Source: Kiritimatiellia bacterium | Lineage (GTDB): Bacteria; Verrucomicrobiota; Kiritimatiellia; RFP12; UBA1067 | Assembly (NCBI GenBank): GCA_017514235.1 | Contig: JAFWKK010000048.1 | Span: 29,729-93,728, forward strand | Length of the DNA stretch: 64,000 nt | Reading direction: 5' to 3' | Shown: positions 1 to 64,000 of the stretch, piece by piece | Position numbering within the stretch: position 1 is the stretch's first letter | How the letters are laid out: each line of letters begins with the position of its first letter | The notes under the pieces: model-generated | Seen by the model: only the letters and a program-made list of their open reading frames with translations | Database searches by the model: none | Told to the model about the DNA's origin: nothing | Translations under genes and position numbers: made by a program

Positions 1-1652
1 CGAACTACGTGATGCTGGAGCTTGGCCAGCCGTTGCACGCGTTCGACTACACGAAGCTCAAGGACCGCACCATCGTGGTGCGCAACGCGAAGCCCGGCGA
101 GACGATGAAGACGCTCGACGGCGTCGAGAGGAAGCTGGACCCGTCGATGCTGATGATCTGCGACGCGGAAAAGCCAAATGCCGTGGCCGGGATTATGGGC
201 GGGGAGGATTCCGGGATCGCGCCAGGCACTACGTCGGTGATGCTGGAAAGCGCGCTGTTCGAGCCTGTCTGCATAAAGGCGACGGCTACCCGCCTGGGGC
301 TTGCCAGCGAGTCGAGCTACCGCTACATCCGCGGCGTTGACAAGGACCTGGCGGACTTTGCGTCCCGTCGCGCGGCGCATCTTCTGCAGAAATACGGCGC
401 GGCCAAGGTCGCGCGGGGCCTCGTCGACGTCGACAGCAGGCCGCATCCCCTCAACGCCGACGTGACGCTTGACTTCGCGAGGGCGCGTCAGCTGATCGGC
501 ATCAACGTCGGTAACGACGCGATGGTGTACGTTCTCGGTTCGCTCGGCATCAAACCGGCCGAGGCCGGCGCAAACCACTTCGCCGCTTCCGAATCCGTTG
601 CGTTCCGCATACCGTCCTGGCGCTGGGACCTCACGATGGAGGCTGACCTCGTGGAGGAGATCGCCCGTATCTACGGGTTGGACAACATACCCGACACGAT
701 GCCGTCAGCGCCTAGCGTCTCTGACCTGGACGATTCGCCTTTCCGTGCGAAGTGCAAGGTGCGCGAGACATGCCTTGTGCTCGGCTTCTCCGAGGCGATG
801 CACTACTCGTTCTTGAGCGCCAGGGAACTGGACGACTTCGATCCGCGTCCCGAGACGCGTGCCGCCAGGCTTCCGATACCGGACCCGGTCTCGGCCGAAT
901 ATGGCGTGATGCGCGACAGCCTTCTTCCACAGCTCTACGCGTCGCTGGGGCGCAACGCCGCGCGCCAGCTCGATTCCGCATTGCTGTTCGAGACGGGCAA
1001 GGTGTTCGGCCGCGGTGCCGACGGGGCTCCGACGGAGCGCGAGCGGCTTTCCATGGGCTTTTTCGGTCCCGTAGGCCGCGAGGCCCTGCGCAGAAGGGCT
1101 GCGGTTTCGGAGGAGGAGGCGGTGCTATGGCTGAAAGGCGCGGTGGAGGAGCTTGTCGCGCGCCTGCACGCGGGCCGCATCGAGTTCGCCGCGTGTGACT
1201 TCCCGGCGTTCGCGAAGGGAGCGTCGTTGCAGGTGAAGCTGAACGGCAGGCCTGTGGGCTTCCTTGGCGCCGTAAGCGCGCGGCTGCGCCACCCGTACCG
1301 GCTGACGGCCCAGATGGCGCTGTGCGAGCTTGAGCTGGGCCCGTTGATGAAGAACACCGACGCGGTGGGCCGGGTGTCTGCGCCGCCCCAGTTTCCGTGC
1401 GTTCGCCGTGACATCGCCTTGCGCGTCGCTCCGGGAGTGACGAACGATGCCATTGTGCGCGTCATACGGAAGAACGGTGGCAAGGAACTGTCGCGGATCG
1501 AGCTGTTTGACATATTCAAGGAGTCGCGGGCGTACTCGCTGGAGTTCCGCAGCTCCGAGAAGACGCTGACTGACGACGAGGTCGGAACGGCCTTCCGGAG
1601 GATTGTCGAAGCCCTCAAGGCAACCGCCGGAATAGATGTGAGGGAGGGGTGA
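1..1652 (+). CDS. pheT: Phenylalanine--tRNA ligase beta subunit, 5'-truncated
   Basis: This is the C-terminal two thirds of PheT, which with PheS charges tRNA-Phe in an alpha2-beta2 cytoplasmic enzyme. The reading frame is open from base 3 ([16 protein letters not shown]), the typical start of the B3/4 editing-domain core. It runs through a B5-type region (around [14 protein letters not shown]), a catalytic-like core with FSEAMHYSF, and a C-terminal FDX-ACB anticodon-binding domain (VRRDIALRV to the end). About 548 residues are visible against roughly 800 in the family, so some 250 residues lie before the window. The ATG near base 12 is internal and not the true start. A weak GGGGC/GCCCC hairpin follows at 1721-1734. 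Confidence 0.95.
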
Positions 1653-1822
1653 GACTTGGAGCGTAGGTCCTGTGTTGCACGCGGATTCAGCAGATATTTC
1701 TTCGACCGACATTTGAGGATGGGGCGTCAGCCCCGACTTTGGAACGACGGGTTCCGGGGGTTCTGTGCTACGGCAATGCGGGATCTTTTTAACATGAACG
1801 AGAATCGAAAGGAACAGGAGCC

Positions 1823-2659
1823 ATGAGAGGTTTGGCTTTGGTTGCCGCTGCGTTGGCTTCGGCCGTGGCGCTTGCCATGCCGGAGATTCCGAAGGCAAGC
1901 GTAAGGGCCCTGGGTTGCACTAAGGGCGGGTCGTTCTCTAGCGGCGTGGTGTTTGTCGAGGGCAAGTACATCGAGCCGCCCTACGTGGTGGAGCGCTGGG
2001 GCAATGGCATCCGCATAAACTCCACGCCTGTGACCGGTCAGATTGTAAACTGGAACGAGTTCCTCAAGACGCAGAAGGGCGTAAAGGTGGTCAAGACGGA
2101 GACGCCTGCGGCGGCCGCGACCGCGCCTGCGCCGGTGGCGGACGTATACGACGACTTCGACGACAGCTCGCTGGACGACCTCTTCGACGATGACCCGAAG
2201 CCAAAGAAGCGCGCTTCGCCGTATTCGTCGCATCGGTCCTACGCGCCGGCGAAGCCGAAGGTGTCGGTTTCCTATTCGCTGGATGGCGAGTTCGTCACCA
2301 ACGCCGCGACAAAGGTCATGACGGCGCGCATAAATGCCGTGCGCACTGAGATAGACAGCATCCTTCGCAATGGCGGGTTCATCTGCTTCGGCGATAGCTA
2401 TTCGCGTGTGTCTGGCGACTCTCGCAGCGCGTTAATGCTCCTGGAGAAGCTGCCGGAGATTCAGCGGCGCTCGGAGAACCTGACGGCCTTTCGCTCGGCC
2501 GTCCGCGCGGCGGGGTTGGTTTATCTCAACGAGGTGCTGTGCGAAGAGCTGTTCCGCAACCGCGTCGACTATCCGCGGCTTCAGGAGCGGTTCTCAAGGC
2601 TCAAGCGCGAGAAGGAGTGGAAGAACATGATCGACGACTTCTCGAAGCCGCTGTTGTAA
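1823..2659 (+). CDS. Exported protein of unknown function
   Basis: I do not recognise the family. The 278-residue product starts with a clear Sec signal peptide (MRGLALVAAALASAVALA, likely cleaved near residue 19). A compact region with hydrophobic beta-type pattern follows (SGVVFVEGKYIEPPYVVERWGNGIRIN). Residues about 100-150 form a low-complexity linker rich in Ala, Pro and Asp (DVYDDFDDSSLDDLFDDDPKPKKR). The C-terminal half is helical and charged. The start is supported by GGAACAGGAG a few bases upstream. The gene sits alone between pheT and the aminotransferase, with 22 bases to the next ATG, so it may be cotranscribed with the aminotransferase-ispE pair. A periplasmic or surface location is inferred from the signal peptide only. 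Confidence 0.7.
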   Translation: MRGLALVAAALASAVALAMPEIPKASVRALGCTKGGSFSSGVVFVEGKYIEPPYVVERWGNGIRINSTPVTGQIVNWNEFLKTQKGVKVVKTETPAAAATAPAPVADVYDDFDDSSLDDLFDDDPKPKKRASPYSSHRSYAPAKPKVSVSYSLDGEFVTNAATKVMTARINAVRTEIDSILRNGGFICFGDSYSRVSGDSRSALMLLEKLPEIQRRSENLTAFRSAVRAAGLVYLNEVLCEELFRNRVDYPRLQERFSRLKREKEWKNMIDDFSKPLL

Positions 2660-2681
2660 GGAAAGGTTCGGGGTCTAGGCT

Positions 2682-3956
2682 ATGGACAGGCTTGCAAGGG
2701 AGCTGAACAGGACGCTTGGTCCGGCGGTCGCATTCCTCTCCGGCGCAGGGCGGCGAATGTACTTCCCGAGCGGCGGCATACTCGGGCAGGGTGCGGAGGC
2801 GAAGAAGTGCGCTATCAACGCCACGATAGGCATGGCTTTCGAGGAGGACTGTTCGCCGCTCGTAATGGACAGCTTCTCGGGCAGGATCGGACTTGGCAAG
2901 AAGGCGTTCCTCTATGCCGGCAGCTACGGGCTGCCTGCGCTGCGCGAGGCGTGGCGGGCGCTGGAGTTCAAGAAGAACCCGTCGCTGCGCGGCGTTACGT
3001 TCTCTAGCCCAGTCGTAACCTGTGCGCTCACCCACGGCTTGCGGGTTGCCGCCGAGCTGTTCGCAGGTCCGTCCGACGAGCTTGTCGTGCCGGACCTCTT
3101 CTGGGACAACTACGAGCTGATCTTCCGCGATGCGGTGGGATGCCGCGTGCGCCACTTCAACACGTTCCGTCGCGGCGCATTCGATGCGGCGGCCATGAAG
3201 GCCGCCTTGCTTGCGCCAGGTGCCAAGAAGATCCTGATACTCAACTTCCCGAACAACCCGACCGGCTATACCGCCACTGTCGGCGACGCGAAGCGCATCG
3301 TCGCGGCAGTCAAGGCGGCGGCGCGGCGCGGCAAGCGCATCGTGGTGCTTCTGGACGATGCCTATTTCGGCCTCGTCTACGAGAAGGGCGTCCATGGGGA
3401 ATCGCTTTTCGCCGAGTTCGCGACGCTTGACGAGAACGTGCTTGCCGTGAAGCTCGACGGCACTACGAAGGAAGATTATGCATGGGGCCTTCGCGTCGGT
3501 TTCATCTCGTTCGCCTTCAAGGGCGCCAGCGATGCCCAGCTCAAGGCACTGGAGGCCAAGGCGGCGGGCAACGTGCGCAGTTCCGTCTCCAACGTGTCAT
3601 CGATAGGGCAGCATCTTGCTGTCGCGGCTTACGCCGACGCGGAGTATGCCGCGCAGAAGCGCCAGAAGTACGCCGTGCTGCGCAGGCGGTACGCCGAGAT
3701 TCGCCGCATCCTGCGGTGCCACCCGGAGTATGCGGAAAACTTCGAGGCGATGCCGTTCAACTCCGGCTACTTCATGTGCGTGCGTCCGGTCGGGGTCGAT
3801 GCGGAGAAGGTTCGTCGCCTGCTTGTCGAGAAGTATTCCACAGGAACGATCGTCCTGTCGGGTCTCCTGCGAATCGCGTTCTCTACAGTGCCTGCTGCGA
3901 AGCTGGCGACGCTCTTCGAAAACGTCAATGCGGCGATCCGCGACTTGCGCCAGTGA
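2682..3956 (+). CDS. PLP-dependent aminotransferase, class I/II fold
   Basis: The 424-residue product has the fold-type I aminotransferase signature. NFPNNPTGY (about residues 190-198) holds the Asn that contacts PLP, and LLDDAYFGLVYEKG holds the conserved Asp-x-x-Tyr. KLDGTTKEDYAWGLRVGF holds the probable Schiff-base Lys263, followed by the phosphate-binding Arg. The region before the lysine reads GTTKEDYAWG instead of the more common SKxxxxxGxR pattern. The substrate cannot be read from sequence; aromatic or branched-chain aminotransferases are possible. The last codons overlap the GTG start of ispE (GTGA), which implies translational coupling. No signal peptide is seen, so it is cytoplasmic. 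Confidence 0.85.
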   Translation: MDRLARELNRTLGPAVAFLSGAGRRMYFPSGGILGQGAEAKKCAINATIGMAFEEDCSPLVMDSFSGRIGLGKKAFLYAGSYGLPALREAWRALEFKKNPSLRGVTFSSPVVTCALTHGLRVAAELFAGPSDELVVPDLFWDNYELIFRDAVGCRVRHFNTFRRGAFDAAAMKAALLAPGAKKILILNFPNNPTGYTATVGDAKRIVAAVKAAARRGKRIVVLLDDAYFGLVYEKGVHGESLFAEFATLDENVLAVKLDGTTKEDYAWGLRVGFISFAFKGASDAQLKALEAKAAGNVRSSVSNVSSIGQHLAVAAYADAEYAAQKRQKYAVLRRRYAEIRRILRCHPEYAENFEAMPFNSGYFMCVRPVGVDAEKVRRLLVEKYSTGTIVLSGLLRIAFSTVPAAKLATLFENVNAAIRDLRQ

Positions 3957-4825
3957 CCGTCCAGGCATACGCCAAGGTCAACCTGACGCTGGAGGTGCTG
4001 GGCGTCCGCGACGACGGCTACCATGCGCTCCGTTCCGTAGTGATGCCCGTATCCCTTGCCGACACGCTTGAAGTGGAGGCGACAGGCGATGGCGAGATCG
4101 CAGTCGATTCCGGCTACGCCGACGACCTGTGCGTCCGTGCGGCGCTTGCGCTTCGCACGTTGTGCGCTGCTCGCGGCGTTCCCGGAGCCTCGCGCCTTGG
4201 GGCGCGGATTTCTGTGGCAAAGCGCATTCCTGCCGGCGGCGGACTGGGAGGGGGCAGCGCGGACGCCGCTGCTACGCTTGTCGCGCTCAACGGTCTGTGG
4301 GCCGCCGGCCTGACGCGCGGCGAGCTGTCCGACGTCGGTGCGCAGGTCGGCAGCGACGTGCCTGCGCTCGCGATGGGAGGAACGGTGGTCATGGAGGGGC
4401 GGGGAGAGACGGTGTCACGCATGCCGTGCCCTGCGTTTGCTCTTGATCTGGTGCTTGCCGGCCCGCCTGGGACGCATTCCTCCACGCGGCAGGTCTACGC
4501 GGCGTTCGAGCCGCGCGACGCCGTCAGGGCGTCCGCTACGGAGGCGATGGTCGGTGCGCTTGCGTCCGGTGACCTCGACGCCGTCGCCGCAGCGATGTCC
4601 AACGACCTCCAGGCGGCGGCGATGCGGCTCCACCCTGAGATTGCGGCGGCGGCGGACATATTGCGTGCGGCCGGGGCGCACGGCGTCACGATGAGCGGAA
4701 GCGGCTCGACGGTCTTCGGCCTTGTGAAGTCCGATGCGGAGGGACGTGCCGTCGCGGCGAAGGCAGAGGCTGAGGGGCTTTGGGCGCAGCGAGTCAGTAC
4801 GGTTGCTGCGCGAATGGCGTATTGA
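3953..4825 (+). CDS. ispE: 4-diphosphocytidyl-2-C-methyl-D-erythritol kinase
   Basis: IspE phosphorylates CDP-methylerythritol in the non-mevalonate (MEP) isoprenoid pathway. The 290-residue product begins TVQAYAKVNLTLEVLGVRDDGYHAL, the usual IspE opening with substrate-binding Lys and His. It carries the GHMP-kinase glycine-rich motif PAGGGLGGGSADAAATL and the C-terminal GHMP motif MSGSGSTVFGL. I chose GTG at 3953 because it overlaps the stop of the aminotransferase gene (GTGA) and places the conserved AYAKVNL a few residues from the start. The open frame extends 157 codons upstream inside the aminotransferase gene, but that part is a shadow. Length matches the family (about 280-300 residues). 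It shows that the host uses the MEP route. Confidence 0.93.
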   Translation: MTVQAYAKVNLTLEVLGVRDDGYHALRSVVMPVSLADTLEVEATGDGEIAVDSGYADDLCVRAALALRTLCAARGVPGASRLGARISVAKRIPAGGGLGGGSADAAATLVALNGLWAAGLTRGELSDVGAQVGSDVPALAMGGTVVMEGRGETVSRMPCPAFALDLVLAGPPGTHSSTRQVYAAFEPRDAVRASATEAMVGALASGDLDAVAAAMSNDLQAAAMRLHPEIAAAADILRAAGAHGVTMSGSGSTVFGLVKSDAEGRAVAAKAEAEGLWAQRVSTVAARMAY

Positions 4826-4852
4826 ACATTGCTAAACAGAAAGGAAACCAAC

Positions 4853-6205
4853 ATGACTGTGAAGAAAATAATTGTTCTATCTGCCGCAATCGGCGCACTT
4901 GCGTGTTCCGCCGCAACGGTTAAGGTCGATCCGGGGCGTGAGATCGGCCCGGTAAAGCCTGTGAATGGCGTTGGGCAGCCGCCGATGATCGGATTTGTGG
5001 AATATCCCATGTTTCACTACCTGAAGGAGGCGGGGATTCCGTTTTCGCGACTTCACGACGTCGGCGGCATGTTCGGGCGCAACGTGTTCGTGGACATCCC
5101 GAACCTCTTCCGCGACTTCGACGCGGATGAGAACGACCCGAAGAACTATGACTTCGCCTTCACTGACAGGCTAATCAGCGCGCTCGTTGAGAACGATGTG
5201 GAGCCGTTCTTTCGCCTCGGCGTGACGATCGAGAACTACGCGGCGAAGATCAGGCGCTACCGCATCGACCCGCCGAAGGACTTCGCGAAGTGGGCGCGCA
5301 TATGCGAGCACGTCATACGTCACTACACCGAGGGCTGGGCGGACGGCTTCAGGTACAAGATCACCTACTGGGAGATATGGAACGAGCCGGAGAACTGGGA
5401 GACCGCCGAGAAGAACGAGATGTGGCACGGCACGTTCGAGGAGTACTGCCGCCTGTACGATGTCGCATCCAGATATCTGAAGGCGAAGTTCCCGCATCTC
5501 AAGATAGGTGGCTTCGCGAGCTGCGGAGTCACATGGATAAACCGTCCCGTCAAGAATCCGCGCGCGAAGTTCCAGTTCGACTGCTTCCATCAGTTCTTGA
5601 AGTACGTGAAGGAACATGGCTGCCCGATCGACTACTTCTCGTACCACAGCTATTCAGGCGTGGAGGACCTGATGGGACAGACGCGCTATGTTCGTAAGTC
5701 GCTGGACGAGGCCGGGTTTAAGGGACTGGAGACATGCCTGAACGAATGGCTGCCAGCGCCGAATCACGAGAAGCTCGGCACTGCGCAGCAGGCGGCCGAG
5801 GTTGCGGCAACGCTCGTCGGCTTCCAGAACGGGCCGGTCGATTCGGCGGCGATCTACGATGCGCGGTGCGGCATCGGCAACTACAGCCCGCTCTTCAATC
5901 CGCTTACCTACAAGCCGCACAAGGCGTACTGGGCGTTCATGGCGTTCAACGAGCTGCGCAAGGCCGGGACGGCGGTCGCGGCGGATAGCGACGCGGCGAA
6001 AGTGTGGGCCTCGGCGGCGAAGGGCGAGAAGGGCATCGTTGCGATGGTCGTGAACTTCGGCAACAAGGCTCAGCCGCTCTCGCTTGACCTTGGAGGTCGC
6101 AAGGCGTCGTCATGCCGCGTCACCGACGAAACGCGCACATGGGAGGAATGCGAGCTTCCGTCCTTGCTGCCGCCCTATTCGTTCGTGGTCGTCAGCGGCG
6201 AATAG
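4853..6205 (+). CDS. Secreted GH39-like glycoside hydrolase
   Basis: Probable extracytoplasmic retaining glycosidase of the (beta/alpha)8 clan GH-A, closest in pattern to family GH39 beta-xylosidase-like enzymes. The 450-residue product starts with a signal peptide (MTVKKIIVLSAAIGALACSA). WEIWNEPENW contains the acid/base Glu178, and CLNEWLP contains the nucleophile candidate Glu298. FSRLHDVGGMFG and YFSYHSYS are typical barrel elements. The C-terminal 80 residues look like the small beta-domain found in GH39 and GH30 enzymes (VAMVVNFGNKAQPLSLDLGG). I start at the ATG at 4853, eight codons inside the longest frame, because AAAGGAAACC precedes it and the signal peptide then begins normally. 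The exact substrate (xylan, iduronic or another uronic acid) is not readable. Confidence 0.82.
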   Translation: MTVKKIIVLSAAIGALACSAATVKVDPGREIGPVKPVNGVGQPPMIGFVEYPMFHYLKEAGIPFSRLHDVGGMFGRNVFVDIPNLFRDFDADENDPKNYDFAFTDRLISALVENDVEPFFRLGVTIENYAAKIRRYRIDPPKDFAKWARICEHVIRHYTEGWADGFRYKITYWEIWNEPENWETAEKNEMWHGTFEEYCRLYDVASRYLKAKFPHLKIGGFASCGVTWINRPVKNPRAKFQFDCFHQFLKYVKEHGCPIDYFSYHSYSGVEDLMGQTRYVRKSLDEAGFKGLETCLNEWLPAPNHEKLGTAQQAAEVAATLVGFQNGPVDSAAIYDARCGIGNYSPLFNPLTYKPHKAYWAFMAFNELRKAGTAVAADSDAAKVWASAAKGEKGIVAMVVNFGNKAQPLSLDLGGRKASSCRVTDETRTWEECELPSLLPPYSFVVVSGE

Positions 6206-6234
6206 CGGTTTGACGGCAAGCGTTTTTTTTCTGC

Positions 6235-6240
6235 TATAAT
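6235..6240 (+). promoter_or_regulatory. TATAAT -10 box; predicted leaderless start of the next gene
   Basis: A perfect TATAAT ends 7 bases before the ATG at 6248, so transcription should begin at or next to the A of that ATG. No Shine-Dalgarno sequence is possible. The upstream ATG at 6239 lies inside the -10 box and cannot be the start of the resulting mRNA. No convincing -35 box is seen; a T8 run lies just upstream (6222-6229). Confidence 0.6.
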
Positions 6241-6247
6241 GCGCAAT

Positions 6248-7962
6248 ATGAAAACAAAACTCACATTTGTGGTTGCGCTGGCCGTGCCTTTTGCATACGG
6301 AATTACCATATACGAGAACGACTTCTCCACGCGCACGAGCGCGGCGGCGATTCGCTCTGCCGAATGGAAGTCAGTGGATTACGTGAGCGGGGACCTTCTC
6401 ACCAACACAAACAACGTCAATCCTTGGGCTTTCCCATCTGGGTCGTCGCAGAAGGTGCAGGACGGCTGGATCAAGAGCCAGGAGGTGGCCAACATCGGAA
6501 ATGCCCGCGTGTATTCCGATGACGGCAACGACATGGCCACGCTCGGCGATGCGTCCAATGGCACTTCAGAAAAAAACAGGAAAATCTGCATCGTCAAGCA
6601 GCGTCTTGGCGCGACGTTCACGAACGGTACGGTGACGGTGCAGTTTGACTTCCTCCCGCCTGCTGCATGGACGTCATATGATGGTGTCTTGCGCCGTGCG
6701 GTGTTTTCCGTCGGTGACGAACGCTTCTATTCGCCGGACGTCAACAATGACAAGGTTTATAGGTACACCGCCGGCAGCGTTGGCGTTGCGCTTACCAACT
6801 TCAGCGCGTCAGGCTCTACCAACACCCGCTATGTGTACTGGAACTCGGATGTTGATTCAGCCAATACGGCTCCGTCCTCGCAGGAGGTAACGAAAGGCGC
6901 ATGGCATCGCGTTCTCATGGCGATCAACCTCGATGCGCGGACGTGGGGATTCACGATGTACGAGATGGGCAACCATCCTGCGTTCGATGCGGCAACGCCC
7001 ACGACGCCCGTCCATTCCGAAAGCAACCTTCCCTTCGCGGACAGTACCGTCACGTCCGTATCCTCCATCTGTCTCAATGGTTATGGTGTCGCATGGGGGT
7101 CTAATTCATATTCGAATGCAGGTGGTGATCCGAGACGCTGCTCTACGAGAACTTCTTCTCAACGCGCACGATCTATTCTCAAGACAGGTACGTCACGCGG
7201 ATTGCCGGTACCCTGCGTAAGGATCCCGAAGGGCAGGACGGCTGGACTCACCTCGCCACCAGCACGACGTCCGCCTTCGTCACGGACAACACGAATCCGT
7301 CGCTGGTGTTCGATCGCGCGGCCAACGGCACATCCAGCGATTTTGCCGTGCACGATCTCGGACAGACGCTTCGTGGTGGCCTGGTGACGGCGCAGGCGGA
7401 CATCCGTCCGTCGAGAGGGTGGATGCAGGGGTCTGCGTCGGGTGCGGTGTATGTGCGTCTTGGCGGCGACGCGCACCTTATGGGAAACATCAACAATACC
7501 GATGCGAACTACCTTTATAACATCGCTTGCGGCTTCGGCTTCAAGAGTGTTGGCAACGGTGCATCGGGCAACCTGTACACCAACTCCACGATATTCGCGT
7601 ATCGTGGCGACTGCGCGGGCGGTGGCGAAATGGAGGCGGATGCATCCGGCTACGCCGTCGATTCGTCTCACTGGTATCGTTTTGTCGCCAGGGTAGAGAT
7701 GAAGCAGAATCGGTACGACCTCGCCGTGTACGACATGGGCGCGACACAACCGACGCTTGCGACGGCGACGCCGGTCGAGCCTGTCGCGACGTTCACGGCA
7801 TTGCCGTTCCGCCGGACGGCTCGCGATCTGGGCGGCATTTCGTGCATTTCCATCTCTACCTGCAACAATCCAAACAGCGCATACGACGACACGCTTTCTG
7901 CGCGAGTCGATAACCTCCGTGTAGAGCACGAGAAGTTTGGCACAATGATATTCATCAGGTAG
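6248..7962 (+). pseudogene. Exported two-unit LamG-like protein, interrupted by one frameshift
   Basis: The gene is read in two frames. The first (6248 to about 7130) encodes a signal peptide (MKTKLTFVVALAVPFAYG) and one concanavalin/LamG-like unit beginning TIYENDFSTRT. The second (from about 7129 to 7962) encodes a second unit beginning TLLYENFFSTRT and ending in GTMIFIR. The units share the YEN-x-FSTRT opening, so the intact product would be a roughly 570-residue tandem repeat protein. Restoring one base near 7131 (GATCC-GAG to GAT-CCN-GAG) joins them as GGDPETLLYENFF. The break may be a true mutation, a programmed shift, or an assembly error. Both halves keep good coding pattern, so decay, if any, is recent. 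Function unknown; exported carbohydrate binding or surface structure is plausible. Confidence 0.7.
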
Positions 7963-8017
7963 CGCGACCGATCTTCAAAGGTTCTGCGCTTCTCGCGGAG
8001 ACAAAAAGGAAAATCGG

Positions 8018-10267
8018 ATGAATAAGGTGACCATGGCGATTCCGGGAATGTTTGCGGCTTGCGGACTTTATGCGTCTTCAGTTGACGTGGAATTCCTCAA
8101 GGATCTGATAAGGATTCCGTCTGTGTCTGCGGATGTGGCGGAAGTCAACAAGGCGGCTGATTTCACCAAGCGCTATGCGGAATCAAAAGGCCTTTTCTGC
8201 ACGATCGAGACGAATGATGTCGGGCGCAGCATGGTTTGGGTGGCGAATGTCAAGGGAAAGCGTCCGGACGTACTGCTCTCTGCGCATCTGGACGTTGTGA
8301 AGGCGCAGTTGCCCGACATGTTCACCCCGAGGGAGGCTGACGGACGGCTCTATGGGCGCGGCGCGGGCGACTGCAAGGAGCACGTTGCTCTTTCACTGCA
8401 TCTCATGGAACGTCTTGCCGGACGCGTTTCCGTCGGCGCGATATTTGGAACGGACGAGGAGATGGGCGGATCGACCACGGCTGAGATGATGAAGCGCGGC
8501 TACGGCGCGGAAAAGCTGGTGATCGTCCTTGACTCCGAGCAATTCGTGATAACAACGGTGCAGAAGGGGCTTGCCCGCTATGTCATGGAGGCGAGCGCGC
8601 CGCCGGTTCATGCTGGGCTTGCGAAGGGTGCGTCGCCAAATGCCGTGCGCGACCTCCTGCGCAACTATGAAAAGGTTGAGGCGGAGATTCCGAACTTTGA
8701 AGACGGTTCATGGCGTGACATGATGACGCTGGAGCGCGTTTCGGGCGACCGGAACCGTGCCGAGATCGAAATCTGCGTCCGCTGGGTGCGGCATGGCGGC
8801 TTTGAACGAATCGAGGAGCTGCTTCGCAAGACATTCGGGAGCGAACCGCGCTGCCTCAGGAGAGGCGAGGCCGTGCTGCTTGACGAGACGCAGCCATACC
8901 TTGTCGAATTCCGTGAGCGTATGCGGCGCAAGTGGCCTGAACGGAATGTGGATTTCTTCCATCTCAACAGTTCGACTGATGCGCGGCATCTCCAGTGGCT
9001 CGGCAAGCCGATGCTGATTCTCGGCGCAGATGCTCGTGGGGCGCACAGGCCGGACGAACATGTGGAGCTCCGGAGCCTTGACGAGTATGCCGATCTGATA
9101 GGCAGTTATTTAATCGACAAGTTCAGCTGCGCTGCTGTTCCAGAAAATGTGCCGGAGCTGCTCACGGCGTTCAATGGGGAGAAGATCGCCACCCGCGAAC
9201 AGTGGGAGGCCGTTCGTGCACCTGAGCTTCTTGAAGAGTTCACGCGTGAAGAATACGGACGGCGTCCCGTGGAGCGTCCGGAGTCGCTGGCCTTCACGGC
9301 AGTCGAGCCGGACGAGGTAGTGATGGACGGCAAGGCTCTGCGCAAGCGCATCCGCGTTGAATACGCCGGCCCGTACGGCAAGGGTTCGTTTGCATTCACG
9401 GCCTTCATTCCGCGCCAGTCGGCGCCGGCTCCTGCATTCCTGCTCATCTGCAACCGCGACCCGAACGAGAAGCTCGACCCGGAGCGAATGCTCAAGCCCG
9501 GATTCTGGCCGGCTGAGGAGATTGTGGAGCGCGGTTATGCGACCATCGCGTTCTGGAGTGGCGACATATCGCCAGACAGACAGCATGGCCGGACGCTTGG
9601 TGTGTTTGCCGTGTTCGATGATGTCGAAAACCAATACCGCGCAAAAGACGGCTGGGGTATGCTCTCCGCTTGGGCGTGGGGCGCAAGCCGCGTGATGGAC
9701 TGGATCGAGACGGAACCTCTTCTTGACGCGAGGCACGTCGCCGTGGTCGGACACTCGCGGGGCGGCAAGACCGCACTCGTTGCGGGCGTGTACGACAAGC
9801 GTTTCGCAATGGCCTGCTCCAACGATTCGGGCTGCTCTGGCGCGAAACTCAACCATATCGACCTGCCGGAGTCCGAGCAGCTCGCCCACATCGTGCGCAC
9901 GTTCCAGTTCTGGTTCTGCCTCAACTACACGCTGCACGTGAACGCCGAAAGGGATTGGCGCGTAGATCAGCACGAGTTCATCGCGCTGATGGCGCCGCGC
10001 CTTGTCTGCATCGCCTCCGCGTCGGAGGATGCCTGGGCGGGACCAGTGGGTGAATGGTGGGCGGCCAAGCTAGCCTCCCCGGCCTGGGAGCTGTACGGCA
10101 AGAACGGTCTCGTCGCAGACGGCTTTCCGCCGCCCGAGACGCCGCAGCAGGAAGGCTGCATATCCTACCATCTGCGCACCGGTAAGCACGGCCTCACGCC
10201 GTACGACTGGAAATGCTACATGGATTTCGCCGACCGCCATGGTTGGCGAGCGGAAAGAAAGAAATAA
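8018..10267 (+). CDS. Fusion of M20 metallohydrolase and CE15-like carbohydrate esterase
   Basis: This 749-residue single frame joins two enzymes. Residues about 22-372 are an M20-family (ArgE/DapE/CPG2-like) dizinc hydrolase with all expected ligands: SAHLDVV (His90, Asp92), GRGAGDCK (bridging Asp118), TDEEMGG (catalytic Glu147, metal Glu148), LDSE (Asp172), and a late His in ADARGAHRPDEH. Residues about 376-749 are an alpha/beta hydrolase with the nucleophile motif VVGHSRGGKTAL (Ser580), followed by CSNDSGCSGAKL, which matches the CE15 glucuronoyl-esterase pattern (G-x-S-R-x-G-K). CE15 enzymes cleave ester bonds between glucuronic acid of xylan and lignin alcohols. The first 20 residues (MTMAIPGMFAACGLYAS-like) suggest export. 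The start has AAAAGGAAAATC upstream. What the M20 half cleaves is unknown. I have high confidence in the two domains and moderate confidence in CE15 over other esterase families. Confidence 0.85.
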   Translation: MNKVTMAIPGMFAACGLYASSVDVEFLKDLIRIPSVSADVAEVNKAADFTKRYAESKGLFCTIETNDVGRSMVWVANVKGKRPDVLLSAHLDVVKAQLPDMFTPREADGRLYGRGAGDCKEHVALSLHLMERLAGRVSVGAIFGTDEEMGGSTTAEMMKRGYGAEKLVIVLDSEQFVITTVQKGLARYVMEASAPPVHAGLAKGASPNAVRDLLRNYEKVEAEIPNFEDGSWRDMMTLERVSGDRNRAEIEICVRWVRHGGFERIEELLRKTFGSEPRCLRRGEAVLLDETQPYLVEFRERMRRKWPERNVDFFHLNSSTDARHLQWLGKPMLILGADARGAHRPDEHVELRSLDEYADLIGSYLIDKFSCAAVPENVPELLTAFNGEKIATREQWEAVRAPELLEEFTREEYGRRPVERPESLAFTAVEPDEVVMDGKALRKRIRVEYAGPYGKGSFAFTAFIPRQSAPAPAFLLICNRDPNEKLDPERMLKPGFWPAEEIVERGYATIAFWSGDISPDRQHGRTLGVFAVFDDVENQYRAKDGWGMLSAWAWGASRVMDWIETEPLLDARHVAVVGHSRGGKTALVAGVYDKRFAMACSNDSGCSGAKLNHIDLPESEQLAHIVRTFQFWFCLNYTLHVNAERDWRVDQHEFIALMAPRLVCIASASEDAWAGPVGEWWAAKLASPAWELYGKNGLVADGFPPPETPQQEGCISYHLRTGKHGLTPYDWKCYMDFADRHGWRAERKK

Positions 10268-10373
10268 GACATGGTAGCGCGACCTTGAATCTTTTGACGT
10301 GGTTGAGGAATACGGAGTTTGCGCGTGGTATTTTTTTTGCGCAATTGTCCCCGTGCGGCATGCGATTTTGTGA

Positions 10374-10379
10374 TATAAT
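10374..10379 (+). promoter_or_regulatory. TATAAT -10 box upstream of the beta-repeat exported protein
   Basis: TATAAT lies 46 bases before the ATG at 10425, within an AT-rich stretch of the otherwise GC-rich spacer. No -35 box at standard distance is convincing. The predicted 5' leader is about 38 bases. Confidence 0.5.
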
Positions 10380-10424
10380 ACTCATTGATATGTGGCAAAA
10401 TCTACATTCCAAATAGGATAAGAC

Positions 10425-13034
10425 ATGAAAAAGATACAAACCTTCTGCGCACTTGTGGCGCTTGTGGCGGCGACGATGGCTGGCGCGGCGACGATTGAGT
10501 ACAGACCTGCATCATCAGCGCCTCACTATTGGGATGCGGCTGCACAATGGTACGTTAATAGTGCTTCAGCCAACAGGTTGCCGACGAAGGATGACGACAC
10601 ATGGGCGTCGTATGCGGGATTGAGAACAAACCCCCTTATCATCAGGACAGGCACGGATGCTGAAACAAAGAAGTTCTACCTTTCGAATAATTCAGGGAGT
10701 TCTCCAAGCATGGTTCCTCTGTTGGTGACAATTGATGGAGGTTCGCTGACCACTTATGATACAGCAATGCTTGGTCAAAGAAGCCCAGCAATTCTTACGA
10801 TTCAAAACGGAGGTGCGTTTACGGGGAAATCAAACGTCTATATTGGCTATGATCCAATAGACACGCCCAAAATCGCCTCGTTCCCCGCAAAGGTAATTGT
10901 CGCCGACACGGATTCGAGTTTTTCCGTTGACAATACATCATTATTCATGGGCAACCAGAAAGGCGGGCTGGCCTTGCTGGAAAACCATGGTTCGGTGAAT
11001 TCTTCAGGTAATGTCTATCTTGGATACTATACGCCAGGACGGTCGTCAGGGGATATCGTGTCGGTCATCGACAACTATGGCACATTGACCCAGAGTACAT
11101 CCTACAGCTATTTTATCGGTGGAACGAGCGGACAGACGGGCATCATCACCAATCATGTGGGAGCGAGTATCAACAATGCAAGTTGTTTCTGCGTTGGTGC
11201 TGCGTCTAATTCTGTTGGTCGGCTCGTGAATAACGGCACAATCTCCGTCAATCGCTTTTGCGTTGGCGGTGTGGAGAAGAACGCCTTGGCCTATGCGCAC
11301 AACACAGACCCCAACGCGATCGCGGATGGCTACGTCGAAAATTCTGGAGCGATTAACGCCGATGGATACATTCGCATTGGTTTTCAGTCGAACTGCGTAG
11401 GCAGGGTCGAGAACACTGGCAGCATAACAGGACATACGGAATTCATCATCGGCTACTATCCGAATTCAAGAGGCTGTTTCCGTCATTCAGCTGGCACGCT
11501 CACATTTGACAATGCCAATGACACTTCAACAAGAAGCGTGATGGTGGGATATCAGGGTCATGGTTATCTCGAACTTGCCGGTAACACCGAAACCGTATGG
11601 GACAAGACGGCTCTGCATATCGCAAGCATGGCCAACAATAGCGCGGGCTGGCATTCGAGCGGCGAGCTCGTCATGACCAATTCCGCTTCGCTGTCCCGTG
11701 GTGGCAAAAGCGTTCAGGCGGCCGTAAACCAATATACCACTGCGCGGATTGCTCTCTACGACGAGGCTTCCCTTGTCGATGTTGACACGCTTCGACTCGG
11801 CAACGTCAAGACCGACAACTTGTTCGAAGTGTACGACAACGCAGTCGTCTCCATCACCAATCTGCTTGTGCTGAATGTCGGCAACACGTCAGACAATGTG
11901 GAGGGCACGACGACAATGAAGCTTTCCGGTAATGCAAGGGTCAGCGGCTTCAGCAACGCCTACATCGGTTCCAATACCTACAACAGCGCGGTTCTGGAGA
12001 TTGCCGACAACGCCTTTTTCGGACTTCGTGACAATGCCATGAACACGGATTCCAGCATCTATGAGGAAAATATCAAAGTCGCTTTCGGTTCCAGCCGGAA
12101 GGGTGACGCCGTGATTCGTTTGCGTGGCGGCACGATCGGACTTGGCAATCGCGGTGGCCTTTACCTTGGCGATGTCACAAACGACCGTACGCCAGGCTGC
12201 CCCGCCAGACTTGTCGGGTATGGCAATGTAACCAACCAAGCTGAGTCCGGAACACTTTGGAGCCGAATCCATCTCCGTTCTGGTTCGGTTACCGCAGATG
12301 GCGAGGGCGAAGAGCGGGACCTCGACCTTCAGACGTTCGCACGAATTTCGGGAAGCCTCAATGGCGAGTCAAGCGACGGGCGTGAATATCTCAACAGTTC
12401 GGGGACGAATGGTTGGTATGCAATCAACAAAGGGCGTCTTCTCTATCCGGCCCGCGATAGCGGTTCAGATAATATCAGGCCTCGGTTTGTCGGCGATTAT
12501 CAAAGGCTTGAATCAAATGTGCTCCCGCGATACGTCAACTCGATGCGCGTCATCGCCAAGAATGCAAATGATGAAGAACTATCGCCTTCTTCTTCGCGTC
12601 GTATTGTTGCGGAGCTATACGCCCCCGACCGCACCGACATTCCTGCAGGACTGGTCGAAGACGGTGCGCAAAGCCGCAGACTCGGTGTTTGGCGTGCCGC
12701 CATTACGGGGAATAACTATAGGAACATGAGCTCGTCTGGCAGGCGCTCGTTCACTACTGCTACGACGACAATCCGCTACGACCAGTGGAGGCTTGGCGAA
12801 CTCAAGGATGAGCAGGGGAACTATCCTAGCGGGCTTGAAGTGCGCCTTTATCAGTATGATGCTTCCAGTGGCAAGTGGGAACGTCTTGCCCGTCAGTCCA
12901 TTGAAGATGTGGAGACGGAAAAGAACTATCTCATCAGCGGCGATCTCAAGCAGGCATCGGGAGTGTACAATCTCGGATGGTTCGCGGTCGTCGCCAAGTG
13001 CAAGAAGATCGGGACGGAACTGATAATCAGATAA
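10425..13034 (+). CDS. Large exported beta-strand-repeat protein
   Basis: The 869-residue product has a signal peptide (MKKIQTFCALVALVAATMAGA) and then a long series of short beta-strand units such as SVGRLVNNGTISVNRFCVGG, CVGRVENTGSITGHTEFIIG and LLENHGSVNSSGNVYLGYY. Each unit pairs an 'N-x-G-x-I/V' turn with a hydrophobic strand. This pattern resembles right-handed beta-helix passenger or autotransporter-associated repeats. Asn, Ser and Gly are very abundant and Lys is low. The final 120 residues look like a separate beta-domain (SGLEVRLYQYDASSGKWERL) and end in GTELIIR. No beta-barrel translocator is present. It is probably cell-surface or outer-membrane associated; no enzymatic motif is visible. 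The C-terminal I-I-R ending is shared with two other exported proteins in the window. Confidence 0.75.
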   Translation: MKKIQTFCALVALVAATMAGAATIEYRPASSAPHYWDAAAQWYVNSASANRLPTKDDDTWASYAGLRTNPLIIRTGTDAETKKFYLSNNSGSSPSMVPLLVTIDGGSLTTYDTAMLGQRSPAILTIQNGGAFTGKSNVYIGYDPIDTPKIASFPAKVIVADTDSSFSVDNTSLFMGNQKGGLALLENHGSVNSSGNVYLGYYTPGRSSGDIVSVIDNYGTLTQSTSYSYFIGGTSGQTGIITNHVGASINNASCFCVGAASNSVGRLVNNGTISVNRFCVGGVEKNALAYAHNTDPNAIADGYVENSGAINADGYIRIGFQSNCVGRVENTGSITGHTEFIIGYYPNSRGCFRHSAGTLTFDNANDTSTRSVMVGYQGHGYLELAGNTETVWDKTALHIASMANNSAGWHSSGELVMTNSASLSRGGKSVQAAVNQYTTARIALYDEASLVDVDTLRLGNVKTDNLFEVYDNAVVSITNLLVLNVGNTSDNVEGTTTMKLSGNARVSGFSNAYIGSNTYNSAVLEIADNAFFGLRDNAMNTDSSIYEENIKVAFGSSRKGDAVIRLRGGTIGLGNRGGLYLGDVTNDRTPGCPARLVGYGNVTNQAESGTLWSRIHLRSGSVTADGEGEERDLDLQTFARISGSLNGESSDGREYLNSSGTNGWYAINKGRLLYPARDSGSDNIRPRFVGDYQRLESNVLPRYVNSMRVIAKNANDEELSPSSSRRIVAELYAPDRTDIPAGLVEDGAQSRRLGVWRAAITGNNYRNMSSSGRRSFTTATTTIRYDQWRLGELKDEQGNYPSGLEVRLYQYDASSGKWERLARQSIEDVETEKNYLISGDLKQASGVYNLGWFAVVAKCKKIGTELIIR

Positions 13035-13039
13035 GCTGT

Positions 13040-14893
13040 ATGAAACGGTTCTTTTTGGTTCCGTTTGCGGCTGCGGTGGCGTTAGCGGCGCAGCCTGCAT
13101 GCTTGGCTAGCGCACCTTGCCAGGGCGAGGTCGCCTACATGTCGATCGTGCGCGACCATAACGGACGCATAACGGAGAAGTCCGTCGGTTCCTTGGAACC
13201 GAGAGTGGAAAACCCTGCGTTCAGGATTGCGGCGGTCGGTTGCCTCTTCGCCCAGCTGCAGGAGGAGGGCGTTCTCGATCCGAATGCGCGAGTGGCTGAC
13301 TATTTGCCCGGGTTTAAGACGCTGACTCTTAGGGAGGCGATGGTCAATTCAGCCGGGCCTCGGTTCGTGAGTGAAATCGTCGAGCCGTGCATCGAGAAGA
13401 TCGTTGGCAAGAAGGTCGATGACCTGCTCGCAGAGCGGTTCTGGAAGCCGCTTGGGATTTCGGCTCGCGGGGACGCTCGCCCTCCCGATTACCAATTCCC
13501 AACTTTCCGCGATGTGTATGTGTTCTTTAGGATGTTGGCGGATAACGGTGTGGCGGAGGACGGGACGCAGGTGATGTCTCGCAATGCGGTGAAGCTGCTC
13601 CGGCGCGGACAGGCCCCGACGACGGTGAACCGCTTTCTGAGCTACGGCACAAGGCCGCGCGGGAACGGGCGTTTCATCGGGCTTGATTCGACGCCTGAAT
13701 TCGACGCGGTGGCGAATCCCGATACGGGTGAATGCGCGGTTTGGTATTGCGGCTCGCGAGGACTGCCAACTACGGCTCGCGGGGACGCTCGCCCTCCCAA
13801 CTGCCAACTGCCAACTAAAGAGCAGATTTGGAAGGAATCGCGTCCGCTTCGTGCCGGCGTGTTCGTCGGCGTGGGGTCGATGGGGCTTTCTTCCACAGAG
13901 CTGATCCGCTATGTCGCGCGTTCTCCGGAACTTGACATTTCGTTTGTCGACGGCGAGGACATGCGCAATGGTGCGCTCGACAGCCTCGACCTTCTCGTGA
14001 TGCCTGGCGGGATGTCGGGCACCATCGTCGGTGACATGGGGCCGAAAGGCGTTGAGAACTTCAAGGAGTTCGTGCGTAACGGCGGCAGCTACGTCGGCAT
14101 GTGCGCGGGGAACGTGATTCTGCTTGAGGACGAGTACCGCGTTGCCTACGGGTTCGGGATGGTGCCGTATTCGCGCTACGGGTCGGCAGGGGACGCGATG
14201 ACCTCGATGACGCTCACCGACGAGGGCGCAATGGCGCTTGGGATGGAGAAGGGCACGTTCGACGTGTGGTACAGCGGCGGACCCATAATGTTCCGCCGCC
14301 ATGATGAAGTGCCAGACGCGAAGATAGAGACGTGGGGCATTTACGCAAGCAACATCACCAACGAGGGCTGGGGTGCGCACATGGTCGGCAACGTCGCCTG
14401 CATTGGCGGCATATACGGCAAGGGGCGTATCGCGGCGACAGCGTGCCATCCAGAGTTCCGCCACAGCGCCGATCCGCTCGCGAAGGGGCTCTTCCGCTAT
14501 GCGACGGGACGCGAGATCACCTTCCCCGAGCCGAAGGTCAACCCTGGCGCGAAAAAAGTCTACTACTATTCCTGGCCTGTTGCTGGGAAGGAGTGCGCCC
14601 GGCTTCTCACTGAGATCGACGCCGACCCCGACATCGACGTCAAGACCGACGAGCGCGACGAGATGTGCGGTGGCGCATTGGATGCGTTCGACGCGCTCAT
14701 AATCCCCGACGGCGCGGACTGGTCGCTTTCGCTTGACATGTTCCCGCCGGAAGTAGACGCCGCGATTGCCGCGTACGCCGCGAAAGGTGGCAAGGTGTAT
14801 TCATGGGGCACGAGCGCGCGGCTCCATCTGCCTAAGGGCGGAATCGCCTGCCGCAGCGCGTACGATGTCTATGCACGGCTAAAAAAGGATTAG
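13040..14893 (+). CDS. Decayed beta-lactamase-like domain fused to BPL_N/GATase-like domains
   Basis: I start at ATG 13040, because MKRFFLVPFAAAVALAAQPACLA is a clean signal peptide; the open frame begins 21 codons earlier inside the previous gene. Residues about 50-170 resemble a class C beta-lactamase/serine-hydrolase domain (FRIAAV...LQEEGVLDPNARVADYLPGF, then LLAERFWKPLGI). The SxxK nucleophile segment is replaced by A-A-V-G-C, with several residues missing, and no Y-x-N is seen, so it should be catalytically dead. From about residue 270 there is a BPL_N/class I glutamine-amidotransferase-like domain (LLVMPGGMSGTI, GGSYVGMCAGN, GKGRIAATACHPEF). A shorter Rossmann-like lobe ends the protein. 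Two copies of a 26-base repeat are inserted in frame (see the repeat features). It is followed 2 bases later by a paralogue of its C-terminal part. Confidence 0.72.
   Translation: MKRFFLVPFAAAVALAAQPACLASAPCQGEVAYMSIVRDHNGRITEKSVGSLEPRVENPAFRIAAVGCLFAQLQEEGVLDPNARVADYLPGFKTLTLREAMVNSAGPRFVSEIVEPCIEKIVGKKVDDLLAERFWKPLGISARGDARPPDYQFPTFRDVYVFFRMLADNGVAEDGTQVMSRNAVKLLRRGQAPTTVNRFLSYGTRPRGNGRFIGLDSTPEFDAVANPDTGECAVWYCGSRGLPTTARGDARPPNCQLPTKEQIWKESRPLRAGVFVGVGSMGLSSTELIRYVARSPELDISFVDGEDMRNGALDSLDLLVMPGGMSGTIVGDMGPKGVENFKEFVRNGGSYVGMCAGNVILLEDEYRVAYGFGMVPYSRYGSAGDAMTSMTLTDEGAMALGMEKGTFDVWYSGGPIMFRRHDEVPDAKIETWGIYASNITNEGWGAHMVGNVACIGGIYGKGRIAATACHPEFRHSADPLAKGLFRYATGREITFPEPKVNPGAKKVYYYSWPVAGKECARLLTEIDADPDIDVKTDERDEMCGGALDAFDALIIPDGADWSLSLDMFPPEVDAAIAAYAAKGGKVYSWGTSARLHLPKGGIACRSAYDVYARLKKD
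13461..13504 (+). repeat. In-frame copy 1 of a short dispersed repeat
   Basis: A 26-base core (13461-13486, starting CGGCTCGCGGGGACGCTCGC) is identical to 13773-13798. It is followed by a related tail of CCAATTCCCAACT type. It is translated within the host gene as ARGDARPPDYQFPT. The reading frame of the host gene is kept. Confidence 0.75.
13750..13818 (+). repeat. In-frame copy 2 (plus a partial copy) of the dispersed repeat
   Basis: The second exact 26-base core lies at 13773-13798 and is followed by a tandem CCAACTG run. A partial copy (CGGCTCGCGAGGACTGCCAA) starts at about 13750. They are translated as SRGLPTTARGDARPPNCQLPT. This looks like a small mobile or slipped repeat, comparable in behaviour to in-frame palindromic elements known from other bacteria. 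Confidence 0.7.
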
Positions 14894-14894
14894 C

Positions 14895-15947
14895 ATGTTT
14901 GCGGCGATATTACTGGCGGTTGCCAAGGTGGCGGTGTATGCCGGCAGCGGAGCAGGCGGCAGCGGTGTCGTGGAGTGTCTGCGTCTTGTGAATGAATCGC
15001 CCGAGCTGGAGCTTCATCTCGTCGACGCAAAGGGTGTGCAGTCCGGTGCGCTGGACGGCATGGACATGCTTCTGATGCCCGGCGGAAGCAGCGACCGCGA
15101 ATACAAGGCGCTTGGCTCCAACGGCGTGGCGAGGCTGGATGCGTTTCTGCGCAACGGCGGCGGATACCTTGGCATCTGCGCCGGATGCGCCGTGGTCATG
15201 GACGAAAAGTCGCGCGCACGAATGATCCCCTGGAAGTGGAGCGGTTCGGTACCGAGCACGATCTTTCCGACGATCCAGATCAACGAAAAAGGGTCGGCCG
15301 CGCTTGGCGTAAAGGAGGGCCCCATATGCGTACGCTACCACGGTGGTCCCTTCATATGGCCAAGCACGAATGTGTTTGATGGCGTGAATACGGAGCAGTG
15401 GGCCACGTTCGACGCTGAGGGTTCGATGAATGGCCGGCACAAGGTGAAGATGTACGGTGCTGCGGCCATCGTGGGCGGCACCTATGGCAAGGGCAGGATC
15501 ATTGCATGCACTGTGCATCCCGAATACAATAACGACACGCTTTTCATCATGAAGGGCGCGTTCAAGTATCTGACCGGTCAGGATGTAACCTTCCCGGTGC
15601 GCACCCGCACGCCGCGCGCGCTTGCCGTCGGGCTTATAACGTCTGACGTTTCAGGAGTTGATGTGGCCGAGACCATTTTGGCCCTTTCCTCGGAGAAGGG
15701 GGTGGATCTGGTGCCAATCGGCACCGATGCAGTCAACATGCGAGCTCTGGATCATATTGACGTGCTCGTTCTAGTGAACGACCGCATTGCAAAGAAAAGT
15801 TCCTCGGTTGATCGGATACGCGAGTTTGCGTCGCGGGGCGGGAAGGTGGTTGGCTTTGGCAGCGGCGTCAAGGCGCTGCCGACTGGTGGCGTCGCATGCC
15901 GCGACGGCAAGGAAGCCGTCGCCATTGTAAAGGGAATGGTTAAATAG
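14895..15947 (+). CDS. BPL_N / glutamine-amidotransferase-like protein
   Basis: The 350-residue product resembles the C-terminal part of the preceding protein. Residues 1-225 form a BPL_N-type flavodoxin/GATase1-like domain: VAVYAGSGAGGSGVVECL at the start, MLLMPGGSSDREYKAL, GGGYLGICAGCAVV with the cysteine at the nucleophile-elbow position, and GKGRIIACTVHPEYN with the His. A second shorter Rossmann-like lobe follows (ALAVGLITSDVSGVDVAETIL ... GGKVVGFGSGV). The first residues are hydrophobic (MFAAILLAVAKVAVYAG) and may act as a weak signal or simply be the first beta strand. It starts 2 bases after the previous stop and 18 bases before the next gene, so it is in one operon. In other bacteria BPL_N proteins are often of unknown substrate; the function here is not known. 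Confidence 0.75.
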   Translation: MFAAILLAVAKVAVYAGSGAGGSGVVECLRLVNESPELELHLVDAKGVQSGALDGMDMLLMPGGSSDREYKALGSNGVARLDAFLRNGGGYLGICAGCAVVMDEKSRARMIPWKWSGSVPSTIFPTIQINEKGSAALGVKEGPICVRYHGGPFIWPSTNVFDGVNTEQWATFDAEGSMNGRHKVKMYGAAAIVGGTYGKGRIIACTVHPEYNNDTLFIMKGAFKYLTGQDVTFPVRTRTPRALAVGLITSDVSGVDVAETILALSSEKGVDLVPIGTDAVNMRALDHIDVLVLVNDRIAKKSSSVDRIREFASRGGKVVGFGSGVKALPTGGVACRDGKEAVAIVKGMVK

Positions 15948-15964
15948 AAAAAGGAGTAGAAAAC

Positions 15965-18892
15965 ATGTTAACGGCTATGCTGCTGGCGGCGATGATGACG
16001 CCGTTTGGAGAGAAGGTGACGGCGGACAATGCATGGCGCGAATATCCGCGTCCGCAGATGGTGCGCGATAACTGGCAGTGCCTGAACGGCGCTTGGAACT
16101 GGCAGGTGACCAAGGTCGCTGATGCGGCGGCCATGCCGGAGAAGTGGCAGGAGAAGAAGATGCTCGTTCCGTTCGCCATCGAATCGCCGCTTTCCGGAAT
16201 CGGGCGGCTGATGGAGGACGACGAGTACCTGTGGTACCGCAGGACCTTCACGGCGGCGAAGCGCTCCGGAGAGCGCGTGTTGCTTCACCTGGACGCTGTC
16301 GACTTCCGTGCGCAGGTGTTTGTGGGGCATCATGAGGTCGATGTGCCGCACGAAAGTGCCAACGTGCCGATCACGGCCGACATAACCGACTTGGTGAAAG
16401 ACGGCGAGAACGAGCTGACCGTTTGCGTGTGGGATCCTACGGAGTTCGGCGCGTACGGATCGACGGGCAAGCAGATTCACAAGCCGCAGAGCTGCTTCTA
16501 CACGCGCTCTTCCGGCATCGTCGGCTCGGTCTGGACTGAGAATGTGCCCGAGACGTACATCCGCTCCTACAAGGTGATGCCGGACATCGACGCCGGCACT
16601 GTTCGGTTCGAATTCGACATCGCGGGCTCGCGTGCGGAAGAGGTCGAGGTCGCCGTGGAAGGCTGCGAGCCGTCGAAAGGCATGGACGCGATTACCGTGA
16701 AGATGCCGGCAGGTTTCCGCTTGTGGAGCCCTGAAACGCCGAATCTATACAACTTCACCGTCAAGTGCGGCAAGGATTCGGTAAAAGGCTACTTCGGAAT
16801 GCGGAAGTTCGAGAAGCGCAAGGACGCGAAGGGCGTGCTGCGGTTCTTCCTCAACAACAAGCCGTACTACATCCTCGGAACGCTCGATCAGGGCTGGTGG
16901 CCGGACGGGCTTCTCACTCCGCCGTCCGAAGAGGCGATGGAGTTCGACATAAGAACGCTGAAGGAGTATGGGTTCAACTCGATGCGCAAGCACATCAAGG
17001 TGGAACCGCTGCGCTACTACTACCTTTGCGACAAGATAGGCCTGCTGCTTCTGCAGGACATGCCGTGCGACTTCCCCGAGTGCCGTCACGACATGCCCGG
17101 CGGGAAGGGCACCGACACCGTTCGCTACGGCTTCTACCGTCGCGACTGGAAGCGCGTGATGGATCATCTCATGAATGTCGTCTCAATCGGCGTGTGGATC
17201 CCCTACAACGAGGCGTGGGGGCAGCCGCGCGAGTTCCTGACCCACTCAACGCTCGACTGGACGAAGCGTTACGATCCGACGAGGCTCGTGAACGGGCCTT
17301 CTGGGTGGAACGACTACGAGGGCGGCAACTATGTCTACGAGGCGAGCATCGGGCATTGGCGCGGCAAGAAGAAGCCGTCCGCCCACAAGCCGGTCGGAGA
17401 GTGCGAGGCGGCGGACTTCGTCGACTACCACCACTATCCCGAGCCGGTGATGCCGCCTGTAAACGACCGCCGCATATCGTTCCTCGGCGAGTTCGGCGGA
17501 ATAGCCTTGAAAGTCAAGGGACACATCTGGGACATAAACGACGATAACTATGGCTACGTCGAGGACAGCGACGCGAAGGCGTTGGAGCGCCGCTACCTCG
17601 ACTACATGAGCAAGGTCGAGGAGTTCGCGGCGGCTGGCATGGGAGGCTCGGTCTACACTCAGACGACCGACGTGGAACGCGAAGTCAATGGCCTGATCAC
17701 CTATGACCGTAGGGTGCTAAAGTTCAACAAGGAGGTTCTTAAGGCGGCGCACGGTAAGATTATCGAGGCTGCGGTTGGAGCAAAGCCCGTGGCAGAGGAG
17801 CCTAAGGCTGGCTCACCCGACGATGACGTGAAGGACCTTTCCGAGTTGCTGTCAATTCCAAGCGTGTCTACGGACGTGCGCGAGTGCGACCGTGCCATTG
17901 AGTGGATGAAATCCTATCTCGAATCCAGAGGCGTCTGGTGCAAGACGGTGGTTGCGTCGGATGTCGACGGGCGCAAGGTCCTGTATGCGGCGACGCTTCC
18001 GGAACTGAAGAACCCTGACTTCGCGCTGGTCACCCACCTGGATGTTGTGGCATCGTCGTCGCCTGAGATGTTCAAGCCGAGACTGGAGGGGAACCGGCTT
18101 TATGCCCGTGGCGCCTGCGACACCAAGGCGAACGCGTTCTGCGGCGCCAAGGCGCTTGTCGCGCTGAACGGCAGGGCGTCTGTTGGTTGCATCTTCGCAT
18201 CCAACGAGGAGATAGGCGGCTCGACCACGAAGTCCGTGCTCGACCAGGGCTATGGCTACCCGAAGAGGGCGATCGTCGTACTGGACGCGGGGTCGAAGAA
18301 GGACAATATACAGTATTCCTGCATGGGCTGTTCGTACTACAAGGTCACGGCGTACGGAAAAGCCGGCCATGCATCGCTTCCCGAAAAGTGCGAGAACCCC
18401 ATATACGCCATTGCGGAGGCGGCGATCAAGCTGCGCGACAACTATCCGAAGCGCGAGCCCGGGGAGCGGAAGAACTGCGCGGCGGTCACGATCATCGGCG
18501 GCGGCGAGGCCCAGAACCGCATTCCCGGCGAGGCTTCGATGACCGTAAACGTGCGCTTCACAGAAGATGGCGGACTCGACAAGGAGCGTGCGCTCATCGA
18601 GAAGATCACCGGACTCAAGACGGAGCTCATACGCGGAACGCCTGCGGCGTGCGGCGACCCCGAGTCGCCGGTATTCCTGCGCATCTGCTCGATAGCGAAG
18701 AAATTCTACCCCGACCGCTCGTGTGCGCCGGAAAACGGACGCGGCGCCAACGACATGCGCTGGTTCAGCGGATTCAAGGGAGCGATCGCCAGCCTTGCCA
18801 TGAACCTCGACGGAGGACATTCTGACAACGAGTGGTGCGATGTCTCGGACCTCGGCAATTTCACCGACATGCTCGTGGAGATGTGCAGGTGA
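15965..18892 (+). CDS. Fusion of GH2 glycoside hydrolase and M20 metallohydrolase
   Basis: The 975-residue product has a GH2 enzyme at the front: a jelly-roll sugar-binding domain (WQCLNGAWNWQVTK ... YLWYRRTF), an Ig-like domain, and a TIM barrel with acid/base Glu416 in IPYNEAWGQPREF and nucleophile candidate Glu509 in SFLGEFGGI. From about residue 620 to the end it is an M20 dizinc hydrolase with HLDVV, RGACDTKAN, SNEEIGG, LDAG, GHASLPE and a final LDGGHSDNEWCD. Both active sites look intact. The N-terminus (MLTAMLLAAMMTPFGEKV) could be a short signal peptide. The start is preceded by AAAAAGGAGTAGAAAAC, a strong ribosome-binding site. GH2 activity could be beta-galactosidase, glucuronidase or mannosidase. 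The M20 half may remove an amide- or ester-linked decoration from the same sugar, but that is inference. It is the second M20-CAZyme fusion within 8 kb. Confidence 0.87.
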   Translation: MLTAMLLAAMMTPFGEKVTADNAWREYPRPQMVRDNWQCLNGAWNWQVTKVADAAAMPEKWQEKKMLVPFAIESPLSGIGRLMEDDEYLWYRRTFTAAKRSGERVLLHLDAVDFRAQVFVGHHEVDVPHESANVPITADITDLVKDGENELTVCVWDPTEFGAYGSTGKQIHKPQSCFYTRSSGIVGSVWTENVPETYIRSYKVMPDIDAGTVRFEFDIAGSRAEEVEVAVEGCEPSKGMDAITVKMPAGFRLWSPETPNLYNFTVKCGKDSVKGYFGMRKFEKRKDAKGVLRFFLNNKPYYILGTLDQGWWPDGLLTPPSEEAMEFDIRTLKEYGFNSMRKHIKVEPLRYYYLCDKIGLLLLQDMPCDFPECRHDMPGGKGTDTVRYGFYRRDWKRVMDHLMNVVSIGVWIPYNEAWGQPREFLTHSTLDWTKRYDPTRLVNGPSGWNDYEGGNYVYEASIGHWRGKKKPSAHKPVGECEAADFVDYHHYPEPVMPPVNDRRISFLGEFGGIALKVKGHIWDINDDNYGYVEDSDAKALERRYLDYMSKVEEFAAAGMGGSVYTQTTDVEREVNGLITYDRRVLKFNKEVLKAAHGKIIEAAVGAKPVAEEPKAGSPDDDVKDLSELLSIPSVSTDVRECDRAIEWMKSYLESRGVWCKTVVASDVDGRKVLYAATLPELKNPDFALVTHLDVVASSSPEMFKPRLEGNRLYARGACDTKANAFCGAKALVALNGRASVGCIFASNEEIGGSTTKSVLDQGYGYPKRAIVVLDAGSKKDNIQYSCMGCSYYKVTAYGKAGHASLPEKCENPIYAIAEAAIKLRDNYPKREPGERKNCAAVTIIGGGEAQNRIPGEASMTVNVRFTEDGGLDKERALIEKITGLKTELIRGTPAACGDPESPVFLRICSIAKKFYPDRSCAPENGRGANDMRWFSGFKGAIASLAMNLDGGHSDNEWCDVSDLGNFTDMLVEMCR

Positions 18893-18937
18893 GGGTAAGG
18901 AAATGCACGGAAACAACTGGATTAGGGGTAAAATAAA

Positions 18938-20932
18938 ATGAACATTGCAACGAGTGCGCTTTTCGCTGCGCAGGTGCTTTTCCCGGCGGCGGAGACGAAG
19001 CCAGAGGGCTATGACGGAGCCCAGGTTCGCATCGAAGGCGGCGCGGCGGTGGTGGACGTTGCGCCGCGGCACAGGTTCAGCGGCGTGAATTTCGTGTTTC
19101 CTGAGCCGTTCGCGCTGAACCGCTACGACGTCTGGTGCGCGGAGGTGTCCAACCGCACCGACAGGACGTTGGAATTCATCGCGCATGGCATAGCCAAGGG
19201 CACGCCCAAGCGGTTTGCGAACATGCGGTTCAGCCTCGGGCCGGGCGAAGGCAAGGTCGTCAAGGCGCACTGCAACCGTAAGTGCTATACGGTGACGCCT
19301 GGAAGCAAGGGTCTTCCAGGCATGATGGGTTATGACCTTGAATTCCGTCCCGACCACCTTGACAAAACCGGCAGCATCAGTTCCGTCATCGTCTTCAGCA
19401 TGCCCCAGGAGTCGCCTGCGCAGTTCGACGTCAAGCGGGTATGGGTGGAAGGCGAACAGCCGGACATGACGATTAAAATCGACGACGACTTCTTCCCGTT
19501 CGTGGATGCGTTCGGTCAGTTCGCTCACGCAGAATGGCCGGGGAAGGTGCATTCGGTCAAGGAGCTGAGAGCCGCTGCGGCAGCAGAGGATGCGGAGCTT
19601 GCCGCCCATCCCGAGTCGCCGATTCCTGGCGCGGACCGTTTCGGCGGCTGGGGCGCGGGCCCGCAGCTGAAGGCGACGGGTATGTTCCGCACCGAGAAAT
19701 GGAACGGGCGCTGGTGGCTCGTCGATCCCGACGGACACATCTTCTTTTCGCTTGGCTGCTGCTACGTGCGCCTTCAGGGCAAGACGGCCGTGACGGACCG
19801 TGAGAAGTTCTTCTCTTGGCTGCCGGTGAAGAATGATTCGTTTTTCGGTGACTGCTGGTACAAGGGCAAACACCAGTGGCTGAACAAGTGCTTCTATCGG
19901 GGCAAGGGCGTGGTGTCGCTGTTCGACTTCGCGCAAGCGAACCAGAAACGCATCTATGGCGAGGACTGGAAGTCGATCTTCAACGAACGCCAGCACCGCC
20001 GCATGCGTTCCTGGGGATTCACGTCCATGGGCAACTGGTCCGATCCGGAGGTCATGTCGTTGAGCCGCACGCCGTACGTTGACAACTTCAACCTCGACTG
20101 CGTGCGCAAGATTGCGGGCGACAAGAAGGGCGTCTGGCGCAAGTTCCCGGACGTCTACGCACCCGATTTTGCGGAGAACGTTCTCAAGAGCGCCTACAAG
20201 ACGCGCATCGAGAAGTCCCGTACCGATCCCTGGTGCATCGGCTGGTTCGTTGAGAACGAACTGCATTGGGGCGCCGGCTGGAACGGCAACGGCGAGGACT
20301 TGGCCAGTGCGGCGGTCGATTCCCCGGAAGACCAACCTGCGAGGATGGAATACCTCCGCCGCATCCGAGCAGCGCACGGGCCTGATGCCACGTTCAAGGA
20401 TGCGACGCATGAAGACGTCAAGGCTTTCGCTGCCGATATCGCCGAACGGTATTTCAGCACCGTCAAGAAGGCCGTCGAAACCGTCGCGCCCGGACGCCTG
20501 TATTTGGGTTGCCGTTTCTGCAAGGGGTATCCTGACGCCGTGCGTGCCGCGACCCGCCATTGCGACGTGGTGAGCTACAACAGCTATAGCGAACTCCCTT
20601 ACACGCCGAGGCCGGATGACGGTGTAATTGACAAGCCGACGATCATCGGTGAGTTTCACTTCGGTTCGCTCGACCGCGGCACCATGAATGCGGGGCTCGT
20701 GCCCTGTCGGGATATGAAGGAGCGCGTCGAGAAGTACAAGGCGTACGTGCGCTATGCCATAAAGGACGAGCATCTCGTCGGCGTGCACTGGTTCTTCTGG
20801 CATGACATGCCGCTTACCGGCTGGATGGACGGCGAGGACTTCGGCAACGGCGTGATGGACGTCACCGACAATCCGCATCCCGAGATGGTCGAGGCCACGC
20901 GAGAGCTGGCATGTGAGCTGTACAGGCAGTGA
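18938..20932 (+). CDS. GH50/agarase-like glycoside hydrolase, clan GH-A
   Basis: The 664-residue product resembles the beta-agarase (GH50-type) group: FFPFVDAFGQFAHAEWPGKVHS, then DRFGGWGAGPQLKATGMFRTEK and GRWWLVDPDGHIFFSLGC. The barrel shows the acid/base candidate in WFVENELHWG and the nucleophile candidate in IIGEFHFGS. A beta-sandwich CBM-like domain occupies residues about 20-180. The N-terminus (MNIATSALFAAQVLF) may be a signal peptide. It lies 45 bases after the GH2-M20 gene and ends 22 bases before the transporter gene, so it is in the same operon. Related gut proteins are often annotated only as agarase-like or beta-galactosidase-like, so the substrate is open. Confidence 0.75.
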   Translation: MNIATSALFAAQVLFPAAETKPEGYDGAQVRIEGGAAVVDVAPRHRFSGVNFVFPEPFALNRYDVWCAEVSNRTDRTLEFIAHGIAKGTPKRFANMRFSLGPGEGKVVKAHCNRKCYTVTPGSKGLPGMMGYDLEFRPDHLDKTGSISSVIVFSMPQESPAQFDVKRVWVEGEQPDMTIKIDDDFFPFVDAFGQFAHAEWPGKVHSVKELRAAAAAEDAELAAHPESPIPGADRFGGWGAGPQLKATGMFRTEKWNGRWWLVDPDGHIFFSLGCCYVRLQGKTAVTDREKFFSWLPVKNDSFFGDCWYKGKHQWLNKCFYRGKGVVSLFDFAQANQKRIYGEDWKSIFNERQHRRMRSWGFTSMGNWSDPEVMSLSRTPYVDNFNLDCVRKIAGDKKGVWRKFPDVYAPDFAENVLKSAYKTRIEKSRTDPWCIGWFVENELHWGAGWNGNGEDLASAAVDSPEDQPARMEYLRRIRAAHGPDATFKDATHEDVKAFAADIAERYFSTVKKAVETVAPGRLYLGCRFCKGYPDAVRAATRHCDVVSYNSYSELPYTPRPDDGVIDKPTIIGEFHFGSLDRGTMNAGLVPCRDMKERVEKYKAYVRYAIKDEHLVGVHWFFWHDMPLTGWMDGEDFGNGVMDVTDNPHPEMVEATRELACELYRQ

Positions 20933-20954
20933 AGCGGCTGACGGGGGAAACGCC

Positions 20955-22169
20955 ATGAAGCTTGCCGTAGCCACGATGCTCATGCTGTTCACGATGATTC
21001 AGTTCATCGTGAACTTTGCGGGCTCCATGGGGGTGGTCGTAAAGAACCAGTTCGGCGCTTCCGTGACCGCCTCTCAGTTCGGCGCGGCGGCGATGTTCCT
21101 GGGGTTCCTGTTCTTCGGCATTCCCGGGGGGCTGATCTTGAAGCGGCGTGGCTACAGGTTCACCGCGCTTTTCGCCACCGGGGTGGCGTTCGCTGGCATG
21201 GGCGTGCAGCTTGTGTCTGGGATGGTTGCTTCGTTTCCCGTATATGTCTTCGGGGCGTTCGTGTCGGGGGTCTCCGCGTGTCTCCTCAATCTGGTCGTGA
21301 ACCCTATGCTGAACGTGTTGGGCGGCGGCGGCAAGAAGGGGAACCAGCTGATCCTCATCGGCTGCACGCTGAACATCATCGGCGGAATGCTGGCACCGCT
21401 CCTTACGGGACTCCTTGTCGGTGGTGACATCGAGACGGCCAAGGTCATGGACGTTGCACCGATGCTGGTGACGGCCATGGTCATATACCTTACGGCCTTC
21501 GCAGTCGTCTGGTTTGTAAAGATTCCAGAGCCGGGGCTGGAAGCTGCGGGTGCGTCGACCGAAAGCGTGTTCGCGGCGGTGAAGGACGCGATGCGGTACC
21601 GCAACCTGGCGTTCGGAGTGCTGGCGATCTTCCTTTATGAGGTCATAGAGTCCGGAATCCCCAACATGGCGAACCTGTACATGAGCCCGATAAGGGAGGT
21701 CGGTCCTGCGGTAGCGGGGACTGTTGTTTCGGGCTACTGGCTGGCGATGGCGATCGGGTGCGGGATTGGAGGGGTCTTTGGCACGAAGGTCCCTGCCCGG
21801 ACGATGATGATCTGCTGCTCGTTGCTCGGGGTAACGTTGCTGGCGCTGGCGATAAACGTTCCTTATGAGCTTGTAAAAGTGTTCTCGATGACCGTTCCGA
21901 AGTCGATGATCTTCGCGGCGCTTTGCGGATTTGCGACTTCGATCATGTGGTCTAGCATCTTCAACCTAGCGGTCGAGGGGCTCGGCAGCAGGGTTGAGAT
22001 CGCTTCCGGCATATTCATGACGATGGTCTGCGGAGGCATGCTTCTGCCGTTGCAGGGCCTTTTGGCAGACAAGGTCGGCATCCTCAACAGCTATTATCTC
22101 ACCATCGCGCTCTTCCTGTACCTCTTCCTTTATGCGACGGTGCTTTCGCGTCCACGTCGCGTCGGCTGA
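20955..22169 (+). CDS. MFS transporter, FHS (sugar:H+ symporter)-like
   Basis: The 404-residue protein has about 12 hydrophobic segments and matches the fucose/glucose-galactose (FHS) type of major facilitator. The N-terminal helix contains FTMIQFIVNFAGSMGVVVKNQFGAS, followed by GIPGGLILKRRGYRFTALFATG, and later helices include LNIIGGMLAPLLTGLLVGG. I use the ATG at 20955 rather than the longer frame from 20913, because the hydrophobic helix starts there and GGGGGAAACGCC precedes it. It probably takes up sugars released by the hydrolases encoded just upstream. No terminator follows within view. Confidence 0.83.
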   Translation: MKLAVATMLMLFTMIQFIVNFAGSMGVVVKNQFGASVTASQFGAAAMFLGFLFFGIPGGLILKRRGYRFTALFATGVAFAGMGVQLVSGMVASFPVYVFGAFVSGVSACLLNLVVNPMLNVLGGGGKKGNQLILIGCTLNIIGGMLAPLLTGLLVGGDIETAKVMDVAPMLVTAMVIYLTAFAVVWFVKIPEPGLEAAGASTESVFAAVKDAMRYRNLAFGVLAIFLYEVIESGIPNMANLYMSPIREVGPAVAGTVVSGYWLAMAIGCGIGGVFGTKVPARTMMICCSLLGVTLLALAINVPYELVKVFSMTVPKSMIFAALCGFATSIMWSSIFNLAVEGLGSRVEIASGIFMTMVCGGMLLPLQGLLADKVGILNSYYLTIALFLYLFLYATVLSRPRRVG

Positions 22170-22243
22170 GTGATGCGGGCGGATGTACATTCTTTGAATG
22201 CATTTATGTTGTTTGGGAACAAGAAGTTTAGTTCTTAAGGTGG

Positions 22244-22272
22244 TTGTCCGGCGGAAGGAATTAGTCTATAAT
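22244..22272 (+). promoter_or_regulatory. Sigma-70-type promoter of yqeY
   Basis: TTGTCC (22244-22249), a 17-base spacer, and TATAAT (22267-22272) precede the ATG at 22299. The predicted transcript start is near 22279, leaving a short leader with AAGGAGG just before the gene. Confidence 0.75.
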
Positions 22273-22298
22273 ATGCGCAAACAGGCAAGGAGGTTCGA

Positions 22299-22748
22299 AT
22301 GGCAAGCGAAATGTACGACAGACTGATGGCGGACATGAAGTCGGCGATGAAGGCCCATGACATGAAGGCGGTCAACGCGATACGCGGAGTCATCGCCAGG
22401 GCTAAGGACCTGACGGTGAACGCCGGCAAGGAGATGACGGACGAAGCGGTCGTTTCCGTCGTCGCGAAGGGCGTCAAGCAGAGAGAGGAGTCCATCGCTC
22501 AGTTCATGGCCGCCGGCCGCGCTGAGCTCGCCGAAGGCGAGAAATCAGAGATGGAGTTCCTGCGCCGCTATCTGCCCACGCAACTTTCGGAAGACGAGGT
22601 TTCAGCCGTGGTCAAGGCCGTGGTCGCCGAGCTCGGCGCGACGTCAAAGAAAGACATGGGGCGCGTGATGAAGGAGGTTATGACCCGTGTCAAGGGGCAG
22701 GCCGACGGCAAGCTTGTCTCCAAGCTTGTCGGCGCGGCGCTTCCATGA
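22299..22748 (+). CDS. GatB/YqeY domain protein
   Basis: The 149-residue product matches the YqeY family: SEMYDRLMADMKSAMKAHD at the front, a central GKEMTDEAVVSVVAKGVKQR, EKSEMEFLRRYLPTQLSEDEV, and a C-terminal GRVMKEVMTRVKGQADGK. This family shares the GatB C-terminal fold and is thought to interact with tRNA or tRNA-dependent amidotransferase, but its exact role is unsettled. Length is normal for the family. It has its own promoter and an AAGGAGG ribosome-binding site, and looks like a single-gene unit. Confidence 0.9.
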   Translation: MASEMYDRLMADMKSAMKAHDMKAVNAIRGVIARAKDLTVNAGKEMTDEAVVSVVAKGVKQREESIAQFMAAGRAELAEGEKSEMEFLRRYLPTQLSEDEVSAVVKAVVAELGATSKKDMGRVMKEVMTRVKGQADGKLVSKLVGAALP

Positions 22749-22868
22749 CCTGCGCGATGGCTGGGTTTCCGTCGTTCCGCTTCGACAGGCGGTTGCGAGG
22801 TGTCGTGTCAGAAATTGGCGGTCGCATGGCCTAACCTAGTGTCAAGGATGACGGAAAGGACGGGCAAC

Positions 22869-22982
22869 ATGAACAATAACAACGCTGTCTACATCGCAAG
22901 TGCGGCAATGATCGCAATCTTTGCGACAGGTTGTACGACTGCGGACGACATCTCCGAGGCACTTGTGCGAACTTGGGGCTGA
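22869..22982 (+). CDS. Small 37-aa putative lipoprotein
   Basis: A short frame encodes MNNNNAVYIASAAMIAIFATGCTT followed by a dozen residues and a stop. IFATGC fits a lipobox with cysteine near position 22. GGAAAGGACGGGC lies 5-15 bases upstream. The mature peptide would be only about 16 residues, as in entericidin-type small lipoproteins. Real expression is uncertain. Confidence 0.4.
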   Translation: MNNNNAVYIASAAMIAIFATGCTTADDISEALVRTWG

Positions 22983-23067
22983 TTTGCGTACTTGGATTTT
23001 CATGAAGAGCGCTCATAAGCCAGCGAAACCGAAGTCAAAATCCAAAAAGGCGAAGAGATAGAAAAAC

Positions 23068-23128
23068 GCAAATCCAATTCCCCATCCAATTCCCCATCCG
23101 ACTCCCCATTTTGGGGAATTGGATTTGC
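23068..23128. repeat. 17-bp perfect inverted repeat with internal direct repeats
   Basis: GCAAATCCAATTCCCCA (23068-23084) pairs with its exact complement at 23112-23128. The 27-base loop repeats TCCAATTCCCCA and a variant TCCGACTCCCCA. The arms could form a hairpin in RNA or DNA. No T-run follows, so it is not a simple terminator. Confidence 0.65.
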
Positions 23129-23161
23129 CGCAGCTGGCTTGAGAGTCGTCGCATACCCCTC

Positions 23162-23353
23162 GGTCTAAGGGCGTTGTACCCCCCAGTCTAAGAGTCCCGT
23201 ACCCGTAGGACTAAGAGCCTCGTACCCGTAGGTCTGACAAGCCCTTATCCCCCGGGGCAAGGGCGTTGCATACCCCGGGGTTTGAGTTCTCCTGTGCGGA
23301 GGTCAGACCCCGGTGGCTTCTACGTCAGACCCCGGCGGCTTCTACGTCGGACC
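23162..23353. repeat. Imperfect tandem repeats, two unit types
   Basis: The first part repeats a degenerate unit of about 23 bases around 'TCTAAGAG..CGTACCCGTA' four or five times. The second part has two 22-base units (23302-23323 and 23324-23345, starting GTCAGACCCCGG) that differ at one base, plus a partial third (23346-23353). Spacers of a CRISPR type are absent. Confidence 0.6.
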
Positions 23354-23523
23354 TGAGAAAAATGGTGGTTCTTTCGGGCGTTGCCGTTTGCAATCGGCTG
23401 TGTGATTATGGCATTATACAGCCACTAAGAGGGCAAATAGATGATTGACACCGAAACGGGAATCGGGCGCAAGGGTTTTATTGGCGCAGGAGCGGCGAGA
23501 TTTCGGCAATGGTTGCAAAACCA

Positions 23524-23553
23524 TTGAACCTTTTCACGTCAATTCGTTATTAT
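23524..23553 (+). promoter_or_regulatory. Putative promoter of the sigma-LamG gene
   Basis: TTGAAC (23524-23529), an 18-base spacer, and TATTAT (23548-23553) lie just upstream of the sigma-factor gene. The predicted start of transcription is near 23560. Confidence 0.45.
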
Positions 23554-23570
23554 CTCATGGAGACACCTCT

Positions 23571-23585
23571 GTGAATGACCGATGA
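23571..23585 (+). other. Possible 4-codon leader frame coupled to the sigma-factor start
   Basis: GTG-AAT-GAC-CGA-TGA has GGAGA at 23559-23563 at ideal spacing. Its TGA overlaps the ATG of the sigma gene (ATGA at 23582-23585). The sigma ATG has no Shine-Dalgarno sequence of its own at the usual distance and an in-frame stop sits 6 bases before it. Confidence 0.3.
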
Positions 23586-26500
23586 CGGTTGTAGACGAAA
23601 TCAGGAAAGATCGCGAAAGCGGGGCGAAAAGGCTTGAAAGCGAGTACAAAGCGGGGCTTATGGCCTTCGCTCGGCGTTTCTGTGCAAATGATTTAGATGC
23701 CGAGGCGCTCGTATACCGCACGTTTTCCGAAGTAATCGAAAGGATAGACGGCTATACCGAGCAGTCGGCCTTCTTCGGTTGGATGTGCAAGATTCTCGTC
23801 AACTGTCATGCCAACGACATCCGTCGCCGGTCGAACCAGACAGTCGTGAACATGGGGACGCTTCCCGAAGTCGAGGATGACGGGGCGACTCGCGTTGTCG
23901 AGGCGATTGACGCGAAACTGCTGCGCGAAGCGGTCGAGAATCTGCCGCCGGAGATGAAGGAGGCTGTGCTTCTTCGCTATTTCATGGATCTGCCGCTCAG
24001 GAAGATTTCGCAGATTCTCGCCCAGCCTATTGGCACTGTGAAATCGCGGCTCTACTATGCTCGCGTCATGCTTGCGCAGCGCCTTGGCGCGAACCTGAAG
24101 AAGCCGGCGGTGGCGCTGATAGCCGGGGCGCTGCTTCTGCTTGGCGTGACAGCGGCGGTCGTGGGCGCGGTGGTGGCAACGAACCGAGATGCTACGGCGA
24201 TTGAAGGGGCAAAGACGGCAGACGGGGCGCAGGAGACTGAAACGACGGGTGAAGAACGGCTTGTCGATGGCGCGTATATCCCGTCCGTCCCATACGTCGC
24301 TTCCGATCCTTCTATTTCTTCAAATAACAAACAGGGAACACAAAACATGAACATCAAGACAACTGCCGCCGCGCTCATGACGGCGGCTACAGCCCTTGGC
24401 GCGGCACCTGTGGATGCTGAACCGATAGGAAGCGGTCTTGCCGCATATCTTACGTTCGATGATGCGGTGCTGTCGAATCGCGTCCCGAACGCCACGATCA
24501 CCGGCGTGACGCTCAGCGACAGCGGCATCGCGTCCGGCGTGAAGAGCGGCGAGTTCGGGCATTCCGGATTCGGCGGCTATCTCGACATCGACCAAGGCTG
24601 GGCGCGACTCGATGGTTCGCAGAACCTGACGTTCGAGAACGGCAACGACTTCACGATCATGGTCTGGATGCGGGCGGAAGCCAATCAGGTGAGCGATCCG
24701 CTCATCTTCGGCAACGGAAACTGGAATACGACATCGGCTCCCGGCGTTCTGCTATCGATGTCCACCATTGTCCGCTTCAACTATTCCATAAACGGCACGA
24801 CCCGTCAATCGGGGAGCGTTTCCCCTGAACTTGGCAAGTGGGTGTTCTATGCGATATCGCACACGTCGGACGGCAAGTTCCGGTACTACTACAGCAGCCC
24901 GTCCGGAGTGCTGACGGTGGCCAATGAACTTGATGCGCCCAATCTAAAGTTGATATACGATGCAATTGCCGACAGAAAGCCGTTCTATCTCGGACAGGAT
25001 GGAACTGGCGCATACTCGAAGAAGTTCGTTGGCAAGCTCGACGAGTTCGCGCTCTGGACGCGCGGTCTTCAGCAGTCGGACATCGAGTCGATCTACAGGA
25101 ACGGGCGCAAGGGTCGGCTGCTTGACGAACTTCTGAAGCCTGCGATTGCGATGGTGGATGCGGGTTCGGGAAACATCGACATTTCCTTCGCCGGTGCGCG
25201 GAGCGGATCGTATGAGCTTTATGTAGCGTCCGGTGCCGTTGACGGTGGCGTTGACCGCTTTGCGTGGGATCACTTCGATCATGTGGCAACCATCGCGCCG
25301 ACAGATTCAAGCTATACGTTTGCCCTGTCCAACGATATCAAGAACGAGGGGCGCTACTACCGCTTCTTCCTGACCAAGGACGCAAACTACCAGGAAGTTG
25401 CTTTTACGGAGAACACCAGTACGGCATTAGGCACGTCTCCATGCATTGATACGGGCTTCAAGCCAACATCCGCTACATCGGTTTCGGCGGAGATCGAGTT
25501 CAATTCCATTGAGGGATGGGAGTACATCTTCGGCAGTGAATTCACAGATGGCGGGGTTAAGTACTACTACTATCTCGGCGCAAATGCCTCCGGCGCTTAC
25601 GATTGGAACACGGAGAGCAAGGGCAGTTCCACTGTGCAGTTCGGTTCGGTCTCGACGGGCGTAAGGTATGGCTTTGACTTCTGCGTGACCAACGTCTCTT
25701 GGTGGACCGTTTCGGGCGCGGAGGAGTCCGCACGGCAGAACTACAAGATAAGAAACAGTCTTGAGGAATTCCCGGACAGCTCCGTTACAATGTACGTATT
25801 CAGGGGCAATCCGCAGACGAGTTATCGTCCGCTCATAGGTAAGATGTATTCGTTTGCCGTGCGGGAGAATGGTGAGACGGTGCGCGACTATGTGCCGGCT
25901 GTGGACTCTTCAGGTGTGGCGGGGCTTTACGAAGTCCTGTCCAAGACCTTCCATCCCAGCGAGACGGCTTATCCCTTCACGGCGGGTTCTGTGGTTTCAG
26001 GCCGTCTTACCGTCCAGTCCGAGACTGCTAAGGCGATGACGGCGAGCGATCCCATAACCGCCTACTGGGTTGGCGGAGCGAGTGGGGACGTTGACGAACC
26101 CTCGAATTGGCATTGCGTGAACAGCTACGGTACAGTCATCGAGGCAGTTCCGCAGACGATTACAGACATTAACATCGCGAATGCATCTCAGATGTTCAGC
26201 GCTCCGGCCAATTCAGTGTTCGCCTGCAAGAGCATCACGGTTGGTGCGTCGGTAGCGCTGGCGAGCGACTTTGACTGGCGCGGCGTGGACATGACAAAGG
26301 TTTCCGGGACGCTTGACCTTGCCGGGCACAAGCTTTATCTGGCGGCTGCCGACAACATAGGAAACGCCGTAACCTTCACCGACCTGACAGGCGGCGGCGA
26401 ACTTCATGTTGAGGTCGCTTCCGGAAAGACGGTCGTAAACACGGCAATGGCTCTCGCCGGTGCCGTCACGCTGGTCAAGGACGGCGCGGGTACGTTTATC

Positions 26501-27442
26501 GCCAATCGCCAGAGCCAGACCAACTCCGGCGGCGTCAGGGTAGACGGTGGCATATTGGCGACGACGGCATACATCAATACGCGAGTTCTCGGCGCAAGCG
26601 GATCGAAGGTTGTGGTTGCCTGCGGAACGCTGCGCATCGAGAATGGATATACCGGATTGGACGCCCATGACCTTGAACTTGCGGGCGGGACGCTCCACAT
26701 GTACAATAGCGAAATGATCGCCGGACGTTCCGTGATCGGCAGCCTGACCCAGACGGAAGATTCGGTCTTGCGGCTTGAATCCACGCAGTCGGACGACGGC
26801 AAGTGCGACACGGAATTCGGCAACGCCGCCGTCTGGGACTTGGGAGGAAAGACGCTCACCATCCAGTTCGTTACAGCCAGCACAGACCTCATGCTGGGCA
26901 GGGACAGACAGGTAAAGCCGATCTTCAGAAATGGCACCGTTGATGCGCACAACCAGCTCGGGCATTGGCTTGACTACGGTGTTGACGCCACCAACAACGT
27001 CTGCCTTAAGTTCGGCATGAAGAGTGTGCGGCAATACGGCGATTCAAAGGTGCAGGATTACGTCAACGACATCCCGTCTGGACTTGCTGTTGGCGGTAGC
27101 TACACGATGTCTATTTATGGAACCTACACTCCGAATTCCGACATAGGCTACAATTTGCGGCTTATGAATGGCGCGACAGTCGATCTTGGCGCAAGAAACG
27201 ATGCTTGGCCGATCAGTCTCGGAAATGACAGGATTATGGTGTTCGAGCCTGGCGCAACCATAAACATCGAATTGGGCGACAGGCAGCTGACGCAAGGCGA
27301 TAAGATCGTCTCTTGGAGCGCGATTCCTGCTGGCGTAACGTTCGTCAATTCCTCCGTGTCGAGGAGGCTGCGCTCATGGTCTCTCGTTGCGACAAATGAT
27401 GGAATCTATGTGCAAAAAGGAATGGCGATAATCATCAGGTAA
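23582..27442 (+). CDS. ECF sigma factor fused through a TM helix to a LamG/beta-repeat exported part
   Basis: One uninterrupted frame of 1286 codons. Residues about 1-170 are an ECF sigma factor: region 2 (LMAFARRFCANDLDAEALVYRTF ... FFGWMCKILVNCHANDIRRR) and region 4 (LREAVENLPPEMKEAVLLRYFMDLPLRKISQILAQPIGTVKSRLYYAR). Residues about 174-198 form a transmembrane helix (AVALIAGALLLLGVTAAVVG). A 55-residue linker follows. At residue 256 a second signal-peptide-like segment begins (MNIKTTAAALMTAATALGAAPVDA), then a LamG/concanavalin domain (about 270-500), another beta-domain, and beta-strand repeats of autotransporter type (LVKDGAGTFIANRQ). The protein ends GMAIIIR. The internal ATG at 24347 could start a separate exported protein; the sequence just before it is AT-rich like a leader, and a shifted frame would stop there. 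So this is either a true membrane-tethered sigma sensor or two genes joined by loss of a stop. Confidence 0.75.
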   Translation: MTVVDEIRKDRESGAKRLESEYKAGLMAFARRFCANDLDAEALVYRTFSEVIERIDGYTEQSAFFGWMCKILVNCHANDIRRRSNQTVVNMGTLPEVEDDGATRVVEAIDAKLLREAVENLPPEMKEAVLLRYFMDLPLRKISQILAQPIGTVKSRLYYARVMLAQRLGANLKKPAVALIAGALLLLGVTAAVVGAVVATNRDATAIEGAKTADGAQETETTGEERLVDGAYIPSVPYVASDPSISSNNKQGTQNMNIKTTAAALMTAATALGAAPVDAEPIGSGLAAYLTFDDAVLSNRVPNATITGVTLSDSGIASGVKSGEFGHSGFGGYLDIDQGWARLDGSQNLTFENGNDFTIMVWMRAEANQVSDPLIFGNGNWNTTSAPGVLLSMSTIVRFNYSINGTTRQSGSVSPELGKWVFYAISHTSDGKFRYYYSSPSGVLTVANELDAPNLKLIYDAIADRKPFYLGQDGTGAYSKKFVGKLDEFALWTRGLQQSDIESIYRNGRKGRLLDELLKPAIAMVDAGSGNIDISFAGARSGSYELYVASGAVDGGVDRFAWDHFDHVATIAPTDSSYTFALSNDIKNEGRYYRFFLTKDANYQEVAFTENTSTALGTSPCIDTGFKPTSATSVSAEIEFNSIEGWEYIFGSEFTDGGVKYYYYLGANASGAYDWNTESKGSSTVQFGSVSTGVRYGFDFCVTNVSWWTVSGAEESARQNYKIRNSLEEFPDSSVTMYVFRGNPQTSYRPLIGKMYSFAVRENGETVRDYVPAVDSSGVAGLYEVLSKTFHPSETAYPFTAGSVVSGRLTVQSETAKAMTASDPITAYWVGGASGDVDEPSNWHCVNSYGTVIEAVPQTITDINIANASQMFSAPANSVFACKSITVGASVALASDFDWRGVDMTKVSGTLDLAGHKLYLAAADNIGNAVTFTDLTGGGELHVEVASGKTVVNTAMALAGAVTLVKDGAGTFIANRQSQTNSGGVRVDGGILATTAYINTRVLGASGSKVVVACGTLRIENGYTGLDAHDLELAGGTLHMYNSEMIAGRSVIGSLTQTEDSVLRLESTQSDDGKCDTEFGNAAVWDLGGKTLTIQFVTASTDLMLGRDRQVKPIFRNGTVDAHNQLGHWLDYGVDATNNVCLKFGMKSVRQYGDSKVQDYVNDIPSGLAVGGSYTMSIYGTYTPNSDIGYNLRLMNGATVDLGARNDAWPISLGNDRIMVFEPGATINIELGDRQLTQGDKIVSWSAIPAGVTFVNSSVSRRLRSWSLVATNDGIYVQKGMAIIIR

Positions 27443-27450
27443 GGCAAGAG

Positions 27451-29559
27451 ATGAGACGAAGGGAGTTTTTGAAGTCGTCCGCCGCCGTCGCGGTTTGCGG
27501 CGGGCTGACGGCGATTCGCGCCGCCGGTTCCGGGGGTGGTGCTATTCACGGGCGCGTGACGGCTGACGGAAAGGGACTCGCCGGCGTCGTCGTTTCTGAC
27601 GGATTGCAATGCGTTCGCACGGACGTGAACGGCGCGTTCGCATTGCCGCGCCGCGAGGGTGCGCGGTTCGTCGCGTTGTCTGCGCCGTGCGGCTACCAGA
27701 TGAAGAACTGGTATCGGCGAATAGAGACTGGCGCGACTTATGACTTTGCGCTTGAACGGGCGGCGATTGGGAGCGCGAAATGTGGATGCCGGTTCGTGCA
27801 TGTGGCCGATTCGGAAATCGGCGGGGACAATGCGGAGAACAGGCGGTGGATCGCCGAAACGCGCCAGATCGCCCATGCCGAGCGGTGCGCGTTCATCGTC
27901 CATACCGGCGACATCTGCTATCTGAAGGGCATGCAGGCGCACGCGCAGCTGATGAACACGGAGAATATGGGCTTGCCGGTTCTATACTGCCTCGGCAACC
28001 ACGATTGCGTCGCGGGCGACTATGGCGAACAGGCGTTTGAGGAGCTTTTCGGGCCTTGTCGATATTCCTTCAACGCGGGTGGCATCCATTTCCTCGTCGT
28101 GCCGATGACGGAAGGATGGGACGTAAGGCCGAGCTACACCGAGGACGAGCTTGCGGATTGGCTTCGCGCCGACCTTGCGCTGATCGACAGGCGTCGGCCT
28201 GTCATGGTGTTCAGCCATATGATCTTCCATGCGAAGAACGAGAGCGAGGCGGGGATTGTAATCGGCAAGGAACGTCCGCTCGACCTGCGCAGCGCCTGCA
28301 ACTTCAAGGGCTTCGTGTACGGACACGTCCACAACACCTACACGAGCGGCAACGGCGGTGTTACGTTCATGGCGTCGTCCAACGCCAACTTCGGAGGCAT
28401 CGACCATTCGCCGGAGGTCCTGCGGGTGTTCGACGTAAAGCCGGACGGGTCTTTCGTTGCGGAGAACCACTACGGCCGCAATCCGTCGCGGACATGGCAG
28501 ACTTCTCGCGCTGGCGCGGTGTGGGAGCGGAAGCTGCCCGCGCCAGTCCTCTTCTGCACGCCGGTCGTTTCCGGCGGAAGGGTGTTCGTCGGCACGACGG
28601 ACGACGAGAACCGCAGCACGGGAATGGTGGTGGCGTTCGACGCGAAAAGCGGGGCGATTGTCTGGAAGCGCAAAGTCGCCAACTCTATCAAGAACAGGAT
28701 GGTCGTTGCGGGCGGCAACGTCATCGTGCAGGACGCGGGCGGCAGCGTCTATGCGTTTGCCGCGAACAGCGGAAGGAGCGCCTGGAAGATGCAGCTGCCG
28801 TACCATTTCCAGGTGCTGGCGTCGGCGGTGACGGCATCGGAAGACGGCCGCGCGGCGTATGTCGGTTACGGCAAGCGGCTGACGGCGGTCGATGCCGCGA
28901 CGGGTGCGGTGAAGTGGCGCAATTCAGCGTGGGAGAGCGAGCCGATTGCAGGTGCGCCGGGAATTGGCGAGGGAAAGATAGTGTGGTCGTCGAACTGGGA
29001 CGGGCTTGAATGCCACGACCTGACGACAGGCGCGCGGCTTTGGCGGCTCGACGGCAAGCCTTGGCGTTTCCCGGGTGCCGATCCGCTGATTACCGGCGGC
29101 AATGCGGTCGTCGCCTGCTACTGGCATATCGGCGAGGTCGATCTTGCGACCGGGCAGGCGTTGCGCGTAAAGGAGCTCAAGGAGGTGACGGCGTTGCCTT
29201 CCGGGCCGATTCTTTCCGTCGGCGGCAAGTATCTCGTAGGCACGCTTGACGGCGGGCTCCTCGCCATCGACAGCGCGACGCTTGAGATCGTCTGGCACGG
29301 CGCGGCGGACATGTCGCTTCTGGCCGTCGGCGCGTATAGACGGAAGGGGCGGATGGTGAACACGTCGCCCGTCATGGTTGGCGCTTCGACCGTGTGCGCG
29401 GCGTGTGCAGACGGCATAATCCATTTCTGGGATCTGGCGACGGGCGCGGAAACGCGCCGCATCGTCACCGGCGCACCTTATCTTGCCGGCGCGGCGGTTT
29501 CGGAAGGGCGCATATTCGCGGCGGACATGGCGGGCGTGATGAGGATGTTCAGGATATGA
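27451..29559 (+). CDS. Exported metallophosphoesterase with PQQ-type beta-propeller
   Basis: The 702-residue product starts with a Tat-type signal (MRRREFLKSSAAVAVCGG). Residues about 30-100 are a carboxypeptidase-regulatory/SdrD-like beta-domain (IHGRVTADGKGLAGVVVSDG). Residues about 105-340 are a calcineurin-like phosphoesterase with FVHVADSEIGGDNAENRRW, FIVHTGDICYLKG, YCLGNHDCVAGD, VMVFSHMIFHAK and VYGHVHNTYTSG, which give the dimetal ligands; the first motif reads VAD-x-E in place of the usual D-x-H. Residues about 350-700 form PQQ-like propeller blades (VVAFDAKSGAIVWKRKV, LTAVDAATGAVKWRNSA). It starts 8 bases after the sigma-LamG stop and overlaps the next gene by ATGA, so the three are probably one operon. 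Confidence 0.85.
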   Translation: MRRREFLKSSAAVAVCGGLTAIRAAGSGGGAIHGRVTADGKGLAGVVVSDGLQCVRTDVNGAFALPRREGARFVALSAPCGYQMKNWYRRIETGATYDFALERAAIGSAKCGCRFVHVADSEIGGDNAENRRWIAETRQIAHAERCAFIVHTGDICYLKGMQAHAQLMNTENMGLPVLYCLGNHDCVAGDYGEQAFEELFGPCRYSFNAGGIHFLVVPMTEGWDVRPSYTEDELADWLRADLALIDRRRPVMVFSHMIFHAKNESEAGIVIGKERPLDLRSACNFKGFVYGHVHNTYTSGNGGVTFMASSNANFGGIDHSPEVLRVFDVKPDGSFVAENHYGRNPSRTWQTSRAGAVWERKLPAPVLFCTPVVSGGRVFVGTTDDENRSTGMVVAFDAKSGAIVWKRKVANSIKNRMVVAGGNVIVQDAGGSVYAFAANSGRSAWKMQLPYHFQVLASAVTASEDGRAAYVGYGKRLTAVDAATGAVKWRNSAWESEPIAGAPGIGEGKIVWSSNWDGLECHDLTTGARLWRLDGKPWRFPGADPLITGGNAVVACYWHIGEVDLATGQALRVKELKEVTALPSGPILSVGGKYLVGTLDGGLLAIDSATLEIVWHGAADMSLLAVGAYRRKGRMVNTSPVMVGASTVCAACADGIIHFWDLATGAETRRIVTGAPYLAGAAVSEGRIFAADMAGVMRMFRI

Positions 29560-30530
29560 AAGACTTGATGTGGGCGACGCTATTCCACCTCGGGCGCAAT
29601 TTCTGCGGCGACAGCGTGGCGTTCAAGAAGGGGGACAATCTCGCCGCATGCTTCGGCTTCAAGCAGATGGACTTCGACGAGGCCATCTGGCGCGAAGCTA
29701 CGGAACGCATGGCGAAGGGCGGCGTGAACACGGTGATCCTCGACCTCTGCGAAGGCGTTGTGTATCCGTCGCACCCGGAGCTCGCGGTGAAGGGGAGCTG
29801 GCCGCCCGAGAAGTTGAAGGGCGAGGTGTCGCGTCTCGCTCGGATGGGCATCGAGGCTATTCCAAAGCTGAACTTCTCTACGTGCCACGACGACTGGCTC
29901 GGCGAGTATTCGCGCATGGTATCGACGCAGACGTACTACAGGGTGTGTCGCGAGATCATATCGGACGTGTTCGAAATCTTCGGCAGGCCGAGGTTCTTCC
30001 ACATCGGCTATGACGAGGAGACGGCGGCGAACCAGAAGAGCTATTTCCTCGTTTGCATGCGCCAGGGCGAGATGTGGTGGCACGATTTCCTTTTCTTCGT
30101 GAAGGAGATCGAAAAGCGCGGTTCGCGGGCATGGATGTGGAGCGACTACATGTGGGACCACGAGGAGGAGTTCCTGAAGCGCATGCCGCGCTCCGTTCTG
30201 CAGTCAAACTGGTACTATGGGCGGCGTTGGGAAGGGGAGCCGCCAGAGCGTCCTTACGAGGCGAAGCGCCTTGCCGCCTTCGAGAAGCTCGACAAGGCGG
30301 GCTTCGACCAGGTGCCGACGGGCACGAACTGGGTGCCGCCGTATTTCAAGAAGGGCGAGAACAACGACGCGAACTTCGCGGGACTTGTGAAGCACTGCCG
30401 CAAGCACGTCGATCCGAAGCGGCTGAAGGGATTTGTCAACGCCTCGTGGTCGTCGGTGCTGAACGAGAGCCGACGCAGGCGCGTGTTCGACGCCATCGAT
30501 CAGGTTGCGGCCGAGGCCAAGGTCTGGTAA
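29556..30530 (+). CDS. GH20-like putative hexosaminidase-fold protein
   Basis: I start at the ATG at 29556, which overlaps the previous stop (ATGA); the open frame extends further upstream only as a shadow. The 324-residue product has a TIM-barrel pattern. GGVNTVILDLCEGV and GIEAIPKLNFSTCHDDW correspond to early strands, and FHIGYDEETAANQKSY matches the Asp-Glu pair of GH20 beta-hexosaminidases. SRAWMWSDYMWDHEEEFLKRMP and LQSNWYYG follow. No signal peptide is visible, unlike its neighbours. The family assignment rests on the H-x-G-x-D-E motif and fold pattern, so it should be read as GH20-like or related. Translational coupling suggests a shared role with the phosphoesterase. Confidence 0.65.
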   Translation: MKDLMWATLFHLGRNFCGDSVAFKKGDNLAACFGFKQMDFDEAIWREATERMAKGGVNTVILDLCEGVVYPSHPELAVKGSWPPEKLKGEVSRLARMGIEAIPKLNFSTCHDDWLGEYSRMVSTQTYYRVCREIISDVFEIFGRPRFFHIGYDEETAANQKSYFLVCMRQGEMWWHDFLFFVKEIEKRGSRAWMWSDYMWDHEEEFLKRMPRSVLQSNWYYGRRWEGEPPERPYEAKRLAAFEKLDKAGFDQVPTGTNWVPPYFKKGENNDANFAGLVKHCRKHVDPKRLKGFVNASWSSVLNESRRRRVFDAIDQVAAEAKVW

Positions 30531-30555
30531 CACGCCATGCCCATGTCGGGCCGTG

Positions 30556-30567
30556 CCCCCCCCCCCC
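30556..30567 (+). repeat. Run of 12 C
   Basis: A homopolymer of 12 cytosines lies directly before the rpoB promoter -35 box. Its length may be uncertain in the assembly. Confidence 0.8.
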
Positions 30568-30597
30568 TTGCGCGACGGCAGATCTTTATGATATACT
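30568..30597 (+). promoter_or_regulatory. Promoter of rpoBC
   Basis: TTGCGC (30568-30573), an 18-base spacer and TATACT (30592-30597) lie about 120 bases before the rpoB ATG. The leader of about 110 bases is long enough for regulation, but I see no attenuator-like hairpin with a T-run in it. Confidence 0.55.
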
Positions 30598-30715
30598 ATT
30601 ACAAATCTGCCCGGCGAAGCGTACAGTTAACAAAGTGGCCGCTTACCACACTTCAGGCGCACATCGGGGGATTGGTCGTTTCAGTTTCAACACGCTAAGG
30701 AAAAGGTAAGCCAAG

Positions 30716-34633
<3,918 letters not shown>

Positions 34634-34663
34634 TACGGGGAACATTCAAGGAGAACCACGGAC

Positions 34664-39018
<4,355 letters not shown>

Positions 39019-39022
<4 letters not shown>

Positions 39023-39048
39023 CAATCGGCGCCTGCTTATGGTATAAT
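39019..39048 (+). promoter_or_regulatory. Promoter of hisG inside the rpoC stop region
   Basis: GTGACA (39019-39024, overlapping the rpoC stop), an 18-base spacer and TATAAT (39043-39048) precede the hisG ATG at 39077. Transcription would start near 39055. Confidence 0.6.
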
Positions 39049-39076
39049 TCAAAAATCCAAACTTGGAAGAATAACG

Positions 39077-39946
39077 ATGGCAATAGTATTGGGTTTGCCG
39101 AAAGGCAGTCTGCAGGAGTCTACGTTCGCCCTCTTCAAGAGGGCGGGCTTCACCGTCACCTGCTCAAGCCGCTCGTACGTACCGTCGATCGACGATGACG
39201 AGATATCCTGCCGCCTGCTGAGGCCCCAGGAAATGAGCCGTTATGTCGAGCTCGGGCTCCTTGACGCCGGCATTTGCGGCTACGACTGGGTTTACGAGAA
39301 CGGGAGCGACGTGCAGGAGATCTGCGAGCTGAACTATTCGAAGGCGACGTCCAACCCGGTGCGCTGGGTTCTGGCCGTCCCGAACGACTCCAAGATCAAG
39401 ACTGTGAAGGACCTTCAGGGCAAGAGGATCTCCACCGAGGCGATGGGCCTCGTGAAGCGCTACCTGAAGAAGCACGGCGTGAAGGCCGACGTGGAATTCA
39501 GCTGGGGCGCGACCGAGGTGAAGGCCCCGGAGCTGGTGGACGCGATCGTGGACCTTACGGAGACGGGGTCGTCGCTGCGGGCGAACAACCTTCGCATCGT
39601 GGATACGATCCTCACCTCCACCACGCGTTTCATCGCCAACAAGAAGAGCTGGAAGAACGCGGCGAAGCGTGCCAAGCTCGAGCAGCTTAAGATGCTGCTC
39701 ACGGGCGCACTCGAGGCTCAGCGCCGTGTGCTCCTCAAGTGCAATGCGCCGGCAAAGTCGCTCGACAAGGTCGTCAAGGCCCTGCCCGCGCTCCACGCGC
39801 CTACCGTCAACAGGCTCAACGACGAGAACTGGTATGCGGTGGAGTCGGTCGTGGAGGAGAAGAAGGTCCGCGACCTCATACCCGCCCTCACGCGCGCCGG
39901 CGCGACCGGCATAATCGAGCTGCCGCTCAACAAGATCATCTTCTGA
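39077..39946 (+). CDS. hisG: ATP phosphoribosyltransferase, long form
   Basis: HisG makes the first step of histidine synthesis, joining ATP and PRPP. The 289-residue product starts [24 protein letters not shown], which is typical. It has the catalytic core through [23 protein letters not shown], which holds the PRPP-binding motif, and a C-terminal ACT-like regulatory domain ([22 protein letters not shown] ... [15 protein letters not shown]). The long form is self-sufficient and does not need HisZ, and it is usually feedback-inhibited by histidine. No other his gene is adjacent. The gene has its own promoter and is followed at 35 bases by the small COX24-type gene. Confidence 0.94.
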
Positions 39947-39981
39947 ACGTTCGGAAGTCCACAAACCAAGGAGAAATCAAA

Positions 39982-40071
39982 ATGGGTTCCATCAAGAAGA
40001 AACGCCGCAAAAAAATGTCGAAGCACAAGTACGACAAGCGCATGAAGGCGCAGCGGCACAAGACGAAGTAA
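39982..40071 (+). CDS. 29-aa AURKAIP1/COX24-domain ribosome-associated peptide
   Basis: The product MGSIKKKRRKKMSKHKYDKR continues with MKAQRHKTK and stops. It is almost entirely Lys, Arg, His and Met. KKKRRKKMSKHKY is the core of the bacterial AURKAIP1/COX24 family, related to mitochondrial small-subunit protein mS38 and bacterial bS22-type peptides. It has AAGGAGAAATC upstream. Such peptides are often missed because of length. It lies between hisG and efp, in line with a translation role. Confidence 0.85.
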   Translation: MGSIKKKRRKKMSKHKYDKRMKAQRHKTK

Positions 40072-40101
40072 GTGACATTCATCATCTGATCGGAGGGGGT
40101 C

Positions 40102-40677
40102 ATGGGTGAGGTAATCGGAGCCGGAGAGCTCCACAAGGGCGTAAAGCTCCTGATTGACGGGGAGCCTTGGGAGATAACCGAGTTCGACTTCTCGAAGCCG
40201 GGCAAGGGACAGGCCATATACAACTGCAAGCTGCGCAACATGATGACCGGCAGCGGCATGTCGAAGAGCTATCGCTCCGGCGACAAGTTCGAGAAGCCGG
40301 AGCTGCTGCAGCAGTCCGTCACGTATTCCTATGACGACGGCCAGGCGTTCGTGTTCACTGACGAGAACTTCGAGGAGATCCGCGTCTCCTACGACGTCAT
40401 GGGGGACAAGAAGTACTTCCTCATGGACGAGATGGAGGTGAAGGCCCTGTTCTTCAACGAGCGCGTCATCGGGGTGGACCTGCCCCAGCTCGTCGAGCGC
40501 AAGGTCGTCAAGGTCGAGCCCGGCGTCAAGGGCAACACTGCCTCCGGGAAGGTTACGAAGCCGGCGACCGTCGAGGGCGGGTATACGCTGGCGGTGCCGC
40601 TCTTCATCAACGAGGGCGACGTCATTCGCATAAACACCGACACCGGCGAATACAACGACCGCATCTCCACGAAGTGA
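40102..40677 (+). CDS. efp: Elongation factor P
   Basis: EF-P relieves ribosome stalling at polyproline. The 191-residue product has the KOW-like N-terminal domain (GELHKGVKLLIDGEPWEITE) with FDFSKPGKGQAIYNCKLRN. Lys35 lies in the PGKGQA loop that is modified in other bacteria. Two OB domains follow, and the C-terminus has the signature LAVPLFINEGDVIRINTDTGEY. Which modification system the host uses cannot be told from this window. GGAGGGGGTC precedes the ATG. The downstream glycosyltransferase starts 67 bases later. Confidence 0.97.
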   Translation: MGEVIGAGELHKGVKLLIDGEPWEITEFDFSKPGKGQAIYNCKLRNMMTGSGMSKSYRSGDKFEKPELLQQSVTYSYDDGQAFVFTDENFEEIRVSYDVMGDKKYFLMDEMEVKALFFNERVIGVDLPQLVERKVVKVEPGVKGNTASGKVTKPATVEGGYTLAVPLFINEGDVIRINTDTGEYNDRISTK

Positions 40678-40744
40678 CCTGAACGGCCCCGTCGCCCCGC
40701 AAGCGGGCCGGGGAACGTTCGACGCGGCCAGCGACCTTCAGGTC

Positions 40745-41779
40745 GTGGTGGTCACATACAACCGCAGGCGCGCGCTCGGGCATACGCTCGAGCGCGTGCT
40801 TGCCGACGACTCGCCCGTCCGCGGCTGCGCCATCACCGTCCTGGACAACTGCTCGACGGACGGCACGCGCGAACTTCTCGCCGGTCTCGCCGCCGGGCAT
40901 CCCAACCTGACCGTCGTCAGCCGCCGCCGCAACATAGGCGGCAACGCCAACATCGTCCGCGCGTTCGAGTCGGCCTCGCGCAAATACGTCTGGGTGCTGT
41001 GCGACGACGACGACTTCGACTGGAGCCAGTGGCCACCCGTCGGGGAGGCTCTCGCCTCGGACGCGTACGATCTCGTCTTCACCGTAAGCCGCATCGCCCG
41101 CTTGGCGGACAAGCCCGACATCGGCTACCTGGCCTTCCTCGCCGGTTTCGTGCCAGGCTGCATCTACCGCACCGAGCACATCACCGGAGACGTGCTGCAG
41201 AACATGTACGCGATGATACACACGTGGTATCCTCATTGCGTGCTGTCGCTCCACGTCATGTGCAACTTGAAGGGCAGGGTGTTCTTCCGTCCTGACGTTG
41301 ATGTCGTAATACGCAAGCTGCAGACTGAGGACGGCTCCCGCGAGATGACGCAGGAGGAGAACGACAAGACGCTCCTGCGCGGCATCTCGGAGAGCCTTCT
41401 GCACCCTGACATGCGCCGCATGTTCTGGCACGTCGGCTTCGTGAAGGTCGCGCAGATCGTGAACGACGAGTCCGAAAGGGCAAAGGTTATAGAACGCGCC
41501 CGATTCAACGAGGACTGGGCAGGGGACTTCGGACGCTACTGCGAATACGTGGCCGGCTACAACCGCGAGCATTACGGCGGCTCGGTCAAGAACGTCTTCG
41601 ACTTCATGCTCAACCTGCCGAAGTCCAAGAGGCTTGTCTTCCTGATGGCAGTGTTGCGGCCATGGTTGCCGCTTTTTGTGGAGCTGCGGGACGGCAGGGT
41701 GGAGCTTGTGCTCTTCTGGAAGGCCAAGATAAGGGTCTGGGATCGGCGCTGGTTCGGCAGAAAGGACAAGGGTCGGTGA
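40745..41779 (+). CDS. Glycosyltransferase family 2
   Basis: The product (344 residues from GTG 40745) begins VVTYNRRRALGHTLERVL, the GT2 nucleotide-sugar fold. ITVLDNCSTDGT is the second strand, and WVLCDDDDFDW contains the D-x-D-type metal site. It lacks a transmembrane segment. The start is uncertain. GTG 40745 cuts into the first beta strand (DLQVVVVTYNR), and the frame remains open upstream past efp without an ATG or GTG, so a non-standard CTG at 40679 is possible. The stop overlaps the GTG of the next gene (GTGA). Together with the epimerase it probably decorates a surface polysaccharide or lipid-linked sugar. Confidence 0.82.
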   Translation: MVVTYNRRRALGHTLERVLADDSPVRGCAITVLDNCSTDGTRELLAGLAAGHPNLTVVSRRRNIGGNANIVRAFESASRKYVWVLCDDDDFDWSQWPPVGEALASDAYDLVFTVSRIARLADKPDIGYLAFLAGFVPGCIYRTEHITGDVLQNMYAMIHTWYPHCVLSLHVMCNLKGRVFFRPDVDVVIRKLQTEDGSREMTQEENDKTLLRGISESLLHPDMRRMFWHVGFVKVAQIVNDESERAKVIERARFNEDWAGDFGRYCEYVAGYNREHYGGSVKNVFDFMLNLPKSKRLVFLMAVLRPWLPLFVELRDGRVELVLFWKAKIRVWDRRWFGRKDKGR

Positions 41780-42681
41780 GGCGCGTGTTCATCACCGGCG
41801 GCACCGGCTTCTTCGGCAAGTCTATGCTTGACTGTCGCCGCCGCTTCGCCGCATTTCAGAAAGACGAATGGACGGTTCTCTCTCGCGACCCGGATGCCTT
41901 CCGTGCCGGCAACCCGCAGTTCGCCGCGCTGCCAGGCGTCTCGTTCGTGCGCGGCGACGTGCGCGATTTCGCGGCAGACGGGAATTTCGACGACGTCATC
42001 CATGCGGCAACCGCCGCCGTCACGACTCTTTCGGACGGCGAGATGACATCCACGATCGTGGACGGCACGCGACATGTGATCGATTTCGCCAGGCGGTGCG
42101 GGGCGAAAAGGGTCCTGTTCACCAGCTCGGGCGCGGTCTACGGTCCGCAGGTCGCGCCGGTGGCGGAGACTTCCGAATGCCGTCCGGCGACCGCCTACGG
42201 ACGCGGCAAGCTGGAAGCGGAACGGATGCTGGCGGAGTCAGGGCTGGACGTGCGGATCGCTAGGTGCTTTGCCTTCACGGGACCTTTCCTCAGACGCGAC
42301 ATACATTACGCCATCGGCAACTTCATCGGCGACTGCCTTGCAGGACGGGACATCGTTGTCAGTGGCGACGGAACGCCGCGCAGGAGCTACTTGTATGCTG
42401 ACGATCTTGTGAAGTGGCTGTTTGCGATAATGGAGAAGGGAGCGCCGGCGAGGCCGTACAACGTAGGCTCTGCGCGATCTGTATCGATACGCGAGCTTGC
42501 GGAGACGGTCCGCATGGTACTCGGGGGGGCACATGAGGTAAGGGTGCTGTCGGAAGCGAAGTCCGGCCCCGCGTCCGTCTACGTTCCCGACGTGAGCCGT
42601 ATATGTTCCGAGCTTGGCGTAAGGGAGAGCGTCTGTCTTGAGGATGCGATCCACCGCAGTGCCGCCAACCCGTTCACTTGA
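41776..42681 (+). CDS. NAD-dependent sugar-nucleotide epimerase/dehydratase
   Basis: Extended SDR protein of 301 residues. RRVFITGGTGFFGKSML is the Rossmann dinucleotide loop (TGGTGFFG). FVRGDVRDF and DDVIHAATAAVT follow. FTSSGAVYG holds the catalytic Ser, and ATAYGRGKLEAE the Tyr-x-x-x-Lys pair. YLYADDLVKWL and PYNVGSARSVSIRELAE complete the family pattern. I use GTG 41776, which overlaps the glycosyltransferase stop, since the Rossmann motif then starts at residue 4. The open frame begins 38 codons earlier only as a shadow. Substrate is unknown; UDP- or dTDP-sugars are usual. Confidence 0.88.
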   Translation: MRRVFITGGTGFFGKSMLDCRRRFAAFQKDEWTVLSRDPDAFRAGNPQFAALPGVSFVRGDVRDFAADGNFDDVIHAATAAVTTLSDGEMTSTIVDGTRHVIDFARRCGAKRVLFTSSGAVYGPQVAPVAETSECRPATAYGRGKLEAERMLAESGLDVRIARCFAFTGPFLRRDIHYAIGNFIGDCLAGRDIVVSGDGTPRRSYLYADDLVKWLFAIMEKGAPARPYNVGSARSVSIRELAETVRMVLGGAHEVRVLSEAKSGPASVYVPDVSRICSELGVRESVCLEDAIHRSAANPFT

Positions 42682-42698
42682 ATATCGGCGTGGTGTGG

Positions 42699-42727
42699 TT
42701 GCGGTTTCGGACGTGTTTTGATATAAT
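42699..42727 (+). promoter_or_regulatory. Promoter of the InlB-repeat exported protein
   Basis: TTGCGG (42699-42704), a 17-base spacer and TATAAT (42722-42727) precede the ATG at 42775. A leader of about 40 bases ends in AGAAAGGAACTC. Confidence 0.65.
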
Positions 42728-42774
42728 TCTTACAACGTAGGCAAAGACACCTATTACAGAAAGGAACTCTACCG

Positions 42775-44709
42775 ATGGCAACTAACGGCAGGGGAACAGT
42801 GAATTGGCTTGGCATAAGGGCGCTTGCAGTCGGCATCGCCGTTGCTGCAGCGTGTACCGTGCCTGCAGAGGCGGCGGAAGGCGTTCCGTCCAAGAGCGCG
42901 GCGCAAACATCGGTGAAGTGGTATACGAGTCTTGATGAGGCCGTCAAGAAGGCGAAGAAAGTTGGGAAGCCGATCTTGCTTGTAGGCGGACGTGACACCT
43001 GCTCCAACACGACGAGCACCCGCAACACCTGCGAGTCCATGAGCGGCGAGCTCAGCGATTACGTCCTCTGGTACGGTAATGTCGATGAAGATGAAAACAC
43101 GTGGACTTACATGAACGGCCTTGGCTCGTTCGTGCTGCCGCTGACGTGCGTGATCAATCCCTATAGCCCAGACGACTACGTTGTCCGGAAGACTGGGCGC
43201 CTAAGCGCGTCTGACGTGCGGTCGGTTCTTGCCTCGGCTGCGAAGAAGGTGTTCAAGACGGTTACTTTCAATGCCAATGGCGGTACTGTGTCCAAGAAAA
43301 CTAGGAAAGTGCTGGTCGGATACAAGGTAGGAACCTTGCCGAAGGCCACGCGAAAGGGCTATTCTGCGTCGTGGTTCACGCAGAAGAGCGGCGGTTCGGA
43401 GGTGAAGTCCACGACCAAGGTGAAGAAGAACGTCACATACTATGCGCACTGGACCGCGAACGCCTACAGGATCAAGTTCAACGCGAACGGCGGGAGCGGT
43501 TCTATGGATACGATCCAGGCCACCTACGGGAAGCGCGTGACGCTGCCGGCCAACACCTTCAAACGGTCGAAGTACACGTTCAAGGGCTGGGGGACTAAGA
43601 AGAGCGGCGCTGTCGTCTACAAGAACAAGGCGGAGGTGAAGAACCTCACCGAGAAGGATGGCGGCGCAGTCACGCTCTATGCCGTATGGAAGGCGAAATC
43701 GGCGAAGGCGGCGGCGATGGCTGGCTCTGCAGGTGCTTCGTCTTCCGTCGCCAAGGCTGCGAAGAGCAAGACTGCCTTCACGTCCACGACCAAGAAGCTT
43801 GCGACGACGCCTAAGAACGGCAACATCGGCGTAAAGTTGTCGCTGAAGATCGGCGTGTCCTCTTCCTCCACGAGCCTGAAGTTCTCGGCAAAGAACCTGC
43901 CGAAGGGGCTTTCCATAAACAAGAATACAGGCAAGATATCCGGCGTGCCGCGGAAGCCGGGATCCTTCACGTCCACGGTGACGGTGAAGGACTCGTCGGG
44001 CAAGAGCATTTCGCAGGACGTGAAGTTCAAGATCATCGTTCCGGTTTGGGCGAAGGGCACGTTCTACGGCACGGCGATGCCTGACGGCAAGAACAAGTCG
44101 TACTTCCGGTTCACGGTCGGGGAGACCGGCAAGGTGTCCGGCAAGGTCATGTACAAGGGCAAGTGGAAATCGTTCAAGTCGTCCATGTCGTGCTCGTCAG
44201 ACGGCGTGGTGGGTTTCTCGCCCAAGGTTGACCTGGGCTCTGGAAAGACTTTCAAGCCGGGCAAGATAGTTGTGCAGCCGGCCGAGAAGGGCGGGTATGT
44301 CTACGCGGCTGCTGGCAACGCCGACGGCGACGTGATTGCGCAGGCGAGGTCGGGCTTTGTCAAGAGCGGCAAGAAGTTCGAGGCGCTTCTGAACACGGAA
44401 TACGAGTTCAACAGGGACGACGCCGACTCTGGCCTTACGAAGAGCAGCGACAGGCTGTTTGTGAAGTTCGGCAACAACGACACCGTGACGGTGACAGGGA
44501 AGGTGAAGGGCACGAAGATCGACGAGTTCAGTTGGGCCCTGCTCTTCTTCCACAGGGAGCCTTCCGTTAGCGGAGACGGCAGCGAGACGATCTACCTGTC
44601 GCTGGAAATCTGCGAGCCGTCGCTCTCGTACTATCGCAGGATCGTCTTCAGGGTGTACGTCGATTCGGACGGCAATGTGAGCGATCCCCACGCCTCGTTC
44701 CAGAAATGA
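42775..44709 (+). CDS. Exported thioredoxin-like, InlB-repeat and Ig-like protein
   Basis: The 644-residue product has a signal peptide (WLGIRALAVGIAVAAACTVPAEA). Residues about 45-155 look thioredoxin-like (WYTSLDEAVKKAKKVGKPILLVGG) with widely spaced cysteines rather than a C-x-x-C. Two Listeria-Bacteroides (InlB B-type) repeats follow (VTFNANGGTVSK ... YYAHWT, and IKFNANGGSGSMDTIQATYG ... LYAVWK). An Ala-Ser-Lys linker leads to a putative Ig domain (LSLKIGVSSSSTSLKFSAKNLPKGLS, NKNTGKISGVPRKPGSF). The last 220 residues are a beta-rich domain (GTFYGTAMPDGK ...). It is probably a surface protein of the cell envelope; no enzymatic role can be shown. Confidence 0.75.
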   Translation: MATNGRGTVNWLGIRALAVGIAVAAACTVPAEAAEGVPSKSAAQTSVKWYTSLDEAVKKAKKVGKPILLVGGRDTCSNTTSTRNTCESMSGELSDYVLWYGNVDEDENTWTYMNGLGSFVLPLTCVINPYSPDDYVVRKTGRLSASDVRSVLASAAKKVFKTVTFNANGGTVSKKTRKVLVGYKVGTLPKATRKGYSASWFTQKSGGSEVKSTTKVKKNVTYYAHWTANAYRIKFNANGGSGSMDTIQATYGKRVTLPANTFKRSKYTFKGWGTKKSGAVVYKNKAEVKNLTEKDGGAVTLYAVWKAKSAKAAAMAGSAGASSSVAKAAKSKTAFTSTTKKLATTPKNGNIGVKLSLKIGVSSSSTSLKFSAKNLPKGLSINKNTGKISGVPRKPGSFTSTVTVKDSSGKSISQDVKFKIIVPVWAKGTFYGTAMPDGKNKSYFRFTVGETGKVSGKVMYKGKWKSFKSSMSCSSDGVVGFSPKVDLGSGKTFKPGKIVVQPAEKGGYVYAAAGNADGDVIAQARSGFVKSGKKFEALLNTEYEFNRDDADSGLTKSSDRLFVKFGNNDTVTVTGKVKGTKIDEFSWALLFFHREPSVSGDGSETIYLSLEICEPSLSYYRRIVFRVYVDSDGNVSDPHASFQK

Positions 44710-44746
44710 CCGTGGAGGAGTCCCGTTTTTGCGGGAAGTGCTCCCC

Positions 44747-44776
44747 TTGACGCGGGTGAGCACTTTATTATATACT
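44747..44776 (+). promoter_or_regulatory. Promoter of rplU-rpmA
   Basis: TTGACG (44747-44752), an 18-base spacer and TATACT (44771-44776) precede rplU at 44848. The leader of about 65 bases contains a small CTTTCGTGGCGAAAG hairpin, which could be a control site for the L21-L27 operon. Confidence 0.7.
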
Positions 44777-44847
44777 ATTCAATCCTCAGTCTTTCGTGGC
44801 GAAAGTTCTCCACAAGGAAGGCGGGGCTAACCTAAGGAAAGAAAAAC

Positions 44848-45162
44848 ATGGAAGCATACGCTGTTCTCGAAACCGGCGGCAAGCAGGTGCTTGTCAAGGT
44901 CGGTGACAAGATCGAGATTGAAAAGCTCTCGGTCGAAGCGGGGCAGGATGCCGTGCTTGAAACCGTTTGTGCGGTTTCGGACGGAACCACCCTCAAGGTC
45001 GGAAAGCCTTATGTCGAAGGCGCCAAGGTCACGCTCGCGGTTGACGGCGTCAAGCGCGGCAAGAAGGTGATCAACTTCAAGATGAAGCGCCGGAAAGGCG
45101 CACGCCGTCTCGTCGGCCACCGCCAGTCGCTGACGGTCGCCACCGTCAAGGCTATCGCCTGA
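44848..45162 (+). CDS. rplU: 50S ribosomal protein bL21
   Basis: The 104-residue product matches bL21: [52 protein letters not shown], and the C-terminal [21 protein letters not shown]. It binds 23S rRNA in the large subunit. It is followed 13 bases later by rpmA, the usual bL21-bL27 pair. Confidence 0.97.
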
Positions 45163-45175
45163 AAGGAGGAATGAG

Positions 45176-45412
45176 ATGGCAAGTTCAGCATCTGCCCGCA
45201 ACGGGCGCGACTCCAATCCGAAGTATCTCGGCGTCAAGGCGTATGACGGCCAGTCCCTCAAGGCAGGCTCGATAATCGTCCGCCAGCGCGGCACCAAGAT
45301 ACACCCCGGCAAGAATGTCGGCTGCGGCCGCGACTTCACGCTCTTCGCCCTCAAGGACGGCAAGGTGAAGTTCATAAAGGACGGCAAGGTAGTCACGATC
45401 GTAGAGGCGTGA
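45176..45412 (+). CDS. rpmA: 50S ribosomal protein bL27
   Basis: The 78-residue product has [42 protein letters not shown] and the C-terminal [18 protein letters not shown] of bL27, whose N-terminus reaches the peptidyl-transferase centre. The N-terminus is [13 protein letters not shown], shorter in lysine than the common MAHKKG form. AAAGGAGGAATGAG precedes the ATG. A GC-rich hairpin follows the stop. Confidence 0.97.
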
Positions 45413-45420
45413 CAATGGGG

Positions 45421-45447
45421 AGTGGCGGCTTGCAAGGAGCCGCCGCT
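45421..45447 (+). terminator. GC-rich hairpin after rpmA
   Basis: AGTGGCGGCT and AGCCGCCGCT form a stem of about 10 bp (one G-T pair) around a 7-base loop. Only a short CTTCTGTT follows, so termination would be weak. The hairpin overlaps the -35 box of the next promoter. Confidence 0.45.
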
Positions 45448-45458
45448 TCTGTTACAAT
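45430..45458 (+). promoter_or_regulatory. Promoter of the TRL-like gene
   Basis: TTGCAA (45430-45435), a 17-base spacer and TACAAT (45453-45458). The gene starts at 45517 with AAAAGGAGAAAAACC before it. Confidence 0.55.
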
Positions 45459-45516
45459 ATCCGCGTTCGCGAGGCGTGCTTGCGGACGGCAAATAAAAAT
45501 AAAAGGAGAAAAACCA

Positions 45517-45843
45517 ATGAAGAAACTACTGTTCATCGCTGCTACTGCGGCACTTGGCGGCTGCGCTCAGCTTAGCGGCCCCAGCGCCACCTCGGCTCTC
45601 GGCTTCGGCGGCATCATTGACGACAACTGCTCGCCGGCGTCGTTCCGTATCGACAACACCGTGAAGGCTGCCAAGTGCGGTGCGGCCACGAGCAAGAGCA
45701 TCGTTCTTTACACATCCGGTGACAGCTCGATCAAGGCGGCTATGGACGCCGGTGGGATCTCCAAGATCCATCACATCGACTACAAGGTGTTCAACATCTT
45801 CAACCTGTACTCCACGGCGACGACCATCGTCTGGGGCGAGTAA
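45517..45843 (+). CDS. TRL-like family lipoprotein
   Basis: The 108-residue product has a lipoprotein signal (MKKLLFIAATAALGGCA, Cys16). The body matches the TRL-like family (tRNA-associated-locus protein first described in Helicobacter): AAKCGAATSKSIVLYTSGDS, SIKAAMDAGGISKIHHIDYK and STATTIVWGE. Function is unknown. I start at ATG 45517 because of the lipobox and ribosome-binding site; the open frame extends upstream without meaning. It is the last chromosomal gene before the mobile element and, fittingly, precedes a tRNA-D-arm-like hairpin. Confidence 0.8.
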   Translation: MKKLLFIAATAALGGCAQLSGPSATSALGFGGIIDDNCSPASFRIDNTVKAAKCGAATSKSIVLYTSGDSSIKAAMDAGGISKIHHIDYKVFNIFNLYSTATTIVWGE

Positions 45844-45880
45844 GACGGCAGCGTCTAGATTCGTTTGACTGACGTGGGAT

Positions 45881-45932
45881 CGTAGCTCAACTGGACAGAA
45901 GATTTGATCTTGTCCGGTTGAGCTACGTTTTT
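45881..45932 (+). terminator. Long hairpin with T-run, left arm identical to a tRNA D-arm pattern
   Basis: CGTAGCTCAAC (45881-45891) pairs with GTTGAGCTACG (45917-45927). GGACA/TGTCC and AAGAT/ATCTT extend the stem toward a 3-base loop, and T5 follows. It should end the TRL transcript. The left arm, CGTAGCTCAACTGGACAGA, reads like the D-arm of a bacterial tRNA (for example tRNA-Arg). No full cloverleaf can be built. Confidence 0.75.
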
Positions 45933-45943
45933 GGTTCGTAGGG

Positions 45944-45973
45944 TTGATTTACACGGAAAATCCGTGCTATACT
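45944..45973 (+). promoter_or_regulatory. Integrase promoter with palindrome in the spacer
   Basis: TTGATT (45944-45949), an 18-base spacer and TATACT (45968-45973). The spacer holds a perfect inverted repeat CACGGA-aaa-TCCGTG (45952-45966), a likely operator. Confidence 0.6.
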
Positions 45974-45996
45974 TTGTGTAAGTCAATTACACAAAG
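45972..45996. repeat. Inverted pair of the TTACACAAAG 10-mer
   Basis: CTTTGTGTAA (45972-45981) and TTACACAAAG (45987-45996) form a perfect 10-bp inverted repeat with a 5-base spacer. It overlaps the predicted integrase transcript start. It may be an operator or a recombinase core/arm site. Confidence 0.75.
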
Positions 45997-46026
45997 TGCC
46001 GTCGGATGCCGTGAATGGAGGGTCTT

Positions 46027-46047
46027 TTACACAAAGTTTACACAAAG
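46027..46047 (+). repeat. Two direct TTACACAAAG copies, 11 bp apart
   Basis: Copies lie at 46027-46036 and 46038-46047, on one face of the helix, just before the integrase gene. The same 10-mer recurs at 58884, 58903, 63851 and 63863. Confidence 0.75.
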
Positions 46048-46082
46048 TTCGCGGCGGTTTGCGGCAGAAAAAAAGGTCGAAA

Positions 46083-47324
46083 ATGAAGGCTGCGAAGATT
46101 AAGTCCGTGATGCCAGGCGTCACGGTCAGAGTCGGCAAGCGAGGCAAGAGCGTCCGCTTCGCCTGCATGGTGAATGGCACACGCCATACGAAGACGTGCG
46201 AGCTGCCGGTTGATCTGTTGGTCGCCGATAACGGCTCGCCTACCCGTGAGCTGAAAAGCGAGTACGGACGCTGGGTGAATGAATGCACCGTCAAGAGCGG
46301 AAGAGCCGGACGCGTCGGAATGAGAGTTCCGACAATCAAGGAATTGATTGACGCCTATAAAGAAATAGCATGGAAGCGTCAGGCGGATCCACGCTTCAAG
46401 AAAGCCGATCGCACGATCGAGACTGCCATCCAGAACTTTAATTACTGTCTCACGGCCAGCGGGCTTAGGGACACCAGGCCGTATACCGACCTCGTGAACT
46501 ACGACATGGTGAGGCGAATCGCCGACTATTTCGTGAGGAGCAAGGATGACGGCGGAAGCGGTCTGTCGGCACTGTCAGCCTGGACTTACATTTCGAGCTT
46601 GCAAAGCGTGACGGCGAAGTGGACGCTTGTGGAATATCGCTACAAGGGTTTTCTGGTTGAGTCGCAGACGCTGCCTAAGCAGTCGCTGTTCGGGATATCG
46701 GCCGATCCTAAGCAGTATGAGGAACTGCCGCGCAAGGTCGTGACGCAGATATGGGAATGGTACATGAAGCTCGGAGGCCCGAAGCGTGAGAGTTCCGACT
46801 TGACAGAGGCGGAACGCAGCCAGGCGTTCTATGCGACGTGTATGCTGGAGTTGGCAATGAGGCCGAAGGACATCGGGGAACTGACGGCGGAGAACTTTCC
46901 GCTGGCGGCGAATGGACATCATAGGCTGGTGTATCGTCCGACGAAGACGCGGGAGTCGAGCAACAGGCGTGTGGACATCGAGATACCGGATGCGCTGTAT
47001 GAGAAGCTGAGAGCGCTGAAGCCGGAGGAGTTTGGGGAAGGGGATTTGTTCGTGCCGCATTTGCGCGGCGCAGAAGATGCAGTGAACGAGTCACTTAGGG
47101 CAGCGGTGCCGTGGCTGAAGTGTAAGCAGAAGGCGAGCTATGAGCTGCGCAAGCTCTGCATACACACGATACTGGTTACGCCGGTCGAGCAGGGCGGCGG
47201 AGTCGACCAGGCTGTGAGGCTTTCTGGCGACCGGCGCGACACGATTGAAAAATACTACTGCGACCCGTACAAGTCGCATGTCGCGTTGCCGGAAGCGCCG
47301 CTGAAGGCGTTTTTGGGGAAGTAG
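46083..47324 (+). CDS. Tyrosine recombinase (phage-type integrase)
   Basis: The 413-residue product is a site-specific recombinase. The C-terminal catalytic domain has Arg260 in LELAMRPKDIGEL, the second box Arg356 in SYELRKLCIHTIL, and the nucleophile Tyr391 or Tyr392 in GDRRDTIEKYYCDPY. The usual H-x-x-R is seen only as L-R-K here, an acceptable variant in many integrases. The N-terminal part has an Arg/Lys-rich arm-binding-like segment (TVRVGKRGKSVRFACMVNG) and a core-binding helical domain (FNYCLTASGLRDTRPYTDL). I use ATG 46083; the longer frame from GTG 45996 would cover the repeated binding sites and lacks a ribosome-binding site. It should catalyse integration and excision of this element. 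Confidence 0.92.
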   Translation: MKAAKIKSVMPGVTVRVGKRGKSVRFACMVNGTRHTKTCELPVDLLVADNGSPTRELKSEYGRWVNECTVKSGRAGRVGMRVPTIKELIDAYKEIAWKRQADPRFKKADRTIETAIQNFNYCLTASGLRDTRPYTDLVNYDMVRRIADYFVRSKDDGGSGLSALSAWTYISSLQSVTAKWTLVEYRYKGFLVESQTLPKQSLFGISADPKQYEELPRKVVTQIWEWYMKLGGPKRESSDLTEAERSQAFYATCMLELAMRPKDIGELTAENFPLAANGHHRLVYRPTKTRESSNRRVDIEIPDALYEKLRALKPEEFGEGDLFVPHLRGAEDAVNESLRAAVPWLKCKQKASYELRKLCIHTILVTPVEQGGGVDQAVRLSGDRRDTIEKYYCDPYKSHVALPEAPLKAFLGK

Positions 47325-47380
47325 TGGTTAGTGCGTAGTGGTTAGTGCGTAGTGGTTAGTGCGTAGTGGTTAGTGCGTAG
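47321..47380 (+). repeat. Four tandem 14-bp units plus a partial
   Basis: GTAGTGGTTAGTGC is repeated exactly at 47321, 47335, 47349 and 47363, followed by GTAG. The first unit contains the integrase stop codon. No spacers are present, so this is not a CRISPR array. Confidence 0.9.
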
Positions 47381-47402
47381 TTACGGGTAACGTTACCCGT
47401 AA
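47381..47402. repeat. Perfect 22-bp palindrome
   Basis: TTACGGGTAAC is followed directly by its complement GTTACCCGTAA. It abuts the tandem units and is a good candidate protein-binding site. Confidence 0.85.
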
Positions 47403-47410
47403 AATGACGC

Positions 47411-47446
47411 GGCGAGGGGCGATTTAGGTCGCTCCTCGCCTGTTTT
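47411..47446 (+). terminator. Rho-independent terminator of the integrase gene
   Basis: GGCGAGGGGCGA (47411-47422) pairs with TCGCTCCTCGCC (47429-47440), one G-T pair, with a 6-base loop, followed by TGTTTT. Confidence 0.85.
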
Positions 47447-47450
47447 GTAG

Positions 47451-47489
47451 TATAATTCCGCCGAAAACACCCGACGTTGGCACGTCGGG
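47451..47489 (+). promoter_or_regulatory. -10 box and 5'-leader hairpin of the ejection-type operon
   Basis: TATAAT (47451-47456) sits 58 bases before the next ATG. The leader has a 7-bp hairpin, CCCGACG-TTGGCA-CGTCGGG (47470-47489), which could protect the transcript. The -35 box would lie inside the terminator stem and is weak. Confidence 0.6.
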
Positions 47490-47514
47490 AGCACAACAGA
47501 AAGGAGCACAGACG

Positions 47515-48321
47515 ATGGCATTATCACATGAGGATTATATGGCTGCGCGGCGGAGGAGGCTTGAGGCGAACGCGATGATCGCGAGGAGTGATCCTGGGCG
47601 GTTCTCGTCGTTCGAGCGCAACGCGCTTCTTGGGATGCAGCATACGAAGAGCGGCGACATCCCGCTCCAGGACCGTCAGGAGCGGCAGGGGCTTCAGGAC
47701 TTTGAATTGGCGAAGCTGAGGCAGCAGGGCGAGAACGAACTTAAGGTCGCGGAGCAGAAGCGGTTCGGGATGGCGGAGCAGGGCATGAAGGCGGCGGAAT
47801 GGGGATTCAAGGGCGAAGAGGTAAAAGCCGAAGCAGGGCTCAAGCAGGCCGAGATAGACGCGGCGACGAAGCGTTATGGATTCGACAAGGACGCGGAGAC
47901 GAAGCGGTACGGCTTCGACAAGGACTTCGAAGGAAAGAAGTATGGGGCGGACGCTACCGTGGATGCGGAGACTGAACGCCAGAAGGGCGCGCTTGCGGTG
48001 GCGAAGCAGCAGGGCGAGACGGCGGCAACCGTTGCCGGCATACAGCAGAGCGGAGCGGTCAACGTTGCGGCGCAGCAGGCGAGGATCGCGGCGGCGCAGC
48101 AGGCGAGGAAGGACAACCAGAGCACCGAGACGCTGTTGCAGAGGGAGCGCGCCAGCCTCAGGAAGGCGCATTCGACATGGACAGACGAGCAGATTGACGC
48201 GGCGGCGAGGAAGAACATCGGCGGCGAGGGCGGCGGGTTGCCGAAGGAAGGCGCCGTCAAGACGCTCTCAAGCGGCAAGAAGGCCGTCTTCAGGAACGGG
48301 CGGTGGCAGTTAGCCGGCTAA
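47515..48321 (+). CDS. Coiled-coil protein, probable internal virion/ejection protein
   Basis: The 268-residue product is almost wholly helical and rich in Ala, Gln, Glu and Lys. It has heptad-like and repeated segments (KRYGFDKDAETKRYGFDKD shows an 8-residue duplication). No signal peptide or membrane segment is seen. The C-terminus ends in a small beta-type motif (KTLSSGKKAVFRNGRWQLAG). Such Gln/Ala-rich coiled coils placed just before a giant polyvalent gene match internal virion (T7 gp14-like) proteins of podoviruses in position and composition, not in clear sequence. AGAAAGGAGCACAGACG precedes the start. It likely travels in the particle with the giant protein. Confidence 0.6.
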   Translation: MALSHEDYMAARRRRLEANAMIARSDPGRFSSFERNALLGMQHTKSGDIPLQDRQERQGLQDFELAKLRQQGENELKVAEQKRFGMAEQGMKAAEWGFKGEEVKAEAGLKQAEIDAATKRYGFDKDAETKRYGFDKDFEGKKYGADATVDAETERQKGALAVAKQQGETAATVAGIQQSGAVNVAAQQARIAAAQQARKDNQSTETLLQRERASLRKAHSTWTDEQIDAAARKNIGGEGGGLPKEGAVKTLSSGKKAVFRNGRWQLAG

Positions 48322-48423
48322 ACGACAGGACAAGCGGGACAGGCGGGACGAGCGAGACCGGCGCCTCTCCCGTCTGCCGAACCAGTCCATCCGGTCATCG
48401 CGTGAGAAAACGAAAGGCTTACC

Positions 48424-51400
48424 ATGACCGACGAAGAAGAACTCGCGGTGCTCAATGCAGGGCTGCGCGGCGACGATGCCGACCAGAAGGAACTCGCGGC
48501 GCTCAATGCAAGGCTAACGCAGACCCCTCAAAGCGATGAAGATGAGCTTGCCGCGCTGAATGCCGGGTTGAGAGGGACGAATGACGCGAGTAAGGGCGAG
48601 AAGAAGGAGTTGAGGACGGGCTCGCCGACATGGGCGGGCATAAAGGGCTTCTTCAGCGGACTCGCCGAAGGCGCATGGGCCGGCGGGAACGCGGCAGCCA
48701 ACAAGATAGTCAAGGCGATTCCTGAAGTCGGGATCGGTCTGGAGTCGGCTGCGGGGCATGGTGTCAGGTTCGTCGGCAAGGGACTTAGGGCGATCGGTGC
48801 GGAAGGCATCGGCAAGGCCGTGGAGTCCGCCGGAGAGGGCATTGTCGGGAGCGCGGCTGGCACGAAAGCGTGGCTTGACGAGAAGCTGCCGTCAAATGCG
48901 AAGGACTGGCTTGGCTACGAGGACTGGAGCACTAAAGCGTCGGACTGGGTAGGGAACGCCGCTTCAATGGCGGTGAAGTTCGCGCCTGGCTCCGCAGCGG
49001 TCGGCGGCAAGGCGTTTATGGAGGCGATATTCGAATCGGACGGCGTGAACGCATTTGCCCAAGTACACGACACTGCGAAGGCGAATGGCGCGAGCGAGGC
49101 GGAGGCGATGGCGCTGGGCGGCGAGGCGGCGCTCATCAACTACTTTGGCGGGAAGGCGCTGATGCGCGCCGGCGGGTGGGCCGATGGTGTCAAGAGCGCT
49201 GGAGGGAAGTTCCTTGCGAGCGGCGCGGCGTCCAGTGCGACGATGGCGGCGCAGGGCGCGGGGAACAGGATGGTCGAAAACATGGCGGAGAGGAAGCCGC
49301 TCATGGAGGGCGTTGCGGCCGAGGCGGGGAAGGGGCTCGTCGAGGGTGCGATGTTCCATGTCTACAACGCGATACCCGGCTATGCGAGGGGCGTTGTGGC
49401 GAACCGCGCCGAGCGGCGGAAGCACGAAGAGTACATCCGGGATCTCGTGCTCGAACATGCGAAGACTGAAGAAGGCGCGGCGCAGCTCGCCGTCTATCTT
49501 GACAGCCCTGCACTTGACGCGGCGATCCAGGCGAGAAAGGCCGGGAGGGAGATCACAGGCAAGATGGCGTCCGAAATCGGTCTTCCGGACGTAATGACGA
49601 CGGCGGAGGTCGAAGGCGTGATTGATGCCGTTTCCGGGCAGCGCCGCGCCAGGGCGGAACGTGTGCGTCTCGGAATGGACGAAGTGCAGGCGCAGGCGCT
49701 TGCGGAGACGGTCGGTTCATATGTCGGAGAGGACGCGAAACTGTTTGAGGCGGTATGGCTGAAGGCTGCGGAGAATATCTCAGATGCGCGGGAGCTGGAC
49801 GACCCGGCGCGTCGCGAGGAGATTGTGCAGAAGGCGGCCGAGGAGATCGGCGGAGAGACTGCCGAGGCGGACCGCATCGTGCTCGACTACGACAGGGCGA
49901 CGGGTGGATCGAACGTCATCAACGGCGACACAATACGGTCCCAGATGAAGGGCTTCGTCGCGAGCGACCCCGAGACGCACAAGAAGCTCCAGCCGAGGTC
50001 GAACGAGATACGCGAGCGCATCTTCGCGGCAAAGCTGGCGGCGCGGAAGGGCAAGGGCGGGGAAGCTCCGGGCCATGTGCTGTTCACGATGGGCGGGCCG
50101 GGGTCCGGCAAGTCGTCGACGACGGAAGCCATGTCTAAGACGGTTGACTTCACATACGATTCGACCGGCGCGAATTACAAGGATCTCTCCGACAAGGTCA
50201 GGCGCGTGATCGCGAACGGACAGACGCCCGTCGTTGAGTTCGTGTACTGCGATCCGGCGACAGCGTGGGAGCGCGCGAAGGGGCGCGTCGAGGACGGAGG
50301 ACACGCCGCGTCTGCGGGTGAGTTCGCCGATATGCACATCGACGCGCGCAATAACCTCGAGCGGTTGATTTCCGAGTTCGGAAATGGTATCATAGTACGC
50401 ATCTACGACAACACTGGCAAGTCGCCAGTTGAAATCTCATTAGAGGAGCTTTATGGCAGACCAAGATACGACAAAGCAGCAATCGCCGAAATCACCGGTC
50501 GATTGGATAATGCTGCGCGCGAGGCAGGGTCTGGAAGCCGCGGCGGCGCGCGCGGCGGCGAAGGGCCGCAAGTAGCGTCTTCCAAGCCACTTGAGCTTTT
50601 CAGGCAGCTTGACGAGGGGAAGCTGCCGGTGGAGGAGGTCGCGATTGGCGACGTGGAGGCGATTGCGCCGACGGAGAACGGGAACTTCATCGAGGAATAC
50701 GACGCGGCGAAGGCTAAGCCAATCGTCGTCTGGGAGGATCTCGAGGGGAACAGGCACGCGGTGACCGGCGGGAAGCGGCTTTTGTCCGCAGACGCGAGCG
50801 GCGCGGAGACGATCAAGGCGGTCGTGGTGCGTGAGGCGGACGGCTGGAGCGAGGCGGATGCGCGCGGCCTGGGAGCGACGGAGAACTTGCGCGAGGGGCG
50901 CGGGACGATAAAGAACGTCGTGGACGCGGTGGGGACGCTTGGCGCGGACAGGGTGGCGGAGCTTGCCGGGTGGCACCAGGCGAACGGGAGCCGCGATTTC
51001 GCGTCGACCCTGCGGAAGGGGCTGGCGGTTGCGCAGAAGGGCGCGCCGGAGCTGAAGGCGGCGCTGGCTGAGGGCAGGATAGGCGAGGACTTCGCGTACA
51101 ACGCGGCGCAGGTGCTGTCGATGGAGCGCGTCGGCGAGGGCTGGGAGACCGCGCAGCGGGAGCTTGCCGAGCTGATTGGCAAGGTCGGGCCGGAGGAGCT
51201 GGAGGCGGTGCTGTGGGGGCTGAAGGGGCAGTTGTCGGCTAAAGCCGACCGCTCCGATATCGACTGGGGTGCGGCGATTGCCGAGGAGCGGGCGAAGTAC
51301 AACGCGAAGAAGGGTGGCGCGGACGGGAAGCTCGACAGCGATGCGGTGCTGATGGAGACGGAGGACGGCGAGCTTAAGACGCTGGGCGAGGTAGAGGCGG

Positions 51401-54400
51401 AGAACGGGGAGAAAGGAAGAAGTGAGAAGGAAGAAGGAAGAAGTGGGGACGAGAATCCGGGAATTGGGAACGAAAAGCCGAAGACGGTAAGCATTGCCAA
51501 GGAGGGCATCGAGTACCGTGAAGCCAAGGTGCGCCTCGATGAGCAGAAGGGAAAAGACTTCTCGAATTCACGCACTGGAATTTCGGCGCGACTATCTTCT
51601 ACTGGCGCGAGGAAGCTTATTAGCGACGCGGCTGTCGCCAAGAGTGTTGCCAACGGCTTTACGCGAAGACAACACAACGAAATCGCCGCGAATGTCGGTG
51701 CGTTGTTTGAGGACGCGTCGCTTGTTGAGTCGCGGCCAGACAAGGCTGGTGACATCAACGTCAAGAGTATTAAGCGTTTCATCACGCCGATCGAGGTTGA
51801 TGGCAAAGAAGCGGTCGCGTGGATAACGGTCAAGGAGTCTACCGAACACGGACATCGTATCTATTCTGTCGAGGGCATAAAGATAGCGGCATTGTCCCCA
51901 TCAATGAGAAGAGCCCTTGCGGACCGCAACTCGGCTGACAATGCCGCATCAGTGGAGGAGTCACAGTCAGTTCTTGACGGGCTCAATCCCCGAAAATATA
52001 CTGCAACTCTTCCAACGGCGGGTAGTATACCAAACAATACGCTGCGCGTCAACGAGGGGGAGGCGCCGAATTTCGCGGCGGCGCAGGGAGCGGCGGAGAA
52101 CAAGGCCGTGGAACTTCGGCCGGCAGGGGACAAGCCGGGAGTGTTCACGACGCTGTCGCATCCGGAGGCGAGGTTCACGGTGGACGGCGAGACGCGGACG
52201 GTGGCCATCGACGGGCTTACGGAGGCGGACTTCGAGCCTGGGAGGATCGGGCAGACTGCCGCGCTCGTTGCGAAGGTCGAGGCGTATGCGGCGAACCATC
52301 TGATGAAGATCGGTTTTCGGGACGACGGCGTGCAGCGTCTCTGGGAGACGGTGCGGGAGAACATCAAGGCCGAGGGCAAGGAGGCGTATTCCGCGGCGCA
52401 GGTGGAGGCGAAGCGGAAGGTGGTGCTGGAGCAGCTAAAGAAGAGCGGACTTGCGGAAGAAGTCGTAGAGAGTGCAGAGGAATTCAACCGGCTTTTCGAG
52501 GAGCTGAGCGGCGAGGCGCTGAGGGCTGGCGAAGAGGTCTATGGGTTCTGCGATCCGAAGACGAAGAAGATTTACCTGAACCCTGAGTTCTTCGCAACGC
52601 AGCAGGGGCTGGAGGTGCCGATACACGAATTCGGGCACCTGGGGGTAATCGCCTGCGAGAAGGTAAACAAGGCGGTGTACGACCAGGGAATGAAGCTGGC
52701 GAAGGAGCTGCTGGAGGGGCGTGGATTACGCGGGGCAGAGCCCGCGAATCAGGACAGGGAGCCCGCGAATCAGGACAGGGGATTGCAGGGGCTGGTCGAC
52801 TTCATCTTGAACGACCGGGTGTATTCGAAGCAGAGCCGCGAGGAGCAGGCGCAGGAACTGCTGGCGCAGCTCATCGGGAAGCGCGGCGAGGAGGCGCTTA
52901 GGGCGGAGAGCAACAAGAGCGTCGTCGCGAAGGTGAAGGCGTGGCTCGTCGAGTTCTGGAACACGTTCGGCAAGGCGATGGGGCTGAAGGACATCACGCC
53001 GGAGGAAGCGGCGAAGATGACGGTGGAGGACGTGGCGGACGCGATACGGGCTGAGATGCTGAGCGGCCGGAAGTACGGCGAGGGGTTCGCGGGCGTGGAG
53101 TTCTCGGAAGGCGGCGCGAAGGTGAAGACGAAGCCGACGAGGATCAGGCGCAAGCTCACGGGGCGGCGAAAGGCTGTAAACGATTTCGTCGCCAAGATGG
53201 GCGGAGGGGAGGATCCCGCGAACACGGAGACCGACCTGCTCGCGCTATGGGTGGACAACGGCGGGCAGCTCTTCGACAAGATTCCTTACGAGGTGGAGAC
53301 GGGTTACTCGAAGGGGAAGAGCGGGATGAAGCTGCGGAAGAGCAGCGTGGCGGACGAGTTCGCAGAGTCGACGGCGTTCTACAAGGGGCTCACGCCGGCG
53401 CAGCGGAAGGTGTACTTCGGGACTGGGAAGCTTGAGCATGGCTCGATAGGCGGGACGCTTGCGGAGAAACTTGCCGACGCCGGGATAACGCGGTTCACCA
53501 ACGAGGACGGGACGGTCGACTACGAGGCTGTGATCGGGGAGTTCGAGCGGCAGTGGACGAACTACGAGCGCGGCGAGCAGTACCTGAAGGAGCGCGGCGA
53601 ACGGGAGGAGGAGCACGACCGCGCGATCGTGGAGGAGATGGAGCGCGCGGAGCAGGCCGAGTACGAGGCCGTGTTCGGAAAGGACGCGCCAGACGCACTC
53701 ACGCCGGAGGAAGCCGCAGCGCAGGACGCGCAGATCGCGGCGGACATGGAGGCCGGGCTGTTCTCGAGGAAGGGCGGCCCGCTGTTCTCGCGGGCGGTGA
53801 AACCGTCGGCACTTGGCGACGGGAAGCAGCGGTACTACGAGGTGCCGTTCGAGGATGCAGTAGACAAGATCGTGGCGAACCGTCGCAAGAACGGCAAGAA
53901 AGCGACGGCAATCAGTGGCGACTATGTTTTCGTCGGCGAGACACCGTCTGCGCTTGAGGATATTGGATTCTTCAAGCTGCCGATTATGATGACGCAGCAC
54001 CACATCGAGACATGCTTCTTCAACGAGACGCGTGGTAAGCAATGGGGAATAGCCGGGCATATGCACGGACTGGGAAGCACCCTAAAGCGCGTGCCAGCGG
54101 CATTGAAGGAACCCGTTATGGTAATCGCGTCGAAGTCGCCCACGGGCAAGGACACAAGCGTTGTCGCAATAACGTCCGTTCCGACAGCAGACGGCGACAT
54201 GATTCTGCCTATCGTGATAAACGGCGAGCCAAACATAGACGGGAGTCGCATTACCGCTCATGTTTTAACGAGTGCGCACGGTCGAAAGAACACGTGGAAA
54301 GGACTCGTCTCCGAGGCCATTGAGACCGAGGAAAACGGTGGCGTGGGGATATTCTACATTGACAAAGCAAAGGCCAGCAAGGTCTTCACCAAGCTGGCCC

Positions 54401-57400
54401 AGGCAAATCCGAAACTTGCGAGTGCAGGGCTAAAGTATGCCAAGAAGCCGCAAAGCAACGGAACGCTGCATAGTATAGCAGATGCCGATTCGCCGGTCAA
54501 GGGGCAGGCCGGAATCGTCAAGAGCCAGACGGCGACGCGGCAGTTCAAGAACTGGTTCGGCGGGTCGAAGGTAGTCGACGCGAACGGCGAGCCGCTGGTG
54601 GTGTATCACGGGACGCAAGAGCAGTTCAATGCGTTCGACGGCGGCGCGTTCTTCACCGACGACTACTACAACGCCGACGGGTACGCCAACGGCGAGAGGG
54701 TGATGGAATGCTACCTCAGCATAAAGGACCCGCTTGTCATAGACTGCAAGGGCAGGAAATGGGACGAGCTCGACACGCCTTACGGGACGACGACGCGCGA
54801 TGTCGTCGCAAGCGAGGAGGCGCGGAAGCACGATGGCGTAATCTTCAAGAACATCAAAGATAACTGGATTGATGACGCCGACGCGCAGGATCCCGGCACG
54901 GTCTATTATGTACACAATTCCAACCAGGTGAAGTCGGCGACGGAGAACATCGGGACGTTCGATCCTGGGAACAACGACATAAGGTTCTCGCGAGGCGGGA
55001 AGCCGCCGGAGGCGGAGCATGTCAAGCTGACGCGGGTGGCGGACGACGCTGGCCAGGGCGAGCAGACGCCTGGGGCGATGGCGGCGAGCCGCGAGCTGTC
55101 GCGGCAGGGGGCGGTGCCGATCAACACGAAGGGGACGCGGTATGTGTCGCTGCCGATGAGCGAGATGAACGCGCTGGCGCGGTACCTGACAGGGCACGCG
55201 CTGCCGGCGGAGATGGAGAGCGGCAGGAAGCTCGGCACGGCAGGGAAGGCGTCGCTCAAGCACAGGAAGCTCACAATCGCGGCGGACGTGCTGGGCGTCG
55301 TCGACAAGACGGACATGGCGGCCGAGAAAGCGATGCTGAAGCAGCACGGGTTCTTCGCGCATGAGGACTCGAACTGGTGCGCGACGCATTCGCCGGCCGA
55401 AGTGCGCAAGGAGCGCGAGCGCAGCGAGGAGGCGCTGTCGTCGCGGCTGGAGAAGATTGCCGACAAGAGGATCGCGGGCAGGGAACCGGGCGGCATGGCG
55501 GCCGGGCGGAAGGTGTTTGCCGACCAGCTGGCGCAGGTTGTGATGACGATGCCGCACGGGCAGCCTGGCGCGCTCGGTGCGATGCAGACGGTGGCGGGCG
55601 CGCTTGAGAAGCGCGTGAGGGGCAGCGAGACGGAGGCGGAGACGTTTCTGGACTGGATGTCTGGGCAAGCCCAGACATCAGGACAGGCCCCGAGAAGTGC
55701 GCAGGAGCGGAAGGCGGGCATGTTCGCGGCGTTTCTCATCATGCCCAAGGAGATGGAGGCGCGTGCGAAGGGATGGTATGACGCGATCCGCTCGACGATT
55801 GCGGGCGACCAGAAGCTGGCGGACGCCTTCAGGAAGATGACGGCGCGGATGATGAGCGAGCAGGGGCACGCGCATCTGGAGGCGGAGATACTGCGGGCGC
55901 AGGATGCGCAGACGGAGGCGGCGATAAAGAAGCTGCAGGCCGAGGCGAACGAGCCGATAAAGGCGGGCGGAAAGCTCGACCAGGCGAAGGAGACGGTGGT
56001 GCTCAGCTGCGACGACAGGATGGGCGCGGCGGTCGTGCGCGTCGACGCGGCGGCGAAGGTGTATCTTGCGGCGCAGAAGCTTCTCATGAAGCAGGCGAAG
56101 ACGCCGGCGGAGAAGGCGCAGATCAAGCAGCAGACGGATCTGTTCATGGGGCAGCTCGCGCAGGCGAAGAACCAGGCGGAGCTTTCCCGGACGGCATGGG
56201 AGCGCGGCAGGAACAACGCCGACGCGCGGTACCTGTGGCGGATGGTGGACCTCTTGAACGAGGCGACGGTGCGCGACGGGCTGAGGGTGCGGGATCTGTC
56301 GCTTTATCTCGACCAGATGCGCGTCATCGAGACGCGCGGGCTCTCGGGGTCGCGCGGCGAGTCGGCGCGGCAGGCGCAGCTGATAATAGATGCGATGCGC
56401 AAGCGCCTGGGCGCGGACTTCGCGAAGGTGGAGTCGTTCGCGCGGCGGTTCCATGCGATTCACGAGCAGGAACTTTTGAACAATCCGCTCCTGGAGAAGA
56501 TACTGGGCAAGGGGACGGCAGACTACTGGCGGAGCCAGACGAGCTACGTGACGACGAAGCGCACGTTCTCGCCGGAAGAGCTTGCGGAGATCGAGGCGGC
56601 GAGGCGTGTTCTCGCGGCGAGCGGCGCAGCAGGCGGAGACACGGTCGTCGGGCAGATGTTCAAGTACTGCGGGCGCCCGGAGGCGACGGCAAAGCTGAAG
56701 GGCAGCTTCGCCGACAAGCAGGAGGTGATGAGCGCGACGTTCGAGAAGGTTGCGGAGGTGCAGAGGTTCTTGAGGCGGAGCGAGTATGTGATACGGCTGA
56801 GGGACATGCTGAAGCTTGCGAACGTCGAGGGCGTGCACGACATGCCGGCGGGGAAGAACGAGTTCAAGAGCAACAAGCGATACGGTGCGATCAGCTACAT
56901 GGAGAACGGCCAGAAGCGGACGCTCGTGGTGCCTAGGGAGATTGCGGACGGATTCGAGCGGCAGTCGATGTACAACAGCCGTGCGCTGAAGATCTGTGCA
57001 TCGGTGAACAATATCGCGCGACAGCTGTGGATAGACTGGAATCCTGTGTACTGGCACAGGAACCTGTCGAGAAACGCTGGATCCATCGAGATGAACATGC
57101 CGGGGATGAGGGAGTCGATCATCAAGCGCGGGGCGCGGTTCGTGTTCCCCGGGCTGGCGCCGGTGACGGAAATGGCCATGACGCACCTGGTGAGGCATAT
57201 GCCGGAGAGGATGTCGCTGGGGCTCCGGAAGATTTGGGGCGAGCACACGGCGCTCTACTACGCGCCGAAGGCGAAGCGCATGGCGATGTGGCTCACGGAC
57301 CACAGCGAGATGCAGCGGCGGCTCTGGGACGCCGAGAAGCGCGGCGATCTGGGGGCGGTGCAGGAAATGGAGGAGGACAGGCGCGACATGCTCGCCGCGC

Positions 57401-58881
57401 TCAAGGCCAACATGCTCGTCGGAATCTCGGCGGGCAAGGCGAGCGGGACGGCAGGGTTCCTGGACGACAGCGTGAAGACGGTCGGGAAGACGATGCAGCG
57501 CGAGATGCAGGACTGGAAGGCGAAGTCGAAGTTCCGGAAAGTGCTGGACACCGTCAACATATTCTCGAAGAACGCGGAGCAGCAGGTATTCGAGGACATC
57601 ATGGCGAAGTTCTCGGCGTATCTGCACGACCGTGCGCAGTTCGGAACCGGCAACAACCGCACGGCGGAGGAAAGCGGGCTCCTCGTAAAGAAGAACGTGT
57701 CGATCGGCGAGGGCGAGCGGAAGGGCGAGACGGCAGGAATAACGCAGGCGATCTTTCAGCCGTTCTGGAACATGGTGGAGAAAGGCGTAGTCCGGAACGT
57801 CAAGGCGTACAAGGAAAGGCCGGCGGAGACATTCGGCAAGGCTGCGTGGCGGATTGCGCCGATGCTGCTACAGGGGCTTATCGGCAGCGGCGCAGTCGCG
57901 GCGTGGATCCTCAAGTCGAACGACGGTGACGAGGAGAAGGCGAAGAACGGGCCGATGGGCGACGTATACCGCTATCTGCGCGACGCTCAGCGCGCGTATC
58001 AGAACTGCTCGAACTATGTGAGGAACAACTACCACGTCACGCCGCTCTGGACTGACGGGTACACATCGATCGTTATCGGCATGCCGCTCACGGACGAGGA
58101 GCGTTTGCTGAAGCCGATCGCGCGGTTCGTGGCGGACGCTGCGAGCGTGGCGTCTGGAACGAAGGAGTCGCTGGATGTAGCAGGATTCCTAAGCGACGCG
58201 ACGGGCGTGATTGCGCCGGACTTCAAGATCGCGGGCGCGCTGCCGACGTTGTTGGACGACACGGTGCACGCGTTCTGGGAGAATCCGGAAGACTACTACA
58301 CCGGCGGGCAGAAGTACGACAACGACACTTGGGCGCTGCGGAACGAGAGCTGGGAGATGCGCGGCAAGTTCACTGCGGCGATGGCCAAGCGGCTGTGGAA
58401 CGACTTCGGCGGGCGGAACGTGCTGCCGGTCGACCGTGCGGGAGTGGACAACGGGCTCGGAAGGGCGCCGGGCTGGGTGGCGAAGATGGTAAACGACATT
58501 CCGGTTGTGTCGCCGATCCTGAGAAGCTTTGTGAAGGTGCAGGTCGGAAGTCCCAAGAGGGACGCGGCGGAGATAACGGAAGCGGAGGCGCGCCGGCGTG
58601 CTGTTTGCCGGGTGTGCGCGAAGGAGCTGTTCGAGACGGCGCACAAGGCGAAGGGCGACATCAGCATAGACCAGGAGCAGTACAACGGGCGGCTGGCGAA
58701 GTGGAAGGAGAGGTACAATCTCGCCGACGACGAGCTCGCCGACATCGAAGGCAGGTATCTAAACGCCTGGCGGAGCTACGAGGGGGCGCAGTACCGTGCG
58801 GACGGCGAGCGCGAGAAGTACCGTGTGAAAGCTGAACGGCTGGGGATGGACGCGGCGAACATCTGGCTCGACTTCGATTAG
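48424..58881 (+). CDS. Giant polyvalent protein (3485 aa), ejection/effector type
   Basis: One uninterrupted frame. In order (residues approximate): three EL-A-x-LNA-x-L repeats (4-55); glycine/alanine-rich membrane-active helices (65-310); a P-loop zeta-toxin-like kinase with FTMGGPGSGKSST (Lys563); a ParB/Srx-like domain (725-850); an LPD3-like domain (NSRTGISARLSSTGARKL ... KEAVAWITVKESTEHGHRIY, 1040-1165); a zincin metallopeptidase with HEFGH (His1401, Glu1402, His1405); a MuF-C/PBECR-like nuclease-fold domain (LPIMMTQHHIETC ... HGLGSTLKRVPAALKEP, 1800-2018); an ADP-ribosyltransferase-like domain (VVYHGTQEQF at 2059 to DPGNNDIRFSRG); coiled coils (2400-2750); and an LPD38-like C-terminal region with helices (WNPVYWHRNLSRNAG, LLQGLIGSGAVAAWIL). 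This is the architecture described for polyvalent proteins of phages and conjugative elements, injected with DNA to counter host defences. Short in-frame duplications occur at 52740-52785 and 55656-55679. Confidence 0.85.
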   Translation: MTDEEELAVLNAGLRGDDADQKELAALNARLTQTPQSDEDELAALNAGLRGTNDASKGEKKELRTGSPTWAGIKGFFSGLAEGAWAGGNAAANKIVKAIPEVGIGLESAAGHGVRFVGKGLRAIGAEGIGKAVESAGEGIVGSAAGTKAWLDEKLPSNAKDWLGYEDWSTKASDWVGNAASMAVKFAPGSAAVGGKAFMEAIFESDGVNAFAQVHDTAKANGASEAEAMALGGEAALINYFGGKALMRAGGWADGVKSAGGKFLASGAASSATMAAQGAGNRMVENMAERKPLMEGVAAEAGKGLVEGAMFHVYNAIPGYARGVVANRAERRKHEEYIRDLVLEHAKTEEGAAQLAVYLDSPALDAAIQARKAGREITGKMASEIGLPDVMTTAEVEGVIDAVSGQRRARAERVRLGMDEVQAQALAETVGSYVGEDAKLFEAVWLKAAENISDARELDDPARREEIVQKAAEEIGGETAEADRIVLDYDRATGGSNVINGDTIRSQMKGFVASDPETHKKLQPRSNEIRERIFAAKLAARKGKGGEAPGHVLFTMGGPGSGKSSTTEAMSKTVDFTYDSTGANYKDLSDKVRRVIANGQTPVVEFVYCDPATAWERAKGRVEDGGHAASAGEFADMHIDARNNLERLISEFGNGIIVRIYDNTGKSPVEISLEELYGRPRYDKAAIAEITGRLDNAAREAGSGSRGGARGGEGPQVASSKPLELFRQLDEGKLPVEEVAIGDVEAIAPTENGNFIEEYDAAKAKPIVVWEDLEGNRHAVTGGKRLLSADASGAETIKAVVVREADGWSEADARGLGATENLREGRGTIKNVVDAVGTLGADRVAELAGWHQANGSRDFASTLRKGLAVAQKGAPELKAALAEGRIGEDFAYNAAQVLSMERVGEGWETAQRELAELIGKVGPEELEAVLWGLKGQLSAKADRSDIDWGAAIAEERAKYNAKKGGADGKLDSDAVLMETEDGELKTLGEVEAENGEKGRSEKEEGRSGDENPGIGNEKPKTVSIAKEGIEYREAKVRLDEQKGKDFSNSRTGISARLSSTGARKLISDAAVAKSVANGFTRRQHNEIAANVGALFEDASLVESRPDKAGDINVKSIKRFITPIEVDGKEAVAWITVKESTEHGHRIYSVEGIKIAALSPSMRRALADRNSADNAASVEESQSVLDGLNPRKYTATLPTAGSIPNNTLRVNEGEAPNFAAAQGAAENKAVELRPAGDKPGVFTTLSHPEARFTVDGETRTVAIDGLTEADFEPGRIGQTAALVAKVEAYAANHLMKIGFRDDGVQRLWETVRENIKAEGKEAYSAAQVEAKRKVVLEQLKKSGLAEEVVESAEEFNRLFEELSGEALRAGEEVYGFCDPKTKKIYLNPEFFATQQGLEVPIHEFGHLGVIACEKVNKAVYDQGMKLAKELLEGRGLRGAEPANQDREPANQDRGLQGLVDFILNDRVYSKQSREEQAQELLAQLIGKRGEEALRAESNKSVVAKVKAWLVEFWNTFGKAMGLKDITPEEAAKMTVEDVADAIRAEMLSGRKYGEGFAGVEFSEGGAKVKTKPTRIRRKLTGRRKAVNDFVAKMGGGEDPANTETDLLALWVDNGGQLFDKIPYEVETGYSKGKSGMKLRKSSVADEFAESTAFYKGLTPAQRKVYFGTGKLEHGSIGGTLAEKLADAGITRFTNEDGTVDYEAVIGEFERQWTNYERGEQYLKERGEREEEHDRAIVEEMERAEQAEYEAVFGKDAPDALTPEEAAAQDAQIAADMEAGLFSRKGGPLFSRAVKPSALGDGKQRYYEVPFEDAVDKIVANRRKNGKKATAISGDYVFVGETPSALEDIGFFKLPIMMTQHHIETCFFNETRGKQWGIAGHMHGLGSTLKRVPAALKEPVMVIASKSPTGKDTSVVAITSVPTADGDMILPIVINGEPNIDGSRITAHVLTSAHGRKNTWKGLVSEAIETEENGGVGIFYIDKAKASKVFTKLAQANPKLASAGLKYAKKPQSNGTLHSIADADSPVKGQAGIVKSQTATRQFKNWFGGSKVVDANGEPLVVYHGTQEQFNAFDGGAFFTDDYYNADGYANGERVMECYLSIKDPLVIDCKGRKWDELDTPYGTTTRDVVASEEARKHDGVIFKNIKDNWIDDADAQDPGTVYYVHNSNQVKSATENIGTFDPGNNDIRFSRGGKPPEAEHVKLTRVADDAGQGEQTPGAMAASRELSRQGAVPINTKGTRYVSLPMSEMNALARYLTGHALPAEMESGRKLGTAGKASLKHRKLTIAADVLGVVDKTDMAAEKAMLKQHGFFAHEDSNWCATHSPAEVRKERERSEEALSSRLEKIADKRIAGREPGGMAAGRKVFADQLAQVVMTMPHGQPGALGAMQTVAGALEKRVRGSETEAETFLDWMSGQAQTSGQAPRSAQERKAGMFAAFLIMPKEMEARAKGWYDAIRSTIAGDQKLADAFRKMTARMMSEQGHAHLEAEILRAQDAQTEAAIKKLQAEANEPIKAGGKLDQAKETVVLSCDDRMGAAVVRVDAAAKVYLAAQKLLMKQAKTPAEKAQIKQQTDLFMGQLAQAKNQAELSRTAWERGRNNADARYLWRMVDLLNEATVRDGLRVRDLSLYLDQMRVIETRGLSGSRGESARQAQLIIDAMRKRLGADFAKVESFARRFHAIHEQELLNNPLLEKILGKGTADYWRSQTSYVTTKRTFSPEELAEIEAARRVLAASGAAGGDTVVGQMFKYCGRPEATAKLKGSFADKQEVMSATFEKVAEVQRFLRRSEYVIRLRDMLKLANVEGVHDMPAGKNEFKSNKRYGAISYMENGQKRTLVVPREIADGFERQSMYNSRALKICASVNNIARQLWIDWNPVYWHRNLSRNAGSIEMNMPGMRESIIKRGARFVFPGLAPVTEMAMTHLVRHMPERMSLGLRKIWGEHTALYYAPKAKRMAMWLTDHSEMQRRLWDAEKRGDLGAVQEMEEDRRDMLAALKANMLVGISAGKASGTAGFLDDSVKTVGKTMQREMQDWKAKSKFRKVLDTVNIFSKNAEQQVFEDIMAKFSAYLHDRAQFGTGNNRTAEESGLLVKKNVSIGEGERKGETAGITQAIFQPFWNMVEKGVVRNVKAYKERPAETFGKAAWRIAPMLLQGLIGSGAVAAWILKSNDGDEEKAKNGPMGDVYRYLRDAQRAYQNCSNYVRNNYHVTPLWTDGYTSIVIGMPLTDEERLLKPIARFVADAASVASGTKESLDVAGFLSDATGVIAPDFKIAGALPTLLDDTVHAFWENPEDYYTGGQKYDNDTWALRNESWEMRGKFTAAMAKRLWNDFGGRNVLPVDRAGVDNGLGRAPGWVAKMVNDIPVVSPILRSFVKVQVGSPKRDAAEITEAEARRRAVCRVCAKELFETAHKAKGDISIDQEQYNGRLAKWKERYNLADDELADIEGRYLNAWRSYEGAQYRADGEREKYRVKAERLGMDAANIWLDFD

Positions 58882-58883
58882 TG

Positions 58884-58912
58884 TTACACAAAGTAGCCGG
58901 AATTACACAAAC
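58884..58912 (+). repeat. Two TTACACAAA(G/C) copies before the repressor gene
   Basis: TTACACAAAG at 58884-58893 and TTACACAAAC at 58903-58912 lie just after the giant gene and about 100 bases before the XRE gene. Confidence 0.65.
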
Positions 58913-58948
58913 TTTTGCGTAATTTCGCGGAAACGCCGCGAAATGTCG

Positions 58949-58964
58949 CTCTGTCTTACAGAGA
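58949..58964. promoter_or_regulatory. Operator copy 1 for the XRE repressor
   Basis: CTCTGTCTTACAGAG plus one base is a 6-bp inverted repeat with a 3-base centre. The same 16 bases occur inverted at 61639-61654. TATACA at about 58974 is a possible -10 box next to it. Confidence 0.7.
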
Positions 58965-59007
58965 CACGGAAATTATACAACAAATGTTCGCGAAAGGTCA
59001 ATAGCAA

Positions 59008-59346
59008 ATGTTGGAAAAATTTACGGATGTTATTGCGCGGATAAAATCGCTTCAGGGCGACCGCGCAAACTTCGAGTTTGGGCGCATGCTCAATATGACG
59101 CCTCAAACCGTTGATTTATATATGCGCGGCAAACGAAAGCCGTCTGTAGAATTCATCTTAAACGTTTGTTCGTGCTTCAACGTTTCAGCCGACTGGCTGC
59201 TTGGAATCTCTACAACAAATGTTATCGACACTCATTCAGGCGTTGCGATGCGCATAAACGCGCTGAAGGTCGATGCCGACCGTGCGGCCTCTTCGATTAA
59301 CAATTTACTCAACTCAATTACAAAACTCCAGGAGGCCGTGAAATAG
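59008..59346 (+). CDS. XRE-family HTH transcriptional regulator
   Basis: The 112-residue product has a Cro/C1-type helix-turn-helix (FEFGRMLNMTPQTVDLYMRGKRKPSVEFILNVCSCFNVSADWLLG, quoted here as its core GRMLNMTPQTVDLYMRG and the trailing SADWLLG). The C-terminal half is helical and probably dimerises. It likely binds the CTCTGT...ACAGAG operator at 58949, repressing itself, and the copy at 61639, which sits between the Abi_2 gene and the early-type cluster. This fits a lysogeny-type repressor. The start is ATG 59008; the sequence upstream is AT-rich and the Shine-Dalgarno match is weak (GAAAGG at about 58993). Confidence 0.85.
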   Translation: MLEKFTDVIARIKSLQGDRANFEFGRMLNMTPQTVDLYMRGKRKPSVEFILNVCSCFNVSADWLLGISTTNVIDTHSGVAMRINALKVDADRAASSINNLLNSITKLQEAVK

Positions 59347-59379
59347 TCTTTTGCGACAAACAAAAGAAGGAACAAAACA

Positions 59380-59652
59380 ATGAATGATATTATCAAAAGT
59401 CTTTCTGAAATAATCGACGGACGTCGCTCGACTGAAGAATCGTGGATCGAATTCAATGATGCGGAGAGGTTCTTTAGGCTTCTTCCAAATGGTGAGCCGA
59501 TTGAATACTCTTCGGTGGACACTCCAAAGAAACTTTTGGAGTGCGTCTATATGTTCAGCGAAAAACTGTGGGTCTCTCGCGAGCACATTTGCTACATGAT
59601 TCGCGGTTTGTCTGGTCGCCTTGGATTAAACCTCGATGTCTTTGTCGATTAA
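59380..59652 (+). CDS. Small unknown protein of the accessory block
   Basis: A 90-residue product (MNDIIKSLSEIIDGRRSTEE...) with mixed charged and aromatic residues and no signal or membrane segment. It begins 33 bases after the XRE stop with AAGAAGGAAC upstream, so it is probably in the same transcript. I do not recognise the family. AT content is higher than in the chromosome. Confidence 0.55.
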   Translation: MNDIIKSLSEIIDGRRSTEESWIEFNDAERFFRLLPNGEPIEYSSVDTPKKLLECVYMFSEKLWVSREHICYMIRGLSGRLGLNLDVFVD

Positions 59653-59669
59653 CTTCATGGAAGCATGCA

Positions 59670-60071
59670 ATGAAAGACGACTGGCCAACATTCCTGAAAA
59701 TACTCGCAGTCATTTGCTTTTGTAGTGTCCTTGCGTATTTCATTGGATATGTCAATGGCAAGCAACAACCATTAAAGCCAGACATACAAAAGATTATCGA
59801 CAGAGAAAAGAGTCGTCTTGCGGAAAAGGCTCAAGACTACATTGATCTTCATCGAGGAAGAGCTTATCAATCTGGGTATGAAGATGGAGTGGCTTCAAGT
59901 TCTTTGTCAAAAGAAGATGTTGATAAAGCTATTTCCAACTTCCTATGGAAGAAGCATCATTGGATTATCAGCGAGCGAATCCGCCTTAAGAAGATGAGCG
60001 AAGATGAGTTTAATGCTGAACTTGACGAGGCACGTGAATTGCTGCTTCGATACACGCGAGAAGATGACTAA
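59670..60071 (+). CDS. Small membrane-anchored coiled protein
   Basis: I start at ATG 59670 inside a longer frame, since the first hydrophobic helix then begins at residue 8 (FLKILAVICFCSVLAYFIGYV). The 133-residue product then has a helical charged domain (IDREKSRLAEKAQDYIDLHR). It resembles small inner-membrane proteins found in accessory blocks of phages; no family name can be given. Confidence 0.55.
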   Translation: MKDDWPTFLKILAVICFCSVLAYFIGYVNGKQQPLKPDIQKIIDREKSRLAEKAQDYIDLHRGRAYQSGYEDGVASSSLSKEDVDKAISNFLWKKHHWIISERIRLKKMSEDEFNAELDEARELLLRYTREDD

Positions 60072-60088
60072 TATGTAAAGGACAAATC

Positions 60089-60409
60089 ATGGACAACCAA
60101 CCTCGGATACTTGTGCATCGCGGCCCATGCCCGAGCCCCAAAACATCTACACCGTGCAAGGAAGCGGAACACGTGCCCTTGAAGCGAAGCAGGCTGAATC
60201 GGTTGTTGCTCTTTCTCGATAAGCCAGGTGCGAACCTCTTTGTCTATCTTTTGATTGCCGCGATGCTGTCGCTTTCGATAATTGCATATGCAATCCTCGC
60301 GCGACCAGCTCGATACACCTACCATGATGGTATGGTTTTCGACACCCATACCGGCAAGGCTTCGCATTGCAGCGAAGCTCCGCCCATCTGGCCAGGTCGC
60401 CGCAAATAG
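60089..60409 (+). CDS. Small single-TM protein
   Basis: The 106-residue product has a basic N-terminal part, one transmembrane helix (LFVYLLIAAMLSLSIIAYAI, about residues 50-70) and a short C-terminal segment YHDGMVFDTHTGKASHC. The V-x-D-T-x-T-G pattern occurs in many small phage-associated proteins. AAAGGACAAATC precedes the ATG. Confidence 0.55.
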   Translation: MDNQPRILVHRGPCPSPKTSTPCKEAEHVPLKRSRLNRLLLFLDKPGANLFVYLLIAAMLSLSIIAYAILARPARYTYHDGMVFDTHTGKASHCSEAPPIWPGRRK

Positions 60410-60509
60410 CCGTCGCGCCTTGCGCGCCTGCGTCGACGCGCTCGAATTCCGTCTAGCGTTCGCTTGTGTGTAGTAGCCGCCGCGTCCGGTGGTTATATAA
60501 TTGAACGAG

Positions 60510-61514
60510 CTAAACAGCCGACCAGACTTCGAGGCTTTCCCATGCTTTAGGAAATCCTGTATGCAAAGACGTTTGACGTGGGAAGCGAGCAAAGAAGCCA
60601 TCCATAATGCGCTTCATCCGATTTTTCCACGCACTGTGCACACTTGGCTCAAAGGAATCATGTGCCAGCATCCAGTTGAGAAGCATTGCCACAGAAAATG
60701 TTCTGCTTGCTGAAGGCCGGACTGGATCCCACATCTTGCCCGGAGGCAATTGTGGAGCGATGGCCAGTTTCTTGTCCCATAGCCGACTGTGATGTGCGCA
60801 AATGTTGCGGACATATACGAATGTATGCAGCCACGAATCAAGGGTTGAAGCCTGAAGTGCATATTGCATTGCAATCGGGCGCATGTCTATGCGTAGCATG
60901 TTCGCAAACATTTTTGACAGCGTGCCAAACGAGCATATTTCAAGTGCGGTCCATATCGGCAAATCTGGGAATTGCTGATACTTCTGTTCAAAATGTTTGA
61001 CGAAGAGTTCGTTCGAACGTTTGGTTTCGTTGATTAAGTCTTCATGCCATTCTTCATATCGAGATGGCTGAAGACTCCCATTCGCGTCAGACCTTCTTGT
61101 AGTGAATGAGCGCAAAAAGTTTGCGGCGTTTGTATGCCCAAAAGGGCCATAAGCGTGTGAGAAGTTATAAGCTACAACAGAACGGAAACTGATTTCAACC
61201 AATTCAAGGGCTTCTGAAATGCAGTCGCGAAGTTCGACGTCCAAATTGAAGATGTCGAAAACATCTTCAAATGTTGTTCCCTTGTTGAAAAGTCTTTCAT
61301 GCGTTTGTGCATCATAATGCTGAAAGCAAAGGCAATACCCGGTGAATCGATAATAATTTGAATAGGCGAGAAAGCGTTTTGCAGATTCTTCATCGTTGAT
61401 TTCCAGCCCACGTTCGCGTAATCTCTTGATCTGGTCGGTATAGCTAAGCCATCCCTTTGGATACGATGTTTTTACAATTATTTGCATAGTAAAAAACGCG
61501 CCCTTTATGGACAT
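60510..61514 (-). CDS. Abi_2 (AbiD/AbiF-like) abortive-infection protein, HEPN type
   Basis: The 334-residue product matches the Abi_2 family: LSYTDQIKRLRERGLEINDE, FLAYSNYYRFTGYCLCF, FDIFNLDVELRDCISEALE, EISFRSVVAYNFSHAYG and SWLHTFVYVRNICAHHSRLWD. The last holds the HEPN RNase motif R-x-x-x-x-H (Arg236, His241). Members of this family make lactococci and others abort phage growth by cutting RNA. It is one of only two genes on the minus strand in the window. The first ATG is at 61514; a second at 61487 (MQIIVKTSYPKGWL) may be the real start, since family members usually begin close to the LSYxEQ motif. It probably protects the host from competing phages. Confidence 0.88.
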   Translation of the reverse strand: MSIKGAFFTMQIIVKTSYPKGWLSYTDQIKRLRERGLEINDEESAKRFLAYSNYYRFTGYCLCFQHYDAQTHERLFNKGTTFEDVFDIFNLDVELRDCISEALELVEISFRSVVAYNFSHAYGPFGHTNAANFLRSFTTRRSDANGSLQPSRYEEWHEDLINETKRSNELFVKHFEQKYQQFPDLPIWTALEICSFGTLSKMFANMLRIDMRPIAMQYALQASTLDSWLHTFVYVRNICAHHSRLWDKKLAIAPQLPPGKMWDPVRPSASRTFSVAMLLNWMLAHDSFEPSVHSAWKNRMKRIMDGFFARFPRQTSLHTGFPKAWESLEVWSAV

Positions 61515-61638
61515 TCCCCGCAGAATGCAGGCAAGCGGTCCGGCGCGTGTGTTGCCTAAATTCTATCAAATTTTTGCGTTAGGCGTCAATGGGGTATGTG
61601 TCCAATTTTGCTTGCAGTTGTATGCGCCGTCAAACGAC

Positions 61639-61654
61639 TCTCTGTAAGACAGAG
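61639..61654. promoter_or_regulatory. Operator copy 2 (CTCTGT-AAG-ACAGAG)
   Basis: These 16 bases are the exact reverse complement of 58949-58964. The site lies in the divergent region between the Abi_2 gene and the small early-type cluster, so the XRE protein could control either or both. Confidence 0.7.
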
Positions 61655-61706
61655 TAAAAACATGATAGCACAAAACGCCAAAAGGGGCAATGGAAAGAAG
61701 GGTCGA

Positions 61707-61952
61707 ATGAAGAACTGGCAGCGGTTCAAGAGTTGGAACGAGGCGTACAACTACTACCTCGACCACCTGACGCCGACATGCACGCGCATGGACTGGGGCG
61801 TCGGCTCGTGGCTGTACCTGGACTACATCGAGAGCGAGAGCCGGCTTGACCTGCTGCGTCGGCTGGACAAGGCGCATTGTGGCGGCACGATTCTTACTGC
61901 CGTAGGGCGCAAGGAACTCGCAAGGCTCGAGAAGGCGGCGAAGAAGGGCTGA
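61707..61952 (+). CDS. Small unknown protein, first of the early-type cluster
   Basis: The 81-residue product starts MKNWQRFKSWNEAYNYYLDH and is rich in aromatic and charged residues, with LDLLRRLDKAHCGGTILTAV and a Lys/Ala-rich end. I chose ATG 61707 because GAAAGAAGG precedes it at good spacing. An alternative ATG at 61662 lies just after the operator. Function unknown. Confidence 0.55.
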   Translation: MKNWQRFKSWNEAYNYYLDHLTPTCTRMDWGVGSWLYLDYIESESRLDLLRRLDKAHCGGTILTAVGRKELARLEKAAKKG

Positions 61953-61985
61953 GGGATGAGCGACTCAGCGAAGATTGTGACGCGG

Positions 61986-62390
61986 CTACCGTGCGGCGGG
62001 CGGATTAAGATTCATTGCTCGCGTGTGGTAGGTTCTGGTGCTGCCGTCGGTGAAAACGACATAGACATCATTCTCATACCAGAGGTCTATTGCGCTGGAC
62101 GGTATGTACCTGGTAAGAATTGTCCCTGGCTGCACGTCCTTTGGAAGTTCTATGAAGGCATTTCGTCCCGGCAGAAGAATTGCGTCATTGATGCTGAGGC
62201 GATGTCCGGACGAGAGCTGAAGTCCAAAATCTCTTATTCCAATGGTGCGACCACTTGTGTTTTCAACACTCAGGTAGGGGCAGGCCTTGTCGTTTGGCGC
62301 GGCAAAGTCTTTCAAAACTCGCACTTTGGTGCCGTTGCGTACAAGGGCCCAGATGAGTTTGATTGCTGCGATGATGTCAAAACTTGGCAT
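61986..62390 (-). CDS. Minus-strand accessory protein of unknown function
   Basis: The 134-residue product (MPSFDIIAAIKLIWALVRNG...) has one N-terminal amphipathic or membrane helix and a beta-rich domain: CPYLSVENTSGRTIGIRDFG, LLPGRNAFIELPKDVQPG, DVYVVFTDGSTRTYHT. The pattern V-x-N-x-G-x-R-x-I-x-I followed by 'VFTDGSTRTY' is common in small phage/ICE accessory proteins. A plus-strand frame (61956-62441) covers the same bases but lacks such order, so I take the minus frame as real. It has its own promoter. Confidence 0.6.
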   Translation of the reverse strand: MPSFDIIAAIKLIWALVRNGTKVRVLKDFAAPNDKACPYLSVENTSGRTIGIRDFGLQLSSGHRLSINDAILLPGRNAFIELPKDVQPGTILTRYIPSSAIDLWYENDVYVVFTDGSTRTYHTRAMNLNPPAAR

Positions 62391-62396
62391 GGCGGT

Positions 62397-62402
62397 ATTA
62401 TA
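62397..62402 (-). promoter_or_regulatory. TATAAT -10 box on the minus strand; predicted leaderless start
   Basis: Read on the minus strand, TATAAT ends 6 bases before the ATG at 62390, so the transcript should start at that ATG. No Shine-Dalgarno site can exist. Confidence 0.55.
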
Positions 62403-62437
62403 GCATTTCTCAAAAGGCTGCTTGGAAGGAGGACTAA

Positions 62438-62662
62438 ATGAGTGACACGCGTACGCAGGCCGAGTGCCAGCAGGAAGCGCAGAAGGAATATTGGCCGATG
62501 GTCAATCTGCGGATGCCGCCGGAATGCCTGCAGCAGCTCAAGGACTACGCCGAAAGCCACTACATTGGCGTCTCCGCTGTAATCAGGACGTCACTGATCC
62601 AGACGGGCATCATCACGCCTGCAAAGACGAAATCGGAACAGAAGGAGGCATGCCATGGCTAG
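62438..62662 (+). CDS. Small ribbon-helix-helix-like protein
   Basis: The 74-residue product has VNLRMPPECLQQLKDYAESH and VSAVIRTSLIQTGI, which fit a CopG/Arc-type ribbon-helix-helix DNA-binding unit (a beta strand, then two helices). AAGGAGG lies 6 bases before the ATG. It overlaps the next gene by 8 bases. It probably regulates the cluster. Confidence 0.6.
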   Translation: MSDTRTQAECQQEAQKEYWPMVNLRMPPECLQQLKDYAESHYIGVSAVIRTSLIQTGIITPAKTKSEQKEACHG

Positions 62663-62966
62663 CGGCAAGTTTCAGTTCGGCCACGTCTACTGGGCGACGC
62701 CCGTGCTCAAGGGCGTGCCGAAGCGCGTGGTCATCATGATTGGACGCGAAGGGGGTGCGTTGCAGTTCGCCTTCGTCGACGACCTACGAGCAGCAGACGC
62801 TGGCACGATCGGATTCTTCGGCACGGGCCGAGAGTTTTGTCAGATCCAAGGACGTGATTACGTGTACAACTGCTCGTGCGCTTGTGAGCTTCCGGCTGCG
62901 TCGGCCGCTGAAATCTATGCCGCGATCAGCGCGACCTCGAAAGAGAGGCGTGTAAATGTTCCTTGA
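62655..62966 (+). CDS. Small unknown protein of the early-type cluster
   Basis: A 103-residue product (MASGKFQFGHVYWATPVLKG...) with a beta-rich pattern (VVIMIGREGGALQFAFVDDL) and three Cys near the C-terminus (YNCSCACELP). It overlaps its neighbours by 8 and 11 bases, showing tight translational coupling. Family not recognised. Confidence 0.55.
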   Translation: MASGKFQFGHVYWATPVLKGVPKRVVIMIGREGGALQFAFVDDLRAADAGTIGFFGTGREFCQIQGRDYVYNCSCACELPAASAAEIYAAISATSKERRVNVP

Positions 62967-63183
62967 CCGGCTAAAGCTCGTTAGTTGCGACAGGGCAAGT
63001 CACATTGCCGGCGTCGATTCGAGCGTTATCGCCAAGGCGATGAAGACGTACACACTCACAAAGGGCCAGCGTGGACTTGCGCACGTGCTGCTGCCTGGCC
63101 GTAAGCGAGCGCAAATCAGGCTGTGCGCAATCGACGACTGGCTCTCGCAGCTGGAGAACGACTCTAGATATGTCGAAGTTTAA
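62956..63183 (+). CDS. Small HTH/excisionase-like protein
   Basis: The 75-residue product has ASHIAGVDSSVIAKAMKTYT followed by LPGRKRAQIRLCAIDDWLSQ, which resembles the winged helix-turn-helix of MerR/Xis-type proteins (a helix pair and a wing ending in a 'DDWL' helix). It could be an excisionase that binds the TTACACAAAG sites, but that is inference. It overlaps the next gene by 14 bases. Confidence 0.5.
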   Translation: MFLDRLKLVSCDRASHIAGVDSSVIAKAMKTYTLTKGQRGLAHVLLPGRKRAQIRLCAIDDWLSQLENDSRYVEV

Positions 63184-63829
63184 GGACAAGTCGCTGATAG
63201 CTCTGCCGGGCTTTGAGGACACGATAACACCGTGCCGGCCAGGCGATGCAGACTTGTCGGACGAGAAGCGCTACACTGGCGAAGTCTTGTACCGTGAGCA
63301 TCCAGACGTGTTCAAGGCCGTTGCCGCGGCCTTTTTTATAGATGGACTGTCCGTTCGTGCGACGGCTGCAAGATATCGCGTATCAGTCAATACCGTTCGC
63401 GCCATCAGGGACATGGCGCTTGAGAGCGCGTCCACGGACGCATGTCGCGCCGTTCTTTTTATAAAGGCGAAGGCAGACAGACTGAAAGGAATTGTCCGTA
63501 CCCGTGCCCTGGAAGTCATCTATGATCGTCTGTCGGACCCAAAAAAAGCGGCGGAAGTCTCGGTAGATACACTGATGAAAATTGCAGAGATAGGGCAAAA
63601 TGATGGTGATGACAAGAAGTCGGCTGTTCCTGCGTCCGCCGAGATAATTGATGTTGATGAGTTTGACAATGTCATGAATGGGTTGGAGCGGGGAAAAAAT
63701 TCCGCGCGGGCGGATGGCGAGGAATCGGCAGGCGGAAATGGCGAAAGTGCAGGGAAAGATGGCGCAGAATGTTCCACGGACAACACTTCCGATGGGCCTA
63801 GCTCATTTGAATTGAGTAACACACCATAG
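63170..63829 (+). CDS. HTH protein resembling a small terminase subunit
   Basis: I use ATG 63170, which overlaps the previous gene, rather than the longer frame from 63071. The 219-residue product has a homeodomain-like HTH (VAAAFFIDGLSVRATAARYR and VSVNTVRAIRDMALES), helical central part (RLKGIVRTRALEVIYDRLSD), and a low-complexity acidic C-terminal tail (GEESAGGNGESAGKDGAE). This order of HTH, oligomer helices and acidic tail is typical of small terminases or phage regulators. No large terminase follows in view. Confidence 0.55.
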   Translation: MSKFKDKSLIALPGFEDTITPCRPGDADLSDEKRYTGEVLYREHPDVFKAVAAAFFIDGLSVRATAARYRVSVNTVRAIRDMALESASTDACRAVLFIKAKADRLKGIVRTRALEVIYDRLSDPKKAAEVSVDTLMKIAEIGQNDGDDKKSAVPASAEIIDVDEFDNVMNGLERGKNSARADGEESAGGNGESAGKDGAECSTDNTSDGPSSFELSNTP

Positions 63830-63850
63830 AGAAATAAGGGGTTTATGAAA

Positions 63851-63872
63851 GTTTGTGTAATTCTTTGTGTAA
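63851..63872 (-). repeat. Two inverted-orientation TTACACAAA(G/C) copies
   Basis: GTTTGTGTAA (63851-63860) and CTTTGTGTAA (63863-63872) are reverse complements of the 10-mer seen at the integrase. They may mark regulation of a downstream gene or the right arm of the element. Confidence 0.65.
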
Positions 63873-64000
63873 TCGGGCTGGATTCAAGCGTCATGGGAAC
63901 CGCCAGGGACGTTCGGTTCGGTGATGAAATCCGCTAGGTGCAGAAGGCGCTTAAGCCCCTCCCCTCCCACGGGGGGGGGGGGGCCGGGGGGTGGCCGCGC
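63873..64000. other. Terminal stretch with C- and G-runs, no gene seen
   Basis: The last 128 bases hold no convincing frame. From about 63957 they become C-rich and then hold a run of about 14 G, which looks like an assembly or contig edge rather than natural sequence. Confidence 0.5.

Follow-up and report, generated by a model that had tools for sequence, protein, structure and literature searches.

A recurrent single-frame fusion of an ECF sigma factor, a transmembrane helix and a LamG-type sensor with a conserved internal start signal

Proteins that join an ECF sigma factor, a transmembrane (TM) helix and a carbohydrate-binding domain are already known. As described in PMC5826349 and PMC8999054, ECF52 proteins, such as SCO4117 from Streptomyces coelicolor, and likewise ECF48 and ECF53, carry an ECF sigma factor, a TM region, a low-complexity periplasmic stretch and a carbohydrate-binding domain on one chain. 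For ECF52, the same papers propose proteolytic release, place a zinc-finger anti-sigma domain between the sigma factor and the TM region, and report the group from Actinobacteria only. IutY (ECF243) from Pseudomonas putida is, according to PMC8999054, a sigma factor that forms one protein with a membrane-bound regulator and is released by Prc and RseP; it is part of an iron cell-surface signalling system and includes a fused anti-sigma factor. In Clostridium thermocellum, PMC12203970 describes SigI/RsgI as a parallel set of sigma factors under exported sensors and TM-helix proteolysis, used in polysaccharide sensing.

The window analysed here is a stretch of 64,000 nucleotides from contig JAFWKK010000048.1, whose host is a gut or rumen Verrucomicrobia-type bacterium. 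Positions 23582-27442 of its forward strand form a single open reading frame of 1286 codons without a stop. The frame is genuine and has not lost a stop codon; from N- to C-terminus, it encodes an ECF sigma factor, a TM helix, a low-complexity linker, a signal-peptide-like segment, a LamG domain, a beta-rich region and the tail GMAIIIR. The presence of sigma factor, TM helix and LamG domain in one frame had been put forward in a preliminary description of this DNA, and is borne out by the open codons, by the domain matches, and by its repetition in many relatives. The features of the locus are as follows:

23524..23553, + strand: promoter-like motif TTGAACC-N13-TCGTTATTAT, 28 nt upstream of the sigma factor start
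23582..24091, + strand: ECF sigma factor domains, residues 1-170 (Pfam, TIGR02937, profile comparison, AlphaFold2)
24104..24184, + strand: TM helix, residues 175-201 (hydrophobicity of homologues, AlphaFold2 helix 175-201)
24185..24346, + strand: low-complexity linker, residues 202-255, open in 37 of 37 homologues measured
24333..24349, + strand: putative internal translation start, a weak Shine-Dalgarno sequence (AGGGA) with the ATG at 24347
24347..24418, + strand: signal-peptide-like segment, residues 256-279, with a site placed by eye between VDA and E
24629..25084, + strand: LamG domain (Laminin_G_3), residues 350-501 (Pfam, E 3e-12)
25085..27418, + strand: beta-rich exported region, residues 502-1279 (low-confidence AlphaFold2 model)
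27419..27439, + strand: C-terminal tail GMAIIIR, residues 1280-1286 (comparison with fusions)
27451..29559, + strand: next gene, a metallophosphoesterase with a PQQ-type propeller and a TAT-like start, 8 nt downstream of the fusion
29556..30530, + strand: third gene, overlapping the second by ATGA

The N-terminal part has the composition of a group 4 (ECF) sigma factor, with sigma2 and sigma4 but without sigma3. Sigma70_r4_2 (residues 113-163) and Sigma70_r4 (119-161) exceed their Pfam cut-offs, Sigma70_r2 (21-84) falls under its own (21.5 against 24 bits), and the NCBIfam model TIGR02937 for sigma70-ECF scores 66 bits against a cut-off of 42.9. Profile comparison matches residues 4-169 to solved ECF sigma factors, with E-values down to 2e-19. 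An AlphaFold2 model from a 37-row alignment (mean pLDDT 72, with low confidence after residue 201) shows helical sigma domains that end at residue 169 and a further helix that begins at residue 175. As in ECF52, a TM region and an exported domain predicted to bind carbohydrate (Laminin_G_3) share one chain; Pfam detects no zinc-finger anti-sigma domain, the other ECF52 hallmark, between the sigma factor and the TM helix (residues 165-255).

The LamG domain suggests glycan binding by the exported part. The region behind it had been labelled a beta-repeat; no repeat family was matched in Pfam, and the beta character alone is retained, in that strand dominates the assigned structure of a poor AlphaFold2 model (residues 277-1286, four rows, mean pLDDT 44). 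The tail consensus, AFVIVIR, is present in 34 of 41 fusions and in some ordinary secreted proteins, and two fusions (L060 and L080) have no tail-like end at all. As to Type IX secretion as the owner of this tail, PF14349 (SprA) is unmatched in the window genome and equally unmatched in 14 of 14 control genomes.

These 41 complete fusions, gathered within the same order, comprise that of the window and 40 others from 12 further genomes and four named loci; they were picked by similarity to the window protein and have common ancestry, so that counts among them are not independent. One genome alone yielded 11. Among plasmid proteins, a search returned only partial matches, none of which covered 80% of the query, and the five matches listed were to the sigma part. 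In a tree of 57 sigma domains, the seven nearer two-gene sigma factors of the window genome form one clade inside the fused ones; since the tree is rooted on a distant outgroup and its sampling is weighted towards fused forms, no direction of evolution is claimed.

The preliminary description regarded the second signal peptide as the suspicious element of the fusion. Met256, encoded by the ATG at 24347, is followed by MNIKTTAAALMTAATALGAAPVDA and, past the cleavage site placed by eye, by E. Rather than marking an error, an in-frame start with such a segment is conserved in 36 of the 41 fusions (34 ATG, one TTG, one GTG), and both the TTG and the GTG are preceded by AAGGAG; in the other five, the TM helix passes directly into the exported part. 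A Shine-Dalgarno match of at least 4 nt lies before 30 of 38 picked internal ATGs, compared with 68 of 506 other in-frame ATGs and 280 of 2029 linker positions, where the automatic picking took a wrong Met in L065 (in the TM segment, scored as zero), whose later ATG at codon 341 has AGGAG. The window's own match is weak (AGG, 11 nt). GC content and RNA structure dip together at the internal start (GC 0.43, MFE -1.9, n=37) relative to control ATGs (GC 0.58, MFE -9.1, n=411). In the window, the 40 nt around the ATG have a GC content of 0.40 and an MFE of -0.2 kcal/mol, values reached by 3.4% and 0.7%, respectively, of tested codon positions in the frame; the AT-rich leader described before residue 256 is therefore real. 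Because the second signal peptide is conserved and resembles a working internal start, two products are expected.

The promoter-like motif is common to the upstream regions of fused sigma genes. In an unbiased two-block search it scored 637, against 404-416 in six shuffled sets and 436-486 in six sets drawn from other upstream sequences of the same loci, each with equal search effort. The strict pattern occurs once in the 3.96-Mb genome, at the window gene, and a relaxed pattern twice. A GAAC-N14-17-CGT promoter was also considered and rejected as unenriched (3 of 58, against a shuffled rate of 6.7%). The fusion gene and the metallophosphoesterase gene likely belong to the same operon, and the proposal of a sensor-regulator layout adjoining degradation genes agrees with this sigma-TM-exported-sensor architecture beside enzyme genes. 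The third gene matches no Pfam family over its cut-off; similar proteins lie downstream at L055, L018 and L019.

Together, these observations are probably best explained by one frame that yields both a membrane-tethered sigma-sensor and a secreted copy of its sensor, with a release mechanism. No stop is met from the start at 23582, so that the whole fusion would be made each time the sigma factor is made. The TM helix of the ECF sigma factor would anchor it to the inner membrane, the LamG/beta-rich sensor would be exported to the opposite side, and the conserved start inside the frame at 24347, together with the signal peptide that it opens, would provide a freely secreted sensor copy. A surface or dietary glycan that binds to the sensor, or altered handling of the C-terminal tail, may be the trigger that makes the exported part accessible to a periplasmic protease, after which an RseP-like protease would cut the TM helix and free the sigma domain; candidate M50 and S41 protease genes are present in the genome. 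The freed sigma domain would activate its own promoter and is therefore proposed to drive the adjacent phosphoesterase operon, while the secreted copy could act as a lectin at the surface or compete with the tethered form for the same ligand. Against this explanation, the internal hydrophobic segment might behave in the full chain as a second TM helix and leave the sensor on the wrong face of the membrane; the protein most closely related to the exported part is unfused; and the weak Shine-Dalgarno sequence in the window and the two fusions without a tail-like end are likewise unfavourable.

A more elaborate reading, which we advance tentatively, is combinatorial surface sensing. The tail would be on both the tethered and the secreted product and is common to ordinary secreted proteins; the sigma factor might therefore sense the ligand, or the state of the tail-handling machinery, against the free copy. 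New pairs would arise by recombination at a hypervariable linker behind the TM helix, each gene keeping its own variant of the common promoter. Similarity between fusions often ends directly after the TM helix, a pattern suggestive of sensor exchange: L073 and L092 are 97% identical in DNA through codon 206 and have no detectable similarity thereafter. The gene families of the relatives look as if assembled by the swapping of parts. Linker dN/dS in six pairs is mixed, with values of 0.25 and 0.79 in two, at most one change in two, and two effectively unalignable.

It is less probable that only the full-length sigma-TM-LamG protein matters, as first proposed, and that the internal start and signal peptide are left over from a secreted ancestor of the gene. 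The five complete fusions without an internal signal peptide and the weak Shine-Dalgarno signal of the window are in keeping with a single product, and ECF52 proteins function as single chains according to PMC5826349 and PMC8999054. However, relics do not readily account for a start codon that 36 of the 41 fusions retain, GTG and TTG with AAGGAG ahead included, nor for the Shine-Dalgarno enrichment and the dip in GC and structure.

It is unlikely that the whole chain is exported from the first TM helix on and cut by signal peptidase at an AxA-type site within it, which would split it into a sigma-TM-linker stub and a free sensor. The in-frame signal-peptide-like segments behind the linker, which have small residues where cleavage is expected, would fit such a polyprotein, yet a segment translocated after the first TM helix is oriented the wrong way round for ordinary signal peptidase, and the Shine-Dalgarno sequences, start codons and unstructured leader are left unexplained.

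Equally doubtful is the idea that two independent genes have had their frames joined by chance, with a functional secreted LamG protein and a sigma link without a role. Here, among the relatives found, the one closest to the whole LamG part (G004, 59% identical) is a stand-alone secreted protein without a sigma factor, and in G014 (L056) a short sigma-TM-tail gene precedes a second gene that has a signal peptide of its own. Yet the 2408 codons of 37 linkers are free of in-frame stops, whereas the two alternative frames hold 28 and 47 and shuffled bases would give 69.5; direct fusions exist without a signal peptide; and anti-sigma-type genes of the window genome carry the same TM-linker-sensor layout. 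Consistently split genes in relatives, which the preliminary description had named as evidence against the fusion, are not what the relatives show. Its other suspicion, that an assembly or sequencing error deleted a stop near 24347, is hardly credible even for an assembly of 82 contigs, as the same open junction recurs in all 40 other complete fusions.

If the two-product explanation is true, an uncultivated gut lineage employs families of sensor-regulators made of one gene each in place of the sigma/anti-sigma gene pairs of other bacteria, and a single frame encodes each sensor in tethered as well as free form. This would be a simple way to couple a multitude of exported domains, lectins or enzymes, to adjacent hydrolase genes, as well as a natural design for exchanging sensors on sigma factors, and the C-terminal tail would become a candidate sorting signal.

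Set beside the known systems, the window protein resembles ECF52 in its succession of sigma factor, TM region, low-complexity stretch and carbohydrate-binding-type domain in one chain. Unlike in ECF52, the sigma factor joins the TM helix directly, and an internal start, a signal peptide and a C-terminal tail are added. It differs from IutY, with its iron signalling system and fused anti-sigma factor, in that no partner of this kind was identified for it. In SigI/RsgI, the sensor sits on a separate anti-sigma protein rather than on the sigma factor itself, and a two-gene layout of that kind is found in the window genome with six other ECF sigma factors (L017-L022).

The gene at 23582-27442 (+) runs through 1286 codons without a stop, as read from the ORFs of the window, and the ECF sigma factor, transmembrane (TM) helix and LamG domain that the preliminary description had placed in one reading frame were all located within it. 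The sigma domain lies on the N-terminal side (family profile matches), and a profile built from 37 homologues finds solved ECF sigmas at E-values down to 2e-19. Behind it follow:

Residues 175-201 (+), TM helix, from the AF2 model
Behind the TM helix (+), linker, of low AF2 confidence
From Met256 (+), signal-peptide-like segment; its ATG lies at 24347
Residues 350-501 (+), LamG domain, from a family profile match

After LamG, a long beta-rich region leads to the C-terminal tail GMAIIIR (residues 1280-1286). The sigma start is sound, because a stop closes the codon block 5' of the first start and the homologues share with the window protein the N-terminal sequence MxIVEELRxDRE. Three short tandem repeats (units of 12, 23 and 22 nt) lie at 23072-23353, in the intergenic stretch before the gene. 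Elsewhere in the window, a 975-aa frame at 15965-18892 (+) shows an unusual fusion of glycoside hydrolase family 2 domains (43-443) with an M20 peptidase (620-973), and two long antisense frames, 17852-20992 and 31331-34645 (-; 1046 aa and, opposite rpoB, 1104 aa), are probably shadow frames.

Comparison with related genomes, a check proposed earlier, shows that the fusion of sigma, TM helix and exported part recurs. A whole-protein search, in which any part of the query counted, matched 48 of 59 relatives; 40 regions were fetched (39 from the higher-scoring sigma matches, one for the LamG part), together with 14 named loci and the paralogues within the window's genome, G000. With eight duplicates, eight incomplete sigma ORFs and nine separate sigmas of G000 left out, the set comprised 41 complete fused ORFs, 290-1558 aa long and the window's own among them, from the relative genomes G049 (11), G051 (6) and G040 (4), from G000 (3), the named loci (4) and nine other genomes (13), a sample biased toward proteins resembling the window protein. 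The named relatives, labelled Verrucomicrobia or uncultured bacterium, are presumably Kiritimatiellia-like. Many weaker sigma matches among those listed are unfused, with frames of about 175-245 aa, and the sigma-TM part was found at E<=1e-30 in 2 of 107 sampled genomes of the class, namely its own and G038 of the same order. A sigma fusion of another type, the 593-aa L040:509-2290, comprises sigma, TM helix and an exported part that we take to resemble a prenyltransferase/terpene-cyclase-type repeat, and has neither internal signal peptide nor tail; sigma matches in frames of 588-604 aa occur in six genomes of the genus, among the matches listed.

The second signal peptide from residue 256, noted earlier as suspicious, is present, but it loses its suspicious character in that both start and segment recur: 34 of the 41 complete fusions have an ATG in frame and, behind it, a hydrophobic segment that is in most cases rich in alanine, while in two others TTG or GTG takes the place of the ATG, with AAGGAG eight bases 5' of each. 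The linkers between TM helix and internal start are of low complexity and highly variable (12-92 codons), and 37 of them contain no in-frame stop in 2408 codons, where the other frames hold 28 and 47 and shuffled bases would give 69.5. Shine-Dalgarno sequences of at least 4 nt precede 30 of 38 internal ATGs, picked automatically (two lie in incomplete ORFs outside the counted set, or are mispicked), versus 68 of the 506 remaining in-frame ATGs and 280 of 2029 positions within linkers. Around the internal start (n=37), GC drops from 0.65 to 0.42-0.43 and 40-nt folding energy rises from about -10 to -1.9 kcal/mol, the values at control ATGs (n=411) being 0.58 and -9.1. The window's own internal start has a weak Shine-Dalgarno sequence (AGG, 11 nt) and an unstructured leader that is extreme relative to the rest of the frame. 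In five fusions (L015, L056, L057, L063, L080) the segment is absent and the TM helix leads into the exported part; the tethered form therefore stands by itself, with the nested start as a conserved addition to it.

The tail has the consensus [AGP]-[FT]-V-I-V-I-[RK] (commonest letters of the last seven residues). A loose rule finds it at the end of 34 of the 41 complete fusions and a strict rule at the end of 29; of the seven that the loose rule misses, five come near (e.g. GMTIILY, PPATTFICK) and two show no likeness (L060, L080). Among non-sigma ORFs in the DNA sampled, those ending in the strict tail number 4/254 in G000, 4/141 in G049 and 7/88 in G051/G047, against 0.1% of internal 6-mers; these stretches are not random, one from G000 having a known match and several others adjoining fusion loci. 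Judged by eye, most of the non-sigma tail proteins have a beginning typical of secreted proteins, with at least one exception (L140:8754-10199). The tail may be a sorting or protease-recognition signal. Short sensors at L021:6189-7001 (-), L059, L071, L075, L097 and L107 have in common, ahead of the tail, a motif like DEYQFIVSGYPAA...EARxRx..IALNTT, and their next genes often start alike, with SNVxMxQxxxxRxVTITY.

A two-gene layout also exists in G000, where six separate ECF sigmas (L017-L022) are each followed by a TM-linker-sensor gene, ending in GFIMSIR, GMIISIR, GMTLVIQ, GMLLQIR, TMIVIK and GLAIIIR; the partner of a seventh, L016, is short and without a tail. Of the six TM-linker-sensor partners, L018, L020 and L021 start with an HxxxCxxC anti-sigma-like domain (motif by eye) in the same frame, and in L019 a stop separates such a domain from the TM part.

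Pairs of fusions differ in where their likeness ends. L073 and L092 share 97% identity across 1239 nt that span upstream DNA, the sigma and the TM, with similarity undetectable from codon 207 on; since their genomes belong to different families, transfer or a misbinned contig is possible. L074/L105 show the same pattern (86%, up to codon 197). L090/L091 are alike on either side of the linker and unlike within it, L077/L087 have one change in 65 linker codons between diverged flanks, L061/L102 share 85% in the sensor versus 70% in the sigma part, and L065/L072, L075/L107 and L076/L078 are similar throughout. The nearest full-length relative of the window's LamG part is a stand-alone secreted gene in G004 (tail GTTLIVR), which adjoins a similar phosphoesterase gene but has no sigma; an incomplete relative in G031 has 78% identity. 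The nearest sigma, that of L097 (69%), carries a short, different extension. These breaks and pairings suggest that sigma-TM modules and sensor modules are swapped at the border between TM helix and linker.

A promoter-like motif, TTGAACC-N12-13-CGGTATTAT, is common to the upstream regions of the fused genes (42 non-redundant ones, some of them incomplete), with -35 variants including TCCAACGA and TTCAAGCA and a poor fit in about 8 of the 42. At equal effort it scored 637, compared with 404-416 for six shuffled sets and 436-486 for six sets that each draw 42 further upstream regions from those loci. The strict motif occurs once in G000, at 23525-23553 (the relaxed form twice), and the simplest regulon would therefore be its own operon: the fusion, a metallophosphoesterase-propeller gene starting 8 nt 3' of it, and a third gene overlapping the latter by ATGA. 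Among 20 scanned next genes of fusions, drawn from 40 listed for all sigmas, six match families of glycosidases or esterases (GH5 twice, GH28, GH39, alpha-amylase, GDSL) and 14 have no family match at E<=1e-5. Exported domains exceed the cut-off in two of ten scanned fused proteins (L063, LamG; L085, phosphodiesterase and LamG); L064 has PATR below its cut-off.

As ribosomes starting at 23582 find no stop, the tethered sigma-sensor would be made whenever the sigma is made, and the nested start would yield an additional secreted sensor. Beside this two-product reading stand four less probable rivals: that only a single product matters, that the product is a polyprotein, that the fusion is accidental, or that it is an assembly error. 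Two cuts might free the sigma, by analogy with IutY and ECF52 (PMC8999054, PMC5826349) and RsgI (PMC12203970). M50 and S41 proteases are present in G000 and likewise in most control genomes.

Among the matches listed in a literature search that covered few subscription papers, neither such fusions in Verrucomicrobia-type bacteria nor a nested secreted sensor within a sigma gene was found. Sigma-TM-carbohydrate-binding proteins are known from Actinobacteria (PMC8999054, PMC5826349).
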